Assembly: GCA_028821605.1 (NCBI GenBank)
Contig: JAPPFM010000035.1
Location: 1 to 64,000 of the forward strand
Origin: Candidatus Poribacteria bacterium
GTDB taxonomy: Bacteria > Poribacteria > WGA-4E > WGA-3G
DNA: 64,000 nucleotides
Reading direction: 5' to 3'
In this document: one piece after another, positions 1 to 64,000 of the stretch
Position numbering within the stretch: the first letter of the stretch is position 1
Layout of the letters: each line of letters begins with the position of its first letter
Translations under genes and position numbers: made by a program
The notes under the pieces: model-generated
Databases searched by the model: none
The model's input: the letters and a program-made list of their open reading frames with translations, nothing else
What the model was told of the DNA's origin: nothing

Positions 1-2
1 AT

Positions 3-1991
3 TACGGTATGCTCTGTCCAAAAGGCGCACATCTCAAACAAGTTTTTCAAAACCACGACGGAAGACTCGCCTATCCAATGATTCGCGATCGTCGGGGTGA
101 ACCGCCGCGCGAAGTTTCGTGGGACGAGGCTATCGCTTTCACAGCGAATCGGCTCCACGAAATCCAATTGGAACACGGCAAAGACTCCATTGCGCTCTAC
201 GGCTCTGGACAATTGGACACAGAGGCTTCCTACGTTTTCAATAAATTGTTCAAAGGCTTCCTCCGTACGAATAACGTGGACACGAATAGTCGTCTCTGTA
301 TGTCCTCTGCCGTGGTCGGTTACATGCAGGCGTTCGGTTCAGACGGTCCGCCGACCTGTTATGATGACATCCAGCACGCCGATGTCTTTCTGATTATTGG
401 TGCGAATATGGCGGTGAATCACCCCGTTCTCTTCCAGATGATTCGGAAACGGCGAGCAGTAGAGCCGAATACACGGATCATTACCGTAGATCCGCGCCGC
501 AGCAAGACAGCGGAATTTTCAGATATTCATGTGCCGTTAGCACCCGGAAGCGATGTTGCCTTCCTCCAACTCATCGCCAAACGCCTCCTTGGAGTAGGAC
601 GGGTTAACAGTCGTTTCGTCCGAAGGAACACTGAAAACTTCAGTGCTTATGAAAACCATTTGGATAGTTTGGACGAGGACGCGCTTCTCGCTGCGTGTGA
701 TATTCACCCCGCGCGTATTGATGAGATCCTTGAATACCTTTCTAAACCGAGTCGTTTGCTCAGTTTTTACTGCCAAGGCACCAATCAAAGCACGAGCGGT
801 GTTGACAAGAATGTCGCCCTCATCAACCTGCACCTCCAGTTGGGTGAGGTTGGTGTGAGGGGTGCCGGTCCGTTTTCGTTGACGGGACAACCGAATGCGA
901 TGGGGGGTAGGGAAGTCGGTTACTTGTCGCATCAGTTGCCCGGTTATCGCGTCGTCACCGATGATATGCACCGTGCTTACTTGGAGGGTGCATGGCGTGT
1001 GCCACCCGGCAGCATTGATCCAAACCCCGGTTTAACGGCGGTACCGATGTTTGAGGCAGCAGCTGAAGGTAAGGTTCGCGCACTCTGGATCGCCTGCACG
1101 AATCCAGCCGTCAGTATGCCCGATACAAAGGTATCGCAGGCGGGACTCCGCCGTGCTGATTTGGTCATCGTGCAAGATTGCTATTATCCGACAGAGACTG
1201 CAGAATATGCGGACGTGCTGCTTCCCGCAGCGCAGTGGGGTGAAAAGCAAGGTACAATGACGAATAGCGAACGGCTCGTCGTCCGAAGCGATCAATTCCT
1301 CATACCTCCCGGTGAGGCGAAACCGGATTGGTGGATATTCACGCAAGTCGCAAAGGCGATGGGATACAAACGGAATTTCGACTTCTACACGGTTGAGGAG
1401 GTATGGGATGAGTATCGCTTGTTAACGGCGGGGACCCCGTGCGATCAGATCGGGATGACAAATGAACGTCTCGCAAAAACCTCACTGCGCTGGCCCTGTC
1501 CACATCCACGGCATCCCGGCACGGCGCGGCGATACGTCCGCACGAAGTTTTTTACCGATTCCGGGAAAGCACAGTTCAAAACGCCGGTCTATCAACCGCC
1601 CGATGAGGACGTAAATGAGGAGTTCCCGCTCGGTTTGACGACAGGACGGATAGAGAGTCAGTGGCATACGCGTACCCGAACAGGCAAAGTGCCGCAGCTG
1701 GTCCGTAAGGACCCGGAACCGTTTGTGGAAATCCATCCGGACGATGCTGTAGAGAACGGTGTTGAAGACGGTGAGTGGATCTATCTTGTCGGGCGACGTG
1801 GACGGTGCTATGCGAAGGCGCGTGTCACCGAAGCAATCCGTCGTGGGTTGCTCTTCACACCGTTCCATTGGGGGGATCTCTTCCATGCCGAGACCAATGC
1901 GAATTACGTGACAAATCCCGCTTTCGATCCCGTATCTAAGCAACCAGAGTTGAAATTCTGTGCCGTGCGGATTGAGTCTCATGATTCGTAG
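3..1991 (+). CDS. Assimilatory nitrate reductase catalytic subunit (molybdopterin oxidoreductase), 5' truncated by window edge
   Basis: This reads as the catalytic subunit that reduces nitrate to nitrite in the cytoplasm, of the NasA/NarB type. The frame is open to the left edge, so the true start lies outside. The first visible Cys, in MLCPKG, fits the last ligand of the N-terminal [4Fe-4S] motif; the earlier Cys residues would be upstream. Family signatures are NTNSRLCMSSAVVGYMQAFG, the pterin-binding SLTGQPNAMGGREVGYL, and a C-terminal molybdopterin dinucleotide domain (LGLTTGRIESQWHTRTRTG). It ends without the extra C-terminal [2Fe-2S] domain of some NasA proteins, so it is closer to the short NarB form. 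A formate dehydrogenase alpha subunit is less likely because the nitrate-reductase motifs are well kept. No electron-donor subunit or nitrite reductase is visible. Confidence 0.88.
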   Translation, partial: YGMLCPKGAHLKQVFQNHDGRLAYPMIRDRRGEPPREVSWDEAIAFTANRLHEIQLEHGKDSIALYGSGQLDTEASYVFNKLFKGFLRTNNVDTNSRLCMSSAVVGYMQAFGSDGPPTCYDDIQHADVFLIIGANMAVNHPVLFQMIRKRRAVEPNTRIITVDPRRSKTAEFSDIHVPLAPGSDVAFLQLIAKRLLGVGRVNSRFVRRNTENFSAYENHLDSLDEDALLAACDIHPARIDEILEYLSKPSRLLSFYCQGTNQSTSGVDKNVALINLHLQLGEVGVRGAGPFSLTGQPNAMGGREVGYLSHQLPGYRVVTDDMHRAYLEGAWRVPPGSIDPNPGLTAVPMFEAAAEGKVRALWIACTNPAVSMPDTKVSQAGLRRADLVIVQDCYYPTETAEYADVLLPAAQWGEKQGTMTNSERLVVRSDQFLIPPGEAKPDWWIFTQVAKAMGYKRNFDFYTVEEVWDEYRLLTAGTPCDQIGMTNERLAKTSLRWPCPHPRHPGTARRYVRTKFFTDSGKAQFKTPVYQPPDEDVNEEFPLGLTTGRIESQWHTRTRTGKVPQLVRKDPEPFVEIHPDDAVENGVEDGEWIYLVGRRGRCYAKARVTEAIRRGLLFTPFHWGDLFHAETNANYVTNPAFDPVSKQPELKFCAVRIESHDS

Positions 1992-2014
1992 GTATGAACC
2001 AAAATGTGTTGTAG

Positions 2015-2041
2015 GGCGAGGTCTTGTGCCTCGCCATCTTT
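2015..2041 (+). terminator. Hairpin with T-run after nitrate reductase
   Basis: A perfect 7 bp stem, GGCGAGG (2015-2021) and CCTCGCC (2029-2035), is followed by ATCTTTTT. It lies 23 bases after the nitrate reductase stop and 24 bases before the convergent SUMF1 gene ends. It can act as a rho-independent terminator for the plus-strand gene. The same GGCGAGG/CCTCGCC stem recurs at 50236-50277 and 60881-60902, so it also belongs to a dispersed family. Confidence 0.6.
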
Positions 2042-2059
2042 TTCGATGCAATCGAAGCG

Positions 2060-2899
2060 TTAAGGTTTTGTATCCTTCACACAACGGAAACCGAGATCGA
2101 AGTCGGCATACCTCGGCGGAGATTCACCGCGAGTCGAAACCTCAACGCTTTGATGCTCGGTGATAAAAGATCCGCCACGTAACACGCGCGGGGTGTGAAC
2201 ATTTTTGAAGCCACCTGTCATATCTTGAATACGGGTTGCGCCTGCAATTGGATTCCGACGCGGGGAATTTCCGTAAAAATTGCTCTGGTATTCATCAAGG
2301 CACCATTCCCAAACGTTGCCTGCCATATCGTAGAGACCGTAATTGTTGGCAGGATAGGTGCCGACAGCAGTGGTATCCCCAACATTTCCGTTGTAGTTTG
2401 CCCTGGTTACATCAATTGAAGTACCCCATGGGTAGTTTTGATGTGCCCATCCGCCGCGTGCTGCGTATTCCCACTCCGCTTCTGTCGGCAGCCGTTTGCC
2501 TGCCCACGTTGCGTAAGCCATCGCCGCATGCCAGCTGACCCATGTAACGGGATGCTCCTCTTTACCGTCAGGATAGTCGTTGCCATTCCAATCCTCTAAA
2601 TAAGTTCCTTCATGGAATCTCCTGTCAATGTGCTTTTTTTGCCATTCTGGGTTGGCAAGCACGAATGCCTTGTATTGGGCATTGGTGACTTCGTATTGAT
2701 CCATATAGAACGCGTCCAGATGGACCGTATGTATAGGTTGTTCGGAAGGTGTGTTGTTACTCCCCATCTCAAACTCACCTCCGAAAATCAGTACCATACC
2801 TTCGGGCACAGTCTCTTCGCCTTCAGGCACAACCACCGGGACACAAACAGCAATGGAAATAACCGCAATGCTTGTTAGGATTAAGACAAAGGTTTTCAT
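2060..2899 (-). CDS. SUMF1/formylglycine-generating-enzyme-fold secreted protein
   Basis: A 279-residue exported protein with a hydrophobic N-terminal signal segment followed by a SUMF1 domain over nearly the whole length. Typical motifs are MVLIFGGEFEMGS, HPVTWVSWHAAMAYATWAGK, RLPTEAEWEYAARGG, YDMAGNVWEWCLDEY and VLRGGSF. The ATG at 2899 is preferred over the TTG just upstream because AGGAGG sits five bases before it. In true formylglycine-generating enzymes two catalytic Cys follow the RGGS motif; here the segment reads GGSFITEHQSVEVS with no Cys, so sulfatase activation is unlikely. A binding or other SUMF1-fold role is possible; the substrate is unknown. Confidence 0.85.
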   Translation of the reverse strand: MKTFVLILTSIAVISIAVCVPVVVPEGEETVPEGMVLIFGGEFEMGSNNTPSEQPIHTVHLDAFYMDQYEVTNAQYKAFVLANPEWQKKHIDRRFHEGTYLEDWNGNDYPDGKEEHPVTWVSWHAAMAYATWAGKRLPTEAEWEYAARGGWAHQNYPWGTSIDVTRANYNGNVGDTTAVGTYPANNYGLYDMAGNVWEWCLDEYQSNFYGNSPRRNPIAGATRIQDMTGGFKNVHTPRVLRGGSFITEHQSVEVSTRGESPPRYADFDLGFRCVKDTKP

Positions 2900-2963
2900 C
2901 AATGCCTCCTAAGTTGTTCCTGACCTCGCCATTTGATGTTGCCTGAGATGGGTGATATGAAAA

Positions 2964-4550
2964 TCACGTTGAAGGGCGTTCTTGTAAGACCGGAACAACG
3001 TAACTCCGAATCGTCCGTCCATCTATCGTCTCTGTCTCTGTGCGCGGTTTTGGCACCTCGCGATGATCGAACACTATGTAGTAACCCTCCATGATACCTT
3101 CTGTCGCCAGATACGTCGCGAGTTGTTGCTTCCCTACGGCATAACCTCTTTCACTTCTCCAAATCTTTGTTTCAACGATATATTTTTTTTCGTTGTAAAG
3201 AATGAGCAGGTCCATTCTACCACGACCTGTTGGGACTTCCATATACATTGCCCCGTTCACGCTGGTAACGAACTGATCAAGATAGGCAAAGAGGAGATGC
3301 TGTCCGATGAACTCTTGGGGTGTTTCAGGGACTTGCAGGATCCTAAAGCCAGCGCGGGCAATGAAGTCCTGGAAGTTATTCAGGAGTTGTTCCATCTGAA
3401 TGTGTCCATCGGACGTGAGATACTGAAATCCATCGGTATCTTCGGGGAAATAGTCGCGCTCCAGTCCATTGACTACCGGTTTGAACGCTTGTAGCGTGCA
3501 ATACAAATAAATTGGATTGGCAATCTTACACATCCTGTCAGTGCCTTTCGTAAGGATACCGTATGTGGCGAGTTCATTAACAAGTTCATTGCGTAGATTG
3601 AAGGGAACACCTTCATCGTACAACATGATTCGCATCAGAAGACTTTCAAAGCGGGGGTTTCGGCGGATGTTGGTGGTCAAATGTGTTAGGTTCGTATTGT
3701 TTTCATCCACAAGTTGTATGTGTGCTGCTGAAAAGTGTGCCAATGTAATCGTTTCGGTTTTCGGAATGTCCAGTTCCTCGGTAAGTATCTGTGCAAATCG
3801 GTTGACAAGGAAGGGTTGTCCACCTGTCTGTTTGTGAATGGATTCAATGACTTCCGGAGCAAAATCCTGCCCGACCTCGGTGGTGTATTGCCCAAGGAGT
3901 TCTTGTACCTGTGCAAGCGTGAAGTTGGGCAACGCAAAATCGTCCTGGATATTAAACGGAGAAACAGAGTGATCGTAGTTGAGCTGCGCGATGCTCTTGA
4001 CACCGACAATGCCAAGGCTGTGCGGACACCGCGGGGTGGTTCTGGAGATATAGATGCGACGGAGTGCATACAAGAAATCGTTTACGACTGCCGGAGGAAT
4101 CCCATCAAACTCATCGATAAAGACAACAACCCCCTGATCTCCTAACACCCTCGCCAGTGTCCTGAAACCCCTGAGCATTGACACATTGTCGGTTAGGGTC
4201 GTGTTTTCTAAAAAATCTTTTAACGCCTCAGAGGGGATTTCTCCACGTTTATGGTAAAGGTTCTCGATTTCCTCGCGAATGTCTTCGGTGAGGTTACTAT
4301 AAAAATCCGACGGCGTGAGGTTTTTATACGCTTCAAAATCCAAGTGAATAGGGAGGTAATTTGGTTCCTCAGTGGCGAGGATATCCATAGCAGCATAAAA
4401 AAAGGTCGTCTTTCCTGTTTGCCGGGGTGCGAAGATGACGATGTAACGTCCCTCTTTAACGCTCTTGATGAACTCGGTGAGTTCCTCAATGCGAGCGACA
4501 ACATAGTGCTGTTCGGGGTTCACAGGTCCCTGCGTACCAAATCTTCTCAT
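2964..4550 (-). CDS. AAA-like ATPase with C-terminal PD-(D/E)XK nuclease-like domain
   Basis: A 528-residue protein. The N-terminal half is a P-loop ATPase of the AAA-like group (Walker A APRQTGKTT near residue 42, Walker B VVVFIDEFDG near residue 142). A middle winged-helix-like segment follows. The C-terminus holds a nuclease-like core with an Asp in GRMDLLI and an ExK in YIVETKIW, matching the PD-(D/E)XK pattern. Proteins of this architecture are common as multicopy genes in environmental bacteria and are of unknown function, possibly linked to mobile or conflict systems. Its ATG overlaps the end of the 85-residue gene by 4 bases, so the two are probably cotranscribed and translationally coupled. 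Confidence 0.8.
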   Translation of the reverse strand: MRRFGTQGPVNPEQHYVVARIEELTEFIKSVKEGRYIVIFAPRQTGKTTFFYAAMDILATEEPNYLPIHLDFEAYKNLTPSDFYSNLTEDIREEIENLYHKRGEIPSEALKDFLENTTLTDNVSMLRGFRTLARVLGDQGVVVFIDEFDGIPPAVVNDFLYALRRIYISRTTPRCPHSLGIVGVKSIAQLNYDHSVSPFNIQDDFALPNFTLAQVQELLGQYTTEVGQDFAPEVIESIHKQTGGQPFLVNRFAQILTEELDIPKTETITLAHFSAAHIQLVDENNTNLTHLTTNIRRNPRFESLLMRIMLYDEGVPFNLRNELVNELATYGILTKGTDRMCKIANPIYLYCTLQAFKPVVNGLERDYFPEDTDGFQYLTSDGHIQMEQLLNNFQDFIARAGFRILQVPETPQEFIGQHLLFAYLDQFVTSVNGAMYMEVPTGRGRMDLLILYNEKKYIVETKIWRSERGYAVGKQQLATYLATEGIMEGYYIVFDHREVPKPRTETETIDGRTIRSYVVPVLQERPST

Positions 4551-4804
4551 ATAGCCAAATCTCGCTGGAATATGGGTTCATCGAGTAAATCCAAAACCTC
4601 TTGCTCTACAGCACGCGATCGCATTATATCCAATGCATCTTGATCTGCGAGATCAATGATTTCCAAAATTCGTGCCCTAACCTCTGCTGCAATATTCGGT
4701 TCCCATTCGCGTAATTTCGCGTCTAATCTTTCAGCTAATACATCCATTGATCCTTCTCTATTGATTTTTCGGTTGTCCACAATCCATTTAGCAAACTGTA
4801 CCAT
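4547..4804 (-). CDS. Small helical protein of unknown function upstream of the ATPase-nuclease
   Basis: An 85-residue, acidic, probably all-helical protein that I do not recognise. Its stop overlaps the start of the downstream ATPase-nuclease gene (ATGA-type overlap), which argues that it is real and works with that protein. AAGG lies about six bases before the chosen ATG; a second in-frame ATG (MDVLAERL) with an upstream AGAAGGA could be the start instead, giving about 66 residues. It has no signal peptide or membrane segment. The position and size would suit a small regulator or antitoxin-like partner, but nothing in the sequence proves this. Confidence 0.6.
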   Translation of the reverse strand: MVQFAKWIVDNRKINREGSMDVLAERLDAKLREWEPNIAAEVRARILEIIDLADQDALDIMRSRAVEQEVLDLLDEPIFQRDLAI

Positions 4805-4848
4805 TGGTGACCTTGGAATTTTCCTAACAGTTTCTAAAGAAAATTATG

Positions 4849-5178
4849 TTAGTCCGCCGAAACAGCCTTCTCTAAGACTTCTTGAAGGTAGGCATTTATT
4901 TCCAACTGACGACGCGCCGCATTCAAGGCAATCCGACCGTACAACTCAGGACTTGTTTGGATTGTCAAAGTTCCTGAGAAAGGTTTATCTGGGACTTTCC
5001 CTTGTTCGTCACAAACTTCAAAGTAGACTTCAAGTGACTTCTGCATCTCCTCCCGAAGTTCGGTTACAGAGGCACCGTAGAACGTAATCACGTCTTGTGT
5101 ATTAATCACTGTTCCATGAAACAGGTCTATTTCTGGATCAAAATCAACCACTCCGATATAACCTTTGTATTCGATCAT
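4849..5178 (-). CDS. HicB-family antitoxin-like protein, orphan
   Basis: A 109-residue protein with the HicB layout: an N-terminal degenerate RNase H-like domain (YKGYIGVVDFDPEIDLFHG) and a C-terminal ribbon-helix-helix-like segment (FSGTLTIQTSPELYGRIALN). The ATG at 5178 is preferred to an upstream TTG. HicB proteins normally neutralise the HicA mRNA interferase and repress their own promoter by binding a palindrome. No HicA-like gene is adjacent, so this is an orphan or acts with the 85-residue protein downstream. A 26-base palindrome at 5192-5217 lies immediately upstream of its start and could be its operator. Confidence 0.75.
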   Translation of the reverse strand: MIEYKGYIGVVDFDPEIDLFHGTVINTQDVITFYGASVTELREEMQKSLEVYFEVCDEQGKVPDKPFSGTLTIQTSPELYGRIALNAARRQLEINAYLQEVLEKAVSAD

Positions 5179-5191
5179 GGCTCTCAAAGCG

Positions 5192-5217
5192 GTGCCTTGA
5201 TCTCAAGATCAAGGCAC
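5192..5217. repeat. Perfect 12 bp inverted repeat upstream of the HicB-like gene
   Basis: GTGCCTTGATCT and its exact complement are separated by two bases. It lies between the stop of the D-2-hydroxyacid dehydrogenase gene and the start of the HicB-like gene, both on the minus strand. Only a weak T-run (CGCTTT) follows on the minus strand, so it is either a poor terminator or an operator for the downstream ribbon-helix-helix protein. Confidence 0.6.
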
Positions 5218-5237
5218 TGGAAAAGTAGATATTTCTG

Positions 5238-6188
5238 TTAGAAACCGAGTTGCTTGTTCACAATGTTCTTGAGCTCTTCACCCTTCAGATACCGTTCCAG
5301 GTTATCCAAGAAGAACTCGGTGATACGACGGGGACGATGCTGTGAACCTCCTGCCGAATGCGGTGAAATGATAACGTTGTCAAAATCCCACAACGGACTA
5401 TCTGCTGAGAGTGGTTCGATCTCGGTGACATCCAAGCCTGCTGCAGCGATTTTATTCTCGCGTAGAATCTCAATCAGATCCGACTCGTTGACAATCGGAC
5501 CGCGGGCAATGTTGATAAAGAACGCTGTTGGTTGCATCACGGACAGGTTGTCCTTATTGATGAGTCCTCGTGTTTCTTCCGTCAATGGACACGCAATCAT
5601 CACAACATCCACTTGGCTCATCACGTTTGAGAGTTGGTCCATCGGCACCAATTCATCAACGTTATCCGGTTTATCGGTGCGATAGGCATCGACACCGATA
5701 ACGTACATATCGAATCCTTTTGCGCGTTTCGCCATCTGCATCCCGATGCCACCCATCCCAACGATACCGATCTTGAACCCGTCAATCTCGATCATCGGCA
5801 TTGTCCTTGCGCCGCCCCATTGGTGTTTGTCCTGATTCTTAACGGATTCGTGGATACCGCGTGCCAAGCCGAGCAGAAGTGCGAACGCTTGGTCAGCAAC
5901 GTGCGTTCCATATAAGCCAGCAGCGTTTGTCAGCAGAACATCACTCTCACGGAGCGCCGGGTACATGTGCCTGTCCATACCCGCACTCGTGGATTGAATC
6001 CATTTGAGATTCGGTAGGTGGGGGAAGAGATCCTCGCTGCAGTAGCCGTAGAAGATGTCGGCATCTTTGCCTTCTTCAATAAGTTCCTCGCGTGAACCTG
6101 GGATTACAAAGGTGTGTTCATCGCCGACGATGCTTTCCAATCTCTGGAGGAGTTCACCTTCAACACGTCCTTGAAGTAGAATTTTCAT
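5238..6188 (-). CDS. D-2-hydroxyacid dehydrogenase (NAD(P)-dependent)
   Basis: A 316-residue cytosolic oxidoreductase of the D-isomer-specific 2-hydroxyacid dehydrogenase family, interconverting a 2-oxoacid and a D-2-hydroxyacid. The NAD-binding motif is GIVGMGGIGMQMAKRAKGFD. The catalytic Arg lies in FINIARGPIVNE, the Glu in DVTEIEPL, and the His in ISPHSAG, so all three active-site residues are kept. Length is normal for the family. The exact substrate (glyoxylate, hydroxypyruvate or another) cannot be read from the sequence. The ATG at 6188 follows AAGGAAATCT. An upstream purine-rich repeat separates it from the HAD hydrolase gene. Confidence 0.88.
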   Translation of the reverse strand: MKILLQGRVEGELLQRLESIVGDEHTFVIPGSREELIEEGKDADIFYGYCSEDLFPHLPNLKWIQSTSAGMDRHMYPALRESDVLLTNAAGLYGTHVADQAFALLLGLARGIHESVKNQDKHQWGGARTMPMIEIDGFKIGIVGMGGIGMQMAKRAKGFDMYVIGVDAYRTDKPDNVDELVPMDQLSNVMSQVDVVMIACPLTEETRGLINKDNLSVMQPTAFFINIARGPIVNESDLIEILRENKIAAAGLDVTEIEPLSADSPLWDFDNVIISPHSAGGSQHRPRRITEFFLDNLERYLKGEELKNIVNKQLGF

Positions 6189-6220
6189 AGATTTCCTTCC
6201 ATAATGTAATATAGGTAATT

Positions 6221-6306
6221 AGAAGGGTGGAAAGATGGAAGGGTGGAAGAATGGAAAAGTTCGTCTTCCAACCTTCCCTTCTTGCTTCCATCCTTCCGTT
6301 TTCTCT
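6221..6306. repeat. Purine-rich tract facing a pyrimidine-rich tract (imperfect inverted repeat)
   Basis: GGAAGGGTGGAA-type units are repeated two to three times from about 6221 to 6259. They are followed at 6267-6300 by CTTCCAACCTTCC-type units that are approximately their complement. The tract fills the gap between the HAD hydrolase stop and the dehydrogenase start. It can fold as a long imperfect hairpin and looks like a slippage-prone dispersed repeat. Confidence 0.55.
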
Positions 6307-7203
6307 TTATTGCCACGGTGGGGTTTCCGGCAACAATTCCTGAAATTTGTCAATCAACGCGTCCTCATAAGCACCGGCGTATTGTCCGTCAAAGAATTTG
6401 CCCATCGCTTCATCGAGGAACAGTTGCCACGATGTGTCCTCGGAACCCGGATTGACGGGGAAGAACAGCGCGCCTACATCCTGTGCTGCTTTCAGATCGC
6501 CGGGTGAATCACCGAGCATCAAGACTTGGTTTTCGGGGTACCTGTCTTTCGTCGTTATCGTAAGATGCTCTGTTTTTGTGCCCATCTCCTGTCCGGCGAT
6601 CAGTGCGACATAGGTGTCGATTTCGTGTTCAGCCCATTCCCGTTGGAGAGCCTCGTCCGGTGTAGCGGAAACAACAATGACATCCGATTTTCCCTGAAGT
6701 CGTTGCAATGTCTCTAAAACGCCCGGAAACGGGGGAAGGTTATAGACAATTTCTTCGACACTTTCGTTCACACCGAGACTCCATTCCATGACTTGGTTGA
6801 GTTCGTCGAGCCTCTCACCGGTGGCGTTGTCGATTGCGGTTTGGAGTGCGGGGTTGCCGAGTTTCGTTTCCGTTTCCGACCATTCACGTAGGTAGGGGAG
6901 TTCCGGCACTGCGACACCCATCTTCTGCACGAGCGACATCTCGCGTAAGAAATCGCACACCAATAGGATCGCTTTGAACCGATTCGTGCCACGCGTCTTT
7001 GAGTAGAGATTCACGAAATCCCATGCCTGATGTACCTGCCGCGAGATAGATGCCAAGCCGAAATGTTTGACGAGGTTCACGCTAAAGCAGTCGTTGTGTT
7101 TGACCTCCATGCTATTGAAAACGCAACCGTCCGAGTCAATACCGACGAAAAATTCGTGCTGCGGTTTGAAATCGTAGAGTGCTTGTTGTGGTCCGTGTTC
7201 CAT
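6307..7203 (-). CDS. HAD-superfamily hydrolase
   Basis: A 298-residue HAD-fold hydrolase, probably a phosphatase. Motif I is FVGIDSDGCVFN, with the nucleophile Asp and the +2 Asp. Motif II lies in VIVVSATPDEAL, and motif IV is MLGDSPGDLKAAQDVGA. A long cap insertion of about 120 residues sits between motifs I and II. The start ATG has GGGAG seven bases upstream. It lies between the dehydrogenase and the gnd gene on the same strand but is separated from both by repeat-rich gaps, so an operon is uncertain. The substrate is unknown. Confidence 0.8.
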   Translation of the reverse strand: MEHGPQQALYDFKPQHEFFVGIDSDGCVFNSMEVKHNDCFSVNLVKHFGLASISRQVHQAWDFVNLYSKTRGTNRFKAILLVCDFLREMSLVQKMGVAVPELPYLREWSETETKLGNPALQTAIDNATGERLDELNQVMEWSLGVNESVEEIVYNLPPFPGVLETLQRLQGKSDVIVVSATPDEALQREWAEHEIDTYVALIAGQEMGTKTEHLTITTKDRYPENQVLMLGDSPGDLKAAQDVGALFFPVNPGSEDTSWQLFLDEAMGKFFDGQYAGAYEDALIDKFQELLPETPPWQ

Positions 7204-7214
7204 AAACGCTCCCT

Positions 7215-7345
7215 TTTAGGAGTTATCAGTTATGAGTTTTTAGTTAGGAGCCATCTTGTGGCAGTTGAGGTTACTGGTCAAGCAACAGCAAACCTCTTTA
7301 ACTGACGACTGACAACTGAAAGGTTTTTCGCAGAAAAACCGTACT
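7215..7345. repeat. Dispersed TGACAACTGA-type intergenic repeat
   Basis: The gap between the HAD hydrolase and gnd contains GTTATCAGTTATGAGT, ACTGACGACTGACAACTGA and a hairpin, AGGTTTTTCGCAGAAAAACC (7320-7339). The same modules, in the opposite orientation, occur at 53057-53215 between mpa and dop. The family recurs in at least seven other gaps of the window. Confidence 0.65.
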
Positions 7346-7350
7346 GACAA

Positions 7351-8814
<1,464 letters not shown>

Positions 8815-8850
8815 ATCTATTTTCCTCCTATGATAGTGTGCATTTTGTAT

Positions 8851-8880
8851 ATCATACACTGCAGGGGGCAATGCTGTCAA
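8851..8880 (-). promoter_or_regulatory. Sigma70-type promoter for gnd
   Basis: On the minus strand, TTGACA (8880-8875) and TATGAT (8856-8851) are separated by 18 bases. The expected transcript start near 8844 lies upstream of the AGGAGG and the TTG start of gnd, so the leader is short. Confidence 0.6.
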
Positions 8881-8891
8881 TATATTTTTTG

Positions 8892-8940
8892 TGAGAGGCA
8901 GTCAGCAGTCAGCCGTCGGTAATCAGTAAGAGGTGTTTAA
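8892..8940. repeat. TGACAACTGA-type intergenic repeat, single arm
   Basis: The segment reads as a run of CAGTCAGCAGTCAGCCGTCGGTAATCAGT followed by AAGAGGTGTTTAATTAA. It matches the arm found after pafA at 58118-58155 (GTCAGCGGTCAGCAGTCGGC). It lies just upstream of the gnd promoter. Confidence 0.55.
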
Positions 8941-8970
8941 TTAAGGGGATTCGTAAATCCTTACAGTGCT

Positions 8971-9191
8971 GTAGGTTGGGTTGAACGGCGTTGGAAGGGG
9001 TAATATTGATGCCCCAAACACGCTTTGAACACTATATCCTGTTACAAGAGCGAGTGAAACCCAACTGAATACCGTTGTGTTATAGAAAAATCGTTGGGTT
9101 TCACTTAGTATCTCTTTGATGTGGTGTGTCCGGAGGTGGCTTTATTTTTTGATTCTCACGGTTTTGATGGAATTCGTTCAACCCAACCTAC
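8971..9191. mobile_element. MITE-like non-coding element with nested inverted repeats
   Basis: A 221-base element bounded by a perfect 17 bp terminal inverted repeat, GTAGGTTGGGTTGAACG (8971-8987) and its complement (9175-9191). Inside lies a second perfect 13 bp inverted repeat, AGTGAAACCCAAC (9053-9065) and complement (9093-9105). It has no open reading frame of note. Together with its flanks it occupies the 340-base gene-free stretch between gnd and the WD40 gene. The imperfect outer matches GGATTCGTAAATCC (left) and the complement of GGCTTTACGAACC (right) may extend it. The layout suggests a non-autonomous transposable element mobilised by a transposase encoded elsewhere. Confidence 0.7.
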
Positions 9192-9229
9192 GTTCTGATA
9201 CCCTTATTTTGAAAGCTTGTTAGTAGGCT

Positions 9230-11281
9230 TTACGAACCTATAAAGGGTTTCAAATCCCAGAGGAGAGTTGTGCACTCAAAACTGCCACTCGCCAAAATTG
9301 TGCTATCTGGCGAAAATGCAAGCGACTGGATATCAGTCGGATGTCCCCAGAGGGTTGCGATATTCTCACCGCTCGCCACTTCCCATAACCGAACTGCCAT
9401 CTTCTCCATGCCTTCCTCCCACCAAGTGCCGGATGCAATGTACTTACCACACGGCGAGAATGCCAATGCCCAAGGTGCCCGCCTCTCTGGATGTGGTATT
9501 GCAAAAAGGGTTGTTAAGGTTTCGGCGTTCCATAAACGGAGTTCGCCGGACAGTCCACCCGCGATCAAGTTACCACACGGTGAAAATGCTATATCCATAA
9601 GTGTGTGAGGTTTATCTAAAGGGAATTCCGCAATCTCTTCGCCCGATGCAACATCCCACAGACGATTGGTTTCATCACTTGAACCACTTGCCAATCTTTT
9701 GCCATCTGACGAGAAACACACTGACCAGATGTGATCGGTGTGTCCTATCAGCGGTTTCAACCGTTCCCGACGTATGAAATCCCATAGATAGATTGCGCCT
9801 TCCCTACTTCCAACCGCGAGTAGATCACCTGTCGGTGCAAACGCTATAGTCCATATCAATCGGACCTGATCGGTTTCAGTGAATTCTGCAATCGGTGCGT
9901 CAGGTTTCCCAGCATCCCAAACTTTGATGTTATTGTCTTGACTATGGGCAGATAGTATGTTTCCAGAGGGCAAAACAGTAAAAGAGGTAATGCGTGTATC
10001 CTTCAATAATGTTTCCCGAACCTGCTTACTTTCAACATCCCATAATACAATACCGGTCCGATGTCCCCTTATCGCCAGCGTCTCTCCATCCGGCAAAAAT
10101 AGGACAGGATCTGGGAAACAATCGGGTTCACGAATTGTTGAAAATGTATGTATGTTGCGAGTCTGATTCTTTTTATTAGGCGTAGTGTCGGTGCGCATGT
10201 CAGCGAGAGCCACCTGCGGGAATTCTCTGAACCATGCGGCATCAATACTCCATGGATGTAGTTCTGGAATCTCTGTTTTTTCACGGCGGTCCATATTCCA
10301 GACTTCAATGGTGTCTTGCCTATCCACAATTGCAAATAACTCACCTTCTGTTGAATAAAATGGCACCGTCCGAGACGTTTGGAAGTCAGGATAAACCCTC
10401 TCTTGTTCATCCCTCGTGATGTCCCATACGGACAAAATTTCATCTCTACTACTGAATGCAAGGAACTCGCCGCAAGGTGAAAAGATAATAGTATCCATCC
10501 AAGCACTTTTCACGCTAAAGTGAGAGATACGTTCACCTGTCGTTATATTCCATACTGAGATGTAGTGATTAATAGGATCGGCATCACCAATAGGTTCGTC
10601 GAAAGTCACTCCTGCCAGTAGGCAACTATCTTGAGAGAAGCTAAAATTTCTACCCGCAAACTTGAAAATTAACTTACCGGTCTCAGGACACCAGATGTAA
10701 GTTTGTGTGCCTTCTGTGTCAACATCTGCAGTCCCAGCGACATACTTTCCATTTGGAGAGAATTCCAAGCGGTAAATATCAGCACCTCCAGCTTTACGGT
10801 TCCCTCGATCCATCTGCGCAACACAGTTACCTTGATGGACATCTAACACTTCAACGATGCCGCTAAAATTCGCCGTGGCGATCCATTTACTATCCGGGGA
10901 AAAGTCAATGTGCCAATAGATATTATGTTCTTCCGTCCGCTTCATCTGTGCAAGGCACTCACCACTCTGAATGTCCACCACCTTAATAACACCGTCAGAA
11001 TTAGCGATAGCGATCCACTCACCATCTTGCGAGAAATCGACAGCGGAGATCATTCCACGTTCTGTTTCCCACAGCGCGATAGGCGGCTTCGATGACATTT
11101 CATACCACCAGAGACCTATACGGGTTGCAACGGCAAAATATGTGCCGTTTGGAGATGGTTTCACGGCACGAAAATTACCTTTCCCTAATCGGGCGATTGC
11201 CCCTTCTGGTAATGCCCATGTAATTCCTTCGGTGTCACTCGGCACAACATTGAATGGGGCGGGTCTTCTTTTTGGGTTCAT
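9230..11281 (-). CDS. WD40-repeat beta-propeller protein
   Basis: A 683-residue protein made almost entirely of WD40 repeats, enough for about two propellers. Repeats end in units such as GAIYLWDF, DETNRLWD, GELRLWN and ECTTLLWD, and many begin FSPCGxxLA or FSPDGKxxA. There is no signal peptide, kinase, caspase or other effector domain, so it is probably a cytosolic interaction scaffold. The ATG at 11281 has AAGGAGTAATAAAT immediately upstream. It is divergently oriented from the ABC exporter pair, with a 242-base gap in which I see no other gene. The partner is unknown. Confidence 0.88.
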   Translation of the reverse strand: MNPKRRPAPFNVVPSDTEGITWALPEGAIARLGKGNFRAVKPSPNGTYFAVATRIGLWWYEMSSKPPIALWETERGMISAVDFSQDGEWIAIANSDGVIKVVDIQSGECLAQMKRTEEHNIYWHIDFSPDSKWIATANFSGIVEVLDVHQGNCVAQMDRGNRKAGGADIYRLEFSPNGKYVAGTADVDTEGTQTYIWCPETGKLIFKFAGRNFSFSQDSCLLAGVTFDEPIGDADPINHYISVWNITTGERISHFSVKSAWMDTIIFSPCGEFLAFSSRDEILSVWDITRDEQERVYPDFQTSRTVPFYSTEGELFAIVDRQDTIEVWNMDRREKTEIPELHPWSIDAAWFREFPQVALADMRTDTTPNKKNQTRNIHTFSTIREPDCFPDPVLFLPDGETLAIRGHRTGIVLWDVESKQVRETLLKDTRITSFTVLPSGNILSAHSQDNNIKVWDAGKPDAPIAEFTETDQVRLIWTIAFAPTGDLLAVGSREGAIYLWDFIRRERLKPLIGHTDHIWSVCFSSDGKRLASGSSDETNRLWDVASGEEIAEFPLDKPHTLMDIAFSPCGNLIAGGLSGELRLWNAETLTTLFAIPHPERRAPWALAFSPCGKYIASGTWWEEGMEKMAVRLWEVASGENIATLWGHPTDIQSLAFSPDSTILASGSFECTTLLWDLKPFIGS

Positions 11282-11523
11282 ATTTATTACTCCTTGATGA
11301 TAGTTCTGTATGTTCTATAAAGGTTGTATAAACACATTTCACGGCGTTATAGACAGATAATAATTCACTTATACGCATTCTTGGATGCACTTTTATGCGT
11401 TCTTGAGAAGTCGCAAGCACAACTCGATCCTACAGGAAGATGCCTCTTGGCATTCCCAAAAACTTGATTAAACAGATACCTAAGATTTACGTCAAAATAT
11501 AAAATACCCTCTTTCTTAACATA

Positions 11524-13353
11524 ATGCTACGCGGCGTAACGCACGCGCCGGAAAGGAGTCTCACCATTCGCAGTCTACTCGGTCTCAAGAAGTATGTCAT
11601 TCGGTATCGGTTCGCTATTATATTCAGTTTCTTTCTCGTGCTTGTGACGAATGTACTGCTCCTGATTAGCCCAAAGATTCTCCAGACAGTTGTTGATGAG
11701 TTGGAACTCGCTTGGAGAAGTGCTTATGACCCGACCTATGTGGGGCCAAGCTTTACAATATCTCCAGAACGAATTCTCTTTTTCGCGCTGCTCATCTTTG
11801 GGGTTGCGCTTGTTGCGGGTATCCTGCGCTTCATCCAACGGCGCACCATTCAAGGGGTCGCGCGGCAGATGGAGTTTCACCTCCGTGCCGACTTCTTTCT
11901 CCATCTTCAAAAACTCTCCGCTGCGTATTACGATAACGTCCGTACTGGCGACTTAATGACGCGTGCAACGAGTGATCTAAACGCCATCAGAATGGTGCTG
12001 AGCAGCGCTATAATGTATACAGCGGATGCGATCGTATTTTTCGGGCTCGCGCTTGTTATCATGCTGCGTATTTCCCCGACCTTGACGCTTGTTGCCCTGC
12101 TGCCCTATCCAGTGCTCGCACTCCTGATTCGCTTTCTTGGAAAGCGGTTGCATGCACATTATGAGCGTATCCAAGAAGCGTTCTCAACGCTAAACACCAA
12201 GGTACAGGAGAATTTGTCCGGTGTCCGTGTTGTGAAAGCGTACACACTTGAAGCAAGCGAAATCGAACATTTCCAAGAATTGAACCGAGAGTTTGTTGAC
12301 CGTAACCACCAACAGATCCGACTGATGACCTTCTTTTTCCCAATCTTCCGCTGTTTGCCGGGGGTCGGTATTGTCGTCCTGCTTTGGATGGGTGGACTCC
12401 GCGTCATCGGCGGCGAAATGTCGCTCGGGGATTTCGTCGCGTTTAACGCCTACCTCATGATGCTCATCCGTCCGATGATTACGCTCGGCTTTATTGTCAA
12501 CACTTTTGAACGCGGTGCAGCGTCTATGGGGCGAATCCAAGCCATCCTTGATGAAAAGCCAGAAATCTTTGATGATGAACAGGTAAAATGGGGTATCAGG
12601 GATATTGAAGGTGAGATCGAATTTAGAGACCTTAATTTTGCTTATCCCGACGGAACGCCAGTGCTTAAGGACATTAACCTCAAAATTGAACGCGGTAAGA
12701 CGCTCGCAATTGTCGGTGGGACCGGGTCTGGGAAATCCACACTTGTCAACCTGATTCCACGCATCCGTCAAGCGGCACGTGGCACCGTCTTTGTGGATGG
12801 CGTAGACATTCAGGATATACCGCTAAGAGTTCTCCGATCGAACATCGGAGTCGTCGAGCAGGAACCGTTTCTTTTCTCTGACTATTTACGAAACAATATC
12901 GCCTACGGTCTCGAAACACCAGAGGGTGAACAGATAAGAGACGCTGCGCACACCGCAGATCTTCTCGAACAAATTGAGGAGTTCCCCGACGGTTTAGAAA
13001 CCTTCCTCGGTGAACGTGGCATGACAATTTCAGGGGGACAACGTCAACGGACCGCACTTGCCCGCGCAATCATCATTAAACCGAAAATTCTGATTCTTGA
13101 TGACGCATTCGCAAATGTGGATACCCAAACAGAAGACACGATTCTCAGTCGGCTTGCCGAAATTATGAAGAATCGCACGACAATCCTCATTTCACACCGT
13201 ATCTCTACCGTCAAGGGTGCCGATCACATCGTTGTTCTTGATGAGGGCAGCATTGTTGAAACCGGCACACACGAACAACTGCTTGACCAGAACGGGATTT
13301 ATGCCGGTATCTATGAAACACAACTTTTACAAGAGGAACTTGAAAAACTGTAA
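11524..13353 (+). CDS. ABC exporter half-transporter, subunit with degenerate ATP site
   Basis: A 609-residue fused permease-ATPase of the MsbA/MDR type: about six membrane helices in residues 20-330, then a nucleotide-binding domain with Walker A GGTGSGKST, signature ISGGQRQR and Walker B ILILDDAF. In the Walker B the usual catalytic Glu is Asp (LDD), a hallmark of the degenerate-site subunit of heterodimeric exporters. The next gene encodes a second half-transporter with a consensus Glu, 70 bases downstream on the same strand, so the two very probably form one heterodimeric inner-membrane exporter. The substrate (lipid or drug) is not evident. Confidence 0.87.
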   Translation: MLRGVTHAPERSLTIRSLLGLKKYVIRYRFAIIFSFFLVLVTNVLLLISPKILQTVVDELELAWRSAYDPTYVGPSFTISPERILFFALLIFGVALVAGILRFIQRRTIQGVARQMEFHLRADFFLHLQKLSAAYYDNVRTGDLMTRATSDLNAIRMVLSSAIMYTADAIVFFGLALVIMLRISPTLTLVALLPYPVLALLIRFLGKRLHAHYERIQEAFSTLNTKVQENLSGVRVVKAYTLEASEIEHFQELNREFVDRNHQQIRLMTFFFPIFRCLPGVGIVVLLWMGGLRVIGGEMSLGDFVAFNAYLMMLIRPMITLGFIVNTFERGAASMGRIQAILDEKPEIFDDEQVKWGIRDIEGEIEFRDLNFAYPDGTPVLKDINLKIERGKTLAIVGGTGSGKSTLVNLIPRIRQAARGTVFVDGVDIQDIPLRVLRSNIGVVEQEPFLFSDYLRNNIAYGLETPEGEQIRDAAHTADLLEQIEEFPDGLETFLGERGMTISGGQRQRTALARAIIIKPKILILDDAFANVDTQTEDTILSRLAEIMKNRTTILISHRISTVKGADHIVVLDEGSIVETGTHEQLLDQNGIYAGIYETQLLQEELEKL

Positions 13354-13423
13354 GCTGCGCCGCTATGGGCATGCTTTGTAAGCGCGCAGAGCGACGACGT
13401 ATTATCAAAGGAGGAATCTATCT

Positions 13424-15235
13424 GTGTTTGGCATGGGAGGCGACCTATACGAATATAGCGATGAGGAGCAAGACCTCGGAAAAGTCTATGACCGAGTGTT
13501 GATGAAACGCCTTCTGGCGTACCTCAAACCTTACAAATTCCAGCTGTTCATCATCGGATTTCTTATGGTGGGGAGTGCGCTGTCGCAATTGGCGGGCCCG
13601 TTTCTGATGCAGCTTGCGATTGACGAGTATATTAACCCCGGTATATCAGAAGGATTAAGTACAATCGCTATTCTTTACGTGTTGGCATTGATTAGTGTGT
13701 TTGTGTTTGGTTACTTTGAAGAGTATCGCACACAGATGATCGGACAACATGTAATGCACGATCTCCGTCAGACCCTTTTTTCGCATTTACAACGCTTGGA
13801 CGTACAGTTTTTTGATAAAAATCCGGTCGGTAGATTGATGACCCGCGTTATGGGAGATGTTCAAGTCCTCAACGAACTCTTTGCCTCCGGTGTAATTACT
13901 ATCTTTGCGAATCTGCTCCGTATCATCGGGATTGTCGTGGTGATGCTTCTCTATAATTGGAAGCTTGCACTCGTGACATTCGCAGTAATCCCAATCATCT
14001 TCGGCGCGACGCTTGTCTACCAGATCTATTCGCGTCGTGCCTTCCGAGAACAACGTAAGCAGCTTGCACGAATCAATGCTTTTCTACAAGAAAACATCGT
14101 CGGTATGACAACCATGAAGCTGTTCGCACAAGAACGACGGAGCCATCTCCGCTTCAACGAGCGTAACCGGAGATACCTCGCTGCCAACCTGAAGAGCATT
14201 TTCTATTTTTCGATCTTTCACCCGCTAATAGAGGTCACAGCATCGCTCGCAACAGCCGTGATTATCTGGTATGGCGGCGGGCAAATTATACAAAACACGC
14301 TGACCTTTGGGGTACTGGTGATGTTCATGGGCTACGCGCAACAGTTCTTCTGGCCCATCCGCGAGTTGAGCGAAAAATATACCATCTTCCAAAACGCTAT
14401 GGCATCCTCGGAACGGATTTTTCAACTCCTTGATACACAACCGACTATCATTTCTACCACTCCTAAAAAAGGTACCCAAGGGCTGAAAGGTGAGATTGAA
14501 TTCCGAAATGTCTGGTTTGCCTATAATGAGGATGACTATGTTCTACGGGATGTCTCGTTCAAGGTGAAACCGGGGGAGAAGGTTGCGCTCGTAGGGCATA
14601 CGGGTGCGGGGAAAACCTCTATCATCAACCTGCTCTGTAGGTTCTATGAGATCAATAAAGGGCAAATCCTGATTGATGGTGTCGATATCCGTGAGATGAA
14701 CTTAGAGGATCTGCGGAGTGCCATCAGCATTGTGCAACAGAACATCTTCCTTTTTTCAGATTCAATTGAGCGGAATATCACGCTGGGGGATCCGTCAATT
14801 TCACCGGAGCAGGTGGCGAATGCATCAAAGAATGTACATTTGGATAGGTTTATCCAGAAGATGCCCGATCTCTACGGGACGGAGATTAAAGAAGATGGGG
14901 CGGGGTTATCGGTTGGGCAGAAGCAGCTGGTTGCCTTCGCGCGTGCGTTAGCCTCGGATCCGAGTGTACTTATCCTTGACGAAGCGACCTCAAGCGTTGA
15001 CACCGAAACCGAAATCCTGATTGAGGACGCTCTGAAACGTCTGATGGAAGATCGGACATCTGTTGTCATCGCGCACCGGCTCTCGACGATTCAAAATGCG
15101 GATAGGATTATCGTGATGCACCGCGGCGAAATCCGGGAGACCGGCACGCACAACGAGTTGTTGCAACAGGAAGGTATCTATTATCGGTTGTATCAGTTGC
15201 AGTATAAGGGACAGGAGACAAAAAAGGGTTTGTAG
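13424..15235 (+). CDS. ABC exporter half-transporter, catalytic-site partner
   Basis: A 603-residue permease-ATPase with six predicted membrane helices and a C-terminal nucleotide-binding domain: Walker A GHTGAGKTS, signature LSVGQKQL, Walker B VLILDEATSSVD with the catalytic Glu present, and the switch His in VIAHRLSTIQ. The non-canonical signature (SVGQ for SGGQ) together with the first gene's LDD Walker B matches the asymmetric pairing of heterodimeric exporters such as BmrCD or TM287/288. The start is GTG at 13424, nine bases after AGGAGG; an in-frame ATG three codons later is an alternative. It forms an operon with the preceding gene. Confidence 0.87.
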   Translation: MFGMGGDLYEYSDEEQDLGKVYDRVLMKRLLAYLKPYKFQLFIIGFLMVGSALSQLAGPFLMQLAIDEYINPGISEGLSTIAILYVLALISVFVFGYFEEYRTQMIGQHVMHDLRQTLFSHLQRLDVQFFDKNPVGRLMTRVMGDVQVLNELFASGVITIFANLLRIIGIVVVMLLYNWKLALVTFAVIPIIFGATLVYQIYSRRAFREQRKQLARINAFLQENIVGMTTMKLFAQERRSHLRFNERNRRYLAANLKSIFYFSIFHPLIEVTASLATAVIIWYGGGQIIQNTLTFGVLVMFMGYAQQFFWPIRELSEKYTIFQNAMASSERIFQLLDTQPTIISTTPKKGTQGLKGEIEFRNVWFAYNEDDYVLRDVSFKVKPGEKVALVGHTGAGKTSIINLLCRFYEINKGQILIDGVDIREMNLEDLRSAISIVQQNIFLFSDSIERNITLGDPSISPEQVANASKNVHLDRFIQKMPDLYGTEIKEDGAGLSVGQKQLVAFARALASDPSVLILDEATSSVDTETEILIEDALKRLMEDRTSVVIAHRLSTIQNADRIIVMHRGEIRETGTHNELLQQEGIYYRLYQLQYKGQETKKGL

Positions 15236-15330
15236 ACGGAGAGGGTCTTTCCGCAGCCCCAGCGGGGCAATATTTGTAGTATGCACCGGTGTAGGTTTCT
15301 AAAGGCATCCGGCATAGTTATATCTATTTT

Positions 15331-15771
15331 TTATGTCATCAATGTTAGAGCATCAGGGGATGGGTAGTAGCCAAGAGCAGCCAATTCCTCGCGCTCAATT
15401 AGTCGGTCAACATGATTGAAATCCAAAATACGGGAAGTGACCTCACCGATGGGTGTAAGGAAAGCAATCCTGATGTTATCTAATCTGAAATGGTCTGTCC
15501 ACCGGTCAACGCGAGGATTGAAGAAACGACAGAATTGCTGGGTCTGCCACACAATAGATCCGATGTCACTTCCCTTGTTGCGATTACAATATGAACACGC
15601 GTAGGCAAGATTACTCTCGTGAGTGGATCCTCCGTGTTTTTCGCTAATAATGTGATCTACCTGACAACCGAAATAGGTATCCTCTTCGCGAATTAGACAA
15701 TATTCACAGAGATTTTGGGCACGTGTTCTGACCAATTCTCTTAGGGCAACAGAAACATAAGTCTTACTCAT
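15331..15771 (-). CDS. HNH endonuclease
   Basis: A 146-residue protein with an HNH nuclease core: zinc-binding CEYC near the N-terminus, the catalytic VDHIISEKHGG, SNLAYACSYCNRNKG with the second CxxC, and no other domain. Such stand-alone HNH proteins occur in mobile elements, restriction and phage-related loci; the DNA target is unknown. Its start overlaps the end of the 80-residue gene by 8 bases, so the two are translationally coupled. It lies next to a restriction-modification pair, which suggests a small defence cluster. Confidence 0.82.
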   Translation of the reverse strand: MSKTYVSVALRELVRTRAQNLCEYCLIREEDTYFGCQVDHIISEKHGGSTHESNLAYACSYCNRNKGSDIGSIVWQTQQFCRFFNPRVDRWTDHFRLDNIRIAFLTPIGEVTSRILDFNHVDRLIEREELAALGYYPSPDALTLMT

Positions 15772-16006
15772 TTTTCAGATAGTGCCGGGCGCGAGATTTA
15801 GCAAGACGCATCAGGTGCTCAAGTTGCAAACAGTGATTAAGTTCCGCTGTTTCTGCAGCGGTTAGTCCGGTTGTCTTCTCACGGTGAATGAGATCCGCAA
15901 TCCGTTCCTTCGCAGCTTCAGACGGGCAGAAATCTACTAAATTTTGAGGTGTTGTCCCAGCTGCGATAAAATCGACGATTTCTTGATACGCTGGTGATAT
16001 GTGCAT
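15764..16006 (-). CDS. Small protein coupled to the HNH nuclease
   Basis: An 80-residue protein that is probably helical throughout (SEAAKERIADLIHREKTTGL, then ETAELNHCLQLEHLMRLAKS). An AAGGAGGG box lies seven bases before the ATG, so it is strongly translated. The 8-base overlap with the HNH gene implies joint expression. I recognise a sequence type that often precedes HNH or Uma2-type nucleases in environmental bacteria, but no function is established; an accessory or inhibitory role is only inferred. Confidence 0.7.
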   Translation of the reverse strand: MHISPAYQEIVDFIAAGTTPQNLVDFCPSEAAKERIADLIHREKTTGLTAAETAELNHCLQLEHLMRLAKSRARHYLKNE

Positions 16007-16029
16007 TTAATTTCCCTCCTTCGCTCCGC

Positions 16030-16611
16030 TTACTCTTCCGGTATTTCAAATACCACACCATCCCTCTTTTTTTCGTAAAAAATGATTTTCACCTCTATGG
16101 ATTCCGCTACAGTTGGCATTGCATCATAAGTGCTGGGCTTGATGGAATATGCTTCTTCGCCTAGGAACCCATCTATCCCTTGGGATTCTTCATGAGGTTC
16201 TGCCAGACGATAGTCGCAACCCTTTATTTCCGACAACCTTTTTAGGATCGCCTCCTGAAATCTAAGTCCCGCAAACGTCTTGACAAGCACTAGATCTTCT
16301 ACCCATGATTTAACCAAGGTTCGGTCAATTTTTTCGACAGCCTCGTTGAAGTTTTCTATCATTGAGATTATTCTATCTGTCGCCTCATCAATCGCATCGG
16401 GATATCGTTCTTGATACCACGTTACCCATTCTTCAAAAGTTTGTCCCGGAAATTCCTGGATCAGTTCGCTCAATTGTCCAACGTGCCTTGGTCGCGTCGC
16501 TTGAGAATTTTGATTTGCGACATTCATTAATTGGGTCGTGTACTTCGGAAATGCGGAAGCAGGAGCGTTCACATATTCCTGAATCTCAGTATTTTTTAGT
16601 TTGATTTTCAT
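16030..16611 (-). CDS. MjaI-family type II restriction endonuclease
   Basis: A 193-residue protein resembling the MjaI restriction endonuclease family, whose founding archaeal member cuts CTAG. Conserved-looking segments are NVANQNSQATRPRHVGQLSE, YPDAIDEATDRI, KSWVEDLVLVKTFAGLRFQE, DYRLAEPHEESQGIDGFLG and AYSIKPSTY; the ExxxxID...IKP part is a plausible PD-(D/E)XK core. The ATG at 16611 starts 5 bases after the methyltransferase stop; a GTG at 16620 overlapping that stop is the alternative. It is encoded directly downstream of a cytosine-N4-type methyltransferase, as expected for a type II system. CTAG specificity is inferred from family memory only. Confidence 0.7.
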   Translation of the reverse strand: MKIKLKNTEIQEYVNAPASAFPKYTTQLMNVANQNSQATRPRHVGQLSELIQEFPGQTFEEWVTWYQERYPDAIDEATDRIISMIENFNEAVEKIDRTLVKSWVEDLVLVKTFAGLRFQEAILKRLSEIKGCDYRLAEPHEESQGIDGFLGEEAYSIKPSTYDAMPTVAESIEVKIIFYEKKRDGVVFEIPEE

Positions 16612-16616
16612 AGAAG

Positions 16617-17759
16617 TCACTGTGTCTTCAACATATTGAGTTGAGATGGGCTTGTGGGAAGGTTCATTTTATCCGCGACCAAGACTTCTGAAAGACGCTT
16701 GAAATCCCAATCTTGTGATTTCATTGAATATACAACTTCAAAGATATTATCTTCACATGCTTGAATTGTTTCTAAGTTATTCAACAAAATAAACTGCTCT
16801 TGGCTTGTCACCACCGGACAACCGTAATGCTTGTTTGTATACTTCAACTCTCCCGAGTTTTGGATCCTATCCTCGACAAACGCATAATGTCTTAGCAATC
16901 TATCGTACAAATAAGTGTTTGAAAAATCAACGATATGGTGCGCAATCGGACAAATAACCTGTTGAAAACTCTTGTCAATCTCAACACCGATACTATTGCG
17001 TCCTGATGTCATCGCAGCTGCAGTCGTGGTGCCTGTCCCCAGAAACGGATCAAGTATCACATCACCTTTCACAGAATACATATTGATCAGTCGATACGCC
17101 AAATCATAAGGAAATGCTGCACTTCTCAATCGCGACATCGTATTCGGAAGTTTCTGCTCCGTTCCCTTAATATCCATCCAAACATCTGAATACCAGATAT
17201 TCCGCTCTTCCCAAAACAAAGCACTTTCACGTCTATTTTCTTTTTGCACCTCTGTTTTAAATTCTCTTTTGGAACCTTTTCTGACGATTAGAATATACTC
17301 GTGTTCCAGTGTTACGTAAGCACCTGCAGGTAGCATCCCCGATCCCATAAATTTGTTAGGCGTGTTCGCCTGTTTTCGCCAGAGGATATCGGGTAATGCC
17401 GAGAACCCGATTTTTAAGAGGTATGTCAAAATTCTCGCGTGGTTGGGATATAAACAAAAATTACCTTTTACCGTCCTTGTCGCATCGCCTATATTGATGC
17501 AGGCAAATCTACCGTTCTTTAAAACCCTGAATACTTCATCCCATACAGAATCAAGAATCCTATGCATCAATTCATAAGCATGTCTACCATCACCACATGA
17601 TAACACATTCTGAATCTCTGAATTCTGATGACCAAACATCTCATCCCACATCTCAATCATGGGATATGGCGGCGAGGTAACGACGAGGTCAACGCTTTCT
17701 GATGGAATTTCTTTCAAATTTCGTGAATCTTGGAAAAGGATATTGTGAGTAGTTTTCAT
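16617..17759 (-). CDS. Type II DNA methyltransferase (beta class, probable N4-cytosine)
   Basis: A 380-residue methyltransferase with catalytic motif IV TSPPYP near residue 30 and AdoMet motif I DPFLGTGTT near residue 240. That order (IV before I) is typical of beta-class enzymes, and the TSPPY form favours N4-cytosine methylation. It should protect host DNA from the adjacent MjaI-like nuclease. I prefer the ATG at 17759 (MKTTHNIL) over a start 13 codons upstream because homology begins there. It lies downstream of the retropepsin-like gene on the same strand. Orientation (methyltransferase first, nuclease second) would let the modifying enzyme appear before the nuclease. Confidence 0.85.
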   Translation of the reverse strand: MKTTHNILFQDSRNLKEIPSESVDLVVTSPPYPMIEMWDEMFGHQNSEIQNVLSCGDGRHAYELMHRILDSVWDEVFRVLKNGRFACINIGDATRTVKGNFCLYPNHARILTYLLKIGFSALPDILWRKQANTPNKFMGSGMLPAGAYVTLEHEYILIVRKGSKREFKTEVQKENRRESALFWEERNIWYSDVWMDIKGTEQKLPNTMSRLRSAAFPYDLAYRLINMYSVKGDVILDPFLGTGTTTAAAMTSGRNSIGVEIDKSFQQVICPIAHHIVDFSNTYLYDRLLRHYAFVEDRIQNSGELKYTNKHYGCPVVTSQEQFILLNNLETIQACEDNIFEVVYSMKSQDWDFKRLSEVLVADKMNLPTSPSQLNMLKTQ

Positions 17760-17801
17760 ATTGATTATTAAACAGAAAGGTTCTGATGGTATCTCCATCT
17801 A

Positions 17802-18215
17802 TCAGAGGATTTTTATTGTCCACGCGCCGCCGTGTGCTGGATTGTGAATCAATCCTTTTCTCATATCAACACAGAGGTCAAGAGCTTCTAAGATCATGTG
17901 TCCAACAAGGACGGGAGCATCCTCAGGCAGGTCTGTTACCTTAATAGAGTCACTTCGTTCCAGGACGGTATATTGTACCTCTGAATAAATAGTGCGTTCC
18001 GCAATACCATTTGCGGTCTGTGCTCTCGTTGTTCTAAGTGGGGTGAGTCCAAGTTGCTCAATAAGCGATTTAGGTAAACAAAGTCCTGTTGCACCGGTAT
18101 CAACAAGAGCATTTTCGATGGTGAGTCGTCGCACATCTTCGGAGTTAATAATGCCTGCTTCTGCGAAATGCAGATCTTTTAGATTTTCAAGTTCAATTCG
18201 TGTTGTATGTTCCAT
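17802..18215 (-). CDS. Retropepsin-like aspartic protease
   Basis: A 137-residue single-domain protein with the aspartic protease motif ALVDTGATGLCLP and a later hydrophobic VLVGHMILEALDL that fits the family's second conserved turn. Single-domain retropepsin-like proteins would act as homodimers. No signal peptide is seen, so it is cytosolic. GGAGAAAG lies upstream of the ATG. The gap to the methyltransferase start is about 40 bases, so it may be cotranscribed with the restriction-modification pair, but a link in function is not evident. Confidence 0.75.
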   Translation of the reverse strand: MEHTTRIELENLKDLHFAEAGIINSEDVRRLTIENALVDTGATGLCLPKSLIEQLGLTPLRTTRAQTANGIAERTIYSEVQYTVLERSDSIKVTDLPEDAPVLVGHMILEALDLCVDMRKGLIHNPAHGGAWTIKIL

Positions 18216-18280
18216 TTTTTCTTTCTCCTTTGTTTTCTGAATTTTAGCACAAATTCGGGCTGAATGTCAAGTAGTTTACA

Positions 18281-20209
18281 TCAATGCCACACAATGTAGG
18301 TAGGCATCTGCAGCACCAATCCGATGAGGCTCCAGACACATCCAAGCGTATAATCCCCCAAAATTAATCCCAGAAAGAACGGCACGGCTTGCCGATAGAG
18401 TTTCACACCGCCAATCTTTAGTAGGGTTGCCTTCGCCAACCAGCTGAGGAAAATCGGAAACCATAAGCCGCCCATCCCTGTCCCGCTCACAAGCACATAA
18501 CCGCCCGGATGCAGGGGCCACCACAGAAAACGTATCTTCATAATCATCAGGAATATCGTGAACAGGAAACTGCTACCGATAACGCCAAGTTCCGGCACGC
18601 TCGTCTCCCGTGGACTCACAAGCCACGTTTGCAAGCGATTGAACGTCTCCCACCCCATATAGACGATCCATCCACGCGCCTTGCTCCCCGCGCCCATATC
18701 GTAAAGGACGTGTAGATATGCCCAAAACGTTATCAGGATACCGAACACAATCGCCAAGATCATCCCGATAAGCAATTGCCGATACCCAATACGACTCCGC
18801 TCTGCCAAGCGAAATGCCTCTAATTCGCTGGGTGTCGGATGTGCACGGAAACAGCGGACAAACGGATAAAGGAACGTTAGTCCTGTCAGATTGGCTGCGC
18901 CGAGTCGGCGTGTTCCGAGTGCAAGCACCATCGTCCGTCCCGGATCGACAAAGATGAGTTGATGGAGCGGCGGTCCAATTTCGGCGCGGATGCGGGTAAT
19001 GCCAATAACTAACGGGAAGTAGAAGAGAAAGAAGAGTCCGATCGCCCAGAAGGTCATTCCCATCTGATGGCAGAAAAAAAAGAGAAATAGCATTCCGACA
19101 GTAAACAACCCTGCAGCAGTGCGATAACGCATCGGTTCACGAGAATCATCAGGCACGGCTTCACCTCGGCGTTGTGCGATTCCGAAAACCTTACGGATAA
19201 TGCGTCCATAGTGTTTCCGTCCCATCCACAACGGGATACATCCGAACGCAATCCACGCACCCGTCTGCTGTTCAAGGTGATAGATATTCCGCGCGCCGAA
19301 TGCGTCCGTTACAATCAGTTGGATACGACTGAAAAGCCAGAAGAACCAGCAGGAGAACGAGAGATCCAACGGCGTGAAGAACATCAGACCGATGCTAAAC
19401 GGATAGAAGGAGATATGAATCGGTCCCATCGCACTCCACGGCTTTGAGCTGAATTGCCCGATTGTTTTACCTTTGATTGGTAGTCCGGGGACATCTGGAA
19501 ACAGGTAGTTCAACCCGTTCAGCAATTCCGCGCTCCCTGCGAGTGCGAATCCGAGCCACATCCACGGGGAGGTAAAAAAACGTTTTGGATTGCTCGTCAA
19601 TGCCAACGGGAGTTGAACAATCGGATAATTCAGGCGTTCATTTTCCGTCCACTGCTTCCGAAGAAAGACCGTTACGGCTAATAACGTCAACCAGAGTGCA
19701 ATCACAAAACTCGACCACGCCAGCACCGGCGGTATCCACGCGTTCAAAATATGGGAAGTATAGAGCGTAGAATCTCCTTCGTAGAAACCGTCCAAAATAC
19801 GCGGGCTTTTGACGGCAATCCATGTTGGGATGTGGTGCCCGAAGAGCGGAATCCATTCGTTTTCTGGAGATGCGAACTGAAAGGCATGGGCGAGGACGGG
19901 GATGAGATAACCCATCATCGTGTGTCCACTGATAGTCGTTAGCATCACAACCATCACGTAGATGGTCTGCAAATCCGCCTGCGACATCGCCAACCGAGGT
20001 AGGAATCGTTGAAGCAGTAGGTTGACCAGCACGAAGACGAGAAGTGTGAAAACTGCGTTAAAGAACAGAGAGGCGATCGTCAGCTGCGTGGAATGCCATA
20101 CCTCTGTTCCCATCAGGCACCAGTAGCTATTAAAGGCGACGAGAGCCAACCCAATCAGCAGAATATGCGGTTTAACAAGGTTCTTTTTCCCGTTTCCGTT
20201 AGTTTCCAT
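18281..20209 (-). CDS. Large multi-pass membrane protein, DUF6785-like, copy 1
   Basis: A 642-residue integral membrane protein with about 13-14 hydrophobic segments, resembling the uncharacterised families labelled DUF6785/DUF6784 that are found in Poribacteria, Planctomycetes and relatives. No catalytic or binding motif is recognisable; a transporter role is a guess. It starts within the end of the phosphopantothenate synthetase gene (11-base overlap), so the two are cotranscribed. It is highly similar to the gene at 22329-24257 over its entire length, and both are driven by the same promoter sequence. The AGGA box before its ATG lies inside the 3' end of the upstream gene. Confidence 0.8.
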   Translation of the reverse strand: METNGNGKKNLVKPHILLIGLALVAFNSYWCLMGTEVWHSTQLTIASLFFNAVFTLLVFVLVNLLLQRFLPRLAMSQADLQTIYVMVVMLTTISGHTMMGYLIPVLAHAFQFASPENEWIPLFGHHIPTWIAVKSPRILDGFYEGDSTLYTSHILNAWIPPVLAWSSFVIALWLTLLAVTVFLRKQWTENERLNYPIVQLPLALTSNPKRFFTSPWMWLGFALAGSAELLNGLNYLFPDVPGLPIKGKTIGQFSSKPWSAMGPIHISFYPFSIGLMFFTPLDLSFSCWFFWLFSRIQLIVTDAFGARNIYHLEQQTGAWIAFGCIPLWMGRKHYGRIIRKVFGIAQRRGEAVPDDSREPMRYRTAAGLFTVGMLFLFFFCHQMGMTFWAIGLFFLFYFPLVIGITRIRAEIGPPLHQLIFVDPGRTMVLALGTRRLGAANLTGLTFLYPFVRCFRAHPTPSELEAFRLAERSRIGYRQLLIGMILAIVFGILITFWAYLHVLYDMGAGSKARGWIVYMGWETFNRLQTWLVSPRETSVPELGVIGSSFLFTIFLMIMKIRFLWWPLHPGGYVLVSGTGMGGLWFPIFLSWLAKATLLKIGGVKLYRQAVPFFLGLILGDYTLGCVWSLIGLVLQMPTYIVWH

Positions 20210-20936
20210 TCCCGCTCCTGCTGATATGCTGTAACGCCTTCTGTAGCACCGCTGCGTTGCTGTATTTTTTCAGGGTATCCTGTGCTGTAGAATTGTTGGA
20301 GTTCCGAATCTCGTCGCATAACAGGGGCAGTGCCCGCACAACGTTATCCACAATTGTGATACTCGCTTGCTTTGCGGTGCGCGACATCGGGTTCAGATCG
20401 ACAGTCACGACCTCCTTGCCCATCTTTCGGAGTGCCTCACATCGGTCACCGTCCTCCAGCGGCACGAAGACGACATCCGCTTTAAAGATTCCCTCTGGAT
20501 GCACAAACTTCCGGTTGGAGTCAATATAGGAGAGTTGCGCATCGGTTGTAGGCATCAGCACATCTGGGGCACCGTGCTTTAGGAGATACTCTCGGATCCT
20601 CTCTTCCCGTCGCGTTTCCGTGTGAAAGATGTTCACCTCTAACGGCGCGTTCAGGACTTGCCCCAGTTGGATAAGTGCTTCGGGTGCCAACGCCGCCACA
20701 TTTCCGTTGACAGAGATGACGGGGTGTTCTGCCAGACAGAGCATCGCTGCCGCAGCATGAATCGCCTCAATTGCGAACGGTTGTGTCGCCTCCCCGATGA
20801 GGTAATCAAACGCCTCCCCACGTCCATGCGCGATGAGTCCGTGGATAGAGGTAATCCCTTGTTCTACGCCTGCAACGATGGTATCTCGGAGTGTGAGGGA
20901 AAGGTATCGGGGATGTGTTTTCGGAACGTCGCTCAA
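20199..20936 (-). CDS. 4-phosphopantoate--beta-alanine ligase (archaeal-type phosphopantothenate synthetase)
   Basis: A 245-residue enzyme that matches the archaeal phosphopantothenate synthetase family, which joins 4-phosphopantoate and beta-alanine with ATP in CoA biosynthesis. Family motifs are all present: HPRYLSLTLRD at the N-terminus, GLIAHGRGEAFDYLIGE (33-49), VISVNGNVAAL (73-83), VPLEDGDR (158-165), DLNPMSRTA (180-188) and ITIVDN (193-198). The start is TTG at 20936, with GAGGTG eight bases upstream; no ATG exists near the conserved N-terminus. Bacteria usually use pantothenate synthetase and pantothenate kinase instead, so this points to lateral acquisition or an alternative pathway. 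No pantoate kinase gene is adjacent. Confidence 0.92.
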   Translation of the reverse strand: MSDVPKTHPRYLSLTLRDTIVAGVEQGITSIHGLIAHGRGEAFDYLIGEATQPFAIEAIHAAAAMLCLAEHPVISVNGNVAALAPEALIQLGQVLNAPLEVNIFHTETRREERIREYLLKHGAPDVLMPTTDAQLSYIDSNRKFVHPEGIFKADVVFVPLEDGDRCEALRKMGKEVVTVDLNPMSRTAKQASITIVDNVVRALPLLCDEIRNSNNSTAQDTLKKYSNAAVLQKALQHISRSGNGN

Positions 20937-20967
20937 TTGCGTAGCACCTCAGCAGAAGTTTCCGTCT

Positions 20968-20996
20968 ATTATACCGCCTTTTGCATAAGTTTGCAA
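20968..20996 (-). promoter_or_regulatory. Sigma70-type promoter of the synthetase-membrane protein operon
   Basis: On the minus strand TTGCAA (20996-20991) and TATAAT (20973-20968) are 17 bases apart. The same boxes, spacer length and flanks occur at 24290-24318 in front of the second membrane protein copy, which supports both as real. Confidence 0.75.
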
Positions 20997-21028
20997 GGGA
21001 AGGTGTGTAACCGAATTCCGGCTCAGAT

Positions 21029-21057
21029 TTGACAAATTCAAGGCGTTGTAGTATATT
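21029..21057 (+). promoter_or_regulatory. Sigma70-type promoter for the TPR gene
   Basis: TTGACA (21029-21034), a 17-base spacer and TATATT (21052-21057) lie about 50 bases before the TPR gene start. This promoter is divergent from the synthetase promoter at 20968-20996. Confidence 0.65.
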
Positions 21058-21105
21058 TAAACCCCGTTGGAATGTAAACTGATTTTAAATAAAGGAGAGA
21101 AAAAG

Positions 21106-22287
21106 ATGGCGGAAACAACGAAACACCCTGTTGACGACGAGGCAAACATTGAGGAGAGAGCGAGCAGTGTTAATGCTGTGAGTGATATAGAAAATCAACG
21201 CCAAATCAACGATTTACGAAGTGAATATCTCGATGATCGGGCGGCTTCTCTTAATCAATGGCTGGTTGTTATAGGTTTAGTTCTTGCCTTTTTTGCAGTT
21301 GCAATTCCAGTTGTAACTGGTATTGCTGCTTATGTTGCCTACACCCAGTTTCAGCGTATTGAATCCGAGGCAGCGGGATACCTTGAGGAAGCAAAGGGGT
21401 ATGCTAATGAAGCAGCACAATATCTTAAGGACATCCAGGCGCAAAAGAAAATAGCAGAAGAAGTTGTATCGGGATTGACGAGTGGAGACATCAGTAAATT
21501 CGTTCAACCCGGAACATCTGAATTATCCCCAGAAGCTGCGGAGTTACTACAAACGATTCAACGGGATCCTGGGGCATCCGTAATAGATAAGGCTATCGTT
21601 GAGGCGTTCAGATTGCAGCAAGAGGGAAAAACTGATGATGCCATTGAGCAGTGGGGTTCTATTGTGAATATATCGGAGGGGATTGATAACGATATAGCCG
21701 CGGCGGCATTTTTCGCTCGTGGAGGGCTCAAGATTAATTTGGGTAGACATGAAGAGGCGATTTCAGACGCTAAGGAGGCAATCCGCTTAAAGCCAAACTA
21801 TGCTGAGGCTTATACCCTTGCTGGAGTATCCAAGGGGGCTTTGGATAGACATGAGGAGGCGATTTCAGACCTTAATGAGGCAATCCGTCTAAAGCCAAAT
21901 TATGCTGAAGCTTATTTCATTCGTGGATTATCTAAGAGGGCTTTGGATAGACATGAGGAGGTGATTTCAGACCTTAATGAGGCAATCCGCTTAAATCCAA
22001 ATCTTTCAAATCTTGCTGAGGCTTATTTCATTCGTGGATTATCTAAGAGGGCTTTGGATAGACATGAGGAGGCGATTTCAGACCTTAATGAGGCAATCCG
22101 TCTAAAGCCTTATGCTGAGGCTGCTGACGTTTATTTCCTTCGTGGCATGACAAAGGCGAAACTTGGTAAAATAGAGGAGGCAAAGGTAGATTGTCAGATA
22201 GCTTTAAAAATCGCTGAACAACAAGGAAACGAAGATCTCAAAGCGACTATTGAGGCAGTGCTTCAAGGATTTAAAGACCAAGAGTAG
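21106..22287 (+). CDS. Membrane-anchored TPR protein with near-identical repeats
   Basis: A 393-residue protein. One hydrophobic segment (QWLVVIGLVLAFFAVAIPVV, about residues 50-80) is followed by a coiled coil and about five tetratricopeptide repeats toward the C-terminus. Four repeat units share almost the same DNA (GACATGAGGAGGCGATTTCA and following), showing recent tandem amplification. AAGGAG lies nine bases before the chosen ATG. The segment around the membrane helix (LRSEYLDDRAASLNQW) matches LRKEYLDTRDGAINWW of the TPR protein at 29565-30884, so the two are paralogues. The partner and function are unknown. Confidence 0.83.
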   Translation: MAETTKHPVDDEANIEERASSVNAVSDIENQRQINDLRSEYLDDRAASLNQWLVVIGLVLAFFAVAIPVVTGIAAYVAYTQFQRIESEAAGYLEEAKGYANEAAQYLKDIQAQKKIAEEVVSGLTSGDISKFVQPGTSELSPEAAELLQTIQRDPGASVIDKAIVEAFRLQQEGKTDDAIEQWGSIVNISEGIDNDIAAAAFFARGGLKINLGRHEEAISDAKEAIRLKPNYAEAYTLAGVSKGALDRHEEAISDLNEAIRLKPNYAEAYFIRGLSKRALDRHEEVISDLNEAIRLNPNLSNLAEAYFIRGLSKRALDRHEEAISDLNEAIRLKPYAEAADVYFLRGMTKAKLGKIEEAKVDCQIALKIAEQQGNEDLKATIEAVLQGFKDQE

Positions 22288-22328
22288 TTTTACGTTATCA
22301 CGAAACCCTCTTCCAAAAATTGAACACC

Positions 22329-24257
22329 TCAATGCCACACAATATACGTCGGTATCTCCAGCACCAGTCCGATGAGGCTCCAGACACATCCGAGCGTGTA
22401 ATCCCCTAAGATTAGCCCCAAAAAGAACGGGATTGCTTGTCGATAGAGTCTCACACCGCCAATCTTTAGCACCATCGCCTTCGCTAACCAACCCAAGAAG
22501 ATGGTAAACCACAATCTTCCCATGCCGGTGCCGCTGACTAACACGTAACCGGCAGGATGTAGGGGCCACCACAGAAACCGGATCTTCATAATCATCAGGA
22601 ATATCGTGAACAGGAAACTACTGCCGATAACACCCAGTTCCGGCACGCTCGTCTCCCGTGGACTCACAAGCCACGTTTGCAGGCGATTGAACGTCTCCCA
22701 TCCCATATAGACGATCCAGCCGCGTGCCTTGCTTGCCACACCCATATCGTAAAGGACGTGTAGATATGCCCAAAACGTTATCAGGATACCAAACACAATC
22801 GCCAGGACCATCCCGATAAGCAGTTGGCGATACCCGATTTGGCTCCGTTCTGCCAAACGGAACGCCTCCAATTCACTCGGAGTCGGGTGTGCACGGAAAC
22901 AGCGGACGAATGGATAGAGGAACGTTAGTCCCATCAGATTCTCTGTGCCTAAACGGCGTGTTCCGAGGGCAAGCACCATCGTCCGCCCTGGATCGACAAG
23001 GACGAGTTGATGAAGGGGCGGACCAATCTCGGCGCGAATACGGGTGATACCGAGAATCATCGGAAAATAGAAGAGAAAAAAGAGTCCAATCGCCCAGAAC
23101 GTCATCCCCATTTGGAAACAGAAGAAGAAAAGGAACAGCAACCCTACGGTGAACAGTCCAGCAGCAGTGCGATAACGCATCGGTTCCCCAGAATCGTCAG
23201 GGGGTGGTTCGCCACGACGTTGCGCGATCCCGAAGACCTTCCGAATGATGCGTCCATAGTGCCGTCTTCCCATCCACAACGGGATGCATCCGAACGCAAT
23301 CCAAGCACCCGTTTGCTGCTCAAGATTATAGATATTGCGTGCGCCGAACATATCTGTCACTATCATCTGAACACGGGTCAGTAGCCAGAAGAACCAGCAC
23401 GAAAACGAGAGATCCAGCGGCGTGAAGAACATCAACCCGATGCTAAATGGATAGAAGGAGATGCGAATCGGTCCCATCGCGCTCCACGGCTTTGAACTGA
23501 ACTGTCCGAGCGTTTTGTTTCTAATGGGTAAGGAGGGGATCTCTGGAAACAGGAAACTGAGTCCATTGAGCAGCTCGGCACTTCCCGCGAGTGCGAATCC
23601 AAGCCACATCCACGGTGAAGTGAAGAAACGTTTCGGATTGCTCGTCAATGCCAACGGGAGTTGAACAATCGGGTAATTCAGCCGTTCATTTTCTGTCCAC
23701 TGCTTACGGAGGAAAATCGTTACCGCCAATAGTGTCAGCCAGAGTGCAATCACAAAACTGGACCAAGCGAGTACCGGCGGTATCCATGCGTTTAGCGTAG
23801 CAGAGGTGTAGAGCGTGGAATCCCCATTGTAGAACCCGTCTAAGATACGCGGGCTTTTAACGGCGATCCAACTGGGGATGCTGTTTCCAAAGAGCGATAG
23901 CCACTCATTTTCGGGTGATGCGAACTGAAATGTATGTGCGAGGATAGGGATAAGGTAACCCATCATGGTATGTCCGCTGATGGTTGATACCATCACAACC
24001 ATCACATAGATGGTTTGCAAATCCGCTTCGGACATCGCCAGACGCGGCATGAATCGCTGGAACAGTAGATTGACAAGCACGAAAACGAGGAGCGTGAAAA
24101 CCGCATTAAAGAACAGAGAGGCGATTGTCAGCTGCGTAGAGTGCCACACCTCTGTTCCCATCAGGCACCAGTAGCTATTAAAAGCGACAAGAGCCAACCC
24201 AATCAGTAAAATATGCGGTTTGACGAGGTTCCGATTCCCGTTTCCGTTGGTTTCCAT
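22329..24257 (-). CDS. Large multi-pass membrane protein, DUF6785-like, copy 2
   Basis: A 642-residue membrane protein nearly identical in layout to the gene at 18281-20209, with long stretches of the same sequence (for example WCLMGTEVWHSTQLTIASLF and RIRAEIGPPLHQL). The ATG at 24257 is chosen to match copy 1; an ATG two codons earlier is possible. Unlike copy 1 it follows its promoter directly, without the phosphopantothenate synthetase gene. It converges on the TPR gene with a 41-base gap. The function is unknown; two kept copies suggest dosage or slight divergence in substrate. Confidence 0.8.
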   Translation of the reverse strand: METNGNGNRNLVKPHILLIGLALVAFNSYWCLMGTEVWHSTQLTIASLFFNAVFTLLVFVLVNLLFQRFMPRLAMSEADLQTIYVMVVMVSTISGHTMMGYLIPILAHTFQFASPENEWLSLFGNSIPSWIAVKSPRILDGFYNGDSTLYTSATLNAWIPPVLAWSSFVIALWLTLLAVTIFLRKQWTENERLNYPIVQLPLALTSNPKRFFTSPWMWLGFALAGSAELLNGLSFLFPEIPSLPIRNKTLGQFSSKPWSAMGPIRISFYPFSIGLMFFTPLDLSFSCWFFWLLTRVQMIVTDMFGARNIYNLEQQTGAWIAFGCIPLWMGRRHYGRIIRKVFGIAQRRGEPPPDDSGEPMRYRTAAGLFTVGLLFLFFFCFQMGMTFWAIGLFFLFYFPMILGITRIRAEIGPPLHQLVLVDPGRTMVLALGTRRLGTENLMGLTFLYPFVRCFRAHPTPSELEAFRLAERSQIGYRQLLIGMVLAIVFGILITFWAYLHVLYDMGVASKARGWIVYMGWETFNRLQTWLVSPRETSVPELGVIGSSFLFTIFLMIMKIRFLWWPLHPAGYVLVSGTGMGRLWFTIFLGWLAKAMVLKIGGVRLYRQAIPFFLGLILGDYTLGCVWSLIGLVLEIPTYIVWH

Positions 24258-24289
24258 TCCCATTCCTGCTGAAGCACAAATTTCCGTCT

Positions 24290-24318
24290 ATTATACTGTG
24301 TTTTGGGTAAGTTTGCAA
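24290..24318 (-). promoter_or_regulatory. Duplicated sigma70-type promoter of membrane protein copy 2
   Basis: TTGCAA (24318-24313) and TATAAT (24295-24290) on the minus strand are 17 bases apart, with the downstream GACGGAAA shared with the promoter at 20968-20996. The duplicated block therefore includes the promoter. Confidence 0.75.
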
Positions 24319-24357
24319 GGAGTGATGTGTTGAAAGCTGGAGGTTTAGTTCTCCCCA

Positions 24358-24422
24358 GTTCCGTAGGAACGGCATGTTTATAGAAAGTGCCTTTCCATTA
24401 TCTTCTTTAGCCCTGTAAGGGC
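24358..24422. repeat. Pair of small palindromes with conserved TAC/GTA loop (REP-like)
   Basis: Two palindromes, GTTCC-GTA-GGAAC (24358-24370) and GCCCT-GTA-AGGGC (24410-24422), are each followed by a GGCATGTTTATAGA- or GGTATGTATATGG-like tail. In reverse they match the copies at 40191-40218 and 40241-40257 (TATAGACAT, stem, TAC, stem). They fill part of the 300-base gap between the second membrane protein and the HigB gene. Confidence 0.6.
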
Positions 24423-24476
24423 GGTATGTATATGGCATCTGATAATCGGTAGATTGTATTATTGAATTCTCTCTCC

Positions 24477-24505
24477 TTGAAATCTTTTGTAAATCAGTGT
24501 ATAAT
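24477..24505 (+). promoter_or_regulatory. Sigma70-type promoter for the HigB/restriction-like cassette
   Basis: TTGAAA (24477-24482), a 17-base spacer and TATAAT (24500-24505) lie about 55 bases upstream of the HigB start. It is the only strong promoter I see before the run of plus-strand genes up to 29.5 kb. Confidence 0.7.
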
Positions 24506-24559
24506 TTTCATTCAGGAACAATTATGCTTGCGCCTTTTGATTTTTGAGACAACTTGCCG

Positions 24560-24901
24560 ATGGAAATTATTGACCAACAAAAACTCGCTGAATTTGCCCA
24601 AAAACATTCAACTTCCAGATCAGGACTTCTCCGTTGGCTTGGATTGATGCAACAAAGGGATTTCAGTTCAATCAATGAATTGCGAGAAACGTTTCCGCAC
24701 GCGGACTTGGCGAAAAAAGAAATACCTGCACAACCAAGGCAGCAGGTTCCATACGATAACCGAGAAATGATATTTACAGTTTTCAACATTGGCGGTAACA
24801 AAGCGCGACTTATTGCAATTATACGATATGAATCTCAGCAAGTTTTCATTCATAAAGTGCTAACACACGCTGAGTACGATGCTTGGAACAGAAGGGGATA
24901 A
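24560..24901 (+). CDS. HigB-type mRNA interferase toxin
   Basis: A 113-residue protein of the HigB toxin family (RelE-like fold), which cleaves mRNA on the ribosome. Recognisable segments are ARKH/AQKHSTSRSGLLRWL at the N-terminus, DNREMIFTVFNIGGNKARLI and IRYESQQVFIHKVLTHAEYD at the C-terminus. The ATG at 24560 has no clear ribosome binding site; a TTG two codons earlier is an alternative. The stop is 6 bases before the next gene, which begins with a HigA-like antitoxin segment, so toxin precedes antitoxin as in typical higBA operons. Confidence 0.85.
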   Translation: MEIIDQQKLAEFAQKHSTSRSGLLRWLGLMQQRDFSSINELRETFPHADLAKKEIPAQPRQQVPYDNREMIFTVFNIGGNKARLIAIIRYESQQVFIHKVLTHAEYDAWNRRG

Positions 24902-24907
24902 CAAACA

Positions 24908-25990
24908 ATGTCAACTATAACGCGAACGCCACAAAATATATTGTCAACGTTTACGCCGTTTGGGCCACCAATCTTAAGCGCGCAAGGTTTCCCAAAGCGA
25001 GTGTTACCTCCATCGGCACAACCTTTCGCTAAAGCATTCATTGATATTGCTCCTTATCCGGAAAGCGCAGCACAATGGTTGATAAGTTTACTAAATCTGC
25101 TCATCGCTATCGCGAATCGGAACGAAGACCTTAATCGCGTTATGATAACAGAAACCGAATACCAAAAACTTTCAGTAATCTTGGACGATTTAATCTATGG
25201 TGTCGGTGATGATGAAAATCACCCTTTGTCGGCAGCAATGACATTGGTTGGTGTACTTATGAAAACGTACGAAGATCAGCACTTCCCAAAGTTGGTGGAT
25301 CTCTATCCGGAACTAGCCAAAGAGGTATCTGCTAAAATAACTGGCGAAAACAAAAAAGTCTCTGCCCCCGTGTTGGCGCAGAGCGAGACAGATTTCTTCT
25401 TTGCTTTTCTCTCTATTGCCTGCCTTCTTTGGAAAGGAGGCAAGATGAAAAAGGCTATTTCTGCTTATAACGCGGCAATCCGTATAGACCCGGATTATGC
25501 CAGCGTTTATGCTGGGCGTGGCGAAGCAAAATCCAGTCTGAATGACCTTATGGGGGCAAAGGCAGATCTCTATCGAGCATTGGAATTGGCAGAAAAGCAG
25601 AAAGAAAAAGATTTTAGCATTGCTATTGAGGAGCGACTGCAAGAACTTGATGTAGTAGAGTCAGTTATTGAATATTTCTCTGAACCGAAGTTTGCTAAGT
25701 TTTCTACTCTCAGAGAGTGTGAAATTCAGATGGGAAAAATTCATAGCAGAGCCGACATTGTGCTTTGTGATACAGAAGGAAATTTTGTTGCTATCGCGGA
25801 GTGCAAGTTACCGGCATCCGTGAATTATGGGCCCGATCAACTGCAGAGTTATCTCTGTGCAACTGACACGCCTTTTGGTTTTCTTGCTTCTGAGACAAAT
25901 AGAGACTCGTGGATATTCTATGAGAATTTACGGCACAACCGGTTTCGGCAAATTGATCGTTCTGATTTTGAGAAGCGGGTTCTTGAGTAG
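24908..25990 (+). CDS. HigA-like antitoxin segment fused to TPR and PD-(D/E)XK nuclease-like domain
   Basis: A 360-residue fusion. Residues about 74-130 (ITETEYQKLSVILDDLI, then LVGVLMKTYEDQHFP) resemble the N-terminal part of COG5499-type HigA antitoxins, but the helix-turn-helix that normally follows is missing. Residues about 180-245 form one to two TPR units (AISAYNAAIRIDPDYASVYA). Residues about 255-345 look like the type I restriction HsdR N-terminal fold, with D283 in RADIVLCD, E298 and K300 in AIAECK and Q311 further on, fitting PD-(D/E)XK. It is encoded 6 bases after HigB and upstream of a restriction-like methyltransferase. Its dual role (toxin control plus nuclease) is inference. 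Confidence 0.72.
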   Translation: MSTITRTPQNILSTFTPFGPPILSAQGFPKRVLPPSAQPFAKAFIDIAPYPESAAQWLISLLNLLIAIANRNEDLNRVMITETEYQKLSVILDDLIYGVGDDENHPLSAAMTLVGVLMKTYEDQHFPKLVDLYPELAKEVSAKITGENKKVSAPVLAQSETDFFFAFLSIACLLWKGGKMKKAISAYNAAIRIDPDYASVYAGRGEAKSSLNDLMGAKADLYRALELAEKQKEKDFSIAIEERLQELDVVESVIEYFSEPKFAKFSTLRECEIQMGKIHSRADIVLCDTEGNFVAIAECKLPASVNYGPDQLQSYLCATDTPFGFLASETNRDSWIFYENLRHNRFRQIDRSDFEKRVLE

Positions 25991-26031
25991 GCAAAACATG
26001 AAGGAAAATATTCAACAAGGAGAAGATATTT

Positions 26032-28068
26032 GTGAACACAACCCCTGAAACACAAGTTGTCAGTGTCCCCGACGGTTCCATCCGTGATTATGTTGATGGA
26101 AAAGCCCGTAAGGATACGCCGGAAGAATATGTCCGCCAGACGATTGAAAAAAGACTGATCAACGAGCACAAATATAAACGCGAACAGATCAAAATTGAGT
26201 TCGGTTTGAAACTGGGTTCTCGTAAACCGCGCGCTGATATTGTTGTATTTCCAAAAGACAGCCCGGAAATGACGCAGGATCAGGTGTGGTTGATTGTTGA
26301 ATGCAAAAAAGAGAGTGTAGAGCCGAGAAATAGGAAAGACGGCGTTGACCAACTGAAATCTTACATGAGTGCCTGCCCGAATTGTGAATGGGGCATGTGG
26401 ACAAACGGCAAGTATAAAGAGGTGTTAAGAAAAGTAAAAGTAGAAGGAAAATATGAATTTCAGGAATACAATGATATTCCCGCTGCTGATGGTTCTTTAG
26501 AGGATATTGACAGACCGAACCGCAAGACATTGAAAAAGGCTTATGAAGATAACCTTTTGATGGTTTTCAGAACTTGTCATAATCACATTTATGTAACTGA
26601 TGGTCTGCAAAAACAACCCGCGTTTTTTGAATTATTAAAACTTATCTTTTGTAAAACACTTGATGAGCAGAATGTTGGTCGATCTCTGGAGTTTTACACG
26701 ACCTCAGGAGAACGTTCCTCTCCGGATGGACAGTTAACGGTTAAAAATCGAATTTCTGGGATTTTTGAGAAGGTAAAAAGGAAACATCCACAGATTTTTG
26801 AAGCCAACGATGAAATTAAACTGAAACCTCGTTCGTTGGCGTGGGTGGTATCAGAACTTCAACCTTACTACCTAATTGATACTCATGTTGATGTTAAGGG
26901 GAAGGCGTATGAGGAATTAGTAGGATCAAATTTGAGAGGTGATAGAGGCGAATTTTTTACACCGCGAAACATTATGGACATGGCGGTTAAAATGATTAAC
27001 CCAAAGCGAGATGAAAAGGTTTGTGATACTTCATGCGGCACAGGCGGTTTCTTAGTTATGGCAATGAACCATGTCATTGAAAAACTAAAAAGTGAAGTTG
27101 AGGTGGATTTTGGCAAGCCAGAAGGTCAGTGGGAACAGCATGAGAGAAGCGTGGTAAGAGAGAAAATAGATGAGATTGCATCGTCAAATTTCTATGGTTT
27201 TGACATCAACCCTGATCTGGTCAAAGCCACGAAAATGAACATGGTAATGAATAATGATGGCAGCGGTAATATCTTTCAAAACGATTCACTCTTACCTCCA
27301 CATGAATGGTCATTAGATCTCAAGAAGCAGTTAGCAGACGCGTTAAATATTGACGCAGATGGGATCAAAAACGCTAATACTATTGAATTCTTTGATGTTA
27401 TCGTTACGAATCCACCATTTGGTAGTAAAATCCCTATTAAGGATGGGCACATTCTTGAACAATTTCAGATCGGTTATATTTGGCGCAACGAACAATACAA
27501 CATTGGTGGACAAACAGGATGGAGCATTTCTTCTGATCTTCAAACATCGGCACCTCCAGAGCAGCTATTTATTGAACGTTGTTTACAATTTCTCAAACCC
27601 GGGGGAAGATTGGCGATTGTTTTGCCGGATTCAATTTTAGGGAATCCAGGACTTGGCTACATTCGTCACTGGTTGATTGAAAGGACGCGAATTATTGCCA
27701 GTATAGATTTGCACGAGGATGCCTTTCAGCCCGGGAACGGAACCCAAACCTCAGTCTTGATTCTTCAGAAAAAATCTGAAGAGGAAATAATAGCAGAGAA
27801 ACTCTCAGGTATTAAGCCATACAACATTTTTATGGCAGTGGTGGACAAGGTTGGCCACGATAAACGGGGTAATACCCTATTTAAACGGGACGAACAGGGT
27901 AATGAAATTTGGGTGTCAGAAGATCCCGATGTATCTGAAATAGGGGAAGTCGCGGAGAGTGAATTCATCTATGAGACCGAAAGCAGAGTCCGTATCATTG
28001 ACGATCAAAGCCGTGAAGTTCCGGCTGTATTTGATCAGTGGAAACAAGAGGAGGGTATTGCATGGTAA
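26032..28068 (+). CDS. Type I-like N6-adenine methyltransferase with N-terminal HsdR-type nuclease domain
   Basis: A 678-residue fusion. Residues 25-135 carry a PD-(D/E)XK core like the HsdR N-terminus (D69 in RADIVVF, E90 and K92 in LIVECKKE, Q107 in DQLKSY). Residues about 165-600 are an HsdM-type methyltransferase with EFFTPR, AdoMet motif DTSCGTGGF (332-340) and catalytic NPPF (460-463). The start is GTG after AAGGAGAAG. HsdS follows with an overlapping start, so the two proteins should form a modification complex; the nuclease domain could cut in cis. No HsdR helicase is present, unlike classical type I systems. Confidence 0.85.
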   Translation: MNTTPETQVVSVPDGSIRDYVDGKARKDTPEEYVRQTIEKRLINEHKYKREQIKIEFGLKLGSRKPRADIVVFPKDSPEMTQDQVWLIVECKKESVEPRNRKDGVDQLKSYMSACPNCEWGMWTNGKYKEVLRKVKVEGKYEFQEYNDIPAADGSLEDIDRPNRKTLKKAYEDNLLMVFRTCHNHIYVTDGLQKQPAFFELLKLIFCKTLDEQNVGRSLEFYTTSGERSSPDGQLTVKNRISGIFEKVKRKHPQIFEANDEIKLKPRSLAWVVSELQPYYLIDTHVDVKGKAYEELVGSNLRGDRGEFFTPRNIMDMAVKMINPKRDEKVCDTSCGTGGFLVMAMNHVIEKLKSEVEVDFGKPEGQWEQHERSVVREKIDEIASSNFYGFDINPDLVKATKMNMVMNNDGSGNIFQNDSLLPPHEWSLDLKKQLADALNIDADGIKNANTIEFFDVIVTNPPFGSKIPIKDGHILEQFQIGYIWRNEQYNIGGQTGWSISSDLQTSAPPEQLFIERCLQFLKPGGRLAIVLPDSILGNPGLGYIRHWLIERTRIIASIDLHEDAFQPGNGTQTSVLILQKKSEEEIIAEKLSGIKPYNIFMAVVDKVGHDKRGNTLFKRDEQGNEIWVSEDPDVSEIGEVAESEFIYETESRVRIIDDQSREVPAVFDQWKQEEGIAW

Positions 28069-29528
28069 CACAACTCTACCTTTCCTTACCAACAACGGAG
28101 GATCAAGAAACTCAAAACCCTGATTTTAAATGGACAACTATTAATCTTCAAGAAGTTTTTGAAACAAACTATCGTTTAGAGGCAGGTGTCTACGGGACTG
28201 AAGGCAGACAAGCAAGGCAAAACATAGCGCATTCCAAATGGGACATTGTTTATTTGTGTGGTGAAAATGGACTTGCTACCGCTTATCATAGACCGCGGTT
28301 TAAAAGAATATATGTAGAAAAATCAAGTTTTCCAATTTATCAACCGGCACAGATTAATGAACTGTATCCAAAACCATCTGCCTATATTTCTGGTTTGACC
28401 CAAACAGATATAGATGCCCTAAGAGTCAAAAAAGGGCAGGTTTTGTTAACCTGTTCTGGCACGATAGGAAATTGCACGTACGTCCGAGATACTTTAGACA
28501 ACCTCATCTTTAGCCATGATGTAATTAGGATTGAACCTAAAGAATATAGTGGTTTTATTTACGCTTTTCTGAAATCAAAAATTGGCTTTTCTATCATAAA
28601 TACCAATAACTACGGGGCAGTTGTTAAACATATTGAACCGGAACACCTAAACCATGTTCCTATTCCTAATCCACCAGTCGCTCTCAAACAGGAAATTCAT
28701 GACCTAATTGAGGAATCCTTCAAATTACGAGATGAATCCAATGAATTGATGGATGCGGCGCAATCATTACTGAAAACTGAATTAAAACTGCCAACAATTG
28801 AGGTTTTGATAGAGCAAGCTGAAAAGTTTAATAGAACCGTAGAGGTTCTTAATTATTCTGTGTCTTCAAGTGAGGTAATTGATCGGTTAGATGGAACTTA
28901 TTATGATTCAGTTGTAAAAGCAATTGAAACGCATATAGCGAAAAGGGCAAAAGAAATTGTTAAAGTTGTTGACGGTCGAATAAGCAAATCGGTTACCTTG
29001 CCAGGCCGATTTAAAAGAGTCTATGTTGAGGAAGGTAATGGGATTGTATTTTTCACTGGTAAGCATATTTCAGATTTAGATCCTTCTGACAAGAAATATC
29101 TATCGCTTTCACAACACACGGAGAAGATTGAAAATGAGCTTATTATCAGAGAGGGTATGATCTTAGTCACATCCAGTGGAACTCTCGCTAATACCGTATT
29201 AGTCCCAAAACATTGGGATGGGTGGGCTATGACACATGACATTATTCGCGTGGTACCAGTAAACAAAGAAATTTCAGGTTATCTGTATGCTTGGTTGTCA
29301 AGCGATTATGCTCGTGAATTAATTCACAGATTTGCTTATGGTGCTGTGGTGAGACATTTGGAAAAAGAACATATTTCCCAAGTCAGTGTTCCATTATTGA
29401 GTGATGAAAACGCACAGCAGGAAATAAATGACACGGTTTTGGAAGCCAATCGGAAACGCACTGAAGCCTATAACTTGGAACAGCAAGCATTGAGGGTGCT
29501 TGATGAGAAGGTTATCTATGCGCGGTGA
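28062..29528 (+). CDS. Type I restriction-modification specificity subunit (HsdS)
   Basis: A 488-residue specificity protein made of two halves with the same pattern: a target recognition segment (GQVLLTCSGTIGN in the first, GMILVTSSGTLAN in the second), then IIRV/VIRIEP, a YGAVVKHI/YGAVVRHL motif and a helical spacer. The two halves should read the two parts of a bipartite DNA target. The ATG at 28062 has GAGGAGG upstream and overlaps the methyltransferase stop (ATGGTAA), so expression is tightly coupled. Confidence 0.87.
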   Translation: MVTQLYLSLPTTEDQETQNPDFKWTTINLQEVFETNYRLEAGVYGTEGRQARQNIAHSKWDIVYLCGENGLATAYHRPRFKRIYVEKSSFPIYQPAQINELYPKPSAYISGLTQTDIDALRVKKGQVLLTCSGTIGNCTYVRDTLDNLIFSHDVIRIEPKEYSGFIYAFLKSKIGFSIINTNNYGAVVKHIEPEHLNHVPIPNPPVALKQEIHDLIEESFKLRDESNELMDAAQSLLKTELKLPTIEVLIEQAEKFNRTVEVLNYSVSSSEVIDRLDGTYYDSVVKAIETHIAKRAKEIVKVVDGRISKSVTLPGRFKRVYVEEGNGIVFFTGKHISDLDPSDKKYLSLSQHTEKIENELIIREGMILVTSSGTLANTVLVPKHWDGWAMTHDIIRVVPVNKEISGYLYAWLSSDYARELIHRFAYGAVVRHLEKEHISQVSVPLLSDENAQQEINDTVLEANRKRTEAYNLEQQALRVLDEKVIYAR

Positions 29529-29564
29529 AGTGAGTGGTAAGGATCTTGGGAAGGATGGTATTCT

Positions 29565-30884
29565 ATGATAAAATTTTCTGGAGTATGGTACTGGCTTGTG
29601 GTAATGGTGGTTCTGATCCTTGCAGCAGGTATAACAACTCTGTTTCCACAAACGGGTGATGTTCCCGTATCTGAGGAAACAAAACCTCCTGATACCACAA
29701 ATAAGGTTGAGCCTGTTACCAAGGTTGAGACCCAACAGGAAGTTCCTGCGTCCAGTTCTCCTGAAGTAAACATTGATCCTTCCGACAAGGTTGAACTTCA
29801 GCAGCTCTTCAATGACTTGAGGAAGGAATATCTGGACACCCGAGATGGGGCGATCAATTGGTGGTTGCAATTTATTACCATAGTCCTTGCCTTTTTCGGT
29901 ATTGTTGTTGTAGTTTTAGGTTACTTTGGACTCCAAGAGTTTAAGAAACTTAAAGCTGAAGCGGAAAGAGACACCAAGGAAATAAAGGAGAATCTCACTG
30001 AAGTATTGAAAAGCGCAGCGGAACTTGAGAGAGTCAGGGCAGAACCGGAAACTGGTGATGTAGAAGCAAAATCTGATGAAGCTATGCAAAGGACGAGGGA
30101 AACGTTAGGCGCTGGTGTATTTGCTACTCTCTTTGCTGACGAAGAATTTGAGAAAGGGCTGCGAGATTTTGAACAAATTCCCACTCTGTCCTTTACAGAC
30201 AAGGCGATGATTGAAGCGTATAAATTGCAAAAAGATGGTAAAATTGCAGAGGCAACCCAGAAGTGGTGTTCTATTGCTAATATCGTTGGTGAAGCAGATA
30301 AAAACCTTGCTGCCCGCTCGTGGTTTTCGGCTGGGTACCTCTATGGGGCGGAAGATAAAAAAGAAGAGTCTATTTCTGCTTACGATAAAGCGATAAATCT
30401 AAAACCGGATTATGCCGAAGCCTACGCCGCCCGAGGAACTGTGAAATCAGTACTGAATCGGCGTGAATCAGCAATTGATGACTATAATGAGGCAATCCGT
30501 CTGAAACCAGATTTTGCCGAAGTCTACAACAATCGAGGTTGTGAGATGACAAGACTGGGTCAGTATGAATTAGCAATGGATGACTGTAACGAGGCAATCC
30601 GTCTGAAACCAGATTTTGCCTACGCCTATGACAGTCGGGGTACTGTGAAGCAGTCTTTAGGTCAACATGAATCAGCAGTTGATGACTATAACGAAGCAAT
30701 CCGCCTAAAACCGGATTATGCCGAAGCCTACTACAACCGAGGTAATGTGCACGTGGACCTAGAGAATATTGAAGGTGCGAAGGCGAACTTCCAGATTGCC
30801 TTAGAACTAGCGAAAGAACAAGGTGAAAAAGAACTCACGGATGCCATTGAGAAAAGTCTTCAAGCACTTAATGAGATAGAATAA
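29565..30884 (+). CDS. Membrane TPR protein, paralogue of the 21.1 kb gene
   Basis: A 439-residue protein with two hydrophobic segments, one at the N-terminus (WYWLVVMVVLILAAGITTLF) and one near residues 100-125 (FITIVLAFFGIVVVVLGYFG). An acidic Pro/Thr-rich loop separates them, and a coiled coil and five TPR units follow. Three TPR units are almost identical in DNA (GATGACTATAACGAGGCAAT and following). It follows HsdS by about 35 bases on the same strand with GGAAGG before its ATG, so it may be part of the cassette. No enzymatic motif is seen. Confidence 0.82.
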   Translation: MIKFSGVWYWLVVMVVLILAAGITTLFPQTGDVPVSEETKPPDTTNKVEPVTKVETQQEVPASSSPEVNIDPSDKVELQQLFNDLRKEYLDTRDGAINWWLQFITIVLAFFGIVVVVLGYFGLQEFKKLKAEAERDTKEIKENLTEVLKSAAELERVRAEPETGDVEAKSDEAMQRTRETLGAGVFATLFADEEFEKGLRDFEQIPTLSFTDKAMIEAYKLQKDGKIAEATQKWCSIANIVGEADKNLAARSWFSAGYLYGAEDKKEESISAYDKAINLKPDYAEAYAARGTVKSVLNRRESAIDDYNEAIRLKPDFAEVYNNRGCEMTRLGQYELAMDDCNEAIRLKPDFAYAYDSRGTVKQSLGQHESAVDDYNEAIRLKPDYAEAYYNRGNVHVDLENIEGAKANFQIALELAKEQGEKELTDAIEKSLQALNEIE

Positions 30885-30938
30885 AAATTGGCAAAGAATA
30901 TTTGATATGATTCCGCGAGTTTCCAAATGTAATTTAAG

Positions 30939-30967
30939 TTGCAATTTTTTGCGAACAGATGTACAAT
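30939..30967 (+). promoter_or_regulatory. Promoter with overlapping palindrome before the 67-residue gene
   Basis: TTGCAA (30939-30944), a 17-base spacer and TACAAT (30962-30967) precede the small gene. The -10 box overlaps a perfect 12-base palindrome CAATTTAAATTG (30964-30975), and a similar ATGTAATTTAAGTTGC lies over the -35 box. The paired sites look like operators. Confidence 0.6.
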
Positions 30968-31001
30968 TTAAATTGCCTTTACCAACAAGGAGGGTAAACT
31001 A

Positions 31002-31205
31002 ATGTCTCGTATGAAAACTGACTACATACTTTCTAATGTCGGAACACGTAGGGCTGATAGTGAAACGGCGCGTGAGGCAATTGATGCAGTGCAGGAAGTG
31101 GTTAGAGTTTCAGGCAGGAAGAGCACACCCGAAGTAGAGAAAGCGAAGGAAGCGTTCATCAAAGCAATTGATGATGCTGTGAAAAGATTCAGCCGTTCAA
31201 AATGA
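31002..31205 (+). CDS. Small 67-residue protein of unknown function
   Basis: A 67-residue, Lys/Glu-rich, probably two-helix protein (DSETAREAIDAVQEVVRVSG, then VEKAKEAFIKAIDDAVKRFS). It is well supported as a gene: a strong promoter at 30939-30967, AAGGAGGG nine bases before the ATG, and a hairpin with T-rich tail after the stop. No known family is recognised. It could be a small DNA-binding or structural protein; a palindrome at its promoter hints at autoregulation, which is inference only. Confidence 0.7.
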   Translation: MSRMKTDYILSNVGTRRADSETAREAIDAVQEVVRVSGRKSTPEVEKAKEAFIKAIDDAVKRFSRSK

Positions 31206-31218
31206 TACTAATCATTGT

Positions 31219-31246
31219 CAGGACAAGCAATCCTGCCTTTCTTTTT
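31219..31246 (+). terminator. Weak rho-independent terminator after the 67-residue gene
   Basis: A 5 bp stem CAGGA/TCCTG with a 7-base loop is followed by CCTTTCTTTTT. It starts 14 bases after the stop. Confidence 0.5.
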
Positions 31247-31367
31247 ATGCGAAAAAGCAGGTTAATTTTCGTCTGCAAACAGAAGTTTTCTATAATGATT
31301 AGTTTGGAACCCATTATCCCGAGGCAGTAGGATCGTGACATAGTAAAAGCCATCATTCCACCTCCCT

Positions 31368-31763
31368 TCAAAGTGGCTTTCCGAAACATAAAACGTAACC
31401 GTCATGATCTTTAAGCTCAAAAGCGCGGAGACCATCGTCGGTGTCTTCGAGCGGTTCGTGAAATTCCAGTCCACGAGATTGGTACTCCGCAAACAGCGCG
31501 TCAGGATTGGAAACCCAGATAAAAGCGTCCCATCTCGCCCACTCATGCCGTGTATGATTTGGTACCGGGTGAATATCTTCAGCGATGTGTTTGAGAAGAA
31601 TCCGCACGTTATCACGAGACACGATCGCGAAAAACGGATCTTCTTCTGGGATAAGCAGGTCTGTCTCAAAGCCGAGTTTCTGATTGTAAAAGTCAATTGA
31701 CCCAGTGAGATTTTTGACAATAAAAAAAGGAGCGATCTCCTTAAGTATTGAATCAGTTGTCAT
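31368..31763 (-). CDS. VOC (glyoxalase/bleomycin-resistance) family protein
   Basis: A 131-residue single-module VOC-fold protein: FFIVKNLTGSIDFYNQKLGF at the N-terminus, WVSNPDALFAEYQSRGLEF in the middle, and LKDHDGYVLCFGKPL at the end, where FxDxxGY/N-type motifs occur in this family. Such proteins bind metal and act as lyases, dioxygenases or drug binders; the exact role cannot be read. It stands alone on the minus strand between the 67-residue gene and a Gfo/Idh/MocA gene. Confidence 0.82.
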   Translation of the reverse strand: MTTDSILKEIAPFFIVKNLTGSIDFYNQKLGFETDLLIPEEDPFFAIVSRDNVRILLKHIAEDIHPVPNHTRHEWARWDAFIWVSNPDALFAEYQSRGLEFHEPLEDTDDGLRAFELKDHDGYVLCFGKPL

Positions 31764-31937
31764 CGTCCATCCTCCTGTCTTCCTTGCCCAATATCCTAAC
31801 AGATTTCTGCTCGGTGTTCAACAAAAAGTCGGGATTCGGAGATCCCTCCTACAACGATGTCCGTTGACACGTCCGAGGCTTTGCGGTATACTAACAGCAA
31901 CTACCACACTTTAGGAATTGGGAAAGGGACATTTTTC

Positions 31938-32900
31938 ATGGCAACACTCAGATGGGGCATACTCGGTTGTGGCGATGTCGCTGAATATAAAGGCGGACCC
32001 CCGCTTTATAGCGTCGATGACTCGGAACTCATCGCTGTGATGCGCCGGGACCAGGCGAAAGCGGAATCTTTTGCTGAAAGGCACGGCGCGAAACGCGTCT
32101 ATACCGACATAAACGACCTTCTGGTAGATGATGAACTCAATGCAATCTATGTCGCAACGCCACCATATCTGCACTGTGAACACGTTATCCGCACAGCAGA
32201 AGTGGGTAAGCACGTCCTCTGCGAGAAACCGATGGCGATGACGGTCGAGGAGTGTCAACGCATGGTGGATGCCTGCCACGACGCGGGTGTTACCTTGATG
32301 CTCGCCTATTACCGAAACTTCTATCCGAATATTGTGAAAATGAAGGCGTTAATGGATGAGGGTGCCATCGGAGACGTGGTGCTTGCGCGTATCAATCATA
32401 CCGGTTTCTATAACCCGAATCGGCACGATCTGAGCAGCTGGCGGGTGGATCCGAAAATCAGCGGCGGCGGTGTTTTGATGGATCTCGGTAGCCACCGGAT
32501 CTCGTTACTTCAGTATCTCATAGGCGAGGTTGAATCTGTGCAAGGGTATGCGGAGACCATCCATCTGGATATTGCGGTTGACGATTCCGCTGCGTTTACG
32601 CTCCGTTTCGAGAGTGGCGCGCATGCCGTTGCGAATATCAATTGGAACGTTGGCGTGTCGATTGACGATGTTGAAGTCTACGGCACGGAAGGGGCTTTAA
32701 AGTGTTCGCCGTTGAATTCAGGAAATCTGACACTTGAGACGAAATCAGAAGGATTGGTTGAACTGCATCAAACTCCATTGCCGCACACGCACACGGGACT
32801 TGTGGAGGATTTCATCAATCATCTCAAGACGGGTGAACCGATACGGTGTTCCGGAGAATCAGGGTTGCAGACGAATGCGGTTATCGCGCAGATAATGTAG
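31938..32900 (+). CDS. Gfo/Idh/MocA-family oxidoreductase, slightly short C-terminus
   Basis: A 320-residue NAD(P)-dependent sugar-type dehydrogenase. It has an N-terminal Rossmann motif (GILGCGDVAEYKGG), the conserved EKPMAMTVEECQ and a C-terminal beta-sheet dimerisation domain with GGGVLMDLGSHRI. The ATG at 31938 follows GGAAAGGGA and begins directly at the Rossmann fold. It ends at LQTNAVIAQIM, some 15 residues before the usual end of the family, so a small C-terminal loss is possible. The sugar or inositol substrate is unknown. It is the first of three such enzymes in the window. Confidence 0.87.
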   Translation: MATLRWGILGCGDVAEYKGGPPLYSVDDSELIAVMRRDQAKAESFAERHGAKRVYTDINDLLVDDELNAIYVATPPYLHCEHVIRTAEVGKHVLCEKPMAMTVEECQRMVDACHDAGVTLMLAYYRNFYPNIVKMKALMDEGAIGDVVLARINHTGFYNPNRHDLSSWRVDPKISGGGVLMDLGSHRISLLQYLIGEVESVQGYAETIHLDIAVDDSAAFTLRFESGAHAVANINWNVGVSIDDVEVYGTEGALKCSPLNSGNLTLETKSEGLVELHQTPLPHTHTGLVEDFINHLKTGEPIRCSGESGLQTNAVIAQIM

Positions 32901-33081
32901 GCGTGCCTCCTGTACATCGCAAGCACGCCAGATCGTTGGCACGGCTCATCGCGTCCGTCATGAAAACTCTTAAAATCCGCGTCCTCCGCGTTCTCCGTGT
33001 AATCGGCGATTCAGACAATTAACACAAAAATCCCCTCAAATTCTTAATCTTCATTCAAACGCGCCAGAGTTTTCGTTGGAT

Positions 33082-34233
33082 TTAGTTAATTCGTTCGGAT
33101 TCCAGTGTCAGCCACTCGCCATACGCTCTCGGCATCTCTGCCGGTGGTTCCAATCCAGATTCCTCACGCCACCGTAACAACGGGTGCCGCCGATCGGATT
33201 GTGGGAGATTCACACGCGTACCGTAAGCCGCCGACTCAAAGATACCCATCATCATCTCAACGATGTGCCGTCCTTCGGTGCCGCTGCAGGTATGTGGTCT
33301 GCCTTCATCCAAGGCGTTGACATAATCCTCCACGAACCAGTAGTCCGCTTCCGATGCACTGCCTTTGGGATCGTAATGATCTGGATAGATAAGTTCCAAT
33401 GTTTCCCACTGATCATGCGTTCCATCGGGGAGGTAATGTGGTGTCCGTAGCCACCAGGCACCGCCACTTTTCCAGAAGAGTCTTCCTTCGGTGCCGTAAA
33501 GTTCCATAGAATACGCGTCGGTGTCCATCTTATGAAAGCGGTGTTGGAGCAGCGTGCCAGTAACGTGACCTTCATACTGCAGCGTTGCTGTGATATACTC
33601 ACCCGCAATCGTCCCCATACCGCTCGGTGAGGGCACCACGTCTGTAGACGTGATCGGTTTTCCACCCGTTGTCAGGTGTGCCACAATGCTTTCGCAACGT
33701 TTCCCGAAGTGCAACATGTTATTGAGCATGTGTGTACCGATATTCATCAAGCCGTAGCCGCCGTAATAGCCTTTCCCGCTGCCGTACATATAGCGCAATT
33801 CACCGATTTTTCCGGCATTGAAGGCACGCGCAATCGTTTGCATGGATGCCCCGACTCTACCTTGGTGATGCACCGCAACCTGCACGCCTTTCTCTTCGGC
33901 TTTAGCGATAACGGTGTCCGCTTGCACCAGATCCACACACATCGGTTTTTCCACTTCAATGTTGACACCGTGTTCCAGTACCCGCATGCACAGGTCGTAA
34001 TGGAATTCGGTGCCGGTGGGAATAGCGACGATGTCGGGTTGTGTCTGCTGGATCATTTCGTCTAAGTCAGTGAAACGTGCGGTGACATTGACTTCGTCGC
34101 CCAGCGTGTCAAGGCGTTCTTGAATCAGGTCACAGAGCGCGACAATCTCTGTGCGTGGATGGGCATGATATGCCCGCGCTGCTGCCGTCCCACGACCTCT
34201 ACATCCCAAAATTCCGATCCGATAGGTCTTCAT
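33082..34233 (-). CDS. Gfo/Idh/MocA-family oxidoreductase
   Basis: A 383-residue dehydrogenase with N-terminal GILGCRGRGTAAARAYHAHP, VEKPMCVDLVQAD with the catalytic Lys, and GYGLMNIGTHMLNNMLHFG in the C-terminal domain. The ATG at 34233 has AAGGAGAG eight bases upstream. A start at 34299 would lie in the promoter -10 box, so it is rejected. The substrate is unknown; a role in sugar or polyol breakdown is usual for the family. It is divergent from the large PP2C gene. Confidence 0.87.
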   Translation of the reverse strand: MKTYRIGILGCRGRGTAAARAYHAHPRTEIVALCDLIQERLDTLGDEVNVTARFTDLDEMIQQTQPDIVAIPTGTEFHYDLCMRVLEHGVNIEVEKPMCVDLVQADTVIAKAEEKGVQVAVHHQGRVGASMQTIARAFNAGKIGELRYMYGSGKGYYGGYGLMNIGTHMLNNMLHFGKRCESIVAHLTTGGKPITSTDVVPSPSGMGTIAGEYITATLQYEGHVTGTLLQHRFHKMDTDAYSMELYGTEGRLFWKSGGAWWLRTPHYLPDGTHDQWETLELIYPDHYDPKGSASEADYWFVEDYVNALDEGRPHTCSGTEGRHIVEMMMGIFESAAYGTRVNLPQSDRRHPLLRWREESGLEPPAEMPRAYGEWLTLESERIN

Positions 34234-34297
34234 CGTTCTCTCCTTTCTCACGTATGATCGTCCTCGTGTCTGCCTACCTATATTTTTGATGTTTCGC

Positions 34298-34327
34298 ATT
34301 GTATCATAAGTTCGTTTAATCCGTCAA
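34298..34327 (-). promoter_or_regulatory. Promoter for the minus-strand Gfo/Idh/MocA gene
   Basis: TTGACG (34327-34322) and TACAAT (34303-34298) on the minus strand are 18 bases apart, leaving a leader of about 60 bases. Confidence 0.55.
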
Positions 34328-34342
34328 TACCTTTGATTTCTC

Positions 34343-34371
34343 TTGACTCTGTTTCTCAAATCTGTTATCTT
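34343..34371 (+). promoter_or_regulatory. Possible promoter for the propeller-PP2C gene
   Basis: TTGACT (34343-34348), a 17-base spacer and TATCTT (34366-34371) lie about 140 bases before the GTG start. The match is weaker than at other sites. Confidence 0.4.
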
Positions 34372-34511
34372 TTCAGTAAAGCGAAGGTTATTTTCCATTT
34401 TTCTTATTTATCCTTACGCATTCATTCAAAGGCTATTTCTCGAATTCAGTCTCTTTTCACAAAGACATTCTAAGTGTCTTTGCTGCTTTGAACTATTAAA
34501 GGTGGGTTGTC

Positions 34512-37500
34512 GTGAATAGCTTGATAAAATTCGTATTTATCTTAATTCTATGCCTTTCCATTGCTTTTATTGAATCTTCCATCGCTTTTGAACAGATAGA
34601 AACCTATACGGTTGCTGACGGTCTTGTAGGTCCCATAGTCCCAGTTATTTTTCAGGACAGCCGGGGTGCGCTTTGGTTCGGTTCTGATAGGGGCGGTGTC
34701 AGTCGTTTTGATGGTAGGACTTTTGTGCCTTACACGGCTTCGCCGGTTACTTCGGAGGAGATGTCAACATCTGTTGTTCAACCGGGTGCACTCCTCGGAC
34801 GGACGCGCCAAATCGTTGAAGATAAGTGGGGACACATCTGGTTTCTTACGCGAAAGGATTCGGAAGAAACGGGGCACGTCAGCCGTTTTGATGGCACTTC
34901 GATCCAACTGATCGGAACTGGAAGCTGCCTAATTGTTGACAGGGCAGGCGATGTGTGGGTTAGTGAAAGTCAGTGGCTAACGCAGTACGTCACCGCAGGG
35001 GTCCAAAGACTGCCAGAGGCACATCGGAACGAGCTTAAAAGTGAAGATTCACTCCAGTCAACGGAAACATTGACAATAAACGTTATCTTTGAAGGCGAAG
35101 ACGGAACCCTCTGGCTTGGTGGTAGTGAAGGTACCAGGAAAAAAAAGGCTGTAATTCTAAGTTTTCGTGAGACCCGTCCGGCAAACAATAAAACGGAAAC
35201 CCAAACGTCGCGTATCCAACCGGGTATTGGTGTCACGCGTTACGATACATCGGACCTTAACGGCGTTGGTACCATTGAGGCGATAACAAAGGATACCGCT
35301 GGGCATCTGTGGTTCGGTGGCTACAATTTCCTCTTGAAGTTTGACGGGCAAACCTTTGAGCGGATTCTCCCTTTAGGTTCAGAACAAAACGGGACTGGGA
35401 CGGACACATCTACCACACAAGCCTCAATTCAGATGGATACCAAAGGGCGACTCTGGTTTAGCGACGGTCGCATCGCAAGATGGTGGGATGGTTCGCGCCT
35501 GCAGACTCCCGAAAACGTGTCAGGCGTGCTCAAAATTGAAGACGCGTGGGAAAACCTATGGTTTACTGACGAGAATGGCGAGGTACATCAATATGATGCT
35601 GCGCTTGCGTTAAGTCCTTATAGTGCTGATGGTGGACTCGGTATTGACCGAGTTCGGACGATTTTTGAGGCGATTAATGGCGATTTGTGGTTTGGACATG
35701 ATAACGGCGTGACAGTCTTTAACCCGAAACCAGCAATCCAGAATCATGGCACTGGAGTGGGGGATAGAGTTAGAGGGAAATCGCGTTTCGCATTTTGGAC
35801 GGATATTGGAAAAATATTTGAGATTGGTGAATACATCTGGTTTATCAACAAACCGATACGCAGTGGAAACGCTATACGGTACACATTCTTCCGCTATGGA
35901 AACGGACGCTTTGATGAGGTGTCTGTCTTTATCAAACCAGATGCAAGGCATCTCGGGCGACGATATGTTAGGAATCCTAATCTATTTATTACCGAAGAGG
36001 AACATCCATGGATAGCCTTTGGTGGGCATATCTTTAAAGCGCATGCCACAGGATTGTTCTGGCTTACGAATCGCTTTCAGCGAATTCCTTTTCAAACAAT
36101 CTTAGAGATTGATCATGCTGCATCCCCTATAAATGCCTTGCACACAGATGCCAACAAATTATGGGTGCTTTTTGAGAATGGACGAGTACAGTCCTATCCA
36201 AAAGAAATCGAACCCTCAACGTCTCCAAATATTGAACCGGAGACTCTCCCTTATCTGATTAAAGTAACAAAGACGTTAGAAATCCCATCAGGTACCAAAT
36301 GGTTTTTCAACGCTGTTACTGGGAAGTTGATACGCTGGAACGACGCTGACCCCAGTAAACCAATTGTGCTTAGAGAGAATTCTCGTGCTGCTCCACTCGC
36401 AGTGTGGCAGCATCCAAAAGAGATGTATGGGAAAGTCTCTTTCCTTTTTCCGGATGCCCTCAAGACATATCTTGACAAGGAGTTAATCATAACTAAGGAC
36501 ATTGAACTTGCACCGGTAAACGCGTCCTTAATTTCTCGAGAAGGTGTTCTTTGGCTTGCGACATCTCGTGGCGCAGTTCGATACGATGGGACGAAACTCA
36601 CATCGTATGCCTCTAAAAATACGTCTCGGAATTCCAGAAAAGAGGGATTTCTCGTCGATGACGTGCGTGATGTGATTGAGGATAGTAGCCGGAGTATATG
36701 GTTCGCAACAAAGGGCGGCGGCACCGTCCGATACGATGGTGAAACCTTCGATTTCCTCACCACAAAAGACGGTCTTGCGCATAATAACATCTCGAAAATT
36801 TATGAGTCTTCTAACAAGGATATTTGGTTCGCAACAGAAGGCGGCGTTACACAATATACACCCGCGCGCGGTGGACTCCCTTTTTATCGACTCACTGCGC
36901 TAAAGGCGGATAAAACCTATACCGAACTCTCATCGAATATTACTCTACCGGCATACGGAAACAAGCATATTATCTTCTATGTACGAGGTCTCAGTCCACT
37001 TCGAGAACGGCTCTCCTATCAGTTTAAAATAATTGGCTTGGATAGTCCTGGATGGACAAAGATTTCAGCGGTGGAGTTCGCACGTTTGCCCACCGGTTTC
37101 GGTGGTACATCTGGCAAATGGTTTCCTGCATCTGAATTGAGAACGCAACAAGCCACGCACGATGATGGCCTTCAACAGGAATTTCAAAACCAAAATGGCG
37201 TTCTATGCGTCCGATATACAGGTCTCAAAGCGGGCACTTATAGCTTCATCGTCAAGGCTTTCCGCGAAGACTGGCCCTACACACAGCCACCCGCTGTAGT
37301 TGACTTTAGTATCTCCGCACCCTTCTGGACCCGATGGCGAACATATCTCCCTACAGTCATGTTCATGGGTATTGTCCTTGCTCTCATCGGTCGTTTGGTC
37401 ATCACCCGAAGGCACACCGCGCAGCTTCGCAACGAAATGCAGCAGAAGGAGGAAGCAGAAATAAAACGGATCCGTGCGGAGTTGGACGAGGCACAAAACA

Positions 37501-38204
37501 TTCAAATGGGACTGCTACCTACGGAGTCACCAGATACAAAAGGATTTGATATTGCCGGGATGTCAGCACCTGCGACGCAGGTTGGAGGCGATTTTTACGA
37601 TTATCTGACCGTCGCAAACGGACAAACCGCTATTGCAGTAGCAGATGCTGCTGGCAAGGGGTTACGCGGCGCAATGAATGCCGTGCTCACGAACGGGATG
37701 CTCCATGAAGTTGCCAGATTCGAGTCCGGTGCGGATGTTATCCTCACTGCGCTCAATGCGGGGTTAGCACCCCGAATGTACGGGCCCAGTTTTATCGCAC
37801 TCAACTTAGCGATTCTTAATGAATCCGAGAAACGTATTGACTACGCCAACGGTGGGCAACCCTATCCTATTCTCAAAAGAGGCACTGAAATCATTGAGAT
37901 TGAAGATAGTGATCTGCCTCTCGGTAGTATGCGAAGTGTTCGGTATGAATCTATTACTTTTGATTTAGCCGAGGGCGATGTGCTTATCTTCCATTCCGAT
38001 GGTCTAATTGAAGCCCTCAACGCTGATGAAGAGATGTACGGTGCCGAACGTTTAAAGGCAGTGGTTTCCCAAATTCCGAACGAATGCACTGCTGAGGAAG
38101 TGATCCGACGCATTGTTGAAGATGTTCATAACTTTGTTGAAGAAGCAGAACAGTATGATGATTTAACGCTTGTTGTTATCAAGCGTATATCTGCCTCTGA
38201 GTAA
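34512..38204 (+). CDS. Propeller sensor with membrane anchor and PP2C/SpoIIE-type phosphatase
   Basis: A 1230-residue transmembrane signalling protein. A signal peptide (about residues 1-28) is followed by about 14 two-component-regulator propeller repeats (DSRGALWFGSDRGGVSRFDG type), then a Y_Y_Y-like beta domain (about 800-935). One membrane helix (about 940-962) and a coiled coil (about 965-1005) come next. The cytosolic PP2C domain holds the metal-binding VGGDFYDYL, VADAAGKGLRGAMNAV, FIALNLAIL and HSDGLIEALN, and ends with QYDDLTLVVIK. Such sensors usually end in a histidine kinase; here a Ser/Thr phosphatase replaces it. It would dephosphorylate an anti-sigma antagonist-like partner, none of which is adjacent. 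The start is GTG. Confidence 0.88.
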   Translation: MNSLIKFVFILILCLSIAFIESSIAFEQIETYTVADGLVGPIVPVIFQDSRGALWFGSDRGGVSRFDGRTFVPYTASPVTSEEMSTSVVQPGALLGRTRQIVEDKWGHIWFLTRKDSEETGHVSRFDGTSIQLIGTGSCLIVDRAGDVWVSESQWLTQYVTAGVQRLPEAHRNELKSEDSLQSTETLTINVIFEGEDGTLWLGGSEGTRKKKAVILSFRETRPANNKTETQTSRIQPGIGVTRYDTSDLNGVGTIEAITKDTAGHLWFGGYNFLLKFDGQTFERILPLGSEQNGTGTDTSTTQASIQMDTKGRLWFSDGRIARWWDGSRLQTPENVSGVLKIEDAWENLWFTDENGEVHQYDAALALSPYSADGGLGIDRVRTIFEAINGDLWFGHDNGVTVFNPKPAIQNHGTGVGDRVRGKSRFAFWTDIGKIFEIGEYIWFINKPIRSGNAIRYTFFRYGNGRFDEVSVFIKPDARHLGRRYVRNPNLFITEEEHPWIAFGGHIFKAHATGLFWLTNRFQRIPFQTILEIDHAASPINALHTDANKLWVLFENGRVQSYPKEIEPSTSPNIEPETLPYLIKVTKTLEIPSGTKWFFNAVTGKLIRWNDADPSKPIVLRENSRAAPLAVWQHPKEMYGKVSFLFPDALKTYLDKELIITKDIELAPVNASLISREGVLWLATSRGAVRYDGTKLTSYASKNTSRNSRKEGFLVDDVRDVIEDSSRSIWFATKGGGTVRYDGETFDFLTTKDGLAHNNISKIYESSNKDIWFATEGGVTQYTPARGGLPFYRLTALKADKTYTELSSNITLPAYGNKHIIFYVRGLSPLRERLSYQFKIIGLDSPGWTKISAVEFARLPTGFGGTSGKWFPASELRTQQATHDDGLQQEFQNQNGVLCVRYTGLKAGTYSFIVKAFREDWPYTQPPAVVDFSISAPFWTRWRTYLPTVMFMGIVLALIGRLVITRRHTAQLRNEMQQKEEAEIKRIRAELDEAQNIQMGLLPTESPDTKGFDIAGMSAPATQVGGDFYDYLTVANGQTAIAVADAAGKGLRGAMNAVLTNGMLHEVARFESGADVILTALNAGLAPRMYGPSFIALNLAILNESEKRIDYANGGQPYPILKRGTEIIEIEDSDLPLGSMRSVRYESITFDLAEGDVLIFHSDGLIEALNADEEMYGAERLKAVVSQIPNECTAEEVIRRIVEDVHNFVEEAEQYDDLTLVVIKRISASE

Positions 38205-38230
38205 AGATGTCATTGCCAGTATAGCGAGGT

Positions 38231-39121
38231 CTATTTTCGGCGGGACAGGTATTCGGATAGCGCGTAGTCAAACGGTGTGGCGGTATCCATTTGAACATAA
38301 TCGATTTGGCTTGCGCCGCACCCACGACGATAACTCTGGATAAATTGGTTCAGCTTTTCAAGGTAATCTGCTTTCAGTGTATCGGCTTGTGTTGACAGCG
38401 TCTGTCCGGTTTCCATATCCCGAAAAACGACGGAACCGGTGTAAGGGAAGGTGAGTTCGGCGGGGTCGAGCAGATGGAAGACAATCACCTCGTGTTTCTG
38501 ATGGCGGAGATGTTTCAGTGCCGAGATAACTTGGGAGGGTTCATCAAGCAGATCGGAGATGACGATGACCAGGCCCCGTCTCACGATCCGTTTGGCGAGT
38601 TCGTGGAAGAGACCGCTCAACTCGGTTTCCTGACCGGGGGTCGCATTCTCTAAAGCGGACATAATCGCACGCAGATGTGTGGCGGCACCCCTCGGTGGAA
38701 TGTATTGCGTAATGTCCGTATCAAAGAGTGCCAATCCGACCGAATCCCGCTGCTTCAGCATGAGATAGGTGAGCGTTGCTGCGAGATAACAACCGTATTC
38801 AAATTTCGTTAGTCCCTCCTCTGCGTGCTTATAGTTCATCGACGCGCTTGTATCGAGCAGAATATATGCGCGCAGATTCGTTTCCTCTTCAAACTTTTTG
38901 ATGTAGTACCGGTCAGATTTTCCGTAGACCTTCCAGTCGATATAACGGATTTCATCACCGGGCATGTACTGCCGATGCTCAGCGAATTCTACGCTGAATC
39001 CTTGATATGGACTTTTATGTAATCCAGTGACGAACCCCTCAACGACGAGGCGGGCAACGAGTTCCATACCGCCAATCCGGGAAAGTGCGACTGGATCCAA
39101 ATATTTGTGAGACGTTTGCAT
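38231..39121 (-). CDS. DUF58 (von Willebrand-like) domain protein
   Basis: A 296-residue protein with the DUF58 signature YRPGDEIRYIDW-like motif, seen here as YMPGDEIRYIDWKVYGKSD, preceded by HKSPYQGFSVEFAEHRQY. A von Willebrand-type fold follows, with a MIDAS-like DTSASMN. DUF58 proteins usually sit beside a MoxR ATPase and act in folding or activation of partner complexes, but no MoxR gene is adjacent here. No signal peptide or membrane helix is seen. Confidence in the family is high, in function low. Confidence 0.87.
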   Translation of the reverse strand: MQTSHKYLDPVALSRIGGMELVARLVVEGFVTGLHKSPYQGFSVEFAEHRQYMPGDEIRYIDWKVYGKSDRYYIKKFEEETNLRAYILLDTSASMNYKHAEEGLTKFEYGCYLAATLTYLMLKQRDSVGLALFDTDITQYIPPRGAATHLRAIMSALENATPGQETELSGLFHELAKRIVRRGLVIVISDLLDEPSQVISALKHLRHQKHEVIVFHLLDPAELTFPYTGSVVFRDMETGQTLSTQADTLKADYLEKLNQFIQSYRRGCGASQIDYVQMDTATPFDYALSEYLSRRK

Positions 39122-39138
39122 GGTGTCCTTTTTCCGAG

Positions 39139-39366
39139 TTACTCAAAAATGGCAACTGATACGAGACGTTTTGGCGCAGTAGTCTGCCGATCCCTTTTAA
39201 TACGTTCGATTCCTTTCAATGTCTGTGCAGTCAGGTATCCCTCACCGCAATTTGAACAGTGGATAGTAGGGACATCTTCAATGACAAGAAGTGAATCACC
39301 TTTGCCATAACTTCGGGAAACATAACGCTGACGCGCACCCTCTTTTCCACATATATCGCACTTCAT
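39139..39366 (-). CDS. YgiT-type zinc finger protein
   Basis: A 75-residue protein with two CxxC zinc knuckles, CDICG at the N-terminus and CSNCGEGYLT in the middle, the pattern of YgiT/MqsA-type antitoxin N-termini. The ATG at 39366 starts directly at MKCDICG; longer upstream frames have no support. It lies 20 bases after the PIN gene stop, on the same strand. The helix-turn-helix of full MqsA is missing, and no MqsR or DUF4258-type toxin is beside it. Confidence 0.75.
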   Translation of the reverse strand: MKCDICGKEGARQRYVSRSYGKGDSLLVIEDVPTIHCSNCGEGYLTAQTLKGIERIKRDRQTTAPKRLVSVAIFE

Positions 39367-39386
39367 TGTTTGATGCCTTTTTACTT

Positions 39387-39794
39387 TTATTGGAACTCTG
39401 CCAGAAAGTCCGTGGGCTTTACAATAAGGATACCCTGGTAACTTCCAAGTGGTAACAGATGCTTCTGATCGCCAGTAACAATATGGGTGGCTCCTCCGAC
39501 AACGGCACATTCTATTATCATGTCGTCGTCTGGATCAGCTGTGACTCCCTTGAGGCGATTGGGAATTTCGACTATCTGGAGAAAGTCAAGGAGTCCAGCT
39601 ACTATTTCCGCAGCATCTGATGAGGAAAAACCCAGTTTAGTTGTTAACTTATCTTCAAATTCATTAAGAATTTCATCGCAGGTTACCCCTTCAACTTTCT
39701 CTTGCTGTGTCAACTCAATACAGTCATAAGGTATTCCACCCCAAACCATACCCGAGATCAGAACGTTTGTATCGTAAACCACTATCGGTTGCAT
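39387..39794 (-). CDS. PIN-domain ribonuclease toxin
   Basis: A 135-residue PIN-fold nuclease. Acidic metal-binding residues lie in VVYDTNVLISG at the N-terminus, in DEILNEFEDKL, and in ADPDDDMIIECAVVGGATHI with VTGDQKHLL. PIN toxins cleave tRNA or mRNA. Its start overlaps the end of the 85-residue gene by 13 bases, as in toxin-antitoxin operons where the antitoxin comes first. The target RNA is unknown. Confidence 0.85.
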   Translation of the reverse strand: MQPIVVYDTNVLISGMVWGGIPYDCIELTQQEKVEGVTCDEILNEFEDKLTTKLGFSSSDAAEIVAGLLDFLQIVEIPNRLKGVTADPDDDMIIECAVVGGATHIVTGDQKHLLPLGSYQGILIVKPTDFLAEFQ

Positions 39795-40039
39795 TCCCGA
39801 TCCTCGTGGACGATGTCGTCAATGAAATACAAGCGCTCATCTTCTGTCATCGCGTCCCAATCTAATCCGCGTTCGACGCATAATTGCCGTACCTTTGATT
39901 CAGCATATTTCATCTGTTCTGCGCGGCCAGCGCGTGCTTCCTTCGCAAGTGCCTTGAGTACTGTTAATTTTTCTTCCGGCGGCATCTGTTGAACCAGATC
40001 AATGATCTGCTCAGTTGTTAATTCAAGCGTCAAATTCAT
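39782..40039 (-). CDS. Antitoxin of the PIN toxin pair
   Basis: An 85-residue acidic protein (MNLTLELTTEQIIDLVQQMP at the start, ERGLDWDAMTEDERLYFIDD near the end). Its position, size and 13-base overlap with the PIN gene make it the likely antitoxin. AGGAGG lies about eight bases before the ATG. It has no obvious DNA-binding fold. The family is common in environmental genomes next to PIN genes, but the mode of toxin binding is unknown. Confidence 0.72.
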   Translation of the reverse strand: MNLTLELTTEQIIDLVQQMPPEEKLTVLKALAKEARAGRAEQMKYAESKVRQLCVERGLDWDAMTEDERLYFIDDIVHEDRECNR

Positions 40040-40190
40040 TTTGATTCACCTCCTAAATCTTGAAGTTCAATTATAACAAAAATTTGCCTGAATATCAACT
40101 GAAATGCAAAAACATGGAAAGATTCATTCGCATTTTTAGGGGCAGTTTGGTGTATAATTAATACAATATTTAACGCAAGTTGCCACCTAT

Positions 40191-40218
40191 TTATAGACAT
40201 AGCACTCCTACGGAGTGC
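40191..40218. repeat. REP-like palindrome with TAC loop
   Basis: TTATAGACATA is followed by GCACTCC-TAC-GGAGTGC, a perfect 7 bp stem (40202-40218). It has the same layout as the copy 50 bases downstream that is split by the IS630 element, and as those at 24358-24422 in reverse. With its neighbour it fills the 290-base gap between the antitoxin gene and the transposase. Confidence 0.65.
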
Positions 40219-40259
40219 GGTCCCTTAAATACACCGTTTCTATAGACATATCACCCCTA

Positions 40260-41499
40260 ATGAAGTTTAAGAAATAAATTGGGTAATTGTTTAGAGTCTG
40301 TTATGCTGTTTGCTGAGGAGGAAATCTGCTATGGCCAAACGTCACAAACTTCAACTTACAGATGAACAAACCCAAACCCTTCATCACCTCCGCGATACCG
40401 CCGAACCGGCTTATTTACGCGAACGCGCCGGGGCGTTGCTGAAAATAGCGGCAGGGATGTCTCCGCATAAGGTCGCCCAAAGTGGTCTGTTGAAACAACG
40501 CAAACCTGACACCGTCTATGCGTGGCTTGGTGCCTATCGTCAGCAGGGCGTTCAGGGACTTCGACATAAACCCGGTAAAGGCAGAAAACCCGCTTTCGCC
40601 CCGTTATCCGAAGAAGACGCAGAGGAAGAAATCCAACACCTCGTGGGAAGGGATCCGGCAGGTATCCCTCCATACGAGACGCGTTGGACGCTGCGCACCC
40701 TCGGCAGATCAGTGTCCTGGCTCAGAGAAGTCTCCATACCAACGGTGCATCAGACGCTGCGGCGGCTCGGTATCAGCTATAAACGGGGTAGAGCCTATAT
40801 GCGTAGCCCCGATGTTGAATATACTCAGAAACTCACCTGTGTTCAACAAGCTTTAGAAACCGCCAAGCAAAACCCAGAAACACATGTTGCGTTTTACCAA
40901 GATGAGTTTGCCTTTCGACGACAGCCAACACTGGCAAAAGATTGGACACAGACCGGCACGAAGCACCCACTGGCAAACCAAAGCCTACACGATGATGAGA
41001 CCTGCTATGGCATGGGTGCCCTCAACGCACATACCGGTGATCTGGTTTATCAACAAACAGAAAGTGCGACTGTCGTGGCAACACATGCGCTTTACTCAGA
41101 AATCTGTCAACGTTATCCCAAGGCTGAACGGATATATGTGATTCAGGACAACCGCCCTGTTCACTTGCATCCGAACTTATTAGCAGCCTTGCTTCCGCAA
41201 ACATCGTCGTTTCAGAAGCCATTGCCACCGAGTTGGATTGGCAAGTTTTCACAGAAAATAGGAGAACTTGACAAACTCCCCATAGAGGTGCTACAACTTC
41301 CGACGTATGCTTCTTGGACCAACCCAATAGAGAAGCTCTGGCGATGGGTGCGTCAGGCTGTTTTACATCTACATCGGCTTGCTGATGATTGGCAAGCCCT
41401 TCAACAGCGAGTCATCGCATTTATACAACAGTTTCAAGGCGGATCAAAACAACTCCTTCGATATGTCGGGTTATTACCCGTTTAATTTATTAATCTTCA
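40260..41499 (+). mobile_element. IS630-family insertion sequence in the loop of a palindromic repeat
   Basis: The element is about 1240 bases with imperfect inverted ends, TGAAGTTTAAGAAATAAATT on the left and, read inward from the right, TGAAGATTAATAAATT. A TA dinucleotide lies at both borders (40258-40259 and 41500-41501), the usual IS630 target duplication. Outside the TA, TCACCCC (40251-40257) and GGGGTGA (41503-41509) are complementary. Joined together they would restore TATAGACATA-TCACCCC-TAC-GGGGTGA, a member of the REP-like family. The insertion therefore lies in the loop of such a palindrome. A one-base asymmetry at the left end leaves the exact border uncertain. Confidence 0.8.
40331..41485 (+). 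CDS. IS630-family DDE transposase
   Basis: A 384-residue transposase that looks intact. An N-terminal helix-turn-helix region (KVAQSGLLKQRKPDTVYAWL) is followed by the DDE core: VAFYQDEFAF (first Asp), RIYVIQDNRPVH (second Asp) and TNPIEKLWRWV (Glu). GAGGAGG lies nine bases before the ATG. The insertion sequence it mobilises has ends near 40260 and 41499. Confidence 0.92.
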   Translation: MAKRHKLQLTDEQTQTLHHLRDTAEPAYLRERAGALLKIAAGMSPHKVAQSGLLKQRKPDTVYAWLGAYRQQGVQGLRHKPGKGRKPAFAPLSEEDAEEEIQHLVGRDPAGIPPYETRWTLRTLGRSVSWLREVSIPTVHQTLRRLGISYKRGRAYMRSPDVEYTQKLTCVQQALETAKQNPETHVAFYQDEFAFRRQPTLAKDWTQTGTKHPLANQSLHDDETCYGMGALNAHTGDLVYQQTESATVVATHALYSEICQRYPKAERIYVIQDNRPVHLHPNLLAALLPQTSSFQKPLPPSWIGKFSQKIGELDKLPIEVLQLPTYASWTNPIEKLWRWVRQAVLHLHRLADDWQALQQRVIAFIQQFQGGSKQLLRYVGLLPV

Positions 41500-41598
41500 T
41501 ACGGGGTGAGGAAAGAGACGAAAATCCTTTCTGAAATGTGCAAAACGTGTTAGTAGCAACTTGGGTAATATTTAGTAAAGGATAAGGAGTAAATTCTA

Positions 41599-41961
41599 AT
41601 GGGTAATCCAGTTGTACATTTTGAAATTGGTGGGAAAGATGTCGGAAAGTTAATTGATTTTTACGGCACCGTATTTGAATGGAATATTATGCCCTTAGCA
41701 GATCAATTATATATTGCAGATCCGGCATCGGACAAAGGGATAGAGGGACATCTGTTTCAAACAACTGAAGAAACGGATTCTACAAATAACGTTATCATAT
41801 ATGTTGAGGTTGAGGATATCCAGGCATCTCTTGAAAAGGCAGAAAGTCTTGGCGGTGAGATCCTTGTATCACCTCAAGAAATTCCGGGAAATGCAAGTCA
41901 TTTCGCTGTGTTTCGTGATCCGAGTGGCAACCGCGTCGGTTTGTTGCAAGGAAGGTCGTAA
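41599..41961 (+). CDS. VOC family protein, tandem copy 1
   Basis: A 120-residue single-module VOC protein: NPVVHFEIGGKDVGKLIDFY at the start, NNVIIYVEVEDIQASLEKAE in the middle, and AVFRDPSGNRVGLLQ at the end. AAGGAGTAA lies upstream of the ATG. The next gene is a paralogue with the same layout, and remains of a third lie behind that. The function is unknown; glyoxalase or lactoylglutathione-lyase-like chemistry is only the family range. Confidence 0.85.
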   Translation: MGNPVVHFEIGGKDVGKLIDFYGTVFEWNIMPLADQLYIADPASDKGIEGHLFQTTEETDSTNNVIIYVEVEDIQASLEKAESLGGEILVSPQEIPGNASHFAVFRDPSGNRVGLLQGRS

Positions 41962-41992
41962 TTGTTGTGTACCTTACTAAGGAGTAGATTTA

Positions 41993-42403
41993 ATGGGAAA
42001 TCCTATTGTTCATTTTGAAATATCGGGCAAAGATGGTGAAAGGTTAAGCGATTTTTATAGTTCCATATTTGGTTGGAATATTAACTATAACACCCACGGC
42101 ATCTATAGCGTGGATCCAGAGTCCGAGAACGGGGTAGATGGACACATCTTTACGACAACCGACGATATGTGCTCAACGAACGGCGTCACGATTTATGTTG
42201 AGGTTGACGATCTTCATGCGTCACTTGAAAAGGCAGAAAGTCTTGGTGGACAGACGCTTGTACCGCCTCGGGCTATTCCGAGTGGTCTGGGTTCCTTCGC
42301 ACTGTTCCTCGACCCGAGTGGCAACTGCATCGGTTTATACGCGCCAAAACAAAGTACCGATCATGAACCACACGGCGTTCACCCGAATCAGAGTACCTCC
42401 TAA
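41993..42403 (+). CDS. VOC family protein, tandem copy 2
   Basis: A 136-residue VOC protein clearly paralogous to the gene 31 bases upstream (NPIVHFEISGKDGERLSDFY, VTIYVEVDDLHASLEKAESL, FALFLDPSGNCIGLY). The end is extended by about 20 residues (KQSTDHEPHGVHPNQSTS) without family character, which runs into the fragment of a third copy in another frame. A deletion between copies 2 and 3 probably created this tail. Confidence 0.83.
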   Translation: MGNPIVHFEISGKDGERLSDFYSSIFGWNINYNTHGIYSVDPESENGVDGHIFTTTDDMCSTNGVTIYVEVDDLHASLEKAESLGGQTLVPPRAIPSGLGSFALFLDPSGNCIGLYAPKQSTDHEPHGVHPNQSTS

Positions 42404-42482
42404 AGTTATTCCGGGAGGTAATGGTGCTTTTGCTATGTTCCTTGACCCAAGCGGAAACTGTATTGGTTTGTATAAACCTGAG
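42393..42482 (+). pseudogene. Remnant of a third VOC gene
   Basis: In the frame +1 to copy 2, the stretch VPPKVIPGGNGAFAMFLDPS and NCIGLYKPE repeats the C-terminal third of the tandem VOC proteins (compare FALFLDPSGNCIGLY of copy 2). It has no start or N-terminal part of its own. It is best read as the 3' end of a third tandem copy left after a deletion. Confidence 0.72.
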
Positions 42483-42551
42483 GCGTGGTCGCTCATGATA
42501 CTGCGTTTATTCAGGTATGAAATCGTTGGATTAACGCAGAAATTAACGAAA

Positions 42552-42585
42552 AATAGGGTGGTGGATTGAACTTCACCGCCCTATT
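42552..42585. terminator. Hairpin terminator between VOC cluster and metH
   Basis: A 12 bp stem, AATAGGGTGGTG (42552-42563) and CACCGCCCTATT (42574-42585), has one G-T pair and a 10-base loop. It lies in the convergent gap just beyond the metH stop and may end transcription from both sides; the T-runs are short. Confidence 0.55.
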
Positions 42586-42606
42586 GCTTTAATTATAAAG
42601 ACTGGT

Positions 42607-45600
42607 TTACGTCAATAACGGTTTCAACCAACGTCTTGCCGTTTCGATGTCCATTCCCGTACGCTCCGCATAATCCGCAACCTGATCCTCCCCGATTCTG
42701 GCAATACTGAAATACCGCGCCTCTGGATGCGAATAGTACCAACCACTCACGGATGCCGCCGGAGCCATCGCCAGACTCTCGGTGAGAGAGATACCTGTGT
42801 TTTCCGTAGCCTTCAACAAATCAAACAACACTCGTTTTTGGTTATGGTCAGGACAGGCAGGGTAGCCGGGTGCTGGACGAATCCCTCGGTATTTTTCCGC
42901 TATCAATGCCTCATTATCCAAGGTCTCATCAACGGCATAACGCCAAAGTGTTGTGCGGACGTACTGATGCATCCGCTCCGCGAAAGCCTCCGCTAATCGG
43001 TCTGCTAACGCCTTTGCCATAATGCTGTTGTAATCGTCCTGCTTCTGTTCAAACTCAGCACAGAGTTCGGAAACACCGATACCTGTCGTCACAGCGAACG
43101 CCCCGATATAATCCGGGATCTCTGTTGTTTTTGGGGCGATAAAATCACCGAGGCTGAGGTTTGGTCTCGTGAAGGGTTGTTCCGTCTGTTGACGCAGATG
43201 GTGCAAAGTAGCGATCACTTCTGCTCGCGCTTCGTCCGCGTAAATTTCGGTATCTTCACCGATACCGTTAGCAGGAAAAAGCCCAACGACAGCGTGTGCC
43301 TGAAACCTTTTCTCTTCAACGATGGCTTGGAGAAGCATTTCAGCATCCTTAAGGAGTTTCCGTGCTTCCTCGCCGACTTCTGGATTCTCCAGTATATTCG
43401 GATATTTACCGCGGAGTCCCCACGTCGTAAAAAAAGGGCTCCAGTCGATGTAATCAACGAGTTCCGCTAAAGGGTAGTCTTCAAAAACCTTCGTGCCTAT
43501 CATGCACGGCGGAGGTGGTTGATAATTCCGCCAATCCGGTGTGAATTTCCGCTGTTGGGCAACCTCAAAGGGTAGCAAATTCGCCTGTTGCCGATTTTTG
43601 GCTCGGCGTTCCCGAATCTCAGCGTATTCTTCACGTGTCTGCTCGGTAAAGGTTTGTTGCCTCTCACGACTCATCAGATCGCTGACAACGCCAACACTTC
43701 GAGAGGCATCCCTGACGTAAATTGTTGAACCGCTATAAGTCGGTTCAATTTGAACGGCGGTGTGTACCTTTGAAGTCGTCGCACCGCCGATAAGGAGTGG
43801 GATGTGGAAACCTTCGCGCTCCATCTCTCCAGCGACGTGCACCATCTCATCTAACGACGGTGTGATAAGTCCACTCAACCCAATAATATCAGCGTTCTCT
43901 TTCCGTGCTGTTTCCAGAATTTCTTCCGCAGGTACCATCACACCGAGATCGATGACTTCATAATTGTTGCACCCAAGTACGACCCCAACGATATTCTTAC
44001 CGATGTCGTGGACATCGCCCTTCACCGTCGCCATCACAATTTTGCCTCTGGATTGGATACCACCTTCCGCCTGCTCCTTCTCAATATATGGAATAAGGTG
44101 CGCAACTGCCTTTTTCATCACCCGCGCACTTTTGACGACCTGTGGCAGGAACATCTTACCGTCTCCGAAGAGTTCACCAACACGGTTCATACCGTCCATC
44201 AAAGGTCCCTCAATTACCTGTATCGGACGTTCGTGTTTAAGACGTGCCTCTTCTGTATCATCTTCGATGTATTCAATAATTCCTTCGACGAGTGCATGAC
44301 TGAGTCGTTCTTGAACCGGTAGTTTCCTCCACTTTCGACTCACACGCTTCTTTTTTCCTTTTCCTTGCAGCGTGCCAGCGAGCGTGACAAGCCTATCCGT
44401 GGCATCCTCTTTACGGTTGAACAGAACATCTTCCACTGCTTCCAGAAGTGTTTGGGGCAGATCGTCATAAACAGCGAGTTGCCCAGCATTGACGATGCCC
44501 ATATCCATACCAGTATTGATGGCATGATAGAGAAAAGCGGCGTGCATCGCCTCGCGCACTGTATCGTTGCCACGGAAGGCGAAGGAGATGTTGCTGACAC
44601 CTCCGCTTACCAAAGCGTGTGGACACGTGGCTTTGATTTCCTTACACGCTTCAATGAATGCTTTCGCGTATTCGTTGTGTTCTTCGATACCGGTCGCGAC
44701 AGCGAAGATATTCGGATCGAAAATAATGTCTTCCGGTGGAAACCCAATCTGTTCTGTCAGGAGTTGATATGCCCTACGACAGATTTCCACTTTCCGTTCG
44801 TATGTATCCGCCTGCCCTTCTTCGTCAAACGCCATGACGATAACAGCAGCACCGTACCTGCGGATTTGTCGTGCTTTTGCTAAGAAATCTTCCTCTCCCT
44901 CTTTCAAACTGATTGAGTTGACAACCCCTTTTCCCTGAACACACGCCAAGCCCGCCTCTATGACCTCCCATCGGCTGGAGTCCAGCATAATGGGCACGCG
45001 ACTAATATCAGGTTCCGCTGCGATGAGGTTAAGAAACTTAACGATTGCGGTTTTGGCATCCAACATGCCTGCGTCCATATTAATGTCGATAAGTTGTGCC
45101 CCGTTTTCGACTTGGTCTCTGGCAACCTCTAATGCAGTCTCATAGTCCTCATTTTTAATCAGGGTTTCAAATCGGCGGGATCCTGTTACGTTTGTCCGTT
45201 CACCAACGTTAACAAAGAGAGAATCGGGTGTGATGTTGAACGCCTCTAAACCGCTGAGACGGCAGGCGCGTTCTTGTGGGGCAGGCTCTCGCGGTGCGTA
45301 TTCAGCGGCGACTTTGGCGATGGTTTCTATATGTTCAGGTTGACATCCACAACATCCACCGACAATATTGACAAAGCCGTTTTGTGCGAATTCATGCATC
45401 CACTCTCCCATTTCTGCTGGGGTCTGTGTGTATTGACCGAGTTCATTTGGCAATCCAGCGTTCGGATAGCAGATAACGGGTATGTCAGCCAATTTCGACA
45501 TTTCAGCGAGATACGGACGGATCTGTTGCGCACCAAAGCCGCAGTTCAACCCGACGGCGAGCAGATTTGCGTGCCGAACAGAGTTCCAGAAGGCTTCGAC

Positions 45601-46281
45601 TGTTTGTCCGGAGAGGTTTCTGCCGCCACCGCCGCTCCTGTCAGAGGAGACGATAAGGGGGATGTCAACACCCCGTGTTTCAGCGAGGGTTTGTATGGCG
45701 AAGAGCGCGGCTTTGCAATTGAGTGTATCCATGACGGTCTCGACGAGGAGAAAGTCTGCACCGCCGTCAATTAAACCTTCCGCTTGCGTCGTGTAGGCGG
45801 AAACGAGTTGTGAAAAAGTGATGTTCCGGTATCCTGGGTCGTTCACATTTGGCGAAATGCAGCAGCTCCGGTTGGTGGGTCCCATGCTTCCCGCGACAAA
45901 GCGCGGTTTGTCTGGTGATGTCCATTTATCTGCAACCTCACGAGCGATAGACGCAGCCGCATAGTTTACCTGATATGCGACATCTTGAAGTTGATAGTCC
46001 GCCATTGACACAGATGTACTGGTAAAGGTATTCGTTTCGATGATATCCGCGCCCGCACTGCAGTAATTTGAATGTATTTCCCGTACAATTTGTGGTTGTG
46101 TTATGGAAAGCAGATCGTTATAGCCTTTGAGGTCGCACGGATGATCAGCAAATTGTTCGCCTCGAAAATCTGCCTCTGTAAGCCGATAGGTCTGCAACAG
46201 CGACCCCATTGCACCATCAAGAACCAGAATCCGTTTCTTCAGTTCATTTTTAAGGTGTATTATTTGTTCAGAATCCGCCAT
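42607..46281 (-). CDS. metH: Cobalamin-dependent methionine synthase
   Basis: A 1224-residue four-module enzyme that methylates homocysteine with methyltetrahydrofolate through methylcobalamin. Module order: homocysteine domain with zinc Cys residues in GLNCGFGA and VGGCCGC; pterin-binding domain ([14 protein letters not shown] and [14 protein letters not shown]); cobalamin cap and binding domain with [11 protein letters not shown], whose His is the cobalt ligand; and the AdoMet reactivation domain at the C-terminus ([17 protein letters not shown] and [15 protein letters not shown]). All modules and key residues are present, at the usual length. The ATG at 46281 (MADSEQIIH) is preferred to one 14 codons upstream. 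No cobalamin riboswitch is seen upstream. Confidence 0.96.
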
Positions 46282-46400
46282 AGAATATATATGTCCTCTT
46301 TTGATAGACGCGCCCGAAAGCACTAAAGTCTCAAGCGTGTAAAAATACGTCGTGCATTATAATATACCATGCATGAAGCCACTTTGTCCATTTAAAGTCC

Positions 46401-46793
46401 ATGAAGTCATCTATGCAAACCCAAAGCGAAAAGTCTCAACGTTCCCAATATACCTATAAGTACGCAATCCATTTTGATATCCTACCGGAGATTTCTTATC
46501 TCAATCAGGAGTTACCGCTCTTAATCGCGGATTTCCTCCAACTCTTTGAGGGATTTCCACGAGGCGTTGAGATTACCGAAAAATCGGTAGACGAAGGACT
46601 CGATTTCTGCCGGGTTGTTTTCTCAGTATGTAGTGAATCGCCAGATGATGTTAAAACTTTCGGAAACTGGTTTCAGGCGATTTTCCGAGAACCCCTTGTT
46701 GCTGAAATTTTAGAGCGTCTTGTTGCGTATGCTTTGGACGAATCTAACGATATTGAAGTTATCCTTACAGATTGGACACGGTTGGCGAATTAG
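46401..46793 (+). CDS. Hypothetical protein, 130 residues
   Basis: A 130-residue acidic protein with mixed helices and strands (YKYAIHFDILPEISYLNQEL, CRVVFSVCSESPDDVKTFGN, VEVILTDWTRLAN-like end). I do not recognise it. It lies divergently from metH with about 120 bases between starts. A second ATG (MQTQSEKS) four codons in is an alternative. There is no signal peptide or membrane helix. Support is moderate: coding-like composition and a plausible position, with no clear ribosome binding site. Confidence 0.5.
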   Translation: MKSSMQTQSEKSQRSQYTYKYAIHFDILPEISYLNQELPLLIADFLQLFEGFPRGVEITEKSVDEGLDFCRVVFSVCSESPDDVKTFGNWFQAIFREPLVAEILERLVAYALDESNDIEVILTDWTRLAN

Positions 46794-46794
46794 T

Positions 46795-46970
46795 CCTCAG
46801 TTTTCAGTACTCAGTCGCCAGCGGTTGGTGATCAAAAGCCACACGTTAATCCCATAGTCTCTATAATCCTGCAAATCCTAAAATCCTGTAAATCCTGATC
46901 CAGACAATGAACATTTCACATTCATCTACTGACAACTGATAACTGAAGACTGACAACTGACTCCCAAAAA
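46795..46970. repeat. TGACAACTGA-type intergenic repeat
   Basis: The gap begins with TCAGTTTTCAGTACTCAGTCG and ends with CTGACAACTGATAACTGAAGACTGACAACTGA (split here over 46929-46961). Between the arms lie TAATCCTGCAAATCCTAAAATCCTG-like tandem words. It immediately precedes the consensus promoter of the LolA gene. Confidence 0.6.
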
Positions 46971-46974
46971 AGCG

Positions 46975-47003
46975 TTGACATCGAAAAATAAAACAGGTAT
47001 AAT
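46975..47003 (+). promoter_or_regulatory. Consensus sigma70 promoter for the LolA gene
   Basis: TTGACA (46975-46980), a 17-base spacer and TATAAT (46998-47003) form a perfect consensus pair about 55 bases before the chosen ATG. Confidence 0.75.
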
Positions 47004-47057
47004 ATTTAGGTGAAAATCAGTTTTCCAAAACCCAATTTGGCAAAACAGGAGATGTTG

Positions 47058-47795
47058 ATGATCAGACGAACCGATTGGAGTACTATGTTGGGTAGTTCTA
47101 CGAAGTTCCAAAATTTGCTGTTAGCAGTGACGCTTTTTTCAGTGGTGTGTGTGAGTAATGTGTCTTCACAAACTGTTGATGAAATCTTTCAGAATTTCAA
47201 GATGGCGTATGAGAAATCTGAAAATTTCAGTGCGAACTTTGAGGAGACGACGCTGTTTGCTAACACGAGAAGTGTCGCGCGTGGACGGTTTATATTTGGG
47301 AAACCGAATCTGCTCCGTAAGGAGTATGTTGATCGGAAGGATGCATCAAAGGTCGTCCAACTCACTATTTTGGATGGCGAGTACGGTTGGACCTATACAC
47401 CGCTGCTCAACCAAGTCAATAAGATGAAATGGAACAATCCAGAACGCAAGGAATTGCTGCCGGGGATTGGTGCCTCGCTTGAAGATGTTCAAAAGAACTA
47501 TAATATGGCATTGATCCCGGACGAATTTGCGAATCCAAAAGGTGTACATCAAATTGAATTGACTCCCAAACGCCACATGGTGACCACAAACGCAAAGGAG
47601 ACACTTCAAATCTGGGTGAAATCTGACGAGTGGCTCCCCGTACAATTTGGTTACAAAACCGAGTTTGAAGACGGAACTCGTCAAAGCGTAATTGTTACGC
47701 TTACGCAGATTGAACGAGATAAGAAACTCGCACCGGATCTTTTCAAATTTGTGGTGCCTAAAGATGCCGAGGTCATCGATCTCTCAGAAAATTAG
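47058..47795 (+). CDS. LolA-family outer-membrane lipoprotein carrier
   Basis: A 245-residue exported protein with a signal segment (FQNLLLAVTLFSVVCVSNVS) and a LolA-type half-barrel (TVDEIFQNFKMAYEKSENFS, then SVARGRFIFGKPNLLRKEYV). LolA carries lipoproteins across the periplasm, so an outer membrane is implied. AGGAG lies six bases before the ATG at 47058. It sits upstream of pgsA on the same strand with a short gap. No LolB or LolCDE gene is visible; FtsK, often next to lolA, is also absent. Confidence 0.82.
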   Translation: MIRRTDWSTMLGSSTKFQNLLLAVTLFSVVCVSNVSSQTVDEIFQNFKMAYEKSENFSANFEETTLFANTRSVARGRFIFGKPNLLRKEYVDRKDASKVVQLTILDGEYGWTYTPLLNQVNKMKWNNPERKELLPGIGASLEDVQKNYNMALIPDEFANPKGVHQIELTPKRHMVTTNAKETLQIWVKSDEWLPVQFGYKTEFEDGTRQSVIVTLTQIERDKKLAPDLFKFVVPKDAEVIDLSEN

Positions 47796-47825
47796 ACGCT
47801 ATCTCCAAGTATGAGATAATTCCTA

Positions 47826-48464
47826 ATGTTTCGAGAACATATTATGGGTTTTGGTACCCTTTTTCGATTGGCAAATCTCCTAACACTTTTACGGCTTTTC
47901 CTGATTCCCCCGTTCATATTCTGCTTTCAGGCAAATATGATGCGATCCGCGCTCACTATTTTTGCTGTCGCTGCACTGACGGATAATTTGGATGGCAAAA
48001 TCGCACGAAGGCAAGGCGTGACCGGCTTCGGGAAATTCATGGATCCACTTGCCGATAAGTTGTTAATCGGTGCTGCTTTGTTCTGTTTGGCACTTTTTAA
48101 GCGTGTTGATGGGGGACTTATTCCACTATGGATGGTTTTCGTCATCATCGGTCGTGAAGTCCTTGTTACACTTTTGCGGGTTGTTTTCATCGCGAAGTAT
48201 GGACAAGTCGTCTCTGCGAGTCAGTGGGGAAAATACAAGATGACTTCGCAACTAATTGTTGTCATCATCGCCTTAGTTTTGCTGGCGTTCCAAGATTATC
48301 TGAACGCGACGTTGATTGTGCAGAGCAAGGGGCCTATCTATTTTATGATGTATGTCCCGCTGGTGCTCACAGTCGGATCTGGTGTGGAATTCCTTGTTAA
48401 CAATCGCAAATCTTTGTTCGCTCTGGTTCATTTAACCCGTTACGATCCAGAAGCAGGTGCGTGA
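47826..48464 (+). CDS. pgsA: CDP-diacylglycerol--glycerol-3-phosphate 3-phosphatidyltransferase
   Basis: A 212-residue inner-membrane enzyme that makes phosphatidylglycerol phosphate. The CDP-alcohol phosphotransferase motif is complete: TDNLDGKIARRQGVTGFGKF followed by MDPLADK, giving D-x2-DG-x2-AR-x8-G-x3-D-x3-D. About five hydrophobic segments are present. An ATG at 47844 (MGFGTLFRLANLL) is an equally plausible start and fits the family's usual N-terminus better. The stop overlaps the start of thpR by one base, so pgsA, thpR and perhaps recA form an operon. Confidence 0.9.
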   Translation: MFREHIMGFGTLFRLANLLTLLRLFLIPPFIFCFQANMMRSALTIFAVAALTDNLDGKIARRQGVTGFGKFMDPLADKLLIGAALFCLALFKRVDGGLIPLWMVFVIIGREVLVTLLRVVFIAKYGQVVSASQWGKYKMTSQLIVVIIALVLLAFQDYLNATLIVQSKGPIYFMMYVPLVLTVGSGVEFLVNNRKSLFALVHLTRYDPEAGA

Positions 48465-49048
48465 TGGACATAGCCAAAGACACGGTTGTTCGCTGTTTTG
48501 TAGCAGTTGAGGTACCAGCACCGATACAAGAATTACTGAAGCGGGTGCAGACAGCCCTCCAGTCGCACATTCGCAAGGGAACCTCGTGGACAAAGCCCGG
48601 AAACTTCCATCTCACCTTGAAGTTTCTCGGTGATGTTCGTCCTGAAAAAATTGATGTGGTAAGTGAAGCGATTCAGCGTGTGGCGGATACGCATTCGCCA
48701 TTTTCTATCGAGTTCGGTGGTATTGGCGCGTTCCCGAATTTTGCTCGTCCGCGTGTCATCTGGGTGGGTGTAAAAGATGGAGCATCAATTGTCTCACAGC
48801 TCGCAAAAACCGTGAACCTTGAATTAGCGTATCTCGGTTTTCCGACGGACAATCGGTTCCATCCGCATCTTACACTTGCACGGCTCAGGACCGCGATAAA
48901 TCTTGAACCTTTAAAGAACATTCTACGTAAATATAACACGATTGATGACGCAGCGATGGGTGTGAATGAAATCACACTCATGCAGAGTCAACTTCATCCG
49001 AGCGGGGCGGTCTATACGCCCTTGCGTTTATGTCATTTTTTTGCGTAA
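48464..49048 (+). CDS. thpR: RNA 2',3'-cyclic phosphodiesterase
   Basis: A 194-residue member of the 2H phosphoesterase family with two HxTx motifs, NFHLTLKFLG near residue 45 and FHPHLTLARL near residue 130, and RCFVAVEVPAPIQE at the N-terminus. It hydrolyses 2',3'-cyclic phosphates at RNA ends. The ATG overlaps the pgsA stop (TGATG). The pgsA-thpR-recA order resembles the conserved pgsA-cinA-thpR-recA neighbourhood of many bacteria, with cinA missing here. Confidence 0.9.
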   Translation: MDIAKDTVVRCFVAVEVPAPIQELLKRVQTALQSHIRKGTSWTKPGNFHLTLKFLGDVRPEKIDVVSEAIQRVADTHSPFSIEFGGIGAFPNFARPRVIWVGVKDGASIVSQLAKTVNLELAYLGFPTDNRFHPHLTLARLRTAINLEPLKNILRKYNTIDDAAMGVNEITLMQSQLHPSGAVYTPLRLCHFFA

Positions 49049-49111
49049 TATAATGCTCAAAACCCCGCCTTTGGCAGTAAAGTAGGTGCAATAAAGGAGA
49101 AACATTAGAAT

Positions 49112-50173
49112 ATGTTAGATGAACAGAAACAGAACGCTATTGATCAGGCGATCTCACAGGTAGAGCGTGAATTCGGCAAAGGTGCTATCATGCGCTTCAC
49201 AGACAACGATGTTGTCCCTGTTGAAGCAATCCCAACGGGCTCTCTCGCGCTGGATCTCGCGCTCGGTGTGGGGGGTGTCCCACGCGGTAGAATCATTGAA
49301 ATTTTCGGACATGAGGGCACAGGAAAAACCACGTTAGGACTCCATATTGTTGCCGAAGCACAGAAGTTGGGAGGCACCGCGGTGTTCGTTGATGTTGAAC
49401 ACGCACTTGACACTTCCTATGCTCGAAATATCGGAGTCAATATGGAAAACTTGTTGATCGCACAACCCGATGCCGGTGAACAGGCGTTAGAAATCGTCGA
49501 AACGCTGATCCGCAGCGGTGCGATTGACCTAGTGGTTGTTGACTCTGTAGCCGCCTTGACTCCCCAAGCTGAAATTGAAGGTGAAATGGGTGACGCACAC
49601 GTTGGCTTGCTGCCCCGCTTGATGTCCAAAGCGCTGCGGAAGTTGTCAGGTGTTACGAATAAATCCAAAACGTGTGTTATTTTTACAAATCAGATTCGGC
49701 AGAAGATTGGGATTATGTTCGGTAACCCCGATACAACGCCGGGTGGACTTGCGCTCAAGTTCCATGCCTCCATTCGGTTGGAACTCCGCCGCGGCACTCA
49801 GATTAAAGATGGTAATGAGATTCTTGGGAGCAGTGTACGTTTCAAAGTAGTCAAAAATAAGGTGGCACCTCCTTTCAAGGAGGGAGAATATGACGTTACC
49901 TTCGGACAGGGCATCTCTAAAGAAGGAAATCTCTTAGATATTGCTGTGGACAATGAGTTTATCCAGAAGAGCGGTTCTTGGTTCGCCTACAACGGTGAGC
50001 GAATCGGTCAAGGCAGAACGAATGCCAAGAAATATCTCGAAGAGAACACAGATGCCGCAGCGGAAATTGAGGCGAAAATACGGGAAGCACTCAGTGTGGC
50101 TCCGGACGCTATCGCCGGTGCGATTCCTGAAGACGAAGGTGATGTCCACGAAACAGTTGAAGTCGCGGAATAA
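49112..50173 (+). CDS. recA: Recombinase RecA
   Basis: A 353-residue RecA of normal length. Walker A is GHEGTGKTT (66-74), a small variation of the common GPESSGKTT. Other marks are [29 protein letters not shown] with the catalytic Glu region, the L2-like [20 protein letters not shown] and the DNA-binding [17 protein letters not shown]. The acidic C-terminal tail ([16 protein letters not shown]) is typical. It mediates homologous recombination and SOS co-proteolysis. AAAGGAG lies about 13 bases before the ATG. No LexA-like box was identified upstream. Confidence 0.97.
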
Positions 50174-50211
50174 TACGAAAATATTTGCCGGTTTTCCGCT
50201 TTGTATCCATC

Positions 50212-50324
50212 AGGACTTACACAGTTCCCTTTGTTGGCGAGGTGTTTTGCTTGGGTATTTCCCGTAGAAACCTCGCCATCGGCGTGCCGGTTGTAGGTCC
50301 TCATTAGAAAATTGCGTAAGTCCT
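50212..50324. mobile_element. Small nested inverted-repeat element (MITE-like)
   Basis: Outer arms AGGACTTACACAGT (50212-50225) and the complement of ATTGCGTAAGTCCT (50311-50324) pair at 12 of 14 bases. Inner arms GGCGAGGT (50236-50243) and ACCTCGCC (50270-50277) are exact complements. It fills most of the gap between recA and the secreted protein gene. The inner stem is shared with the hairpins at 2015-2035 and 60881-60902. Confidence 0.55.
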
Positions 50325-50352
50325 AAATAACAAAACTTTCAGGAGGCTTATG

Positions 50353-51078
50353 ATGTTAAAGCGAAGTTTGGCATTCAGTTGCGTACTCTTGTTTTTGGGG
50401 TTCAATGCGTTTTGTGACGTGTGGTACAGTGAGGATTTTGACAACTTCAAAGATGGTGACATTGTCGGGCAAGATGAATGGAAAACGGCAATGAACCAAA
50501 AAACTTGTCAAATTGGCAGCGAGGTGAAGCGCGGAGACACAGGCAAAAGCATTCTGGTTACAGAAAACACAATGGTCTCCAGAAACTTCGACGGTACTCA
50601 CGATGGAATTCAGTACGTTTCATTATTCACGCAGCGGGAAAAGGGCGCAGGCACAATGCTGTTTTATATCGGTGGAGATGCCATCAAATGGGGCGGGGCT
50701 GCCGTGTTTAACATCTCGCCGGATGGTGCTATCAATGCACTCGATGGCAATGCAGGACAAAAGGTGACGCAGGGAAAATTGGATGAATGGCATCATTTCC
50801 GCATCGTGCTTGATTTTAAGAAGAAAACTTATGACTTTTTTGTTGATGACGAACAAGTCGTTGATGATTTCGGTTTTAGAGGCGAAGGAGGCAAAGGCGG
50901 CGTGAATCCGAGTCTAAGTTGGATCTTCTTCGGTTGGGACCATCCCACTGCTCTGACCGCTTATATTGATGACATTGAAATGGGAGACGGTGAGGGCGAA
51001 ACGGCTGGAAAACCGCAAGCAGTTTCCGCCTCAGACAAACTCGCCACCACTTGGGGAAGAATCAAGCGGCGATTGTAG
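50353..51078 (+). CDS. Secreted protein with concanavalin-like beta-sandwich
   Basis: A 241-residue exported protein: signal peptide LAFSCVLLFLGFNAFC at the N-terminus, then a predicted all-beta domain beginning WYSEDFDNFKDGDIVGQDEW and containing LDEWHHFRIVLDFKKKTYDF and a late AYIDDIEMG. This pattern resembles the laminin-G/DUF1080-like sandwich of secreted carbohydrate-binding proteins. The second of two adjacent ATGs (50353) has the better spacing from AGGAGG. It ends with a basic tail (WGRIKRRL). Binding target unknown. It lies directly before the proteasome promoter but is probably unrelated. Confidence 0.7.
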   Translation: MLKRSLAFSCVLLFLGFNAFCDVWYSEDFDNFKDGDIVGQDEWKTAMNQKTCQIGSEVKRGDTGKSILVTENTMVSRNFDGTHDGIQYVSLFTQREKGAGTMLFYIGGDAIKWGGAAVFNISPDGAINALDGNAGQKVTQGKLDEWHHFRIVLDFKKKTYDFFVDDEQVVDDFGFRGEGGKGGVNPSLSWIFFGWDHPTALTAYIDDIEMGDGEGETAGKPQAVSASDKLATTWGRIKRRL

Positions 51079-51124
51079 CATTTGTTCATGCGATGGGCAA
51101 AGTTTGTCAAGGGTAGACTTTTTC

Positions 51125-51153
51125 TTGACACAATTTTTTCAGCGTGTTATACT
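51125..51153 (+). promoter_or_regulatory. Sigma70-type promoter of the proteasome locus
   Basis: TTGACA (51125-51130), a 17-base spacer and TATACT (51148-51153). The transcript should start near 51160, giving the mpa leader about 110 bases if the ATG at 51272 is used; starts at 51164-51179 would be almost leaderless. Confidence 0.72.
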
Positions 51154-51271
51154 CTAAATAAAAGTGTTGGGTTTAGATATGAAATCCAACCGAACCCGAT
51201 TATCGGCGTACCTGACTTTTACCCTTGTGGGTGGGTCTGAAAAATCGTTTTGGAAAGAGAGAACTTCACGT

Positions 51272-53056
51272 ATGGGTATCAAAAGAGGAAATTCCAAGGA
51301 TTCCTTTAAGGAGCAAGAGACATACGACGCTGTCTCGTATGAGCAGCAGATTCGTACACTCCAAGGGACCATTGACATGCTGGAAGGTGAATTGGAAGGC
51401 ATGCGGCAGCAACAGGGTGCTGTATATGTCAAGGACCTTGAAACCCGGCTCTATGAAATGCAACGTGAGTTGATGACGACACACCGACGCAACAAGAAAC
51501 TCACCAGCACCTTGCAGGAAGCGAAAGAGAAACTACAGATCCTCAAGGAAAAGGTTGACCAGCTCAGCGCACCGCCCAATAATTACGGAGTCTTCCTCGC
51601 CTCGAACGAAGATGGCACCGTTGACATTGATGTTAGTGGTAGGAAATGGCGCGTCAATCTTGATCCAACACTCAAAGAAAAAAATATAGAGGTTGGGCAA
51701 GAGGTTATTGTCAATAGCGGCATGAACGTCGTTGATATTAAAGCACCTGAGCGGCATGGAGACGTTGTCAAAATCAAAGAACGTATTGCCGATGAACTTG
51801 CCATTATAAGTCTCCGCACTGATGAAGAGCGTGTTGTTAGGATAGCTGAACCCCTCCAAGAGGAAACGCTGAAGACCGGAGATAACGTCCTTCTCAATCA
51901 TGCAACCAGCATGCTCATGGAAAAACTCCCGAAACGGGAGGTCGAAGATCTGTTACTTGAAGAGGTGCCAGATATCGGTTATGCTGACATTGGTGGACTT
52001 GATACACAGATAGAAGCGATTCGCGATGCCGTTGAACTGCCATACCTTTACCCGAACGAATATAAGGAATTTAACCTCTCACCCCCCAAAGGCGTTCTCC
52101 TCTATGGTCCTCCCGGTTGCGGTAAAACCTTAATAGCCCGAGCTGTCGCCAGCAGTATTGCTGAGCGAGTCCGTAAAGAGACCGGTAGAGATGAGGTGCG
52201 TGGGTATTTCATTAATATCAAGGGACCGGAACTTCTAAATAAATACGTTGGTGAAACTGAGCGTAAAATCCGTGAAGTTTTCCAGAAGGCGCGCGATAAA
52301 TCGAGAGAAGGATTTCCGGTTATCATCTTCTTCGATGAAATGGATTCCCTCTTCCGCTCCAGAGGCATGGGAATCTCATCGGATATGGAATCAACGCTTG
52401 TCCCGCAGTTCCTCTCCGAGATTGATGGGGTGGAGAACCTTCGAGATGTTATCGTCATTGGTGCAAGTAACCGACAAGATCTCCTTGACCCTGCTGTTTT
52501 AAGACCCGGCAGACTCGATGTCAAGATTAAAATTGACCGTCCCAACTTAGACGGTGCTAAGGATATCTTCTCTATATATCTGACACCGGATCTCCCCTTC
52601 GCTGAAACCGCTTGTCAGCAGTTTAATGGGGATACTGAGGCTATTGCCAAGCATTTCATTGATGAGGCTGTAAACGAGATGTACGCAACCACTGACGAAA
52701 ATCGGTTTATTGAAGTCACTTACGCCCGCGGCGAACGGGAAACCCTCTTCTTCAAAGATTTTGTCAGTGGTGCCATGATTGAAAACATCGTTTCACGTGC
52801 GAAGAAAGCAGCGATCAAACGTTTTATTTCTTCTGATGGCATACACAAAGGGATGAGTCTTGACGATCTTAAAGCTGCCATCCGGGAAGAATACCATGAA
52901 AATGAGGACCTCCCGAACACCACAAATCCTGATGATTGGGCAAAAATCTCAGGCAGGAAAGGCGAAAAGATTGTCAATATTCGTGCCTTGATTAACGAAC
53001 CCGCACAAGAAAAGACACAGAATGTCCGAGTAACTCGGGGCGGTACATTTCTCTAA
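51272..53056 (+). CDS. mpa: Proteasome-associated AAA ATPase (Mpa/ARC)
   Basis: A 594-residue unfoldase that should recognise Pup-tagged substrates and feed them to the 20S core. Domain order: N-terminal coiled coil (about 15-95), double OB domain (FLASNEDGTVDIDVSGRKW onward), AAA domain with Walker A GPPGCGKT and Walker B VIIFFDEMDS, and ARC-type C-terminal helices. The C-terminus is GGTFL; actinobacterial Mpa ends in a penultimate Tyr (QYL) that docks into the core, so here Phe takes that place. The ATG at 51272 is chosen over longer frames because it begins just before the coiled coil and fits the promoter. Confidence 0.95.
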   Translation: MGIKRGNSKDSFKEQETYDAVSYEQQIRTLQGTIDMLEGELEGMRQQQGAVYVKDLETRLYEMQRELMTTHRRNKKLTSTLQEAKEKLQILKEKVDQLSAPPNNYGVFLASNEDGTVDIDVSGRKWRVNLDPTLKEKNIEVGQEVIVNSGMNVVDIKAPERHGDVVKIKERIADELAIISLRTDEERVVRIAEPLQEETLKTGDNVLLNHATSMLMEKLPKREVEDLLLEEVPDIGYADIGGLDTQIEAIRDAVELPYLYPNEYKEFNLSPPKGVLLYGPPGCGKTLIARAVASSIAERVRKETGRDEVRGYFINIKGPELLNKYVGETERKIREVFQKARDKSREGFPVIIFFDEMDSLFRSRGMGISSDMESTLVPQFLSEIDGVENLRDVIVIGASNRQDLLDPAVLRPGRLDVKIKIDRPNLDGAKDIFSIYLTPDLPFAETACQQFNGDTEAIAKHFIDEAVNEMYATTDENRFIEVTYARGERETLFFKDFVSGAMIENIVSRAKKAAIKRFISSDGIHKGMSLDDLKAAIREEYHENEDLPNTTNPDDWAKISGRKGEKIVNIRALINEPAQEKTQNVRVTRGGTFL

Positions 53057-53215
53057 TAGTTATCAGTCATCAGTACGGTTTTTCTACGAAAAACCTTTCA
53101 GTTGTTAGTCCAGAGGTTCTTTTGTAACAATTCACCCCAGTTTGAAGTACTTTAGATTTGCGAGGATTGTTCCAGTACCCTCTTTAACCGATAACTGACA
53201 ACTGATAACGAATAA
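53057..53215. repeat. TGACAACTGA-type repeat between mpa and dop
   Basis: About 160 bases. The left end has GTTATCAGTCATCAGT, then the hairpin ACGGTTTTTCTACGAAAAACC. The middle has CTTTTGTAACAATTC and CCCCAGTTTGAAGT. The right end is CTCTTTAACCGATAACTGAC followed by AACTGATAAC. The middle module also occurs at 62160-62190 and the hairpin at 7320-7339. No ribosome binding site is left before the dop ATG. Confidence 0.7.
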
Positions 53216-53219
53216 AAAC

Positions 53220-54734
53220 ATGGAAATACCAATAATAATGGGAACAGAGACTGAGTATGGCATCTCAGTCAAAAATGCACGTGAGCAAGATCCGGTTGCT
53301 GCTTCTACCTTGGTGGTTAATGCCTATAAAACTTCTCGGGAGGATGCGCCAAGTGCGACTTCTTCCGTCACGTGGGATTACGACCAAGAGAGTCCATTGG
53401 TAGACGCTCGCGGGTTTCTTGCGGAGGCGGAGCCGACCATTACTGAGGCAGATACGAATAGTGCCGTTAACGATATCTTGATAAACGGGGGGCGTTACTA
53501 CGTAGATCACGCACACCCTGAATATTGTACGCCAGAATGTGCGAACGCACGCGATCTGCTCCTATACGAAAAAGCAGGTGAATTAATATTAGAAGTCAGT
53601 AGGATCACAGCGGAACGTCTTTTGCTTGACAACCAAGAAATTATCATCTATAAAAATAATACCGATTACAAGGGGCATAGTTACGGTTCTCATGAAAACT
53701 ACCTCATGTCGCGCAAAGTACCGTTTGATACAATCGTTGATGGGTTGATACCCTTCCTCGTTACGCGTATTGTTATCACGGGGAGCGGCAAAGTCGGCGC
53801 AGAGAACGGGAGCGACGAAGCGGATTATCAAATCTCCCAGCGTGCCGATTTCTTTGAAAAAGAGGTAGGACTCAGCACTATGGTAAATCGTCCGCTGATT
53901 AATACGCGCGATGAACCGCATGCTGATGATAAACTCTATCGGCGTTTGCATGTCATCGTTGGCGATTCTAATATGTCTGAGTTAAGCATCTATCTCAAAG
54001 CCGGTATTACCTCTATTGTGCTACAGTTGATTGAGAAAGGTGTTATTGGCAAAAAATTCAATTTAAAGGATCCGGTCGCTGCGATAAAACATATCTCGCG
54101 AGATCTCTCGTGCCGAGAACAGATAGAACTTGCGGATGGGCAGGAATGGACACCAATAGAGGTGCAGCGGGCGTATCTCAAACTCGCGCAGAAACATCTT
54201 GCACCCGAAGAACGGACTCCCGTCGTTGAGGATGTTCTTGAAAAATGGCAATACGTCCTTGATAACTTAGAAATTGACCCCATGCGGTTGAGCCAGCACC
54301 TCGACTGGGTTATCAAGAAGAAGTTGATAGATGCATATCGGAAACGACACGGATACAAGTGGGATGACTCGCATGTGCAGATGCTTGATCTGCAGTACCA
54401 TGATATACGACCAGACAAAGGACTTTATATTAGGTTGCTGAAAAACGGACACGTTAAATGCTTACTTGACCGTGAAGAAATTGTGCATGCAATGCACTAT
54501 CCACCTGTGGACACCCGTGCATATTTTCGCGGTACCTGTTTACGAAAATTTCCAAAGCACATTTATAGTGCCAGTTGGAACTCAATGATTTTTATCGGTA
54601 AATCGGGCGGGCTTGACAGAATTATGATGGATCGCCCTCACTTCGGTACACAAAAGATCGTAGGTGAGTTACTGAACAACTGCACAGCAGAAGAACTCGT
54701 TAAGGAGATCCAAGGCAACGCTTCAAAATCGTAG
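53220..54734 (+). CDS. dop: Pup deamidase/depupylase
   Basis: A 504-residue member of the Dop/PafA family (glutamine-synthetase-like fold). It should convert the C-terminal Gln of Pup to Glu and remove Pup from substrates. Motifs: IMGTETEYGISV at the N-terminus with the ATP-metal Glu residues, GGRYYVDHAHPEYCTPEC with the catalytic Asp region, and NTRDEPHADDKLYRRLHVIV. The roughly 40-residue insertion after MGTETEYGI (PSATSSVTWDYDQESPLVDA) matches the Dop loop that PafA lacks, which separates the two paralogues in this locus. Length is normal for Dop. Confidence 0.94.
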   Translation: MEIPIIMGTETEYGISVKNAREQDPVAASTLVVNAYKTSREDAPSATSSVTWDYDQESPLVDARGFLAEAEPTITEADTNSAVNDILINGGRYYVDHAHPEYCTPECANARDLLLYEKAGELILEVSRITAERLLLDNQEIIIYKNNTDYKGHSYGSHENYLMSRKVPFDTIVDGLIPFLVTRIVITGSGKVGAENGSDEADYQISQRADFFEKEVGLSTMVNRPLINTRDEPHADDKLYRRLHVIVGDSNMSELSIYLKAGITSIVLQLIEKGVIGKKFNLKDPVAAIKHISRDLSCREQIELADGQEWTPIEVQRAYLKLAQKHLAPEERTPVVEDVLEKWQYVLDNLEIDPMRLSQHLDWVIKKKLIDAYRKRHGYKWDDSHVQMLDLQYHDIRPDKGLYIRLLKNGHVKCLLDREEIVHAMHYPPVDTRAYFRGTCLRKFPKHIYSASWNSMIFIGKSGGLDRIMMDRPHFGTQKIVGELLNNCTAEELVKEIQGNASKS

Positions 54735-54780
54735 TCAGCCATTCTTCTGACAACTGAAAACCGACAACCGATACCTATAA
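54735..54780. repeat. Short TGACAACTGA-type repeat between dop and pup
   Basis: CTTCTGACAACTGAAAACCGACAACCGATA, shown here in the plus orientation over about 54744-54774, is one arm of the dispersed family. It is followed by the AAGGAGAG ribosome binding site of pup. Confidence 0.6.
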
Positions 54781-54792
54781 AAGGAGAGAACA

Positions 54793-54990
54793 ATGTCGAC
54801 CGAAAAACAACAGGAACATCTCAAACGCGATGTCGATGAAACCGAAGAGATTCAACCTAATGTTGAATCCGGCGAAATGGACGAGGAATTCGTCGAAGAT
54901 TTAGACACACTCCTTGATGAAATTGATGAAATTTTGGAAGAGGATTCACAGGAATTCGTCGAAAACTATATTCAACGGGGAGGGCAGTAG
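54793..54990 (+). CDS. pup: Prokaryotic ubiquitin-like protein Pup
   Basis: A 65-residue, acidic, largely disordered protein that tags substrates for the proteasome. It ends YIQRGGQ, the family's GGQ terminus that Dop must deamidate before PafA can ligate it. The central EFVEDLDTLLDEIDEILEED is the helix expected to bind the Mpa coiled coil. AAGGAGAG lies six bases before the ATG. The stop is two bases from the prcB start, so translation is coupled. Length matches known Pups (about 64 residues). Confidence 0.96.
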   Translation: MSTEKQQEHLKRDVDETEEIQPNVESGEMDEEFVEDLDTLLDEIDEILEEDSQEFVENYIQRGGQ

Positions 54991-54992
54991 GA

Positions 54993-55787
54993 GTGCTTGA
55001 ACTTGATGATTACGGCACCTCCGACTTCTTCCAAATCCTCAAGCGTCGCCATCCTGAATTATTGGCGACGCTCAATTCATCTGATTCCGTCTCGAATGCC
55101 CATCCAACAGAGTCTACGTTCCGTCCTTATGAAGGCACAACCGTTTTAGCAGTGGTCTACGATGGCGGGGTCATCATGGCTGGTGACCGACAAGCGACAG
55201 AAGGCTATCAAGTCGGCGAGCGGCGAATCCAAAAGGTCTACCCTGTTGATCGGCACTCGGCGATCGCTGTCGCAGGTGCTGCCGGTCCCTGTATTGAGAT
55301 GGCAAAACTCTTTCAGGTTGAGGTCGAATTTTACGAAAAGACCGAAGGGGTTAGCCTCAGCCTTGAAGGACAGGCGAATTTCCTCTCACACTTGGTGCGC
55401 TCCAACCTTGGGCTTGCCATGCAGGGCTTAATTGTCTTGCCTCTCTTTGCCGGTTATGACTTAAAACGACAGCGTGGTAGAATTTTCAAGTATGATGCTG
55501 TTGGGGGTCGTTATGAGGAAGATGACTATTACGCGATCGGTTCCGGCGGTAAAGATGCCCGCACAACCCTAAAAAAACGACACACACCAGGGATCACCCG
55601 TCAGGATGCCCTGGAGATTGTGGCAGAGGCTCTCTGGGATGCCGCTGATGAAGATATCGCGACGGGCGGTCCTGATCTCATCCGAAAAATCTTTCCAACG
55701 CTTTACACTATCACTGAAGAAGGAGTCGCCGAGATTCCTCAGGCGACTGTTGAGGTGTTATATCGCGATCTTATATCGCGCCTATAG
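54993..55787 (+). CDS. prcB: Proteasome beta subunit
   Basis: A 264-residue subunit that carries the peptidase active site. A 48-residue propeptide precedes the Gly-Thr cleavage site in PYEGTTVLAVVYDGG, making Thr49 the nucleophile after self-processing. GVIMAGDRQATEGY holds the supporting Asp, and the catalytic Lys region follows (RRIQKVYPV). The start is GTG, two bases after the pup stop. It should form the inner two rings of the core with PrcA outside. Confidence 0.95.
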   Translation: MLELDDYGTSDFFQILKRRHPELLATLNSSDSVSNAHPTESTFRPYEGTTVLAVVYDGGVIMAGDRQATEGYQVGERRIQKVYPVDRHSAIAVAGAAGPCIEMAKLFQVEVEFYEKTEGVSLSLEGQANFLSHLVRSNLGLAMQGLIVLPLFAGYDLKRQRGRIFKYDAVGGRYEEDDYYAIGSGGKDARTTLKKRHTPGITRQDALEIVAEALWDAADEDIATGGPDLIRKIFPTLYTITEEGVAEIPQATVEVLYRDLISRL

Positions 55788-55794
55788 AGGAATG

Positions 55795-55906
55795 GTTTTC
55801 AGTCTTTGGTTGTCAGGGAGACCGACACAGAGTTTTCAGGGACTGGTTGTCAATAGACACGTGTTTTTCTTTCTGAAGACCGAGAACTGATAACCGAGAA
55901 CTAAAA
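55795..55906. repeat. TGACAACTGA-type repeat between prcB and prcA
   Basis: GGTTTTCAGTCTTTGGTTGTCAG at the left and AGACCGAGAACTGATAACCG at the right face each other as inverted arms with degenerate sequence between. It separates two genes that are normally adjacent or overlapping. No ribosome binding site is visible between the repeat and the prcA ATG. Confidence 0.6.
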
Positions 55907-55913
55907 TACAGAT

Positions 55914-56633
55914 ATGTCCACACCCTATTATGTTTCACCGGAACAAATTCGTCAGGATAAAGAGGATTTCGTCCGTCGCGGCATCACGCAGGCGAAAGAG
56001 GTCGTCGTCTTGGAGTATCGAGATGGACTACTGATGGTCGCCGAGAATCCGCGTAAAACTACCTTTAAGGTTTCCGAAATTTACGATAGGATTGCCCTCG
56101 CAGCGGCGGGCAGAATTGCGGAATATGAGGCACTACGCGTCGCTGGTATTCGTGAATCCGAGATTAAAGGCTTTCGCTACTACCGCGAAGATGTCACAGC
56201 AAAGTGGCTGACAAATCTCTATTCGCAACATATGGGGGCAGTCGCGCAAGCATGGGATGCTAAACCACTGGAGATTGAACTCCTTGTGTGCGAGGTAGGA
56301 ACAACTAATGCTTCAACGAGTTCAGGATTACAGAGAAATCAAATTTATCACCTTGCATTTGATGGCATCTATTCGGAAGAGGAGAAATACGCTGTTATCG
56401 GTGGGCGTGCCACAACGATAACAGAAATTCTCGAACGAAATTATTCAGATGGCTTGGAAATGTCAGCAGCACTTCAGCTTATAACAGAAACTTTCCAAAC
56501 CGTCGAAGCGGATGCAGAAGATGATTATGAAATCACGCCGGAGACAATAGAAGTGGCGTGTCTCGAACAAAGTCCCGCACGGCGAAAATTTCGACGGCTT
56601 TCGACTGACGAAGTTACAACCTTGTTGTCCTAA
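55914..56633 (+). CDS. prcA: Proteasome alpha subunit
   Basis: A 239-residue subunit of the outer core rings that gate substrate entry. Alpha-type N-terminus MSTPYYVSPEQIRQDKEDFV, then GITQAKEVVVLEYRDGLLMV, and RKTTFKVSEIYDRIALAAAG. It lacks a propeptide and a catalytic Thr, as expected. No clear ribosome binding site precedes the ATG (GAACTAAAATACAGAT), so its initiation may be weak or depend on readthrough from prcB. Genes dop, pup, prcB, prcA and pafA are in the usual bacterial order. Confidence 0.94.
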   Translation: MSTPYYVSPEQIRQDKEDFVRRGITQAKEVVVLEYRDGLLMVAENPRKTTFKVSEIYDRIALAAAGRIAEYEALRVAGIRESEIKGFRYYREDVTAKWLTNLYSQHMGAVAQAWDAKPLEIELLVCEVGTTNASTSSGLQRNQIYHLAFDGIYSEEEKYAVIGGRATTITEILERNYSDGLEMSAALQLITETFQTVEADAEDDYEITPETIEVACLEQSPARRKFRRLSTDEVTTLLS

Positions 56634-56701
56634 TCTCTTAATTATACTTGGTAGTTAGGGACAAACTTTCAACAGAAGAAATGTTTGTGAAGAGGTAGCC
56701 G

Positions 56702-58060
56702 ATGAAGCGCAGAATTTATGGGCTAGAAACTGAATTTGGAATTATTTGGACACCAGATGTCCCGCGTCGAAAGACACTCACTGTTCAGAATGTTGTGATG
56801 TACCTCTTTCGTGAAATTGTTGCGGGGAGAATGTACCCTGATGTCTTCCTTGAGAACGGTGCAAGGTTTTATCAAGATATCGGATGCCATCCGGAGTACG
56901 CAACTCCAGAATGTGATGATGTCACTGAACTTGTTGCCCACGATAAAGCAGGTGAACGCATTATTACGCGCCTCGCCAGTACTGCGGAACGACGCATGCG
57001 TAATGATGGGTTCTATGGAAAGATTTCTATCTTTAAAAATAACTTGGATACTCCCGGAAATACTTATGGCTGCCACGAGAACTACCTCATGGAGCGACAT
57101 GTCGATTTCCGTCAGTTGGCAGGGCAGTTGATCCCCTTTTTTGTCACTCGCCAAGTCTTTGCAGGCGCAGGAAAAATTAAGCCGAGTCATCGCGGGTATT
57201 ATGCCATCTCGCAACGTGCTGAGCATATTCGAGAGGAAATTTCTATCGGCACGACGACAGCACGTGGGATTATCAACACACGCGATGAACCGCATGCTGA
57301 CCGTGAAAAGTACAGACGTTTGCATGTTATCGTCGGAGATTCCAATATGTCCGAATTTTCGACTTTTTTGAAGGTGGGTACAACCGGTATTATCCTCCGT
57401 ATGATTGAAGACAACTTCATTCAGCAACGGTTCGCACTCCGCGATCCGGTCAAAGCAATCCAAGCGATCTCTGATGATACCACCTGTACACACCAGATTG
57501 AACTCCAGAATGGAAAGCGACTCTCCGCTGTCGAGCTGCAGTGGCAGTACTTAGAGTGTGCCAAGCGGTATCTTGAACAGGCTGAATCCGATTCAACAAC
57601 AAACCAAGTGATGGCGCGTTGGGAATACGTCCTTACATGCTTGGAAAGCGATCCGATGCAATTGGACCGGGAGTTAGACTGGGTCATTAAGTGGAAATGG
57701 CTACAAACTTACCTTACGAAACGTGGGTTTGAGTGGGATGCCCCGCAGGTGAAACACCTCGATTTAAAGTACCACAATGTACGTCAGGAGGAAAGTCTCT
57801 ACTACACTCTTGAAAACCGAGCGGAGATCGAGCGGATTGTCAGGGATGAGCAGATTCGGCACGCTGAACAATTCCCACCTGAACGTACACGAGCCAAGTT
57901 CCGAGGTAAGTTTATCAAGAAAGTCAACGAAGGAAAGGTTTTGTGCGGTGTTAACTGGAGTTACATCCAACTTTATGAACCGTACCAAATCCTTTACCTC
58001 TCCACAGATCCATTTAAACCTGAGTTTGACGAAGCAAGTCGAACAATTTATTCAATTTAA
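56702..58060 (+). CDS. pafA: Pup--protein ligase
   Basis: A 452-residue ligase that joins deamidated Pup to substrate lysines with ATP. Motifs: RRIYGLETEFGIIW, ENGARFYQDIGCHPEYATPE with the catalytic Asp region, FKNNLDTPGNTYGCHENYLM, and NTRDEPHADREKYRRLHVIV. It lacks the Dop loop. Length equals that of characterised PafA proteins. GAAGAGG lies upstream of the ATG. Immediately after the stop lies the 15 bp hairpin at 58062-58117. Confidence 0.95.
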   Translation: MKRRIYGLETEFGIIWTPDVPRRKTLTVQNVVMYLFREIVAGRMYPDVFLENGARFYQDIGCHPEYATPECDDVTELVAHDKAGERIITRLASTAERRMRNDGFYGKISIFKNNLDTPGNTYGCHENYLMERHVDFRQLAGQLIPFFVTRQVFAGAGKIKPSHRGYYAISQRAEHIREEISIGTTTARGIINTRDEPHADREKYRRLHVIVGDSNMSEFSTFLKVGTTGIILRMIEDNFIQQRFALRDPVKAIQAISDDTTCTHQIELQNGKRLSAVELQWQYLECAKRYLEQAESDSTTNQVMARWEYVLTCLESDPMQLDRELDWVIKWKWLQTYLTKRGFEWDAPQVKHLDLKYHNVRQEESLYYTLENRAEIERIVRDEQIRHAEQFPPERTRAKFRGKFIKKVNEGKVLCGVNWSYIQLYEPYQILYLSTDPFKPEFDEASRTIYSI

Positions 58061-58061
58061 A

Positions 58062-58117
58062 TTTGACCAAGAACGCAGCTACCGATACTTTTGCTAAGGC
58101 GCGCGTTCTTGGTCAAA
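58062..58117. repeat. Hairpin with conserved loop, copy 1
   Basis: A perfect 15 bp stem, TTTGACCAAGAACGC (58062-58076) and its complement (58103-58117), encloses a 26-base loop. The loop core CTACCGATACTTTTGCTAAG is shared, with two substitutions over 22 bases, with the hairpin at 62237-62292, whose stem is unrelated. It begins one base after the pafA stop. No T-run follows, so it is not a typical terminator. Confidence 0.75.
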
Positions 58118-58205
58118 GTCAGCGGTCAGCAGTCGGCTATCGGTAAGAAGATATCTAGTTTAATCAAAAATCTCTTTAACTGACAACTGACAGCCGACAA
58201 CTAAT
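58118..58205. repeat. TGACAACTGA-type repeat between pafA and ppdK
   Basis: GTCAGCGGTCAGCAGTCGGC at the left and CTGACAACTGACAGCCGACA at the right are imperfect inverted arms. They directly follow the conserved-loop hairpin and end just before the AGGAGG of ppdK. Confidence 0.65.
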
Positions 58206-58220
58206 AATAGGAGGCTTTTG

Positions 58221-60854
58221 ATGCCACAACCAAAGTATGTTTACTTCTTTGGAGGCGGTGAGAGTGAAGGGGATGCCACAATGCGCACCCTGCTCGGTGG
58301 AAAAGGGGCGAATCTCGCAGAGATGAGCAATCTCGGCATACCTGTGCCACCCGGATTCACTATCTCCACTGAGGTTTGCAAATTATACTACGAAAATGAT
58401 AAACGATACCCCGTCGGACTTACCGAACAGATTGACGAGAATCTATCAAAATTAGAAGCCACACTCGGCGCAAAATTCGGTGATACCGAAAACCCACTCC
58501 TCCTTTCTGTCCGTTCTGGTGCCGCAGTCTCAATGCCGGGTATGATGGACACGATTCTCAACCTCGGCTTGAATGACAACGCGGTTAAGGGACTTATCGC
58601 TAGATCCGAAAATGAACGTTTCGCTTACGATTCATACCGCCGCTTCATCCAGATGTTCGGAAACGTTGTCCTCGGTGTCGATCACGACGAATTTGAGCAT
58701 TTACTCGAAGAAAAGAAAAAGTCAAAAGGCGTTACATTAGATACCGAATTAGAAGCCGACGATTTAGAGGCACTCGTCCATGAATTCAAAATTGCCGTCA
58801 AACAGCACACAGGAGATAGTTTCCCTGATAACCCACGTCAACAGTTAGACATGGCACGGGATGCTGTTTTTGAGTCTTCAGGCAACCCCCGTGCGATTAC
58901 CTACCGCCGCCTCAATGATATTTCTGAAGAACTTGGGCGCACCGCGGTTAACGTCCAAGCAATGGTATTCGGAAATATGGGCGGAACCTCCGGATCAGGA
59001 GTCGCCTTCACCCGTAACCCATCTACTGGCGCGAACCAATTTTACGGCGAATTTCTCATTAACGCCCAGGGCGAAGACGTGGTCGCTGGCATCCGCACGC
59101 CCCTTCCCGTCGCCGAATTGAGAAACATTTTGCCCGAGGCGTATAATGAATTGGTCAATATCGGCTTGAGACTTGAGAAACACTACACGGACATGCAAGA
59201 CGTGGAGTTTACTATTCAGGATAGCAAACTCTACATGCTCCAGACCCGTAACGGGAAACGCACCGGTCAGGCTGCTGTTCGCATTGCCGTTGAGATGGTC
59301 GAAGAAGGCTTGATTGATAAGCAGACTGCTTTGACGCGTGTCCCTGCCAATGACTTAGATCAGCTGTTGCATCCAAGTGTTGACCCAGAAGCTAACGTTG
59401 AGATTATCGCGCAAGGCTTGCCGGCCTCTCCAGGTGCAGCTGTTGGCAAAGTTGTCTTTACCGCACTTCACGCCGAAGAGCTCGCAGCCGCAGGAGAGAA
59501 GGTTATCCTCGTTCGTACTGAAACATCACCGGAAGATATCGGTGGCATGGATGCCGCAGAAGGTATCCTCACTGCACGTGGTGGTATGACAAGCCACGCC
59601 GCGGTTGTCGCACGAGGCATGGGAAAATCCTGTGTCGCAGGGTGTTCTGCTCTGTTTATCAATGAAGAAGCATTGGAATTTTACGCAGAGGGGAAACGCT
59701 ACACTGAAGGCGATTATATCACGCTTAACGGATCTACAGGTGATGTGCTTGATGGACAGGTAGCACTGATCCAACCCGAATTGAGTGGACAATTTGGAAC
59801 GCTCATGGAATGGTCAGATGAGGTCCGATCCTTAGGTGTTCGCACGAACGCGGATACACCCGAAGATGCAAAAAATGCCAGACAATTTGGTGCAGAAGGT
59901 ATCGGGCTTTGCCGTACTGAGCACATGTTCTTTGGCACAGGAATTGATGCCATCCGTGAGATGATTCTCGCCGATGACACAGCAGAGCGAGAAGCAGCGT
60001 TGGTGAAACTGTTACCACATCAGCGTTCAGACTTCATCGGCATCTTTGAGGCGATGGCAGGCTATCCAGTTACCATCCGCACCCTTGATCCACCGCTCCA
60101 TGAGTTCTTACCGAAAAATGAATCTGAGATCCTTGAGCTTGCAGAGCGAATCGGTATTGAACCGCAAAAACTTCGTGAGCGCGTTGAAGAATTGCATGAA
60201 TTCAACCCGATGCTTGGGCATCGTGGATGTAGACTCGGTATTGTCTATCCAGAGATAACCGAAATGCAAGCGCGGGCAATCTTTGAAGCCGCTGTTGATG
60301 TCTCAAAACGTGGCATCGCAGTTTTGCCGGAGATTATGATTCCGCTCGTTGGGCATATCAACGAATTATCTTTGCAACGTAAGGTTGTTGTTGACACTGC
60401 GGAAGCCGTTTTTGCAGAGAGCAGGACTCGGGTTGAATACCTCATCGGTACAATGATTGAGCTACCCCGTGCCGCACTTACTGCTGACAGAATCGCTGCC
60501 GAAGCCGAGTTTTTCTCCTACGGCACCAACGATCTCACCCAGACAACATTCGGGATGAGCCGTGATGATGCGGTGAAATTCCTTGATGATTACGTCAGAA
60601 ACGGCGTGCTTGAATACGATCCGTTCCAAGTTCTTGACCAAGATGGTGTCGGCAGTCTCTTGCAAATCGGGGCTGAGAAAGGGCGGGCGACACGTCCCGA
60701 TCTGAAAGTAGGTATCTGTGGTGAACATGGTGGCGAACCGAGTTCCGTGAAGTTCTGCTACGGATTAGGGTTTGATTATGTATCCTGTTCCCCGTTCCGT
60801 GTACCGATTGCTCGTCTCGCCGCAGCACAGGCTGTGATTGAAGACGAAGTTTAG
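58221..60854 (+). CDS. ppdK: Pyruvate, phosphate dikinase
   Basis: An 877-residue enzyme that interconverts pyruvate, ATP and phosphate with phosphoenolpyruvate, AMP and pyrophosphate. Domain order is normal: N-terminal nucleotide domain ([20 protein letters not shown]), swivelling phosphohistidine domain with [18 protein letters not shown], and C-terminal pyruvate domain ending with [13 protein letters not shown], whose Cys is the catalytic acid. The ATG at 58221 is preferred to the TTG before it, since AGGAGG sits six bases upstream. It may serve gluconeogenesis or glycolysis. It is separated from pafA by 160 bases of repeats and is probably a separate transcript. Confidence 0.96.
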
Positions 60855-60880
60855 TCTGGATTTACTCAAATCCGTTTGCT

Positions 60881-60902
60881 GGCGAGGTTTCCTAACCTCG
60901 CC
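60881..60902. terminator. Strong hairpin after ppdK (GGCGAGG family)
   Basis: A perfect 9 bp stem GGCGAGGTT/AACCTCGCC with a 4-base loop lies 27 bases after the ppdK stop. There is no T-run, so it is either a weak terminator or a copy of the dispersed hairpin seen at 2015 and 50236. A degenerate ACCCGGTAAGGGCGGTT just downstream (60918-60935) resembles the palindromes at 24410-24422. Confidence 0.5.
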
Positions 60903-61030
60903 ACTATGATCCAAGACCCGGTAAGGGCGGTTCCTAACTGCACTGAGACTTGAGAGAATCGTTCCGATACTAATTTTTTAACCTTCACACACGTTCAACG
61001 ACCCTCCTAAATGTATCGCGAGGTGAAAAC

Positions 61031-61630
61031 ATGAACGCACAAGAATTTGGCGCATTACCTGCCGACGGAAATCCCGACGCCCTACTCTCGCAAGAAGGAC
61101 TCCCTCCCAAACCCATCAAGATGACATTGGAGGAATTCCTTGAAAGCGATTTAGAGGGATATGAATACATTAAAGGAGAATTAGTGCCTATGCCGCCGAC
61201 ATCAGCGGAACATGGTGATATTAGTGCGGATCTGTTCTGGTTTTTGAATTTGCATGTCCGTGAAAACAAACTTGGACGTGTCTATATGCCAGATACGGGT
61301 TTCCGAGTTGGGGAACGAGTGCTGATGCCAGATGTGGCCTTCGTTTCGACAGATAAACTCCCCGCTGACAGGAGCAAAACCTTTCCAATCCCACCAGATC
61401 TCGCCGTTGAGGTGGTTTCTCGAACAGATATAGAATACCGGATTGAGGAAAAAGCATTTGCCTACCTTGAAGCGGGCACACAATTCGTATGGGTTCTTAA
61501 GCCGCTATCCAAGACAGTGACGGTCTATCGTTCAGAAACAGACATCACGCTGTTCACACGGAATGACACTCTAACTGGTGAAGAGGTTATCCAGGGGTTT
61601 TCTTGTCAAGTAGCAGAATTTTTTGAGTAG
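61031..61630 (+). CDS. Uma2-family endonuclease-like protein
   Basis: A 199-residue protein of the Uma2/DUF820 family, a PD-(D/E)XK-fold group very expanded in cyanobacteria and other environmental phyla. Core residues: YIKGELVPMPPTSAEHGDIS, VLMPDVAFVS with the Asp, and PPDLAVEVVSRTD with the Glu. The usual ExK Lys is less clear, replaced by a nearby EKAFAYLEAG. Its biological target is unknown; some are thought to be linked to mobile DNA. The ATG at 61031 follows GAGGTGAAAAC. Confidence 0.85.
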   Translation: MNAQEFGALPADGNPDALLSQEGLPPKPIKMTLEEFLESDLEGYEYIKGELVPMPPTSAEHGDISADLFWFLNLHVRENKLGRVYMPDTGFRVGERVLMPDVAFVSTDKLPADRSKTFPIPPDLAVEVVSRTDIEYRIEEKAFAYLEAGTQFVWVLKPLSKTVTVYRSETDITLFTRNDTLTGEEVIQGFSCQVAEFFE

Positions 61631-61672
61631 TGTTCCCAGAAAAAAGACCTGTTTCTTTAGAAAGGACAATAT

Positions 61673-62116
61673 ATGCTAATCGCAGATTTAAATGAAATTG
61701 AAGGACGCACCTATCCTGCCCGTAGACGCACCAAAAACCTCGTCGGCGGCGCGTCCCCGATCCAGATAGGTGAATTCTGCATGGGGTTCGTCGTCTTAGA
61801 GCCAAACGGTGGACAAGTGCCGTGGCACAACCACGAACAGGAAGAGATCTACTTCATCGTTGAAGGCGAAGGCGAAATGTGCCTCGGTGAAGAGCGTCAA
61901 GTGCTGTCCACAGGTCAGACCGTTTTTATTCCGTCATGGGTCTTCCACCAATTGACGAACACCAGCGATACACCGATGAAGATGGTCTACTGCTATGGAC
62001 CCGCGGGCGATGTGGCGCATTGGAAACAAGAACTCGCTGGCACACTCCCGAAAGCCGGTGTCGAGGCACCACCACTCCCAGAAGGCGCAGCACCTCAATG
62101 CACTGACAAACCTTAA
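61673..62116 (+). CDS. Cupin-domain protein
   Basis: A 147-residue single-domain cupin. Motif 1 is WHNHEQEEIYFIVEGEGEM with the metal ligands His, His and Glu; motif 2 is FIPSWVFHQLTNTSDTPM with the last His. Such proteins bind a metal and a small acid or sugar and act as isomerases, dioxygenases or sensors; which is not evident here. AAAGGAC lies before the ATG. It is 42 bases after the Uma2 gene and upstream of a Gfo/Idh/MocA gene, which could fit sugar metabolism. Confidence 0.85.
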   Translation: MLIADLNEIEGRTYPARRRTKNLVGGASPIQIGEFCMGFVVLEPNGGQVPWHNHEQEEIYFIVEGEGEMCLGEERQVLSTGQTVFIPSWVFHQLTNTSDTPMKMVYCYGPAGDVAHWKQELAGTLPKAGVEAPPLPEGAAPQCTDKP

Positions 62117-62236
62117 GAATGGTTGTCAGTCGTCGGTTGTCGGTTATCGGCAGAAAGACGCTTTTGTAACAATCTCCCCCAGTTTGAAGTCCTTTGGGAA
62201 GTAGTGAATCGTTACAAACCCCTCTTAACCGAGAAC
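62117..62236. repeat. TGACAACTGA-type repeat after the cupin gene
   Basis: TTGTCAGTCGTCGGTTGTCG at the left is followed by CTTTTGTAACAATC, CCCCAGTTTGAAGT and, near the right end, CGTTACAAACCCCTCTTAACC. TTTGTAAC and GTTACAAA form an inner inverted repeat. The middle matches the mpa-dop repeat. The conserved-loop hairpin follows directly. Confidence 0.65.
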
Positions 62237-62292
62237 TTTAACCATCAACTCGTCTACAGATACTTTTGCTAAAGCACGAGTTGATGGTTAAA
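62237..62292. repeat. Hairpin with conserved loop, copy 2
   Basis: A perfect 16 bp stem, TTTAACCATCAACTCG (62237-62252) and its complement (62277-62292), encloses a 24-base loop with the core CTACAGATACTTTTGCTAAA. The loop is shared with the hairpin after pafA; the stem is not. It lies 27 bases before the Gfo/Idh/MocA gene start. Confidence 0.75.
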
Positions 62293-62318
62293 ACCGATAA
62301 CTATAAAAAGGATTATAC

Positions 62319-63488
62319 ATGACCAATCATACCCAAAAGACACATCGCGTCGGCATCATCATGAACGGTGTCACCGGTAGGATGGGAACAAATCAACACC
62401 TCATCCGCTCTATCTTAGCAATTGCAGAAGAGGGTGGCATCCCAATTGGTGACGGTGAAGTCATCATGCCTGATCCCTTTCTCGTCGGTAGAAATCCAGC
62501 AAAATTAGAGAAGCTCTCCGAAACCACCGGTGTTGAAAAATGGAGCACTGATCTCGACGCTGCCCTCGCCGACGACGCTTATAGCGTCTATTTCGACGCA
62601 CAGGTTACGTCCCGTCGGGTTGACGCGGTGGAAGCTGCAATATCCGCTGGCAAACACATCTATTGTGAAAAACCGACTGCTACCACGACTGCGGATGCGT
62701 ATCGCCTCTATGAGCAAGCAGCGAAGGCAGGACTCAAAAACGGTGTCGTTCAGGACAAACTCTGGTTACCCGGCATTCAGAAACTGAAACGTTTGATAGA
62801 TGCAGACTTTTTCGGGCGGATCATTGCTGTCCGTGGCGAGTTCGGTTATTGGGTCTTCCAAGGCGATGCCATTCCAACACAACGTCCCTCTTGGAACTAC
62901 CGTGTTGAAGACGGTGGCGGCATTATTCTCGATATGTTCAGCCACTGGCGATATGTTATTGACAACCTTTTCGGAGCAATCAAAGCGGTCTCCTGTATCG
63001 CTGCCACACATCTCCCGAAACGGTGGGACGAAGAAGACAAACCTTACGCATGTACCGCTGAGGATGCTGCCTATGCGACGTTTGAATTGGAGAACGGTAT
63101 CATTGCACATTTTAACTCATCATGGGCAGTCAGAGTCCGCCGCGACGATCTGCTAACGATACACGTGGACGGTTTGAACGGGTCCGCCGTTGTAGGTTTG
63201 AGAGATTGCTGGATCCAACCGCTCTCTGGCACCCCGCGTCCTGTCTGGAATCCCGACATCGAACAACCGATCAAATTCTTCGACGGTTGGCTCAAGGTCC
63301 CAGAGCAGGAAGACTATGAGAACGCATTTAGGGCACAATGGGAGTTGTTCCTCCGACATGTTGTCGCCGATGAGCCGTTCCCATGGACGCTACTCGCGGG
63401 GGCAAAGGGTGTGCAGTTAGCAGAAAAGGGCATGGAATCGTGGCAGACCCGCAAATGGGTCGAATTGCCAGAATTAGCAGCACTGTAA
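62319..63488 (+). CDS. Gfo/Idh/MocA-family oxidoreductase
   Basis: A 389-residue NAD(P)-dependent dehydrogenase with an N-terminal Rossmann segment (RVGIIMNGVTGRMGTNQHLI), the catalytic Lys in HIYCEKPTATTTADAYRLYE, and a C-terminal sheet domain with DGGGIILDMFSHWRYVIDN. The Rossmann start GVTGRMG is unusual for this family and recalls dihydrodipicolinate reductase-like folds. AAAGGAT lies seven bases before the ATG. The substrate is unknown. Confidence 0.87.
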   Translation: MTNHTQKTHRVGIIMNGVTGRMGTNQHLIRSILAIAEEGGIPIGDGEVIMPDPFLVGRNPAKLEKLSETTGVEKWSTDLDAALADDAYSVYFDAQVTSRRVDAVEAAISAGKHIYCEKPTATTTADAYRLYEQAAKAGLKNGVVQDKLWLPGIQKLKRLIDADFFGRIIAVRGEFGYWVFQGDAIPTQRPSWNYRVEDGGGIILDMFSHWRYVIDNLFGAIKAVSCIAATHLPKRWDEEDKPYACTAEDAAYATFELENGIIAHFNSSWAVRVRRDDLLTIHVDGLNGSAVVGLRDCWIQPLSGTPRPVWNPDIEQPIKFFDGWLKVPEQEDYENAFRAQWELFLRHVVADEPFPWTLLAGAKGVQLAEKGMESWQTRKWVELPELAAL

Positions 63489-63632
63489 CCCATCATCTAC
63501 TGTAGCATAGACTGTTAGTCTGTGCGTGTATGGGTCGCAAACTAAAAGTTTTGCGGCGTACCCGCCCAGATGCGACGTGCATCACACTACAAAACGGAGA
63601 ACTAAATGCCCTGACTGACAACCATTCCTCTA

Positions 63633-63661
63633 TTGACAAAAGTTGGAGCCATTTGTATAAT
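63633..63661 (+). promoter_or_regulatory. Consensus sigma70 promoter for the last gene
   Basis: TTGACA (63633-63638), a 17-base spacer and TATAAT (63656-63661) form a perfect consensus pair 58 bases before the ATG at 63720. The rest of the 231-base gap after the Gfo/Idh/MocA gene holds no gene that I can see. Confidence 0.78.
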
Positions 63662-63719
63662 TCACGGCAATTGGTCAAAGGTCTCGAACTTTAGTCGGTA
63701 TTTGATAAGGGGGTAACAA

Positions 63720-64000
63720 ATGACTGAAAAAGAAATTCAGGAAGCGACAAAACGTGCTGATAGAATTGTAGAAAAGGTTAGGTCCTTAGTTACCTTAGAG
63801 GGCAAAGTTGTGGAGGTGAGGGAGTCTGTGCGCCAACTTTCTGTCAACGGCGATACTGCACCTATAGAGCGTCTGGACATGCTGGCAGAATTGGAATCTC
63901 AGTTGAAAGAAAGCGTTGAGGAGTTAGACGGTATTACAGACGAACTCAAATTCGCAACACCCTGTTTCAGAGCTTACGTCTTACCGCAGATGAGTGAAAT
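63720..64000 (+). CDS. Hypothetical coiled-coil protein, 3' truncated by window edge
   Basis: An open frame runs from the ATG at 63720 to the right edge (at least 93 residues) with GGGGG six to ten bases upstream and a consensus promoter before it. The visible part begins MTEKEIQEATKRADRIVEKV and is rich in Glu, Lys and Leu with heptad-like spacing (MLAELESQLKESVEELDGIT), suggesting a coiled coil. No family is recognised. The partial reading frame is clearly preferred over shadows on the other strand because of the promoter and ribosome binding site. Confidence 0.7.
   Translation, partial: MTEKEIQEATKRADRIVEKVRSLVTLEGKVVEVRESVRQLSVNGDTAPIERLDMLAELESQLKESVEELDGITDELKFATPCFRAYVLPQMSE

What the first reader, a model, noticed from the sequence alone, without database searches (positions are those of the whole stretch)
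24560..25990. HigA-like antitoxin segment fused to TPR and a PD-(D/E)XK domain, paired with HigB
The gene 6 bases after HigB begins with a segment like the N-terminal part of COG5499 HigA antitoxins but lacks the helix-turn-helix. It continues into TPR units and an HsdR-N-like nuclease core (D283, E298, K300). Linking toxin neutralisation to a nuclease in one chain would couple restriction activity to HigB release. This is family knowledge plus inference; the fusion itself is visible.
Basis: partly seen in the sequence, partly recalled or inferred. Interest (0 to 1): 0.7.

Follow-up and report, generated by a model that had tools for sequence, protein, structure and literature searches.

The report
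HTH-less HigA antitoxin with nuclease-like tail
Sponge-dwelling bacteria (Poribacteria) pair an ordinary RNA-cutting toxin with an antitoxin that has lost its usual DNA-binding half and carries protein-repeat and nuclease-like modules instead; the arrangement is real and conserved, but nothing yet shows that the nuclease and the toxin act together.

Summary
HigB (24560-24901) is followed 6 bases later by a 360-aa gene (24908-25990) made of a HigA N-terminal domain (strongest at residues 81-127), TPR units (166-231) and a PD-(D/E)XK domain (about 245-360; D283, E298, K300). There is no helix-turn-helix. The same fusion occurs in 12 other Poribacteria genomes under purifying selection. Only 7 of the 13 keep an intact HigB directly upstream.

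The fusion belongs to a larger, apparently undescribed family. Poribacterial HigB is almost always followed by a HigA N-terminal domain without a helix-turn-helix: alone (about 75-150 aa), with 1-14 TPRs, or with TPR plus nuclease. On the HigB tree the nuclease form is one clade.

Best reading: a HigBA pair whose HTH-less antitoxin neutralises HigB through its N-terminal helices, with the tail as an accessory (sensor, scaffold or DNA-binding) module. Neutralisation, nuclease activity and any signal are untested. New variant of a known kind.

The parts
24477..24505 (+). sigma-70-like promoter TTGAAA-17-TATAAT in front of HigB
   Evidence: 11 of 12 consensus positions; same site in orthologues L118, L122 and L129, absent in L120, L121, L123 and L125
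24560..24901 (+). HigB toxin gene (113 aa)
   Evidence: Pfam PF09907 3.6e-22; phmmer 5IFG_A 2.9e-9; model to 5IFG_A Z 17.3 rmsd 1.2/100 aa
24902..24907 (+). 6-base gap; HigB stop and antitoxin ATG lie in the same frame with one in-frame stop between
   Evidence: sequence; same arrangement in most poribacterial pairs
24908..25990 (+). antitoxin-like fusion gene (360 aa)
   Evidence: ORF; 12 orthologues, 51-73% identical
25034..25312 (+). HigA N-terminal domain (residues 43-135; homology to canonical HigA strongest at 81-127)
   Evidence: three predicted helices; dN/dS 0.12-0.20
25403..25600 (+). TPR units (residues 166-231)
   Evidence: PF00515 5.7e-8; helical in model; dN/dS 0.06-0.23
25640..25987 (+). 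PD-(D/E)XK domain (residues 245-360) with D283, E298, K300 and a QxxxY motif after them
   Evidence: HSDR_N_2 1.7e-5; folds like BpuSI, DrdV and 3ijm; alignment of 27 relatives; dN/dS 0.20-0.26
26032..28068 (+). neighbour, not part of the core pair: type IIB-like restriction-modification subunit (HSDR_N_2 + N6 methylase)
   Evidence: nearest solved structure RM.BsaXI 1.9e-31; present behind only 2 of 13 fusions
28038..29528 (+). neighbour: specificity subunit (HsdS-like)
   Evidence: Methylase_S 1.2e-14

Best explanation
This is a type II toxin-antitoxin pair of the E. coli K-12 HigBA kind with a rebuilt antitoxin. HigB is an mRNA-cutting toxin (shown: family and fold; inferred: activity). The antitoxin binds and masks HigB with its N-terminal helical domain, the same domain that canonical HigA carries in front of its HTH (shown: homology and gene order; inferred: binding and neutralisation). 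The HTH is gone, so the antitoxin should not repress its own promoter through an HTH (inferred). In this lineage the freed C-terminus took on TPR repeats and, in one HigB clade, a type IIG-like PD-(D/E)XK domain (shown: one clade on the HigB tree). Natural partners that lack the tail suggest that it is not needed for neutralisation; it most likely acts as an accessory module that tethers, stabilises or senses (a TPR partner, or DNA through the nuclease fold) and so tunes when HigB is free (inferred, weakly supported).
For: HigA-N homology with controls. HigB family and fold. In a set of 63 distinct HigB ORFs from loci fetched for this purpose, nearly all are followed directly by a HigA-N gene, usually with a single in-frame stop between; one (L253) still has the HTH, and its HigB groups with canonical outgroups. 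Partners consisting of HigA-N alone, 76-148 aa with no HTH match, imply that this domain suffices. Antitoxin architecture follows HigB clades (8 changes against 28.1 for shuffled labels; nuclease clade support 97/94, with one nuclease-less member nested inside). All three domains are under purifying selection. A HigBA-type pair whose antitoxin reads a phage signal is known: HigBAC, where a phage tail protein disrupts the HigA-chaperone contact (PMC11980606; chaperone-addiction extension, PMC6377645).
Against: No binding, toxicity or rescue data exist for these proteins. AlphaFold gave no reliable HigB:HigA-N interface (pTM 0.44). Four genomes keep the full fusion with no HigB found upstream, and two more have only a truncated HigB, so the fusion may have a job besides neutralisation. 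A sensor role for the tail rests on analogy only.
Confidence: 0.7

Rival explanations
1. Coupled defence: the nuclease domain attacks or senses foreign DNA, alone or with the neighbouring RM, and this event releases HigB to shut the cell down.
For: Catalytic triad intact in the window and mostly conserved; purifying selection on the domain; RM genes directly downstream here and in G064, and a HigA-N gene upstream of the same RM in further genomes.
Against: RM behind only 2 of 13 fusions. RM relatives in G055, G060 and G079 sit behind HigA-N with HigB, TPR and nuclease lost. The RM has its own nuclease domain. HigB is kept beside a relative without the nuclease (L079/L129) and beside a fusion with K300 replaced (L065). 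The Q of the QxxxY motif is lost in nearly all fusion orthologues though kept in the window.
Confidence: 0.15
2. Drift by domain accretion: in these TPR-rich genomes, a HigA-N gene picked up TPRs and a neighbouring standalone nuclease-domain gene by recombination; the tail has no role in the pair.
For: TPR number varies from 0 to 14 among partners. Further copies of the same nuclease domain lie next to the fusion in several genomes (L118, L122, L126, L128). HigB is kept where the nuclease was lost.
Against: The tail is kept in frame in 13 genomes with dN/dS 0.06-0.26 and mostly intact catalytic residues.
Confidence: 0.15

Closest known systems
E. coli K-12 type HigBA (5IFG, 6KML)
   Same: HigB family and fold; gene order toxin then antitoxin; HigA N-terminal helical segment
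   Different: no C-terminal HTH; TPR and PD-(D/E)XK in its place
HigBAC / toxin-antitoxin-chaperone modules
   Same: HigBA pair whose antitoxin carries an added C-terminal part that could control stability or sensing
   Different: no SecB-like chaperone gene next to it; TPR-nuclease domain instead of a chaperone-addiction peptide
N-terminal nuclease domains of type IIG enzymes (BpuSI, DrdV) and HsdR (HSDR_N_2)
   Same: PD-(D/E)XK core with D283, E298, K300
   Different: no methylase, helicase or target-recognition domain in the same protein; attached to an antitoxin domain
Modular antitoxins such as Panacea proteins (PMC10440598)
   Same: neutralising part and regulatory part are separate, swappable domains
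   Different: different domains; here the HTH is absent and TPR/nuclease are attached

Membership tests
HigB toxins (PF09907, K-12 type) | profile match above the curated cut-off | tested here: met
   78.8 bits against 27
HigB toxins (PF09907, K-12 type) | RelE-like fold of E. coli HigB | tested here: met
   Z 17.3, rmsd 1.2 over 100 aa to 5IFG_A
HigB toxins (PF09907, K-12 type) | cleaves translated mRNA | not testable with these tools
   needs an experiment
HigA antitoxins (K-12 type, COG5499) | N-terminal helical domain | tested here: met
HigA antitoxins (K-12 type, COG5499) | C-terminal HTH DNA-binding domain | tested here: not met
   no Pfam HTH match at E up to 1; own HTH model finds it in only one poribacterial partner, L253
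HigA antitoxins (K-12 type, COG5499) | gene directly downstream of higB | tested here: met
   6 bases in the window; recurrent in other genomes
HigA antitoxins (K-12 type, COG5499) | neutralises HigB | not testable with these tools
   needs an experiment; interface not predicted reliably
PD-(D/E)XK nucleases (HSDR_N_2 / type IIG N-terminal domain) | core fold | tested here: met
PD-(D/E)XK nucleases (HSDR_N_2 / type IIG N-terminal domain) | D...ExK catalytic residues | tested here: met
   D283, E298, K300; QxxxY also present in the window
PD-(D/E)XK nucleases (HSDR_N_2 / type IIG N-terminal domain) | cuts DNA | not testable with these tools
   needs an assay
Type I HsdR subunit | helicase motor domains after the nuclease | tested here: not met
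   no helicase match in the 360-aa protein, which ends with the nuclease domain
HigBAC toxin-antitoxin-chaperone | SecB-like chaperone gene in the operon | tested here: not met
   next genes are methylase and specificity subunit
PD-Lambda-2 defence system | all components present | tested here: not met
   only component A (HigB) matches, 4.6e-16; the fusion matches no PADLOC model
MADS defence system | MAD2 equivalog score | tested here: not met
   neighbouring methylase scores 624.6 bits against a cut-off of 720

The most novel reading that the evidence does not exclude
The PD-(D/E)XK tail is a DNA (perhaps phage DNA) sensor or nuclease wired to HigB through one polypeptide: engagement of foreign DNA frees HigB, making an HTH-less antitoxin that is itself the infection sensor.
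Probability: 0.17. Interest if true: 0.8.

Novelty: new variant of a known kind. Interest (0 to 1): 0.52.

Why it matters
It shows a HigBA lineage in which the antitoxin lost its DNA-binding half and replaced it with other modules, while the toxin-facing half stayed. It offers natural variants (HigA-N alone, with TPR, with TPR plus nuclease, with catalytic residues lost) that let one ask directly what an antitoxin's second domain is for and whether HTH autoregulation is needed. No paper describing it was found in the held library.

Tried and rejected
A profile search of the HigA-N segment from 7 sequences against PDB sequences found no HigA; larger alignments settled the homology. A small-alignment profile comparison gave only probability 75.6. 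The first joint model left HigB unresolved (pLDDT under 50); a deeper alignment resolved HigB but not the interface. Fold search of that second model listed mainly HigB-like and RelE-like toxins, so HigA-N itself was not matched to a solved HigA by structure. PDB sequence search with the nuclease domain gave nothing. No viral contig encodes the fusion by the patterns used; the genome-contig scan with two peptide patterns returned only Poribacteria, but both scans are pattern-limited. Considered and rejected: HsdR subunit (no motor); PD-Lambda-2; MADS; an obligate link to the RM genes.

Full report
What is there. HigB occupies 24560-24901 on the + strand and a 360-aa gene occupies 24908-25990, six bases later. 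A sigma-70-like promoter (TTGAAA-17-TATAAT, 11 of 12 matches) lies at 24477-24505 and recurs in three of seven orthologous loci compared. A type IIB-like restriction-modification subunit (26032-28068) and a specificity subunit (28038-29528) follow on the same strand; the nearest solved structure of the former is RM.BsaXI (1.9e-31).

HigB. Pfam HigB_toxin 3.6e-22. The predicted structure overlays E. coli HigB 5IFG_A at Z 17.3, rmsd 1.2 A over 100 residues. It carries an insertion of about 18 residues (roughly 52-69) relative to canonical HigB.

The antitoxin segment. Residues 81-127 match canonical HigA: BLASTP E 2e-11 and 45% identity to a phage HigA, and profile-profile probability 98.1, E 1.1e-13, score 78.2 against a maximum of 25.4 in 200 column shuffles and 29.3 for the reversed profile. 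In K-12 HigA the HTH lies at the C-terminus (PMC6987408; PMC7984235), so the segment is the non-HTH half. The fusion has no HTH match; 20 of 26 canonical partners of HigB from phages and plasmids do.

The tail. TPR units span residues 166-231. Residues about 245-360 form a PD-(D/E)XK domain: HSDR_N_2 at threshold, a predicted alpha-beta-beta-beta-alpha-beta core with most blocks at pLDDT 71-93 and two short weak loops, and structural matches to BpuSI (Z 9.2), DrdV (Z 9.0) and 3ijm (Z 8.7, and top Foldseek hit). D283 sits in one strand and E298 and K300 at the end of the next (fusion residue = model residue minus 116).

Conservation. Twelve other genomes of the phylum carry the full fusion; the record titles name the loci as Candidatus Poribacteria. 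D283 is kept in 13 of 13, E298 in 12 (A in L060), K300 in 12 (M in L065). The Q of QxxxY is kept in the window but replaced in nearly all orthologues. dN/dS against four orthologues is 0.12-0.20 for HigA-N, 0.06-0.23 for TPR and 0.20-0.26 for the nuclease.

The wider family. 55 of 85 genomes of the phylum have this HigB and 67 have HigA-N. Among 63 distinct HigB ORFs in the loci fetched, nearly all are followed at once by HigA-N, typically with one in-frame stop between the two. These loci were taken mostly because they matched HigB or HigA-N, so the figure describes HigB neighbours and is not a random sample. Partners are HigA-N alone (76-148 aa), HigA-N with 1-14 TPRs, or HigA-N with TPR and nuclease; only L253, from another family of the order, has an HTH. 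On a HigB tree, architecture follows clades (8 changes against 28.1 for shuffled labels) and the nuclease form is one clade (support 97/94) with one nested member that lacks the nuclease.

Is restriction coupled to HigB? HsdM follows the fusion in 2 of 13 genomes. Relatives of HsdM in G055, G060 and G079 sit directly behind HigA-N genes 64-78% identical to the window's HigA-N, with TPR and nuclease gone and no HigB in the 1.5 kb (L157) to 4 kb (L132, L141) upstream sequence examined. An intact HigB is kept next to a partner with no nuclease (L079/L129) and next to a fusion with K300M (L065). The RM subunit has its own HSDR_N_2 domain at 4e-28. So fusion and RM can each exist without the other, and an intact catalytic lysine is not needed to live with HigB. 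Conversely, four genomes keep the fusion with no HigB found upstream, and in two more HigB is truncated, so the fusion may do something more than neutralise.

Mechanism. Shown: families, folds, gene order, conservation. Inferred: neutralisation by HigA-N; loss of HTH autoregulation; accessory role of the tail. The two AlphaFold jobs read through the HigB stop codon to put both proteins in one chain as a modelling device; neither gives a reliable interface.

Known or new. The parts are known; the combination, and the whole HTH-less HigA family with TPR tails, was not found in the papers searched. Subscription papers are mostly absent from that library, so this is no proof of novelty. I file it as a new variant of type II HigBA.

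Noticed in passing
window 18281-20209 and 22329-24263 (- strand): Two very similar large membrane-protein ORFs (642 and 644 aa) in tandem, with a TPR gene (21067-22287, + strand) between them.
   Followed up: no
window 21067-22287 and 29565-30884: Two genes with a hydrophobic, membrane-like N-terminal stretch and C-terminal TPR repeats flank the region; relatives of the second lie near fusion loci in some other genomes.
   Followed up: partly
window 24899-24907 and most poribacterial HigB-HigA-N pairs: Toxin and antitoxin lie in the same reading frame with a single stop codon between them; readthrough would make a HigB-HigA fusion.
   Followed up: partly
L067 9397-10683 (- strand): A 429-aa open frame joins the first half of HigB in frame to HigA-N-TPR-nuclease; probably a decayed HigB.
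   Followed up: partly
L149, L153, L157, L135: HigA-N genes without HigB directly upstream of the type IIB-like RM genes, in some cases overlapping them.
   Followed up: partly
L118 5177-7729; L019 9415-9981 and 10067-11671: The same nuclease domain occurs in other proteins: two copies in an 851-aa ORF, one in a 188-aa ORF, and one in a 534-aa ORF that appears to carry OB-fold-like repeats (by eye).
   Followed up: no

Follow-up and report, generated by a model that had tools for sequence, protein, structure and literature searches.

Two hairpins were found in the window, the whole 64,000-nucleotide stretch of DNA analyzed here, at the places where a first-pass annotation had put them. At the first site, positions 58062-58076 pair with 58103-58117 in 15 perfect pairs; at the second, positions 62237-62253 pair with 62276-62292 in 17 pairs, and thus the earlier stem length of 15 bp was correct for the former, while that of 16 bp fell one pair short for the latter. 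Delimited as a 54-nt unit on the forward strand, the first copy spans 58063..58116 (TTGACC...GGTCAA; 77 bits; a divergent stem variant) and lies just behind a Pup-ligase gene (56702-58060), starting 2 nt past its stop codon. It is composed of a 15-nt 5' arm (58063..58077, the last nucleotide unpaired), a 24-nt loop of type A (58078..58101), and a 15-nt 3' arm (58102..58116, the first nucleotide unpaired). The second copy, at 62238..62291 on the same strand (54 nt; TTAACC...GGTTAA; 90.3 bits; flanks AACT and AACC), ends 27 nt ahead of a Gfo/Idh/MocA oxidoreductase gene that starts with ATG at 62319, with 15-nt arms at 62238..62252 and 62277..62291 and a 24-nt type A loop at 62253..62276.

The loop pattern, with up to three mismatches allowed, occurred twice in the window against an expectation of zero from 100 shuffles, and the RNA folds of both forward strands were better than those of 200 out of 200 shuffles (z of -5.24 and -8.22). 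The two stems had been regarded as unrelated and without shared sequence, which proved mistaken: TTTGACCAAGAACGC and TTTAACCATCAACTC, read directly, are alike at 11 of 15 positions, and a single covariance model, with these two among the copies used to build it, detects both hairpins. Their adjacency to TGACAACTGA-type repeats was fairly described, with TGACAACTGA located at 58181-58190, about 65 bases past the first hairpin, in a heptamer-like forward-strand tract downstream of copy 1, TTTAACTGACAACTGACAGCCGACAACTA (58175..58203). The second site is flanked by AACT and AACCGATAACT, and heptamers in the opposite orientation lie about 90-115 bases upstream of it, in a heptamer-like reverse-strand tract at 62121..62150 (the forward strand reads GGTTGTCAGTCGTCGGTTGTCGGTTATCGG).

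Both hairpins belong to a family dispersed in many copies. At least 53 loci in this Poribacteria genome matched the hairpin model after 103 two-strand matches were collapsed, a lower bound because 150 of 3,164 candidates were scored. Of these loci, 27 reached at least 70 bits with loop A, the loop type noted first, and most of the other loci examined combined the same stem with different loops. A genome-wide search with the loop, as advised by the first-pass annotation, returned 27 matches (two in the control), 26 of which had paired arms, and the loop is therefore neither absent elsewhere nor devoid of arms; these 26 form alignment A3, from which the broken copy L024 was omitted. That the two are alike by chance, or that one hairpin was duplicated locally, as the presence of only two copies in the window might suggest, has a negligible probability and is already refuted by the 53 loci on many contigs and the matches in 34 genomes. 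Arm matches in the same genome numbered 101, and nearly all of the approximately 100 listed were paired inside one hairpin; the stems of the copies listed had no bulges, whereas extrahelical stem bases, along with an integron integrase, would be expected for an integron attC site. Identical copies at different places were rare, with one sequence occurring twice among the 41 copies examined from this genome and three sequences occurring twice among 20 copies in genome G075. The unit is 54 bp long, with a 15-bp stem (TTRACCAWSAACTCG and its complement) enclosing an asymmetric loop of about 22-24 nt, of which there are several types.

The set of copies was drawn from 159 candidates, of which 137 with an arm match of at least 11/15 were kept. 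The 22 dropped included chance matches as well as real copies that are shifted or damaged (e.g., L024, L043, L064, L120, L122, L139, L140, L142, L177, and L345). The loop-A set contained 117 copies, where L060 and L327 are one record; the 116 distinct copies used include orthologues from several genomes and are not all independent.

Among the genomes searched, the spread of the element is restricted to one genus of uncultured Poribacteria. The family was found in 34 of the 38 genomes of this genus and in none of the 46 other genomes of the phylum, in a survey with stricter filters under which weak matches were lost; the four genomes of the genus without it, at an E-value of 0.001, were G055, G056, G068, and G073. 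All 25 exact matches in a contig database were from Poribacteria, and neither the exact pattern nor copy 2 alone as the query gave a match in viral contigs, plasmids, or phages.

The flanks of the loop-A copies followed a pattern: AACY before and AAC after the element in 76 of the 116 copies, which is the frame of TAACTGA-type heptamers, with T or C at position -1 in 115 copies and A or G at position +1 in 112. An exact YGAYAAC heptamer on either strand lay within 30 nt in only 61 of the 116. Each of the 38 genomes of the genus has heptamer arrays (AACYGAY); the four that lack the element carry 19, 20, 61, and 50 pattern matches. No array was seen at the junction in L280, L026, L229/L230, and L010 at 182. 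The arrays are a landing ground, not the element itself. If arrays exchanged copies passively, through homologous recombination or gene conversion and with no transposition, this would agree with the heptamer-frame flanks and with arrays in every genome of the genus, but such a spread is improbable, since the junctions just named offer no array to recombine with and the four element-free genomes have arrays nonetheless.

A small inserting element was among the initial readings, and it was corroborated by filled and empty orthologous sites. At five such sites, 54 bases stand in place of three bases in relatives. The three-base gap was present in six of the seven rows printed for L280, in six of the seven for L287, in the single row for L026, and, at the junction or one base off, in all four rows for the element at 182 in L010, where three of the four rows have additional gaps nearby. 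At the fifth site, comparison by eye gave CACCAC[54]AAGCAG in L229/L230 versus CACCAC-GAC-AAGCAG in L240. There was no sign of a target duplication at these five sites, and at all five the four bases on one side of the element differ from the four on the other, so a duplication, if any, must have been mutated away. The initial suggestion that insertion copies neighboring DNA in inverted orientation was rejected, as the empty sites seen contained neither arm; both arms are part of the element itself. Where the target is a heptamer array, a loss of 3 bp cannot be told from a duplication of 4 bp (AACY).

At the first site of the window, which provides a weak test, about half of 11 rows had a three-base gap within two bases of the junction and the others had none, and for the second site no clean empty site was found. 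In a wider comparison of 81 copies, 67 met mainly loci holding the same copy. Among the remaining 14, the most frequent gap measured three bases in six, zero in six (a group that includes L229 and L230, where the aligner placed the gap elsewhere), 12 in one, and 10 in one. The loop-B copy L055 showed a three-base gap in four of six rows, all being related repeats that may not be orthologous. Presence at a given site differs between species, and neither excision nor insertion events were observed.

The arms of the element are matched and covary, with 30 cells showing a two-sided change compared to 10.0 in shuffles. At stem position 8, for example, 87 of the 116 copies have A-T, 29 have T-A, and none is unpaired. 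The covariation proposed at the outset as a mark of a structured RNA is real, but selection on RNA was not supported. Mismatches in the 116 partly dependent loop-A copies were compatible with wobble pairing on the loop strand in 25 cases and on the other strand in 24, and orthologous copies, in small counts, had 12 one-sided versus five two-sided differences. Two of the latter came from L330/L029, a pair in a copy cluster that is perhaps mispaired, and two from L256/L267, where the site was perhaps hit twice; the pair L002/L321 gives one clear case of two-sided change at orthologous positions in the genome. Given the balanced wobble and the mostly one-sided changes, subfamilies of the element fit better than RNA selection. 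A cis-regulator or small RNA with a stem held by compensatory mutation would account for the strong covariation, the good RNA folds, and the many copies between genes, some of them close to starts. This explanation is nevertheless very unlikely, as site occupancy varies among species, copies of either orientation occur within open frames, and the four weak Rfam matches in window positions 57000-63500 were all below the gathering score. It was set aside on the basis of the wobble balance, the one-sided orthologue changes, and the copies in coding sequence.

Many copies are intergenic, and some are near start codons. Of the 116 loop-A copies, 15 were located within long open frames (50 codons or more to either side), and all 15 were in phase 0; among loop-B copies (53 nt), the proportion was 0 of 20. 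The host genes include Ham1, RecD2-like, and FtsJ/S4, and the element sometimes resides within housekeeping genes with the reading frame unbroken. A net gain of 51 bp, together with one open reading phase per strand, allows copies to sit inside genes. Similar properties are described for the Rickettsia palindromic elements (RPE), which are palindromic, multicopy, confined to one bacterial group, and found in conserved protein genes without frame loss (PMC2229807, PMC10969869, PMC3767692). One of these lists their target duplication as '?' (PMC2229807). RPE are counted among the CGTC repeats, which apparently have no transposase dedicated to them (PMC3733652). The lengths reported for RPE, in Rickettsia and Wolbachia, are 105-146, 100-150, or about 150 bp; the Poribacteria element, compared by description, measures 54 bp and also differs in its apparent three-base exchange and heptamer-type flanks.

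The small dispersed repeats (SDR) of Nostoc and relatives, treated by Elhai and colleagues in 2008, are reportedly very small, with a common fold and compensatory changes, and often lie within tandem heptamers; they are said to measure 21-27 nt and to occur in cyanobacteria. By this description they would resemble the Poribacteria element in the former traits and differ from it in size and host. The TAACTGA repeats (MacGregor, 2015; PMC4679880) consist of the heptamer whose arrays were searched for here as AACYGAY; they lie between and inside genes and were covered in Beggiatoaceae, one Chromatiaceae, Cyanobacteria, and Bacteroidetes, and 'Poribacteri' has zero occurrences in the main text of that article. 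Among the literature matches listed, none had a title on palindromic elements in Poribacteria, and no literature on heptamer repeats in Poribacteria was found. Bacterial MITEs are likewise short and non-autonomous with inverted repeats, but here no parent insertion sequence was seen among the arm matches listed, and no target duplication occurred at the five sites (undecidable in heptamer arrays), whereas most MITE-like elements duplicate their target (PMC2229807).

In REP sequences and REPINs, inverted arms also form hairpins with compensatory changes, and movement in trans has been proposed (PMC3116915). In contrast, the Poribacteria element has one long stem, no outer GTAG/CGTC tag, and no linkage found to Y1. 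GTAG/CGTC was confined to the inner border between stem and loop in loop-A copies and was absent from the loop-B consensus, and the outer flanks of the copies were AACY/AAC or unrelated rather than an unpaired tag. An element of the REP/REPIN type mobilized by a distant RAYT (Y1) transposase is unlikely. Besides the shared hairpin architecture, such a scenario would be consistent with the two Y1_Tnp genes in the genome, including L174, which matches PF01797 at 30.7 bits and which we take to be RAYT-like, and with the genus as a whole, where 37 of 38 genomes have Y1 matches. However, no arm with zero or one mismatch was found in 46 Y1 loci, including those of the same genome (L144-L175 and L180-L193; flanks of about 1.5-3 kb, some shorter; one gene fetched twice), where scattered arm matches had two or three mismatches. 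Moreover, the outer foot of the listed copies lacks GTAG and CGTC, the four element-free genomes also have Y1 matches, and the IS200/IS605 mechanism is not known to include the loss of three target bases. A RAYT linkage was rejected, as none was found in the Y1 loci covered, and these yielded no gene that would mobilize the element.

The hairpins probably represent a family of mobile DNA elements that are palindromic, non-autonomous, and very small; on the best reading, this family resembles both RPE and REPINs without necessarily belonging to either. The element would move as a unit into the place of three target bases, with a pyrimidine before and mostly a purine after them, and would leave no target duplication; AACYGAY arrays (TAACTGA-type repeats) would supply many such targets. 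The exchange may occur in one insertion event through a putative enzyme acting in trans, and copying through an intermediate that is single-stranded or folded back could make the arms match. A trinucleotide-for-hairpin exchange, where a fixed three bases are lost, nothing is duplicated, length and phase are compatible with genes, and the arms are re-copied from each other in each cycle, is suggested tentatively. To our knowledge, no described transposition chemistry has such an outcome. The data can be explained without a host function, and in our opinion there is probably none.

If this interpretation is right, housekeeping genes of an uncultured genus carry a mobile element of very small size whose target exchange is both exact and unusual, and the many filled and empty sites among relatives would make the enzyme and the mechanism directly testable. 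It would also mean that covariation in genomic hairpins can stem from element subfamilies instead of RNA function.

Both hairpins reported in the first-pass annotation are present, one at 58062-58117, after a Pup-ligase stop codon and before a pyruvate phosphate dikinase gene, and the other at 62237-62292, with a cupin gene on one side and a Gfo/Idh/MocA oxidoreductase gene on the other. With up to three mismatches, their loop core (loop A) occurred in the window only in these two hairpins and was absent from 100 shuffles. The stems, which had been described as unrelated, are alike at 11 of 15 positions, and a single covariance model recovers both hairpins. The genome-wide loop search suggested in that annotation yielded 27 matches with up to three mismatches (14 forward and 13 reverse, against two in the reversed control), with matched arms in 26. 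A covariance model built from these 26 copies gave 103 matches over both strands, representing at least 53 loci: 27 of loop A at 70 bits or more, and 26 weaker ones. Among the latter, inspected except for C18:55778, L024 retained loop A with one broken arm, most others carried the same stem with a different loop, chiefly CTCCGWTATAAATGTTAARGC, and a few were divergent or truncated.

At an E-value of 0.001, and with search filters that lose weak matches, the family was found in 34 of 84 genomes across the phylum. All belong to the genus of the window, where 34 of 38 genomes were positive, two of them on a single weak match. The exact loop pattern was found in 25 stretches of genome_contigs, where the window's own records are possibly absent, and all were from Poribacteria; viral contigs, plasmids, and phages gave no match to this pattern or to the second hairpin. 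Four copies with another loop type, loop B (L139, L140, L142, and L177), share a 25-nt insert, GCGAAGAAACACCCAAGCAAAAACC, in the 5' arm, with one substitution in L142, and this variant seems to have multiplied itself.

Orthologous regions were compared at 30 loci for each window site and at 30, 2, and 30 loci for three coding copies. At both window sites, the hairpin was found at its exact place in its own genome only. The genome G075 carried a loop-B copy elsewhere within the first intergenic region (L196) and a loop-A copy of opposite orientation on the other side of the second (L225). For the second site, two genomes (L229 and L230), in which the upstream gene is a different one, shared another copy at the end of that gene, and L234 had a copy about 1.4 kb upstream. 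A pre-existing stem arm, which the first-pass annotation suggested looking for, was found at none of the empty sites. At five orthologous sites, the element occupies a position at which relatives carry three bases: CGCT[54]GTGTAG in L280 versus CGCT-ATC-GTGTAG in L272, TACT[54]AACCGAC in L287 versus TACT-GAC-AACCGAC in L289, AATC[54]AGTC in L026 versus ACTC-TAT-AGTG in L285, TTTT[54]GTAGG in L010 (at 182) versus TTCT-GGC-GTAGC in L298, and CACCAC[54]AAGCAG in L229/L230 versus CACCAC-GAC-AAGCAG in L240. A loop-B copy (L055) showed a like gap against related, possibly orthologous repeats. The two window sites are no clean tests of this exchange, and in heptamer arrays it is indistinguishable from a 4-bp duplication. 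That an exact three-base target exchange represents a distinct chemistry is a tentative and rather doubtful reading.

The element was preceded by AACY and followed by AAC in 76 of 116 distinct loop-A copies, and an exact YGAYAAC heptamer lay within 30 nt on either strand in 61. Three-unit AACYGAY arrays occurred in 50 of 84 genomes, including all 38 of the genus (6 to 171 matches each) and, sparsely, 12 outside it; the reversed control gave none in most genomes and at most six (G055). Since arrays are also carried by the four genomes of the genus that lack the element, they do not need it. They correspond to the TAACTGA repeats described in Beggiatoaceae, Cyanobacteria, and Bacteroidetes (PMC4679880). 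Examples in the window are at 58175-58203, 62121-62150, and 46930-46960. Arrays are often oppositely oriented at the two ends of one intergenic region, and within genes they are also read as coding sequence. Some contain other small inverted repeats, including the GATTTTTTCGCAGAAAAAATCGTACTGA and CTCTCACTGCGAGGCA types (upstream regions of L200, L207, L208, L210, and L212; L006). A further intergenic hairpin type has the core GGTTTCYTAACC and a variable outer stem (window 60886-60897; L228, L237, and L244), and its core matched four times in the window with up to one mismatch, against 0.44 expected.

The 116 loop-A copies include orthologous copies from several genomes and are not all independent. 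The hairpin structure exceeded all 500 shuffles in percent paired, in pairs and cells with two-sided changes, and in covariation score, while its count of further pair types was reached by 66 shuffles. Among the 116 copies, stem position 3 was G-C in 81 and A-T in 34 (one mismatch), position 8 was A-T in 87 and T-A in 29 (no mismatch), and position 9 was C-G in 69 and G-C in 40 (seven mismatches). The covariation in the earlier proposal of a structured RNA with compensatory change is real. Selection for an RNA would be expected to leave an excess of G-U on the RNA strand among mismatches, but these had no strand preference (25 wobble-compatible on the loop strand, 24 on the opposite strand, and 15 of other kinds), which argues against RNA selection, as do the changes between orthologous copies in 12 groups (12 one-sided versus five two-sided). 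The simplest reading is that the covariation reflects element subfamilies, with arms presumably matched during element copying; L002 and L321 suggest that matching may also occur at a resident site.

In 15 of the 116 loop-A copies, the reading frame stays open for 50 codons or more to either side of the element; all 15 are in phase 0, with 11 in one orientation and four in the other. The element consensus, read directly, has stops in both other phases. None of 20 loop-B copies lies in such a frame, a contrast too slight to carry weight by itself. TlyA-like genes from different genomes hold five of the 15. Protein reading covered 11 of these copies and, separately, four TlyA-like ones, with one within a gene family of both sets. 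The host proteins include FtsJ/S4 (TlyA-like), FG-GAP/ASPIC, RecD2-like helicase, Ham1, lactamase-fold, and TPR proteins. Two of the ten scanned against Pfam had no match, and the Ham1 and FtsJ models each matched their host protein in two stretches.

Membership among MITEs fails on target duplication at the five orthologous sites, and membership among REPs fails on the absence of a REP tag and of linkage to Y1 transposase genes at 46 loci. The genome has a Y1 transposase gene at L174:2885-3430 (-), which we take to be RAYT-like, and no good element arm was found near it. Cyanobacterial small dispersed repeats are presumably among the closest known systems. The closest systems also include REPINs (PMC3116915) and the Rickettsia palindromic elements, whose likeness lies in in-frame insertion in coding sequence (PMC2229807, PMC10969869, PMC3767692). 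The Poribacteria hairpin, which we take to exchange three target bases on insertion, is, in our judgment, probably a mobile, non-autonomous element.
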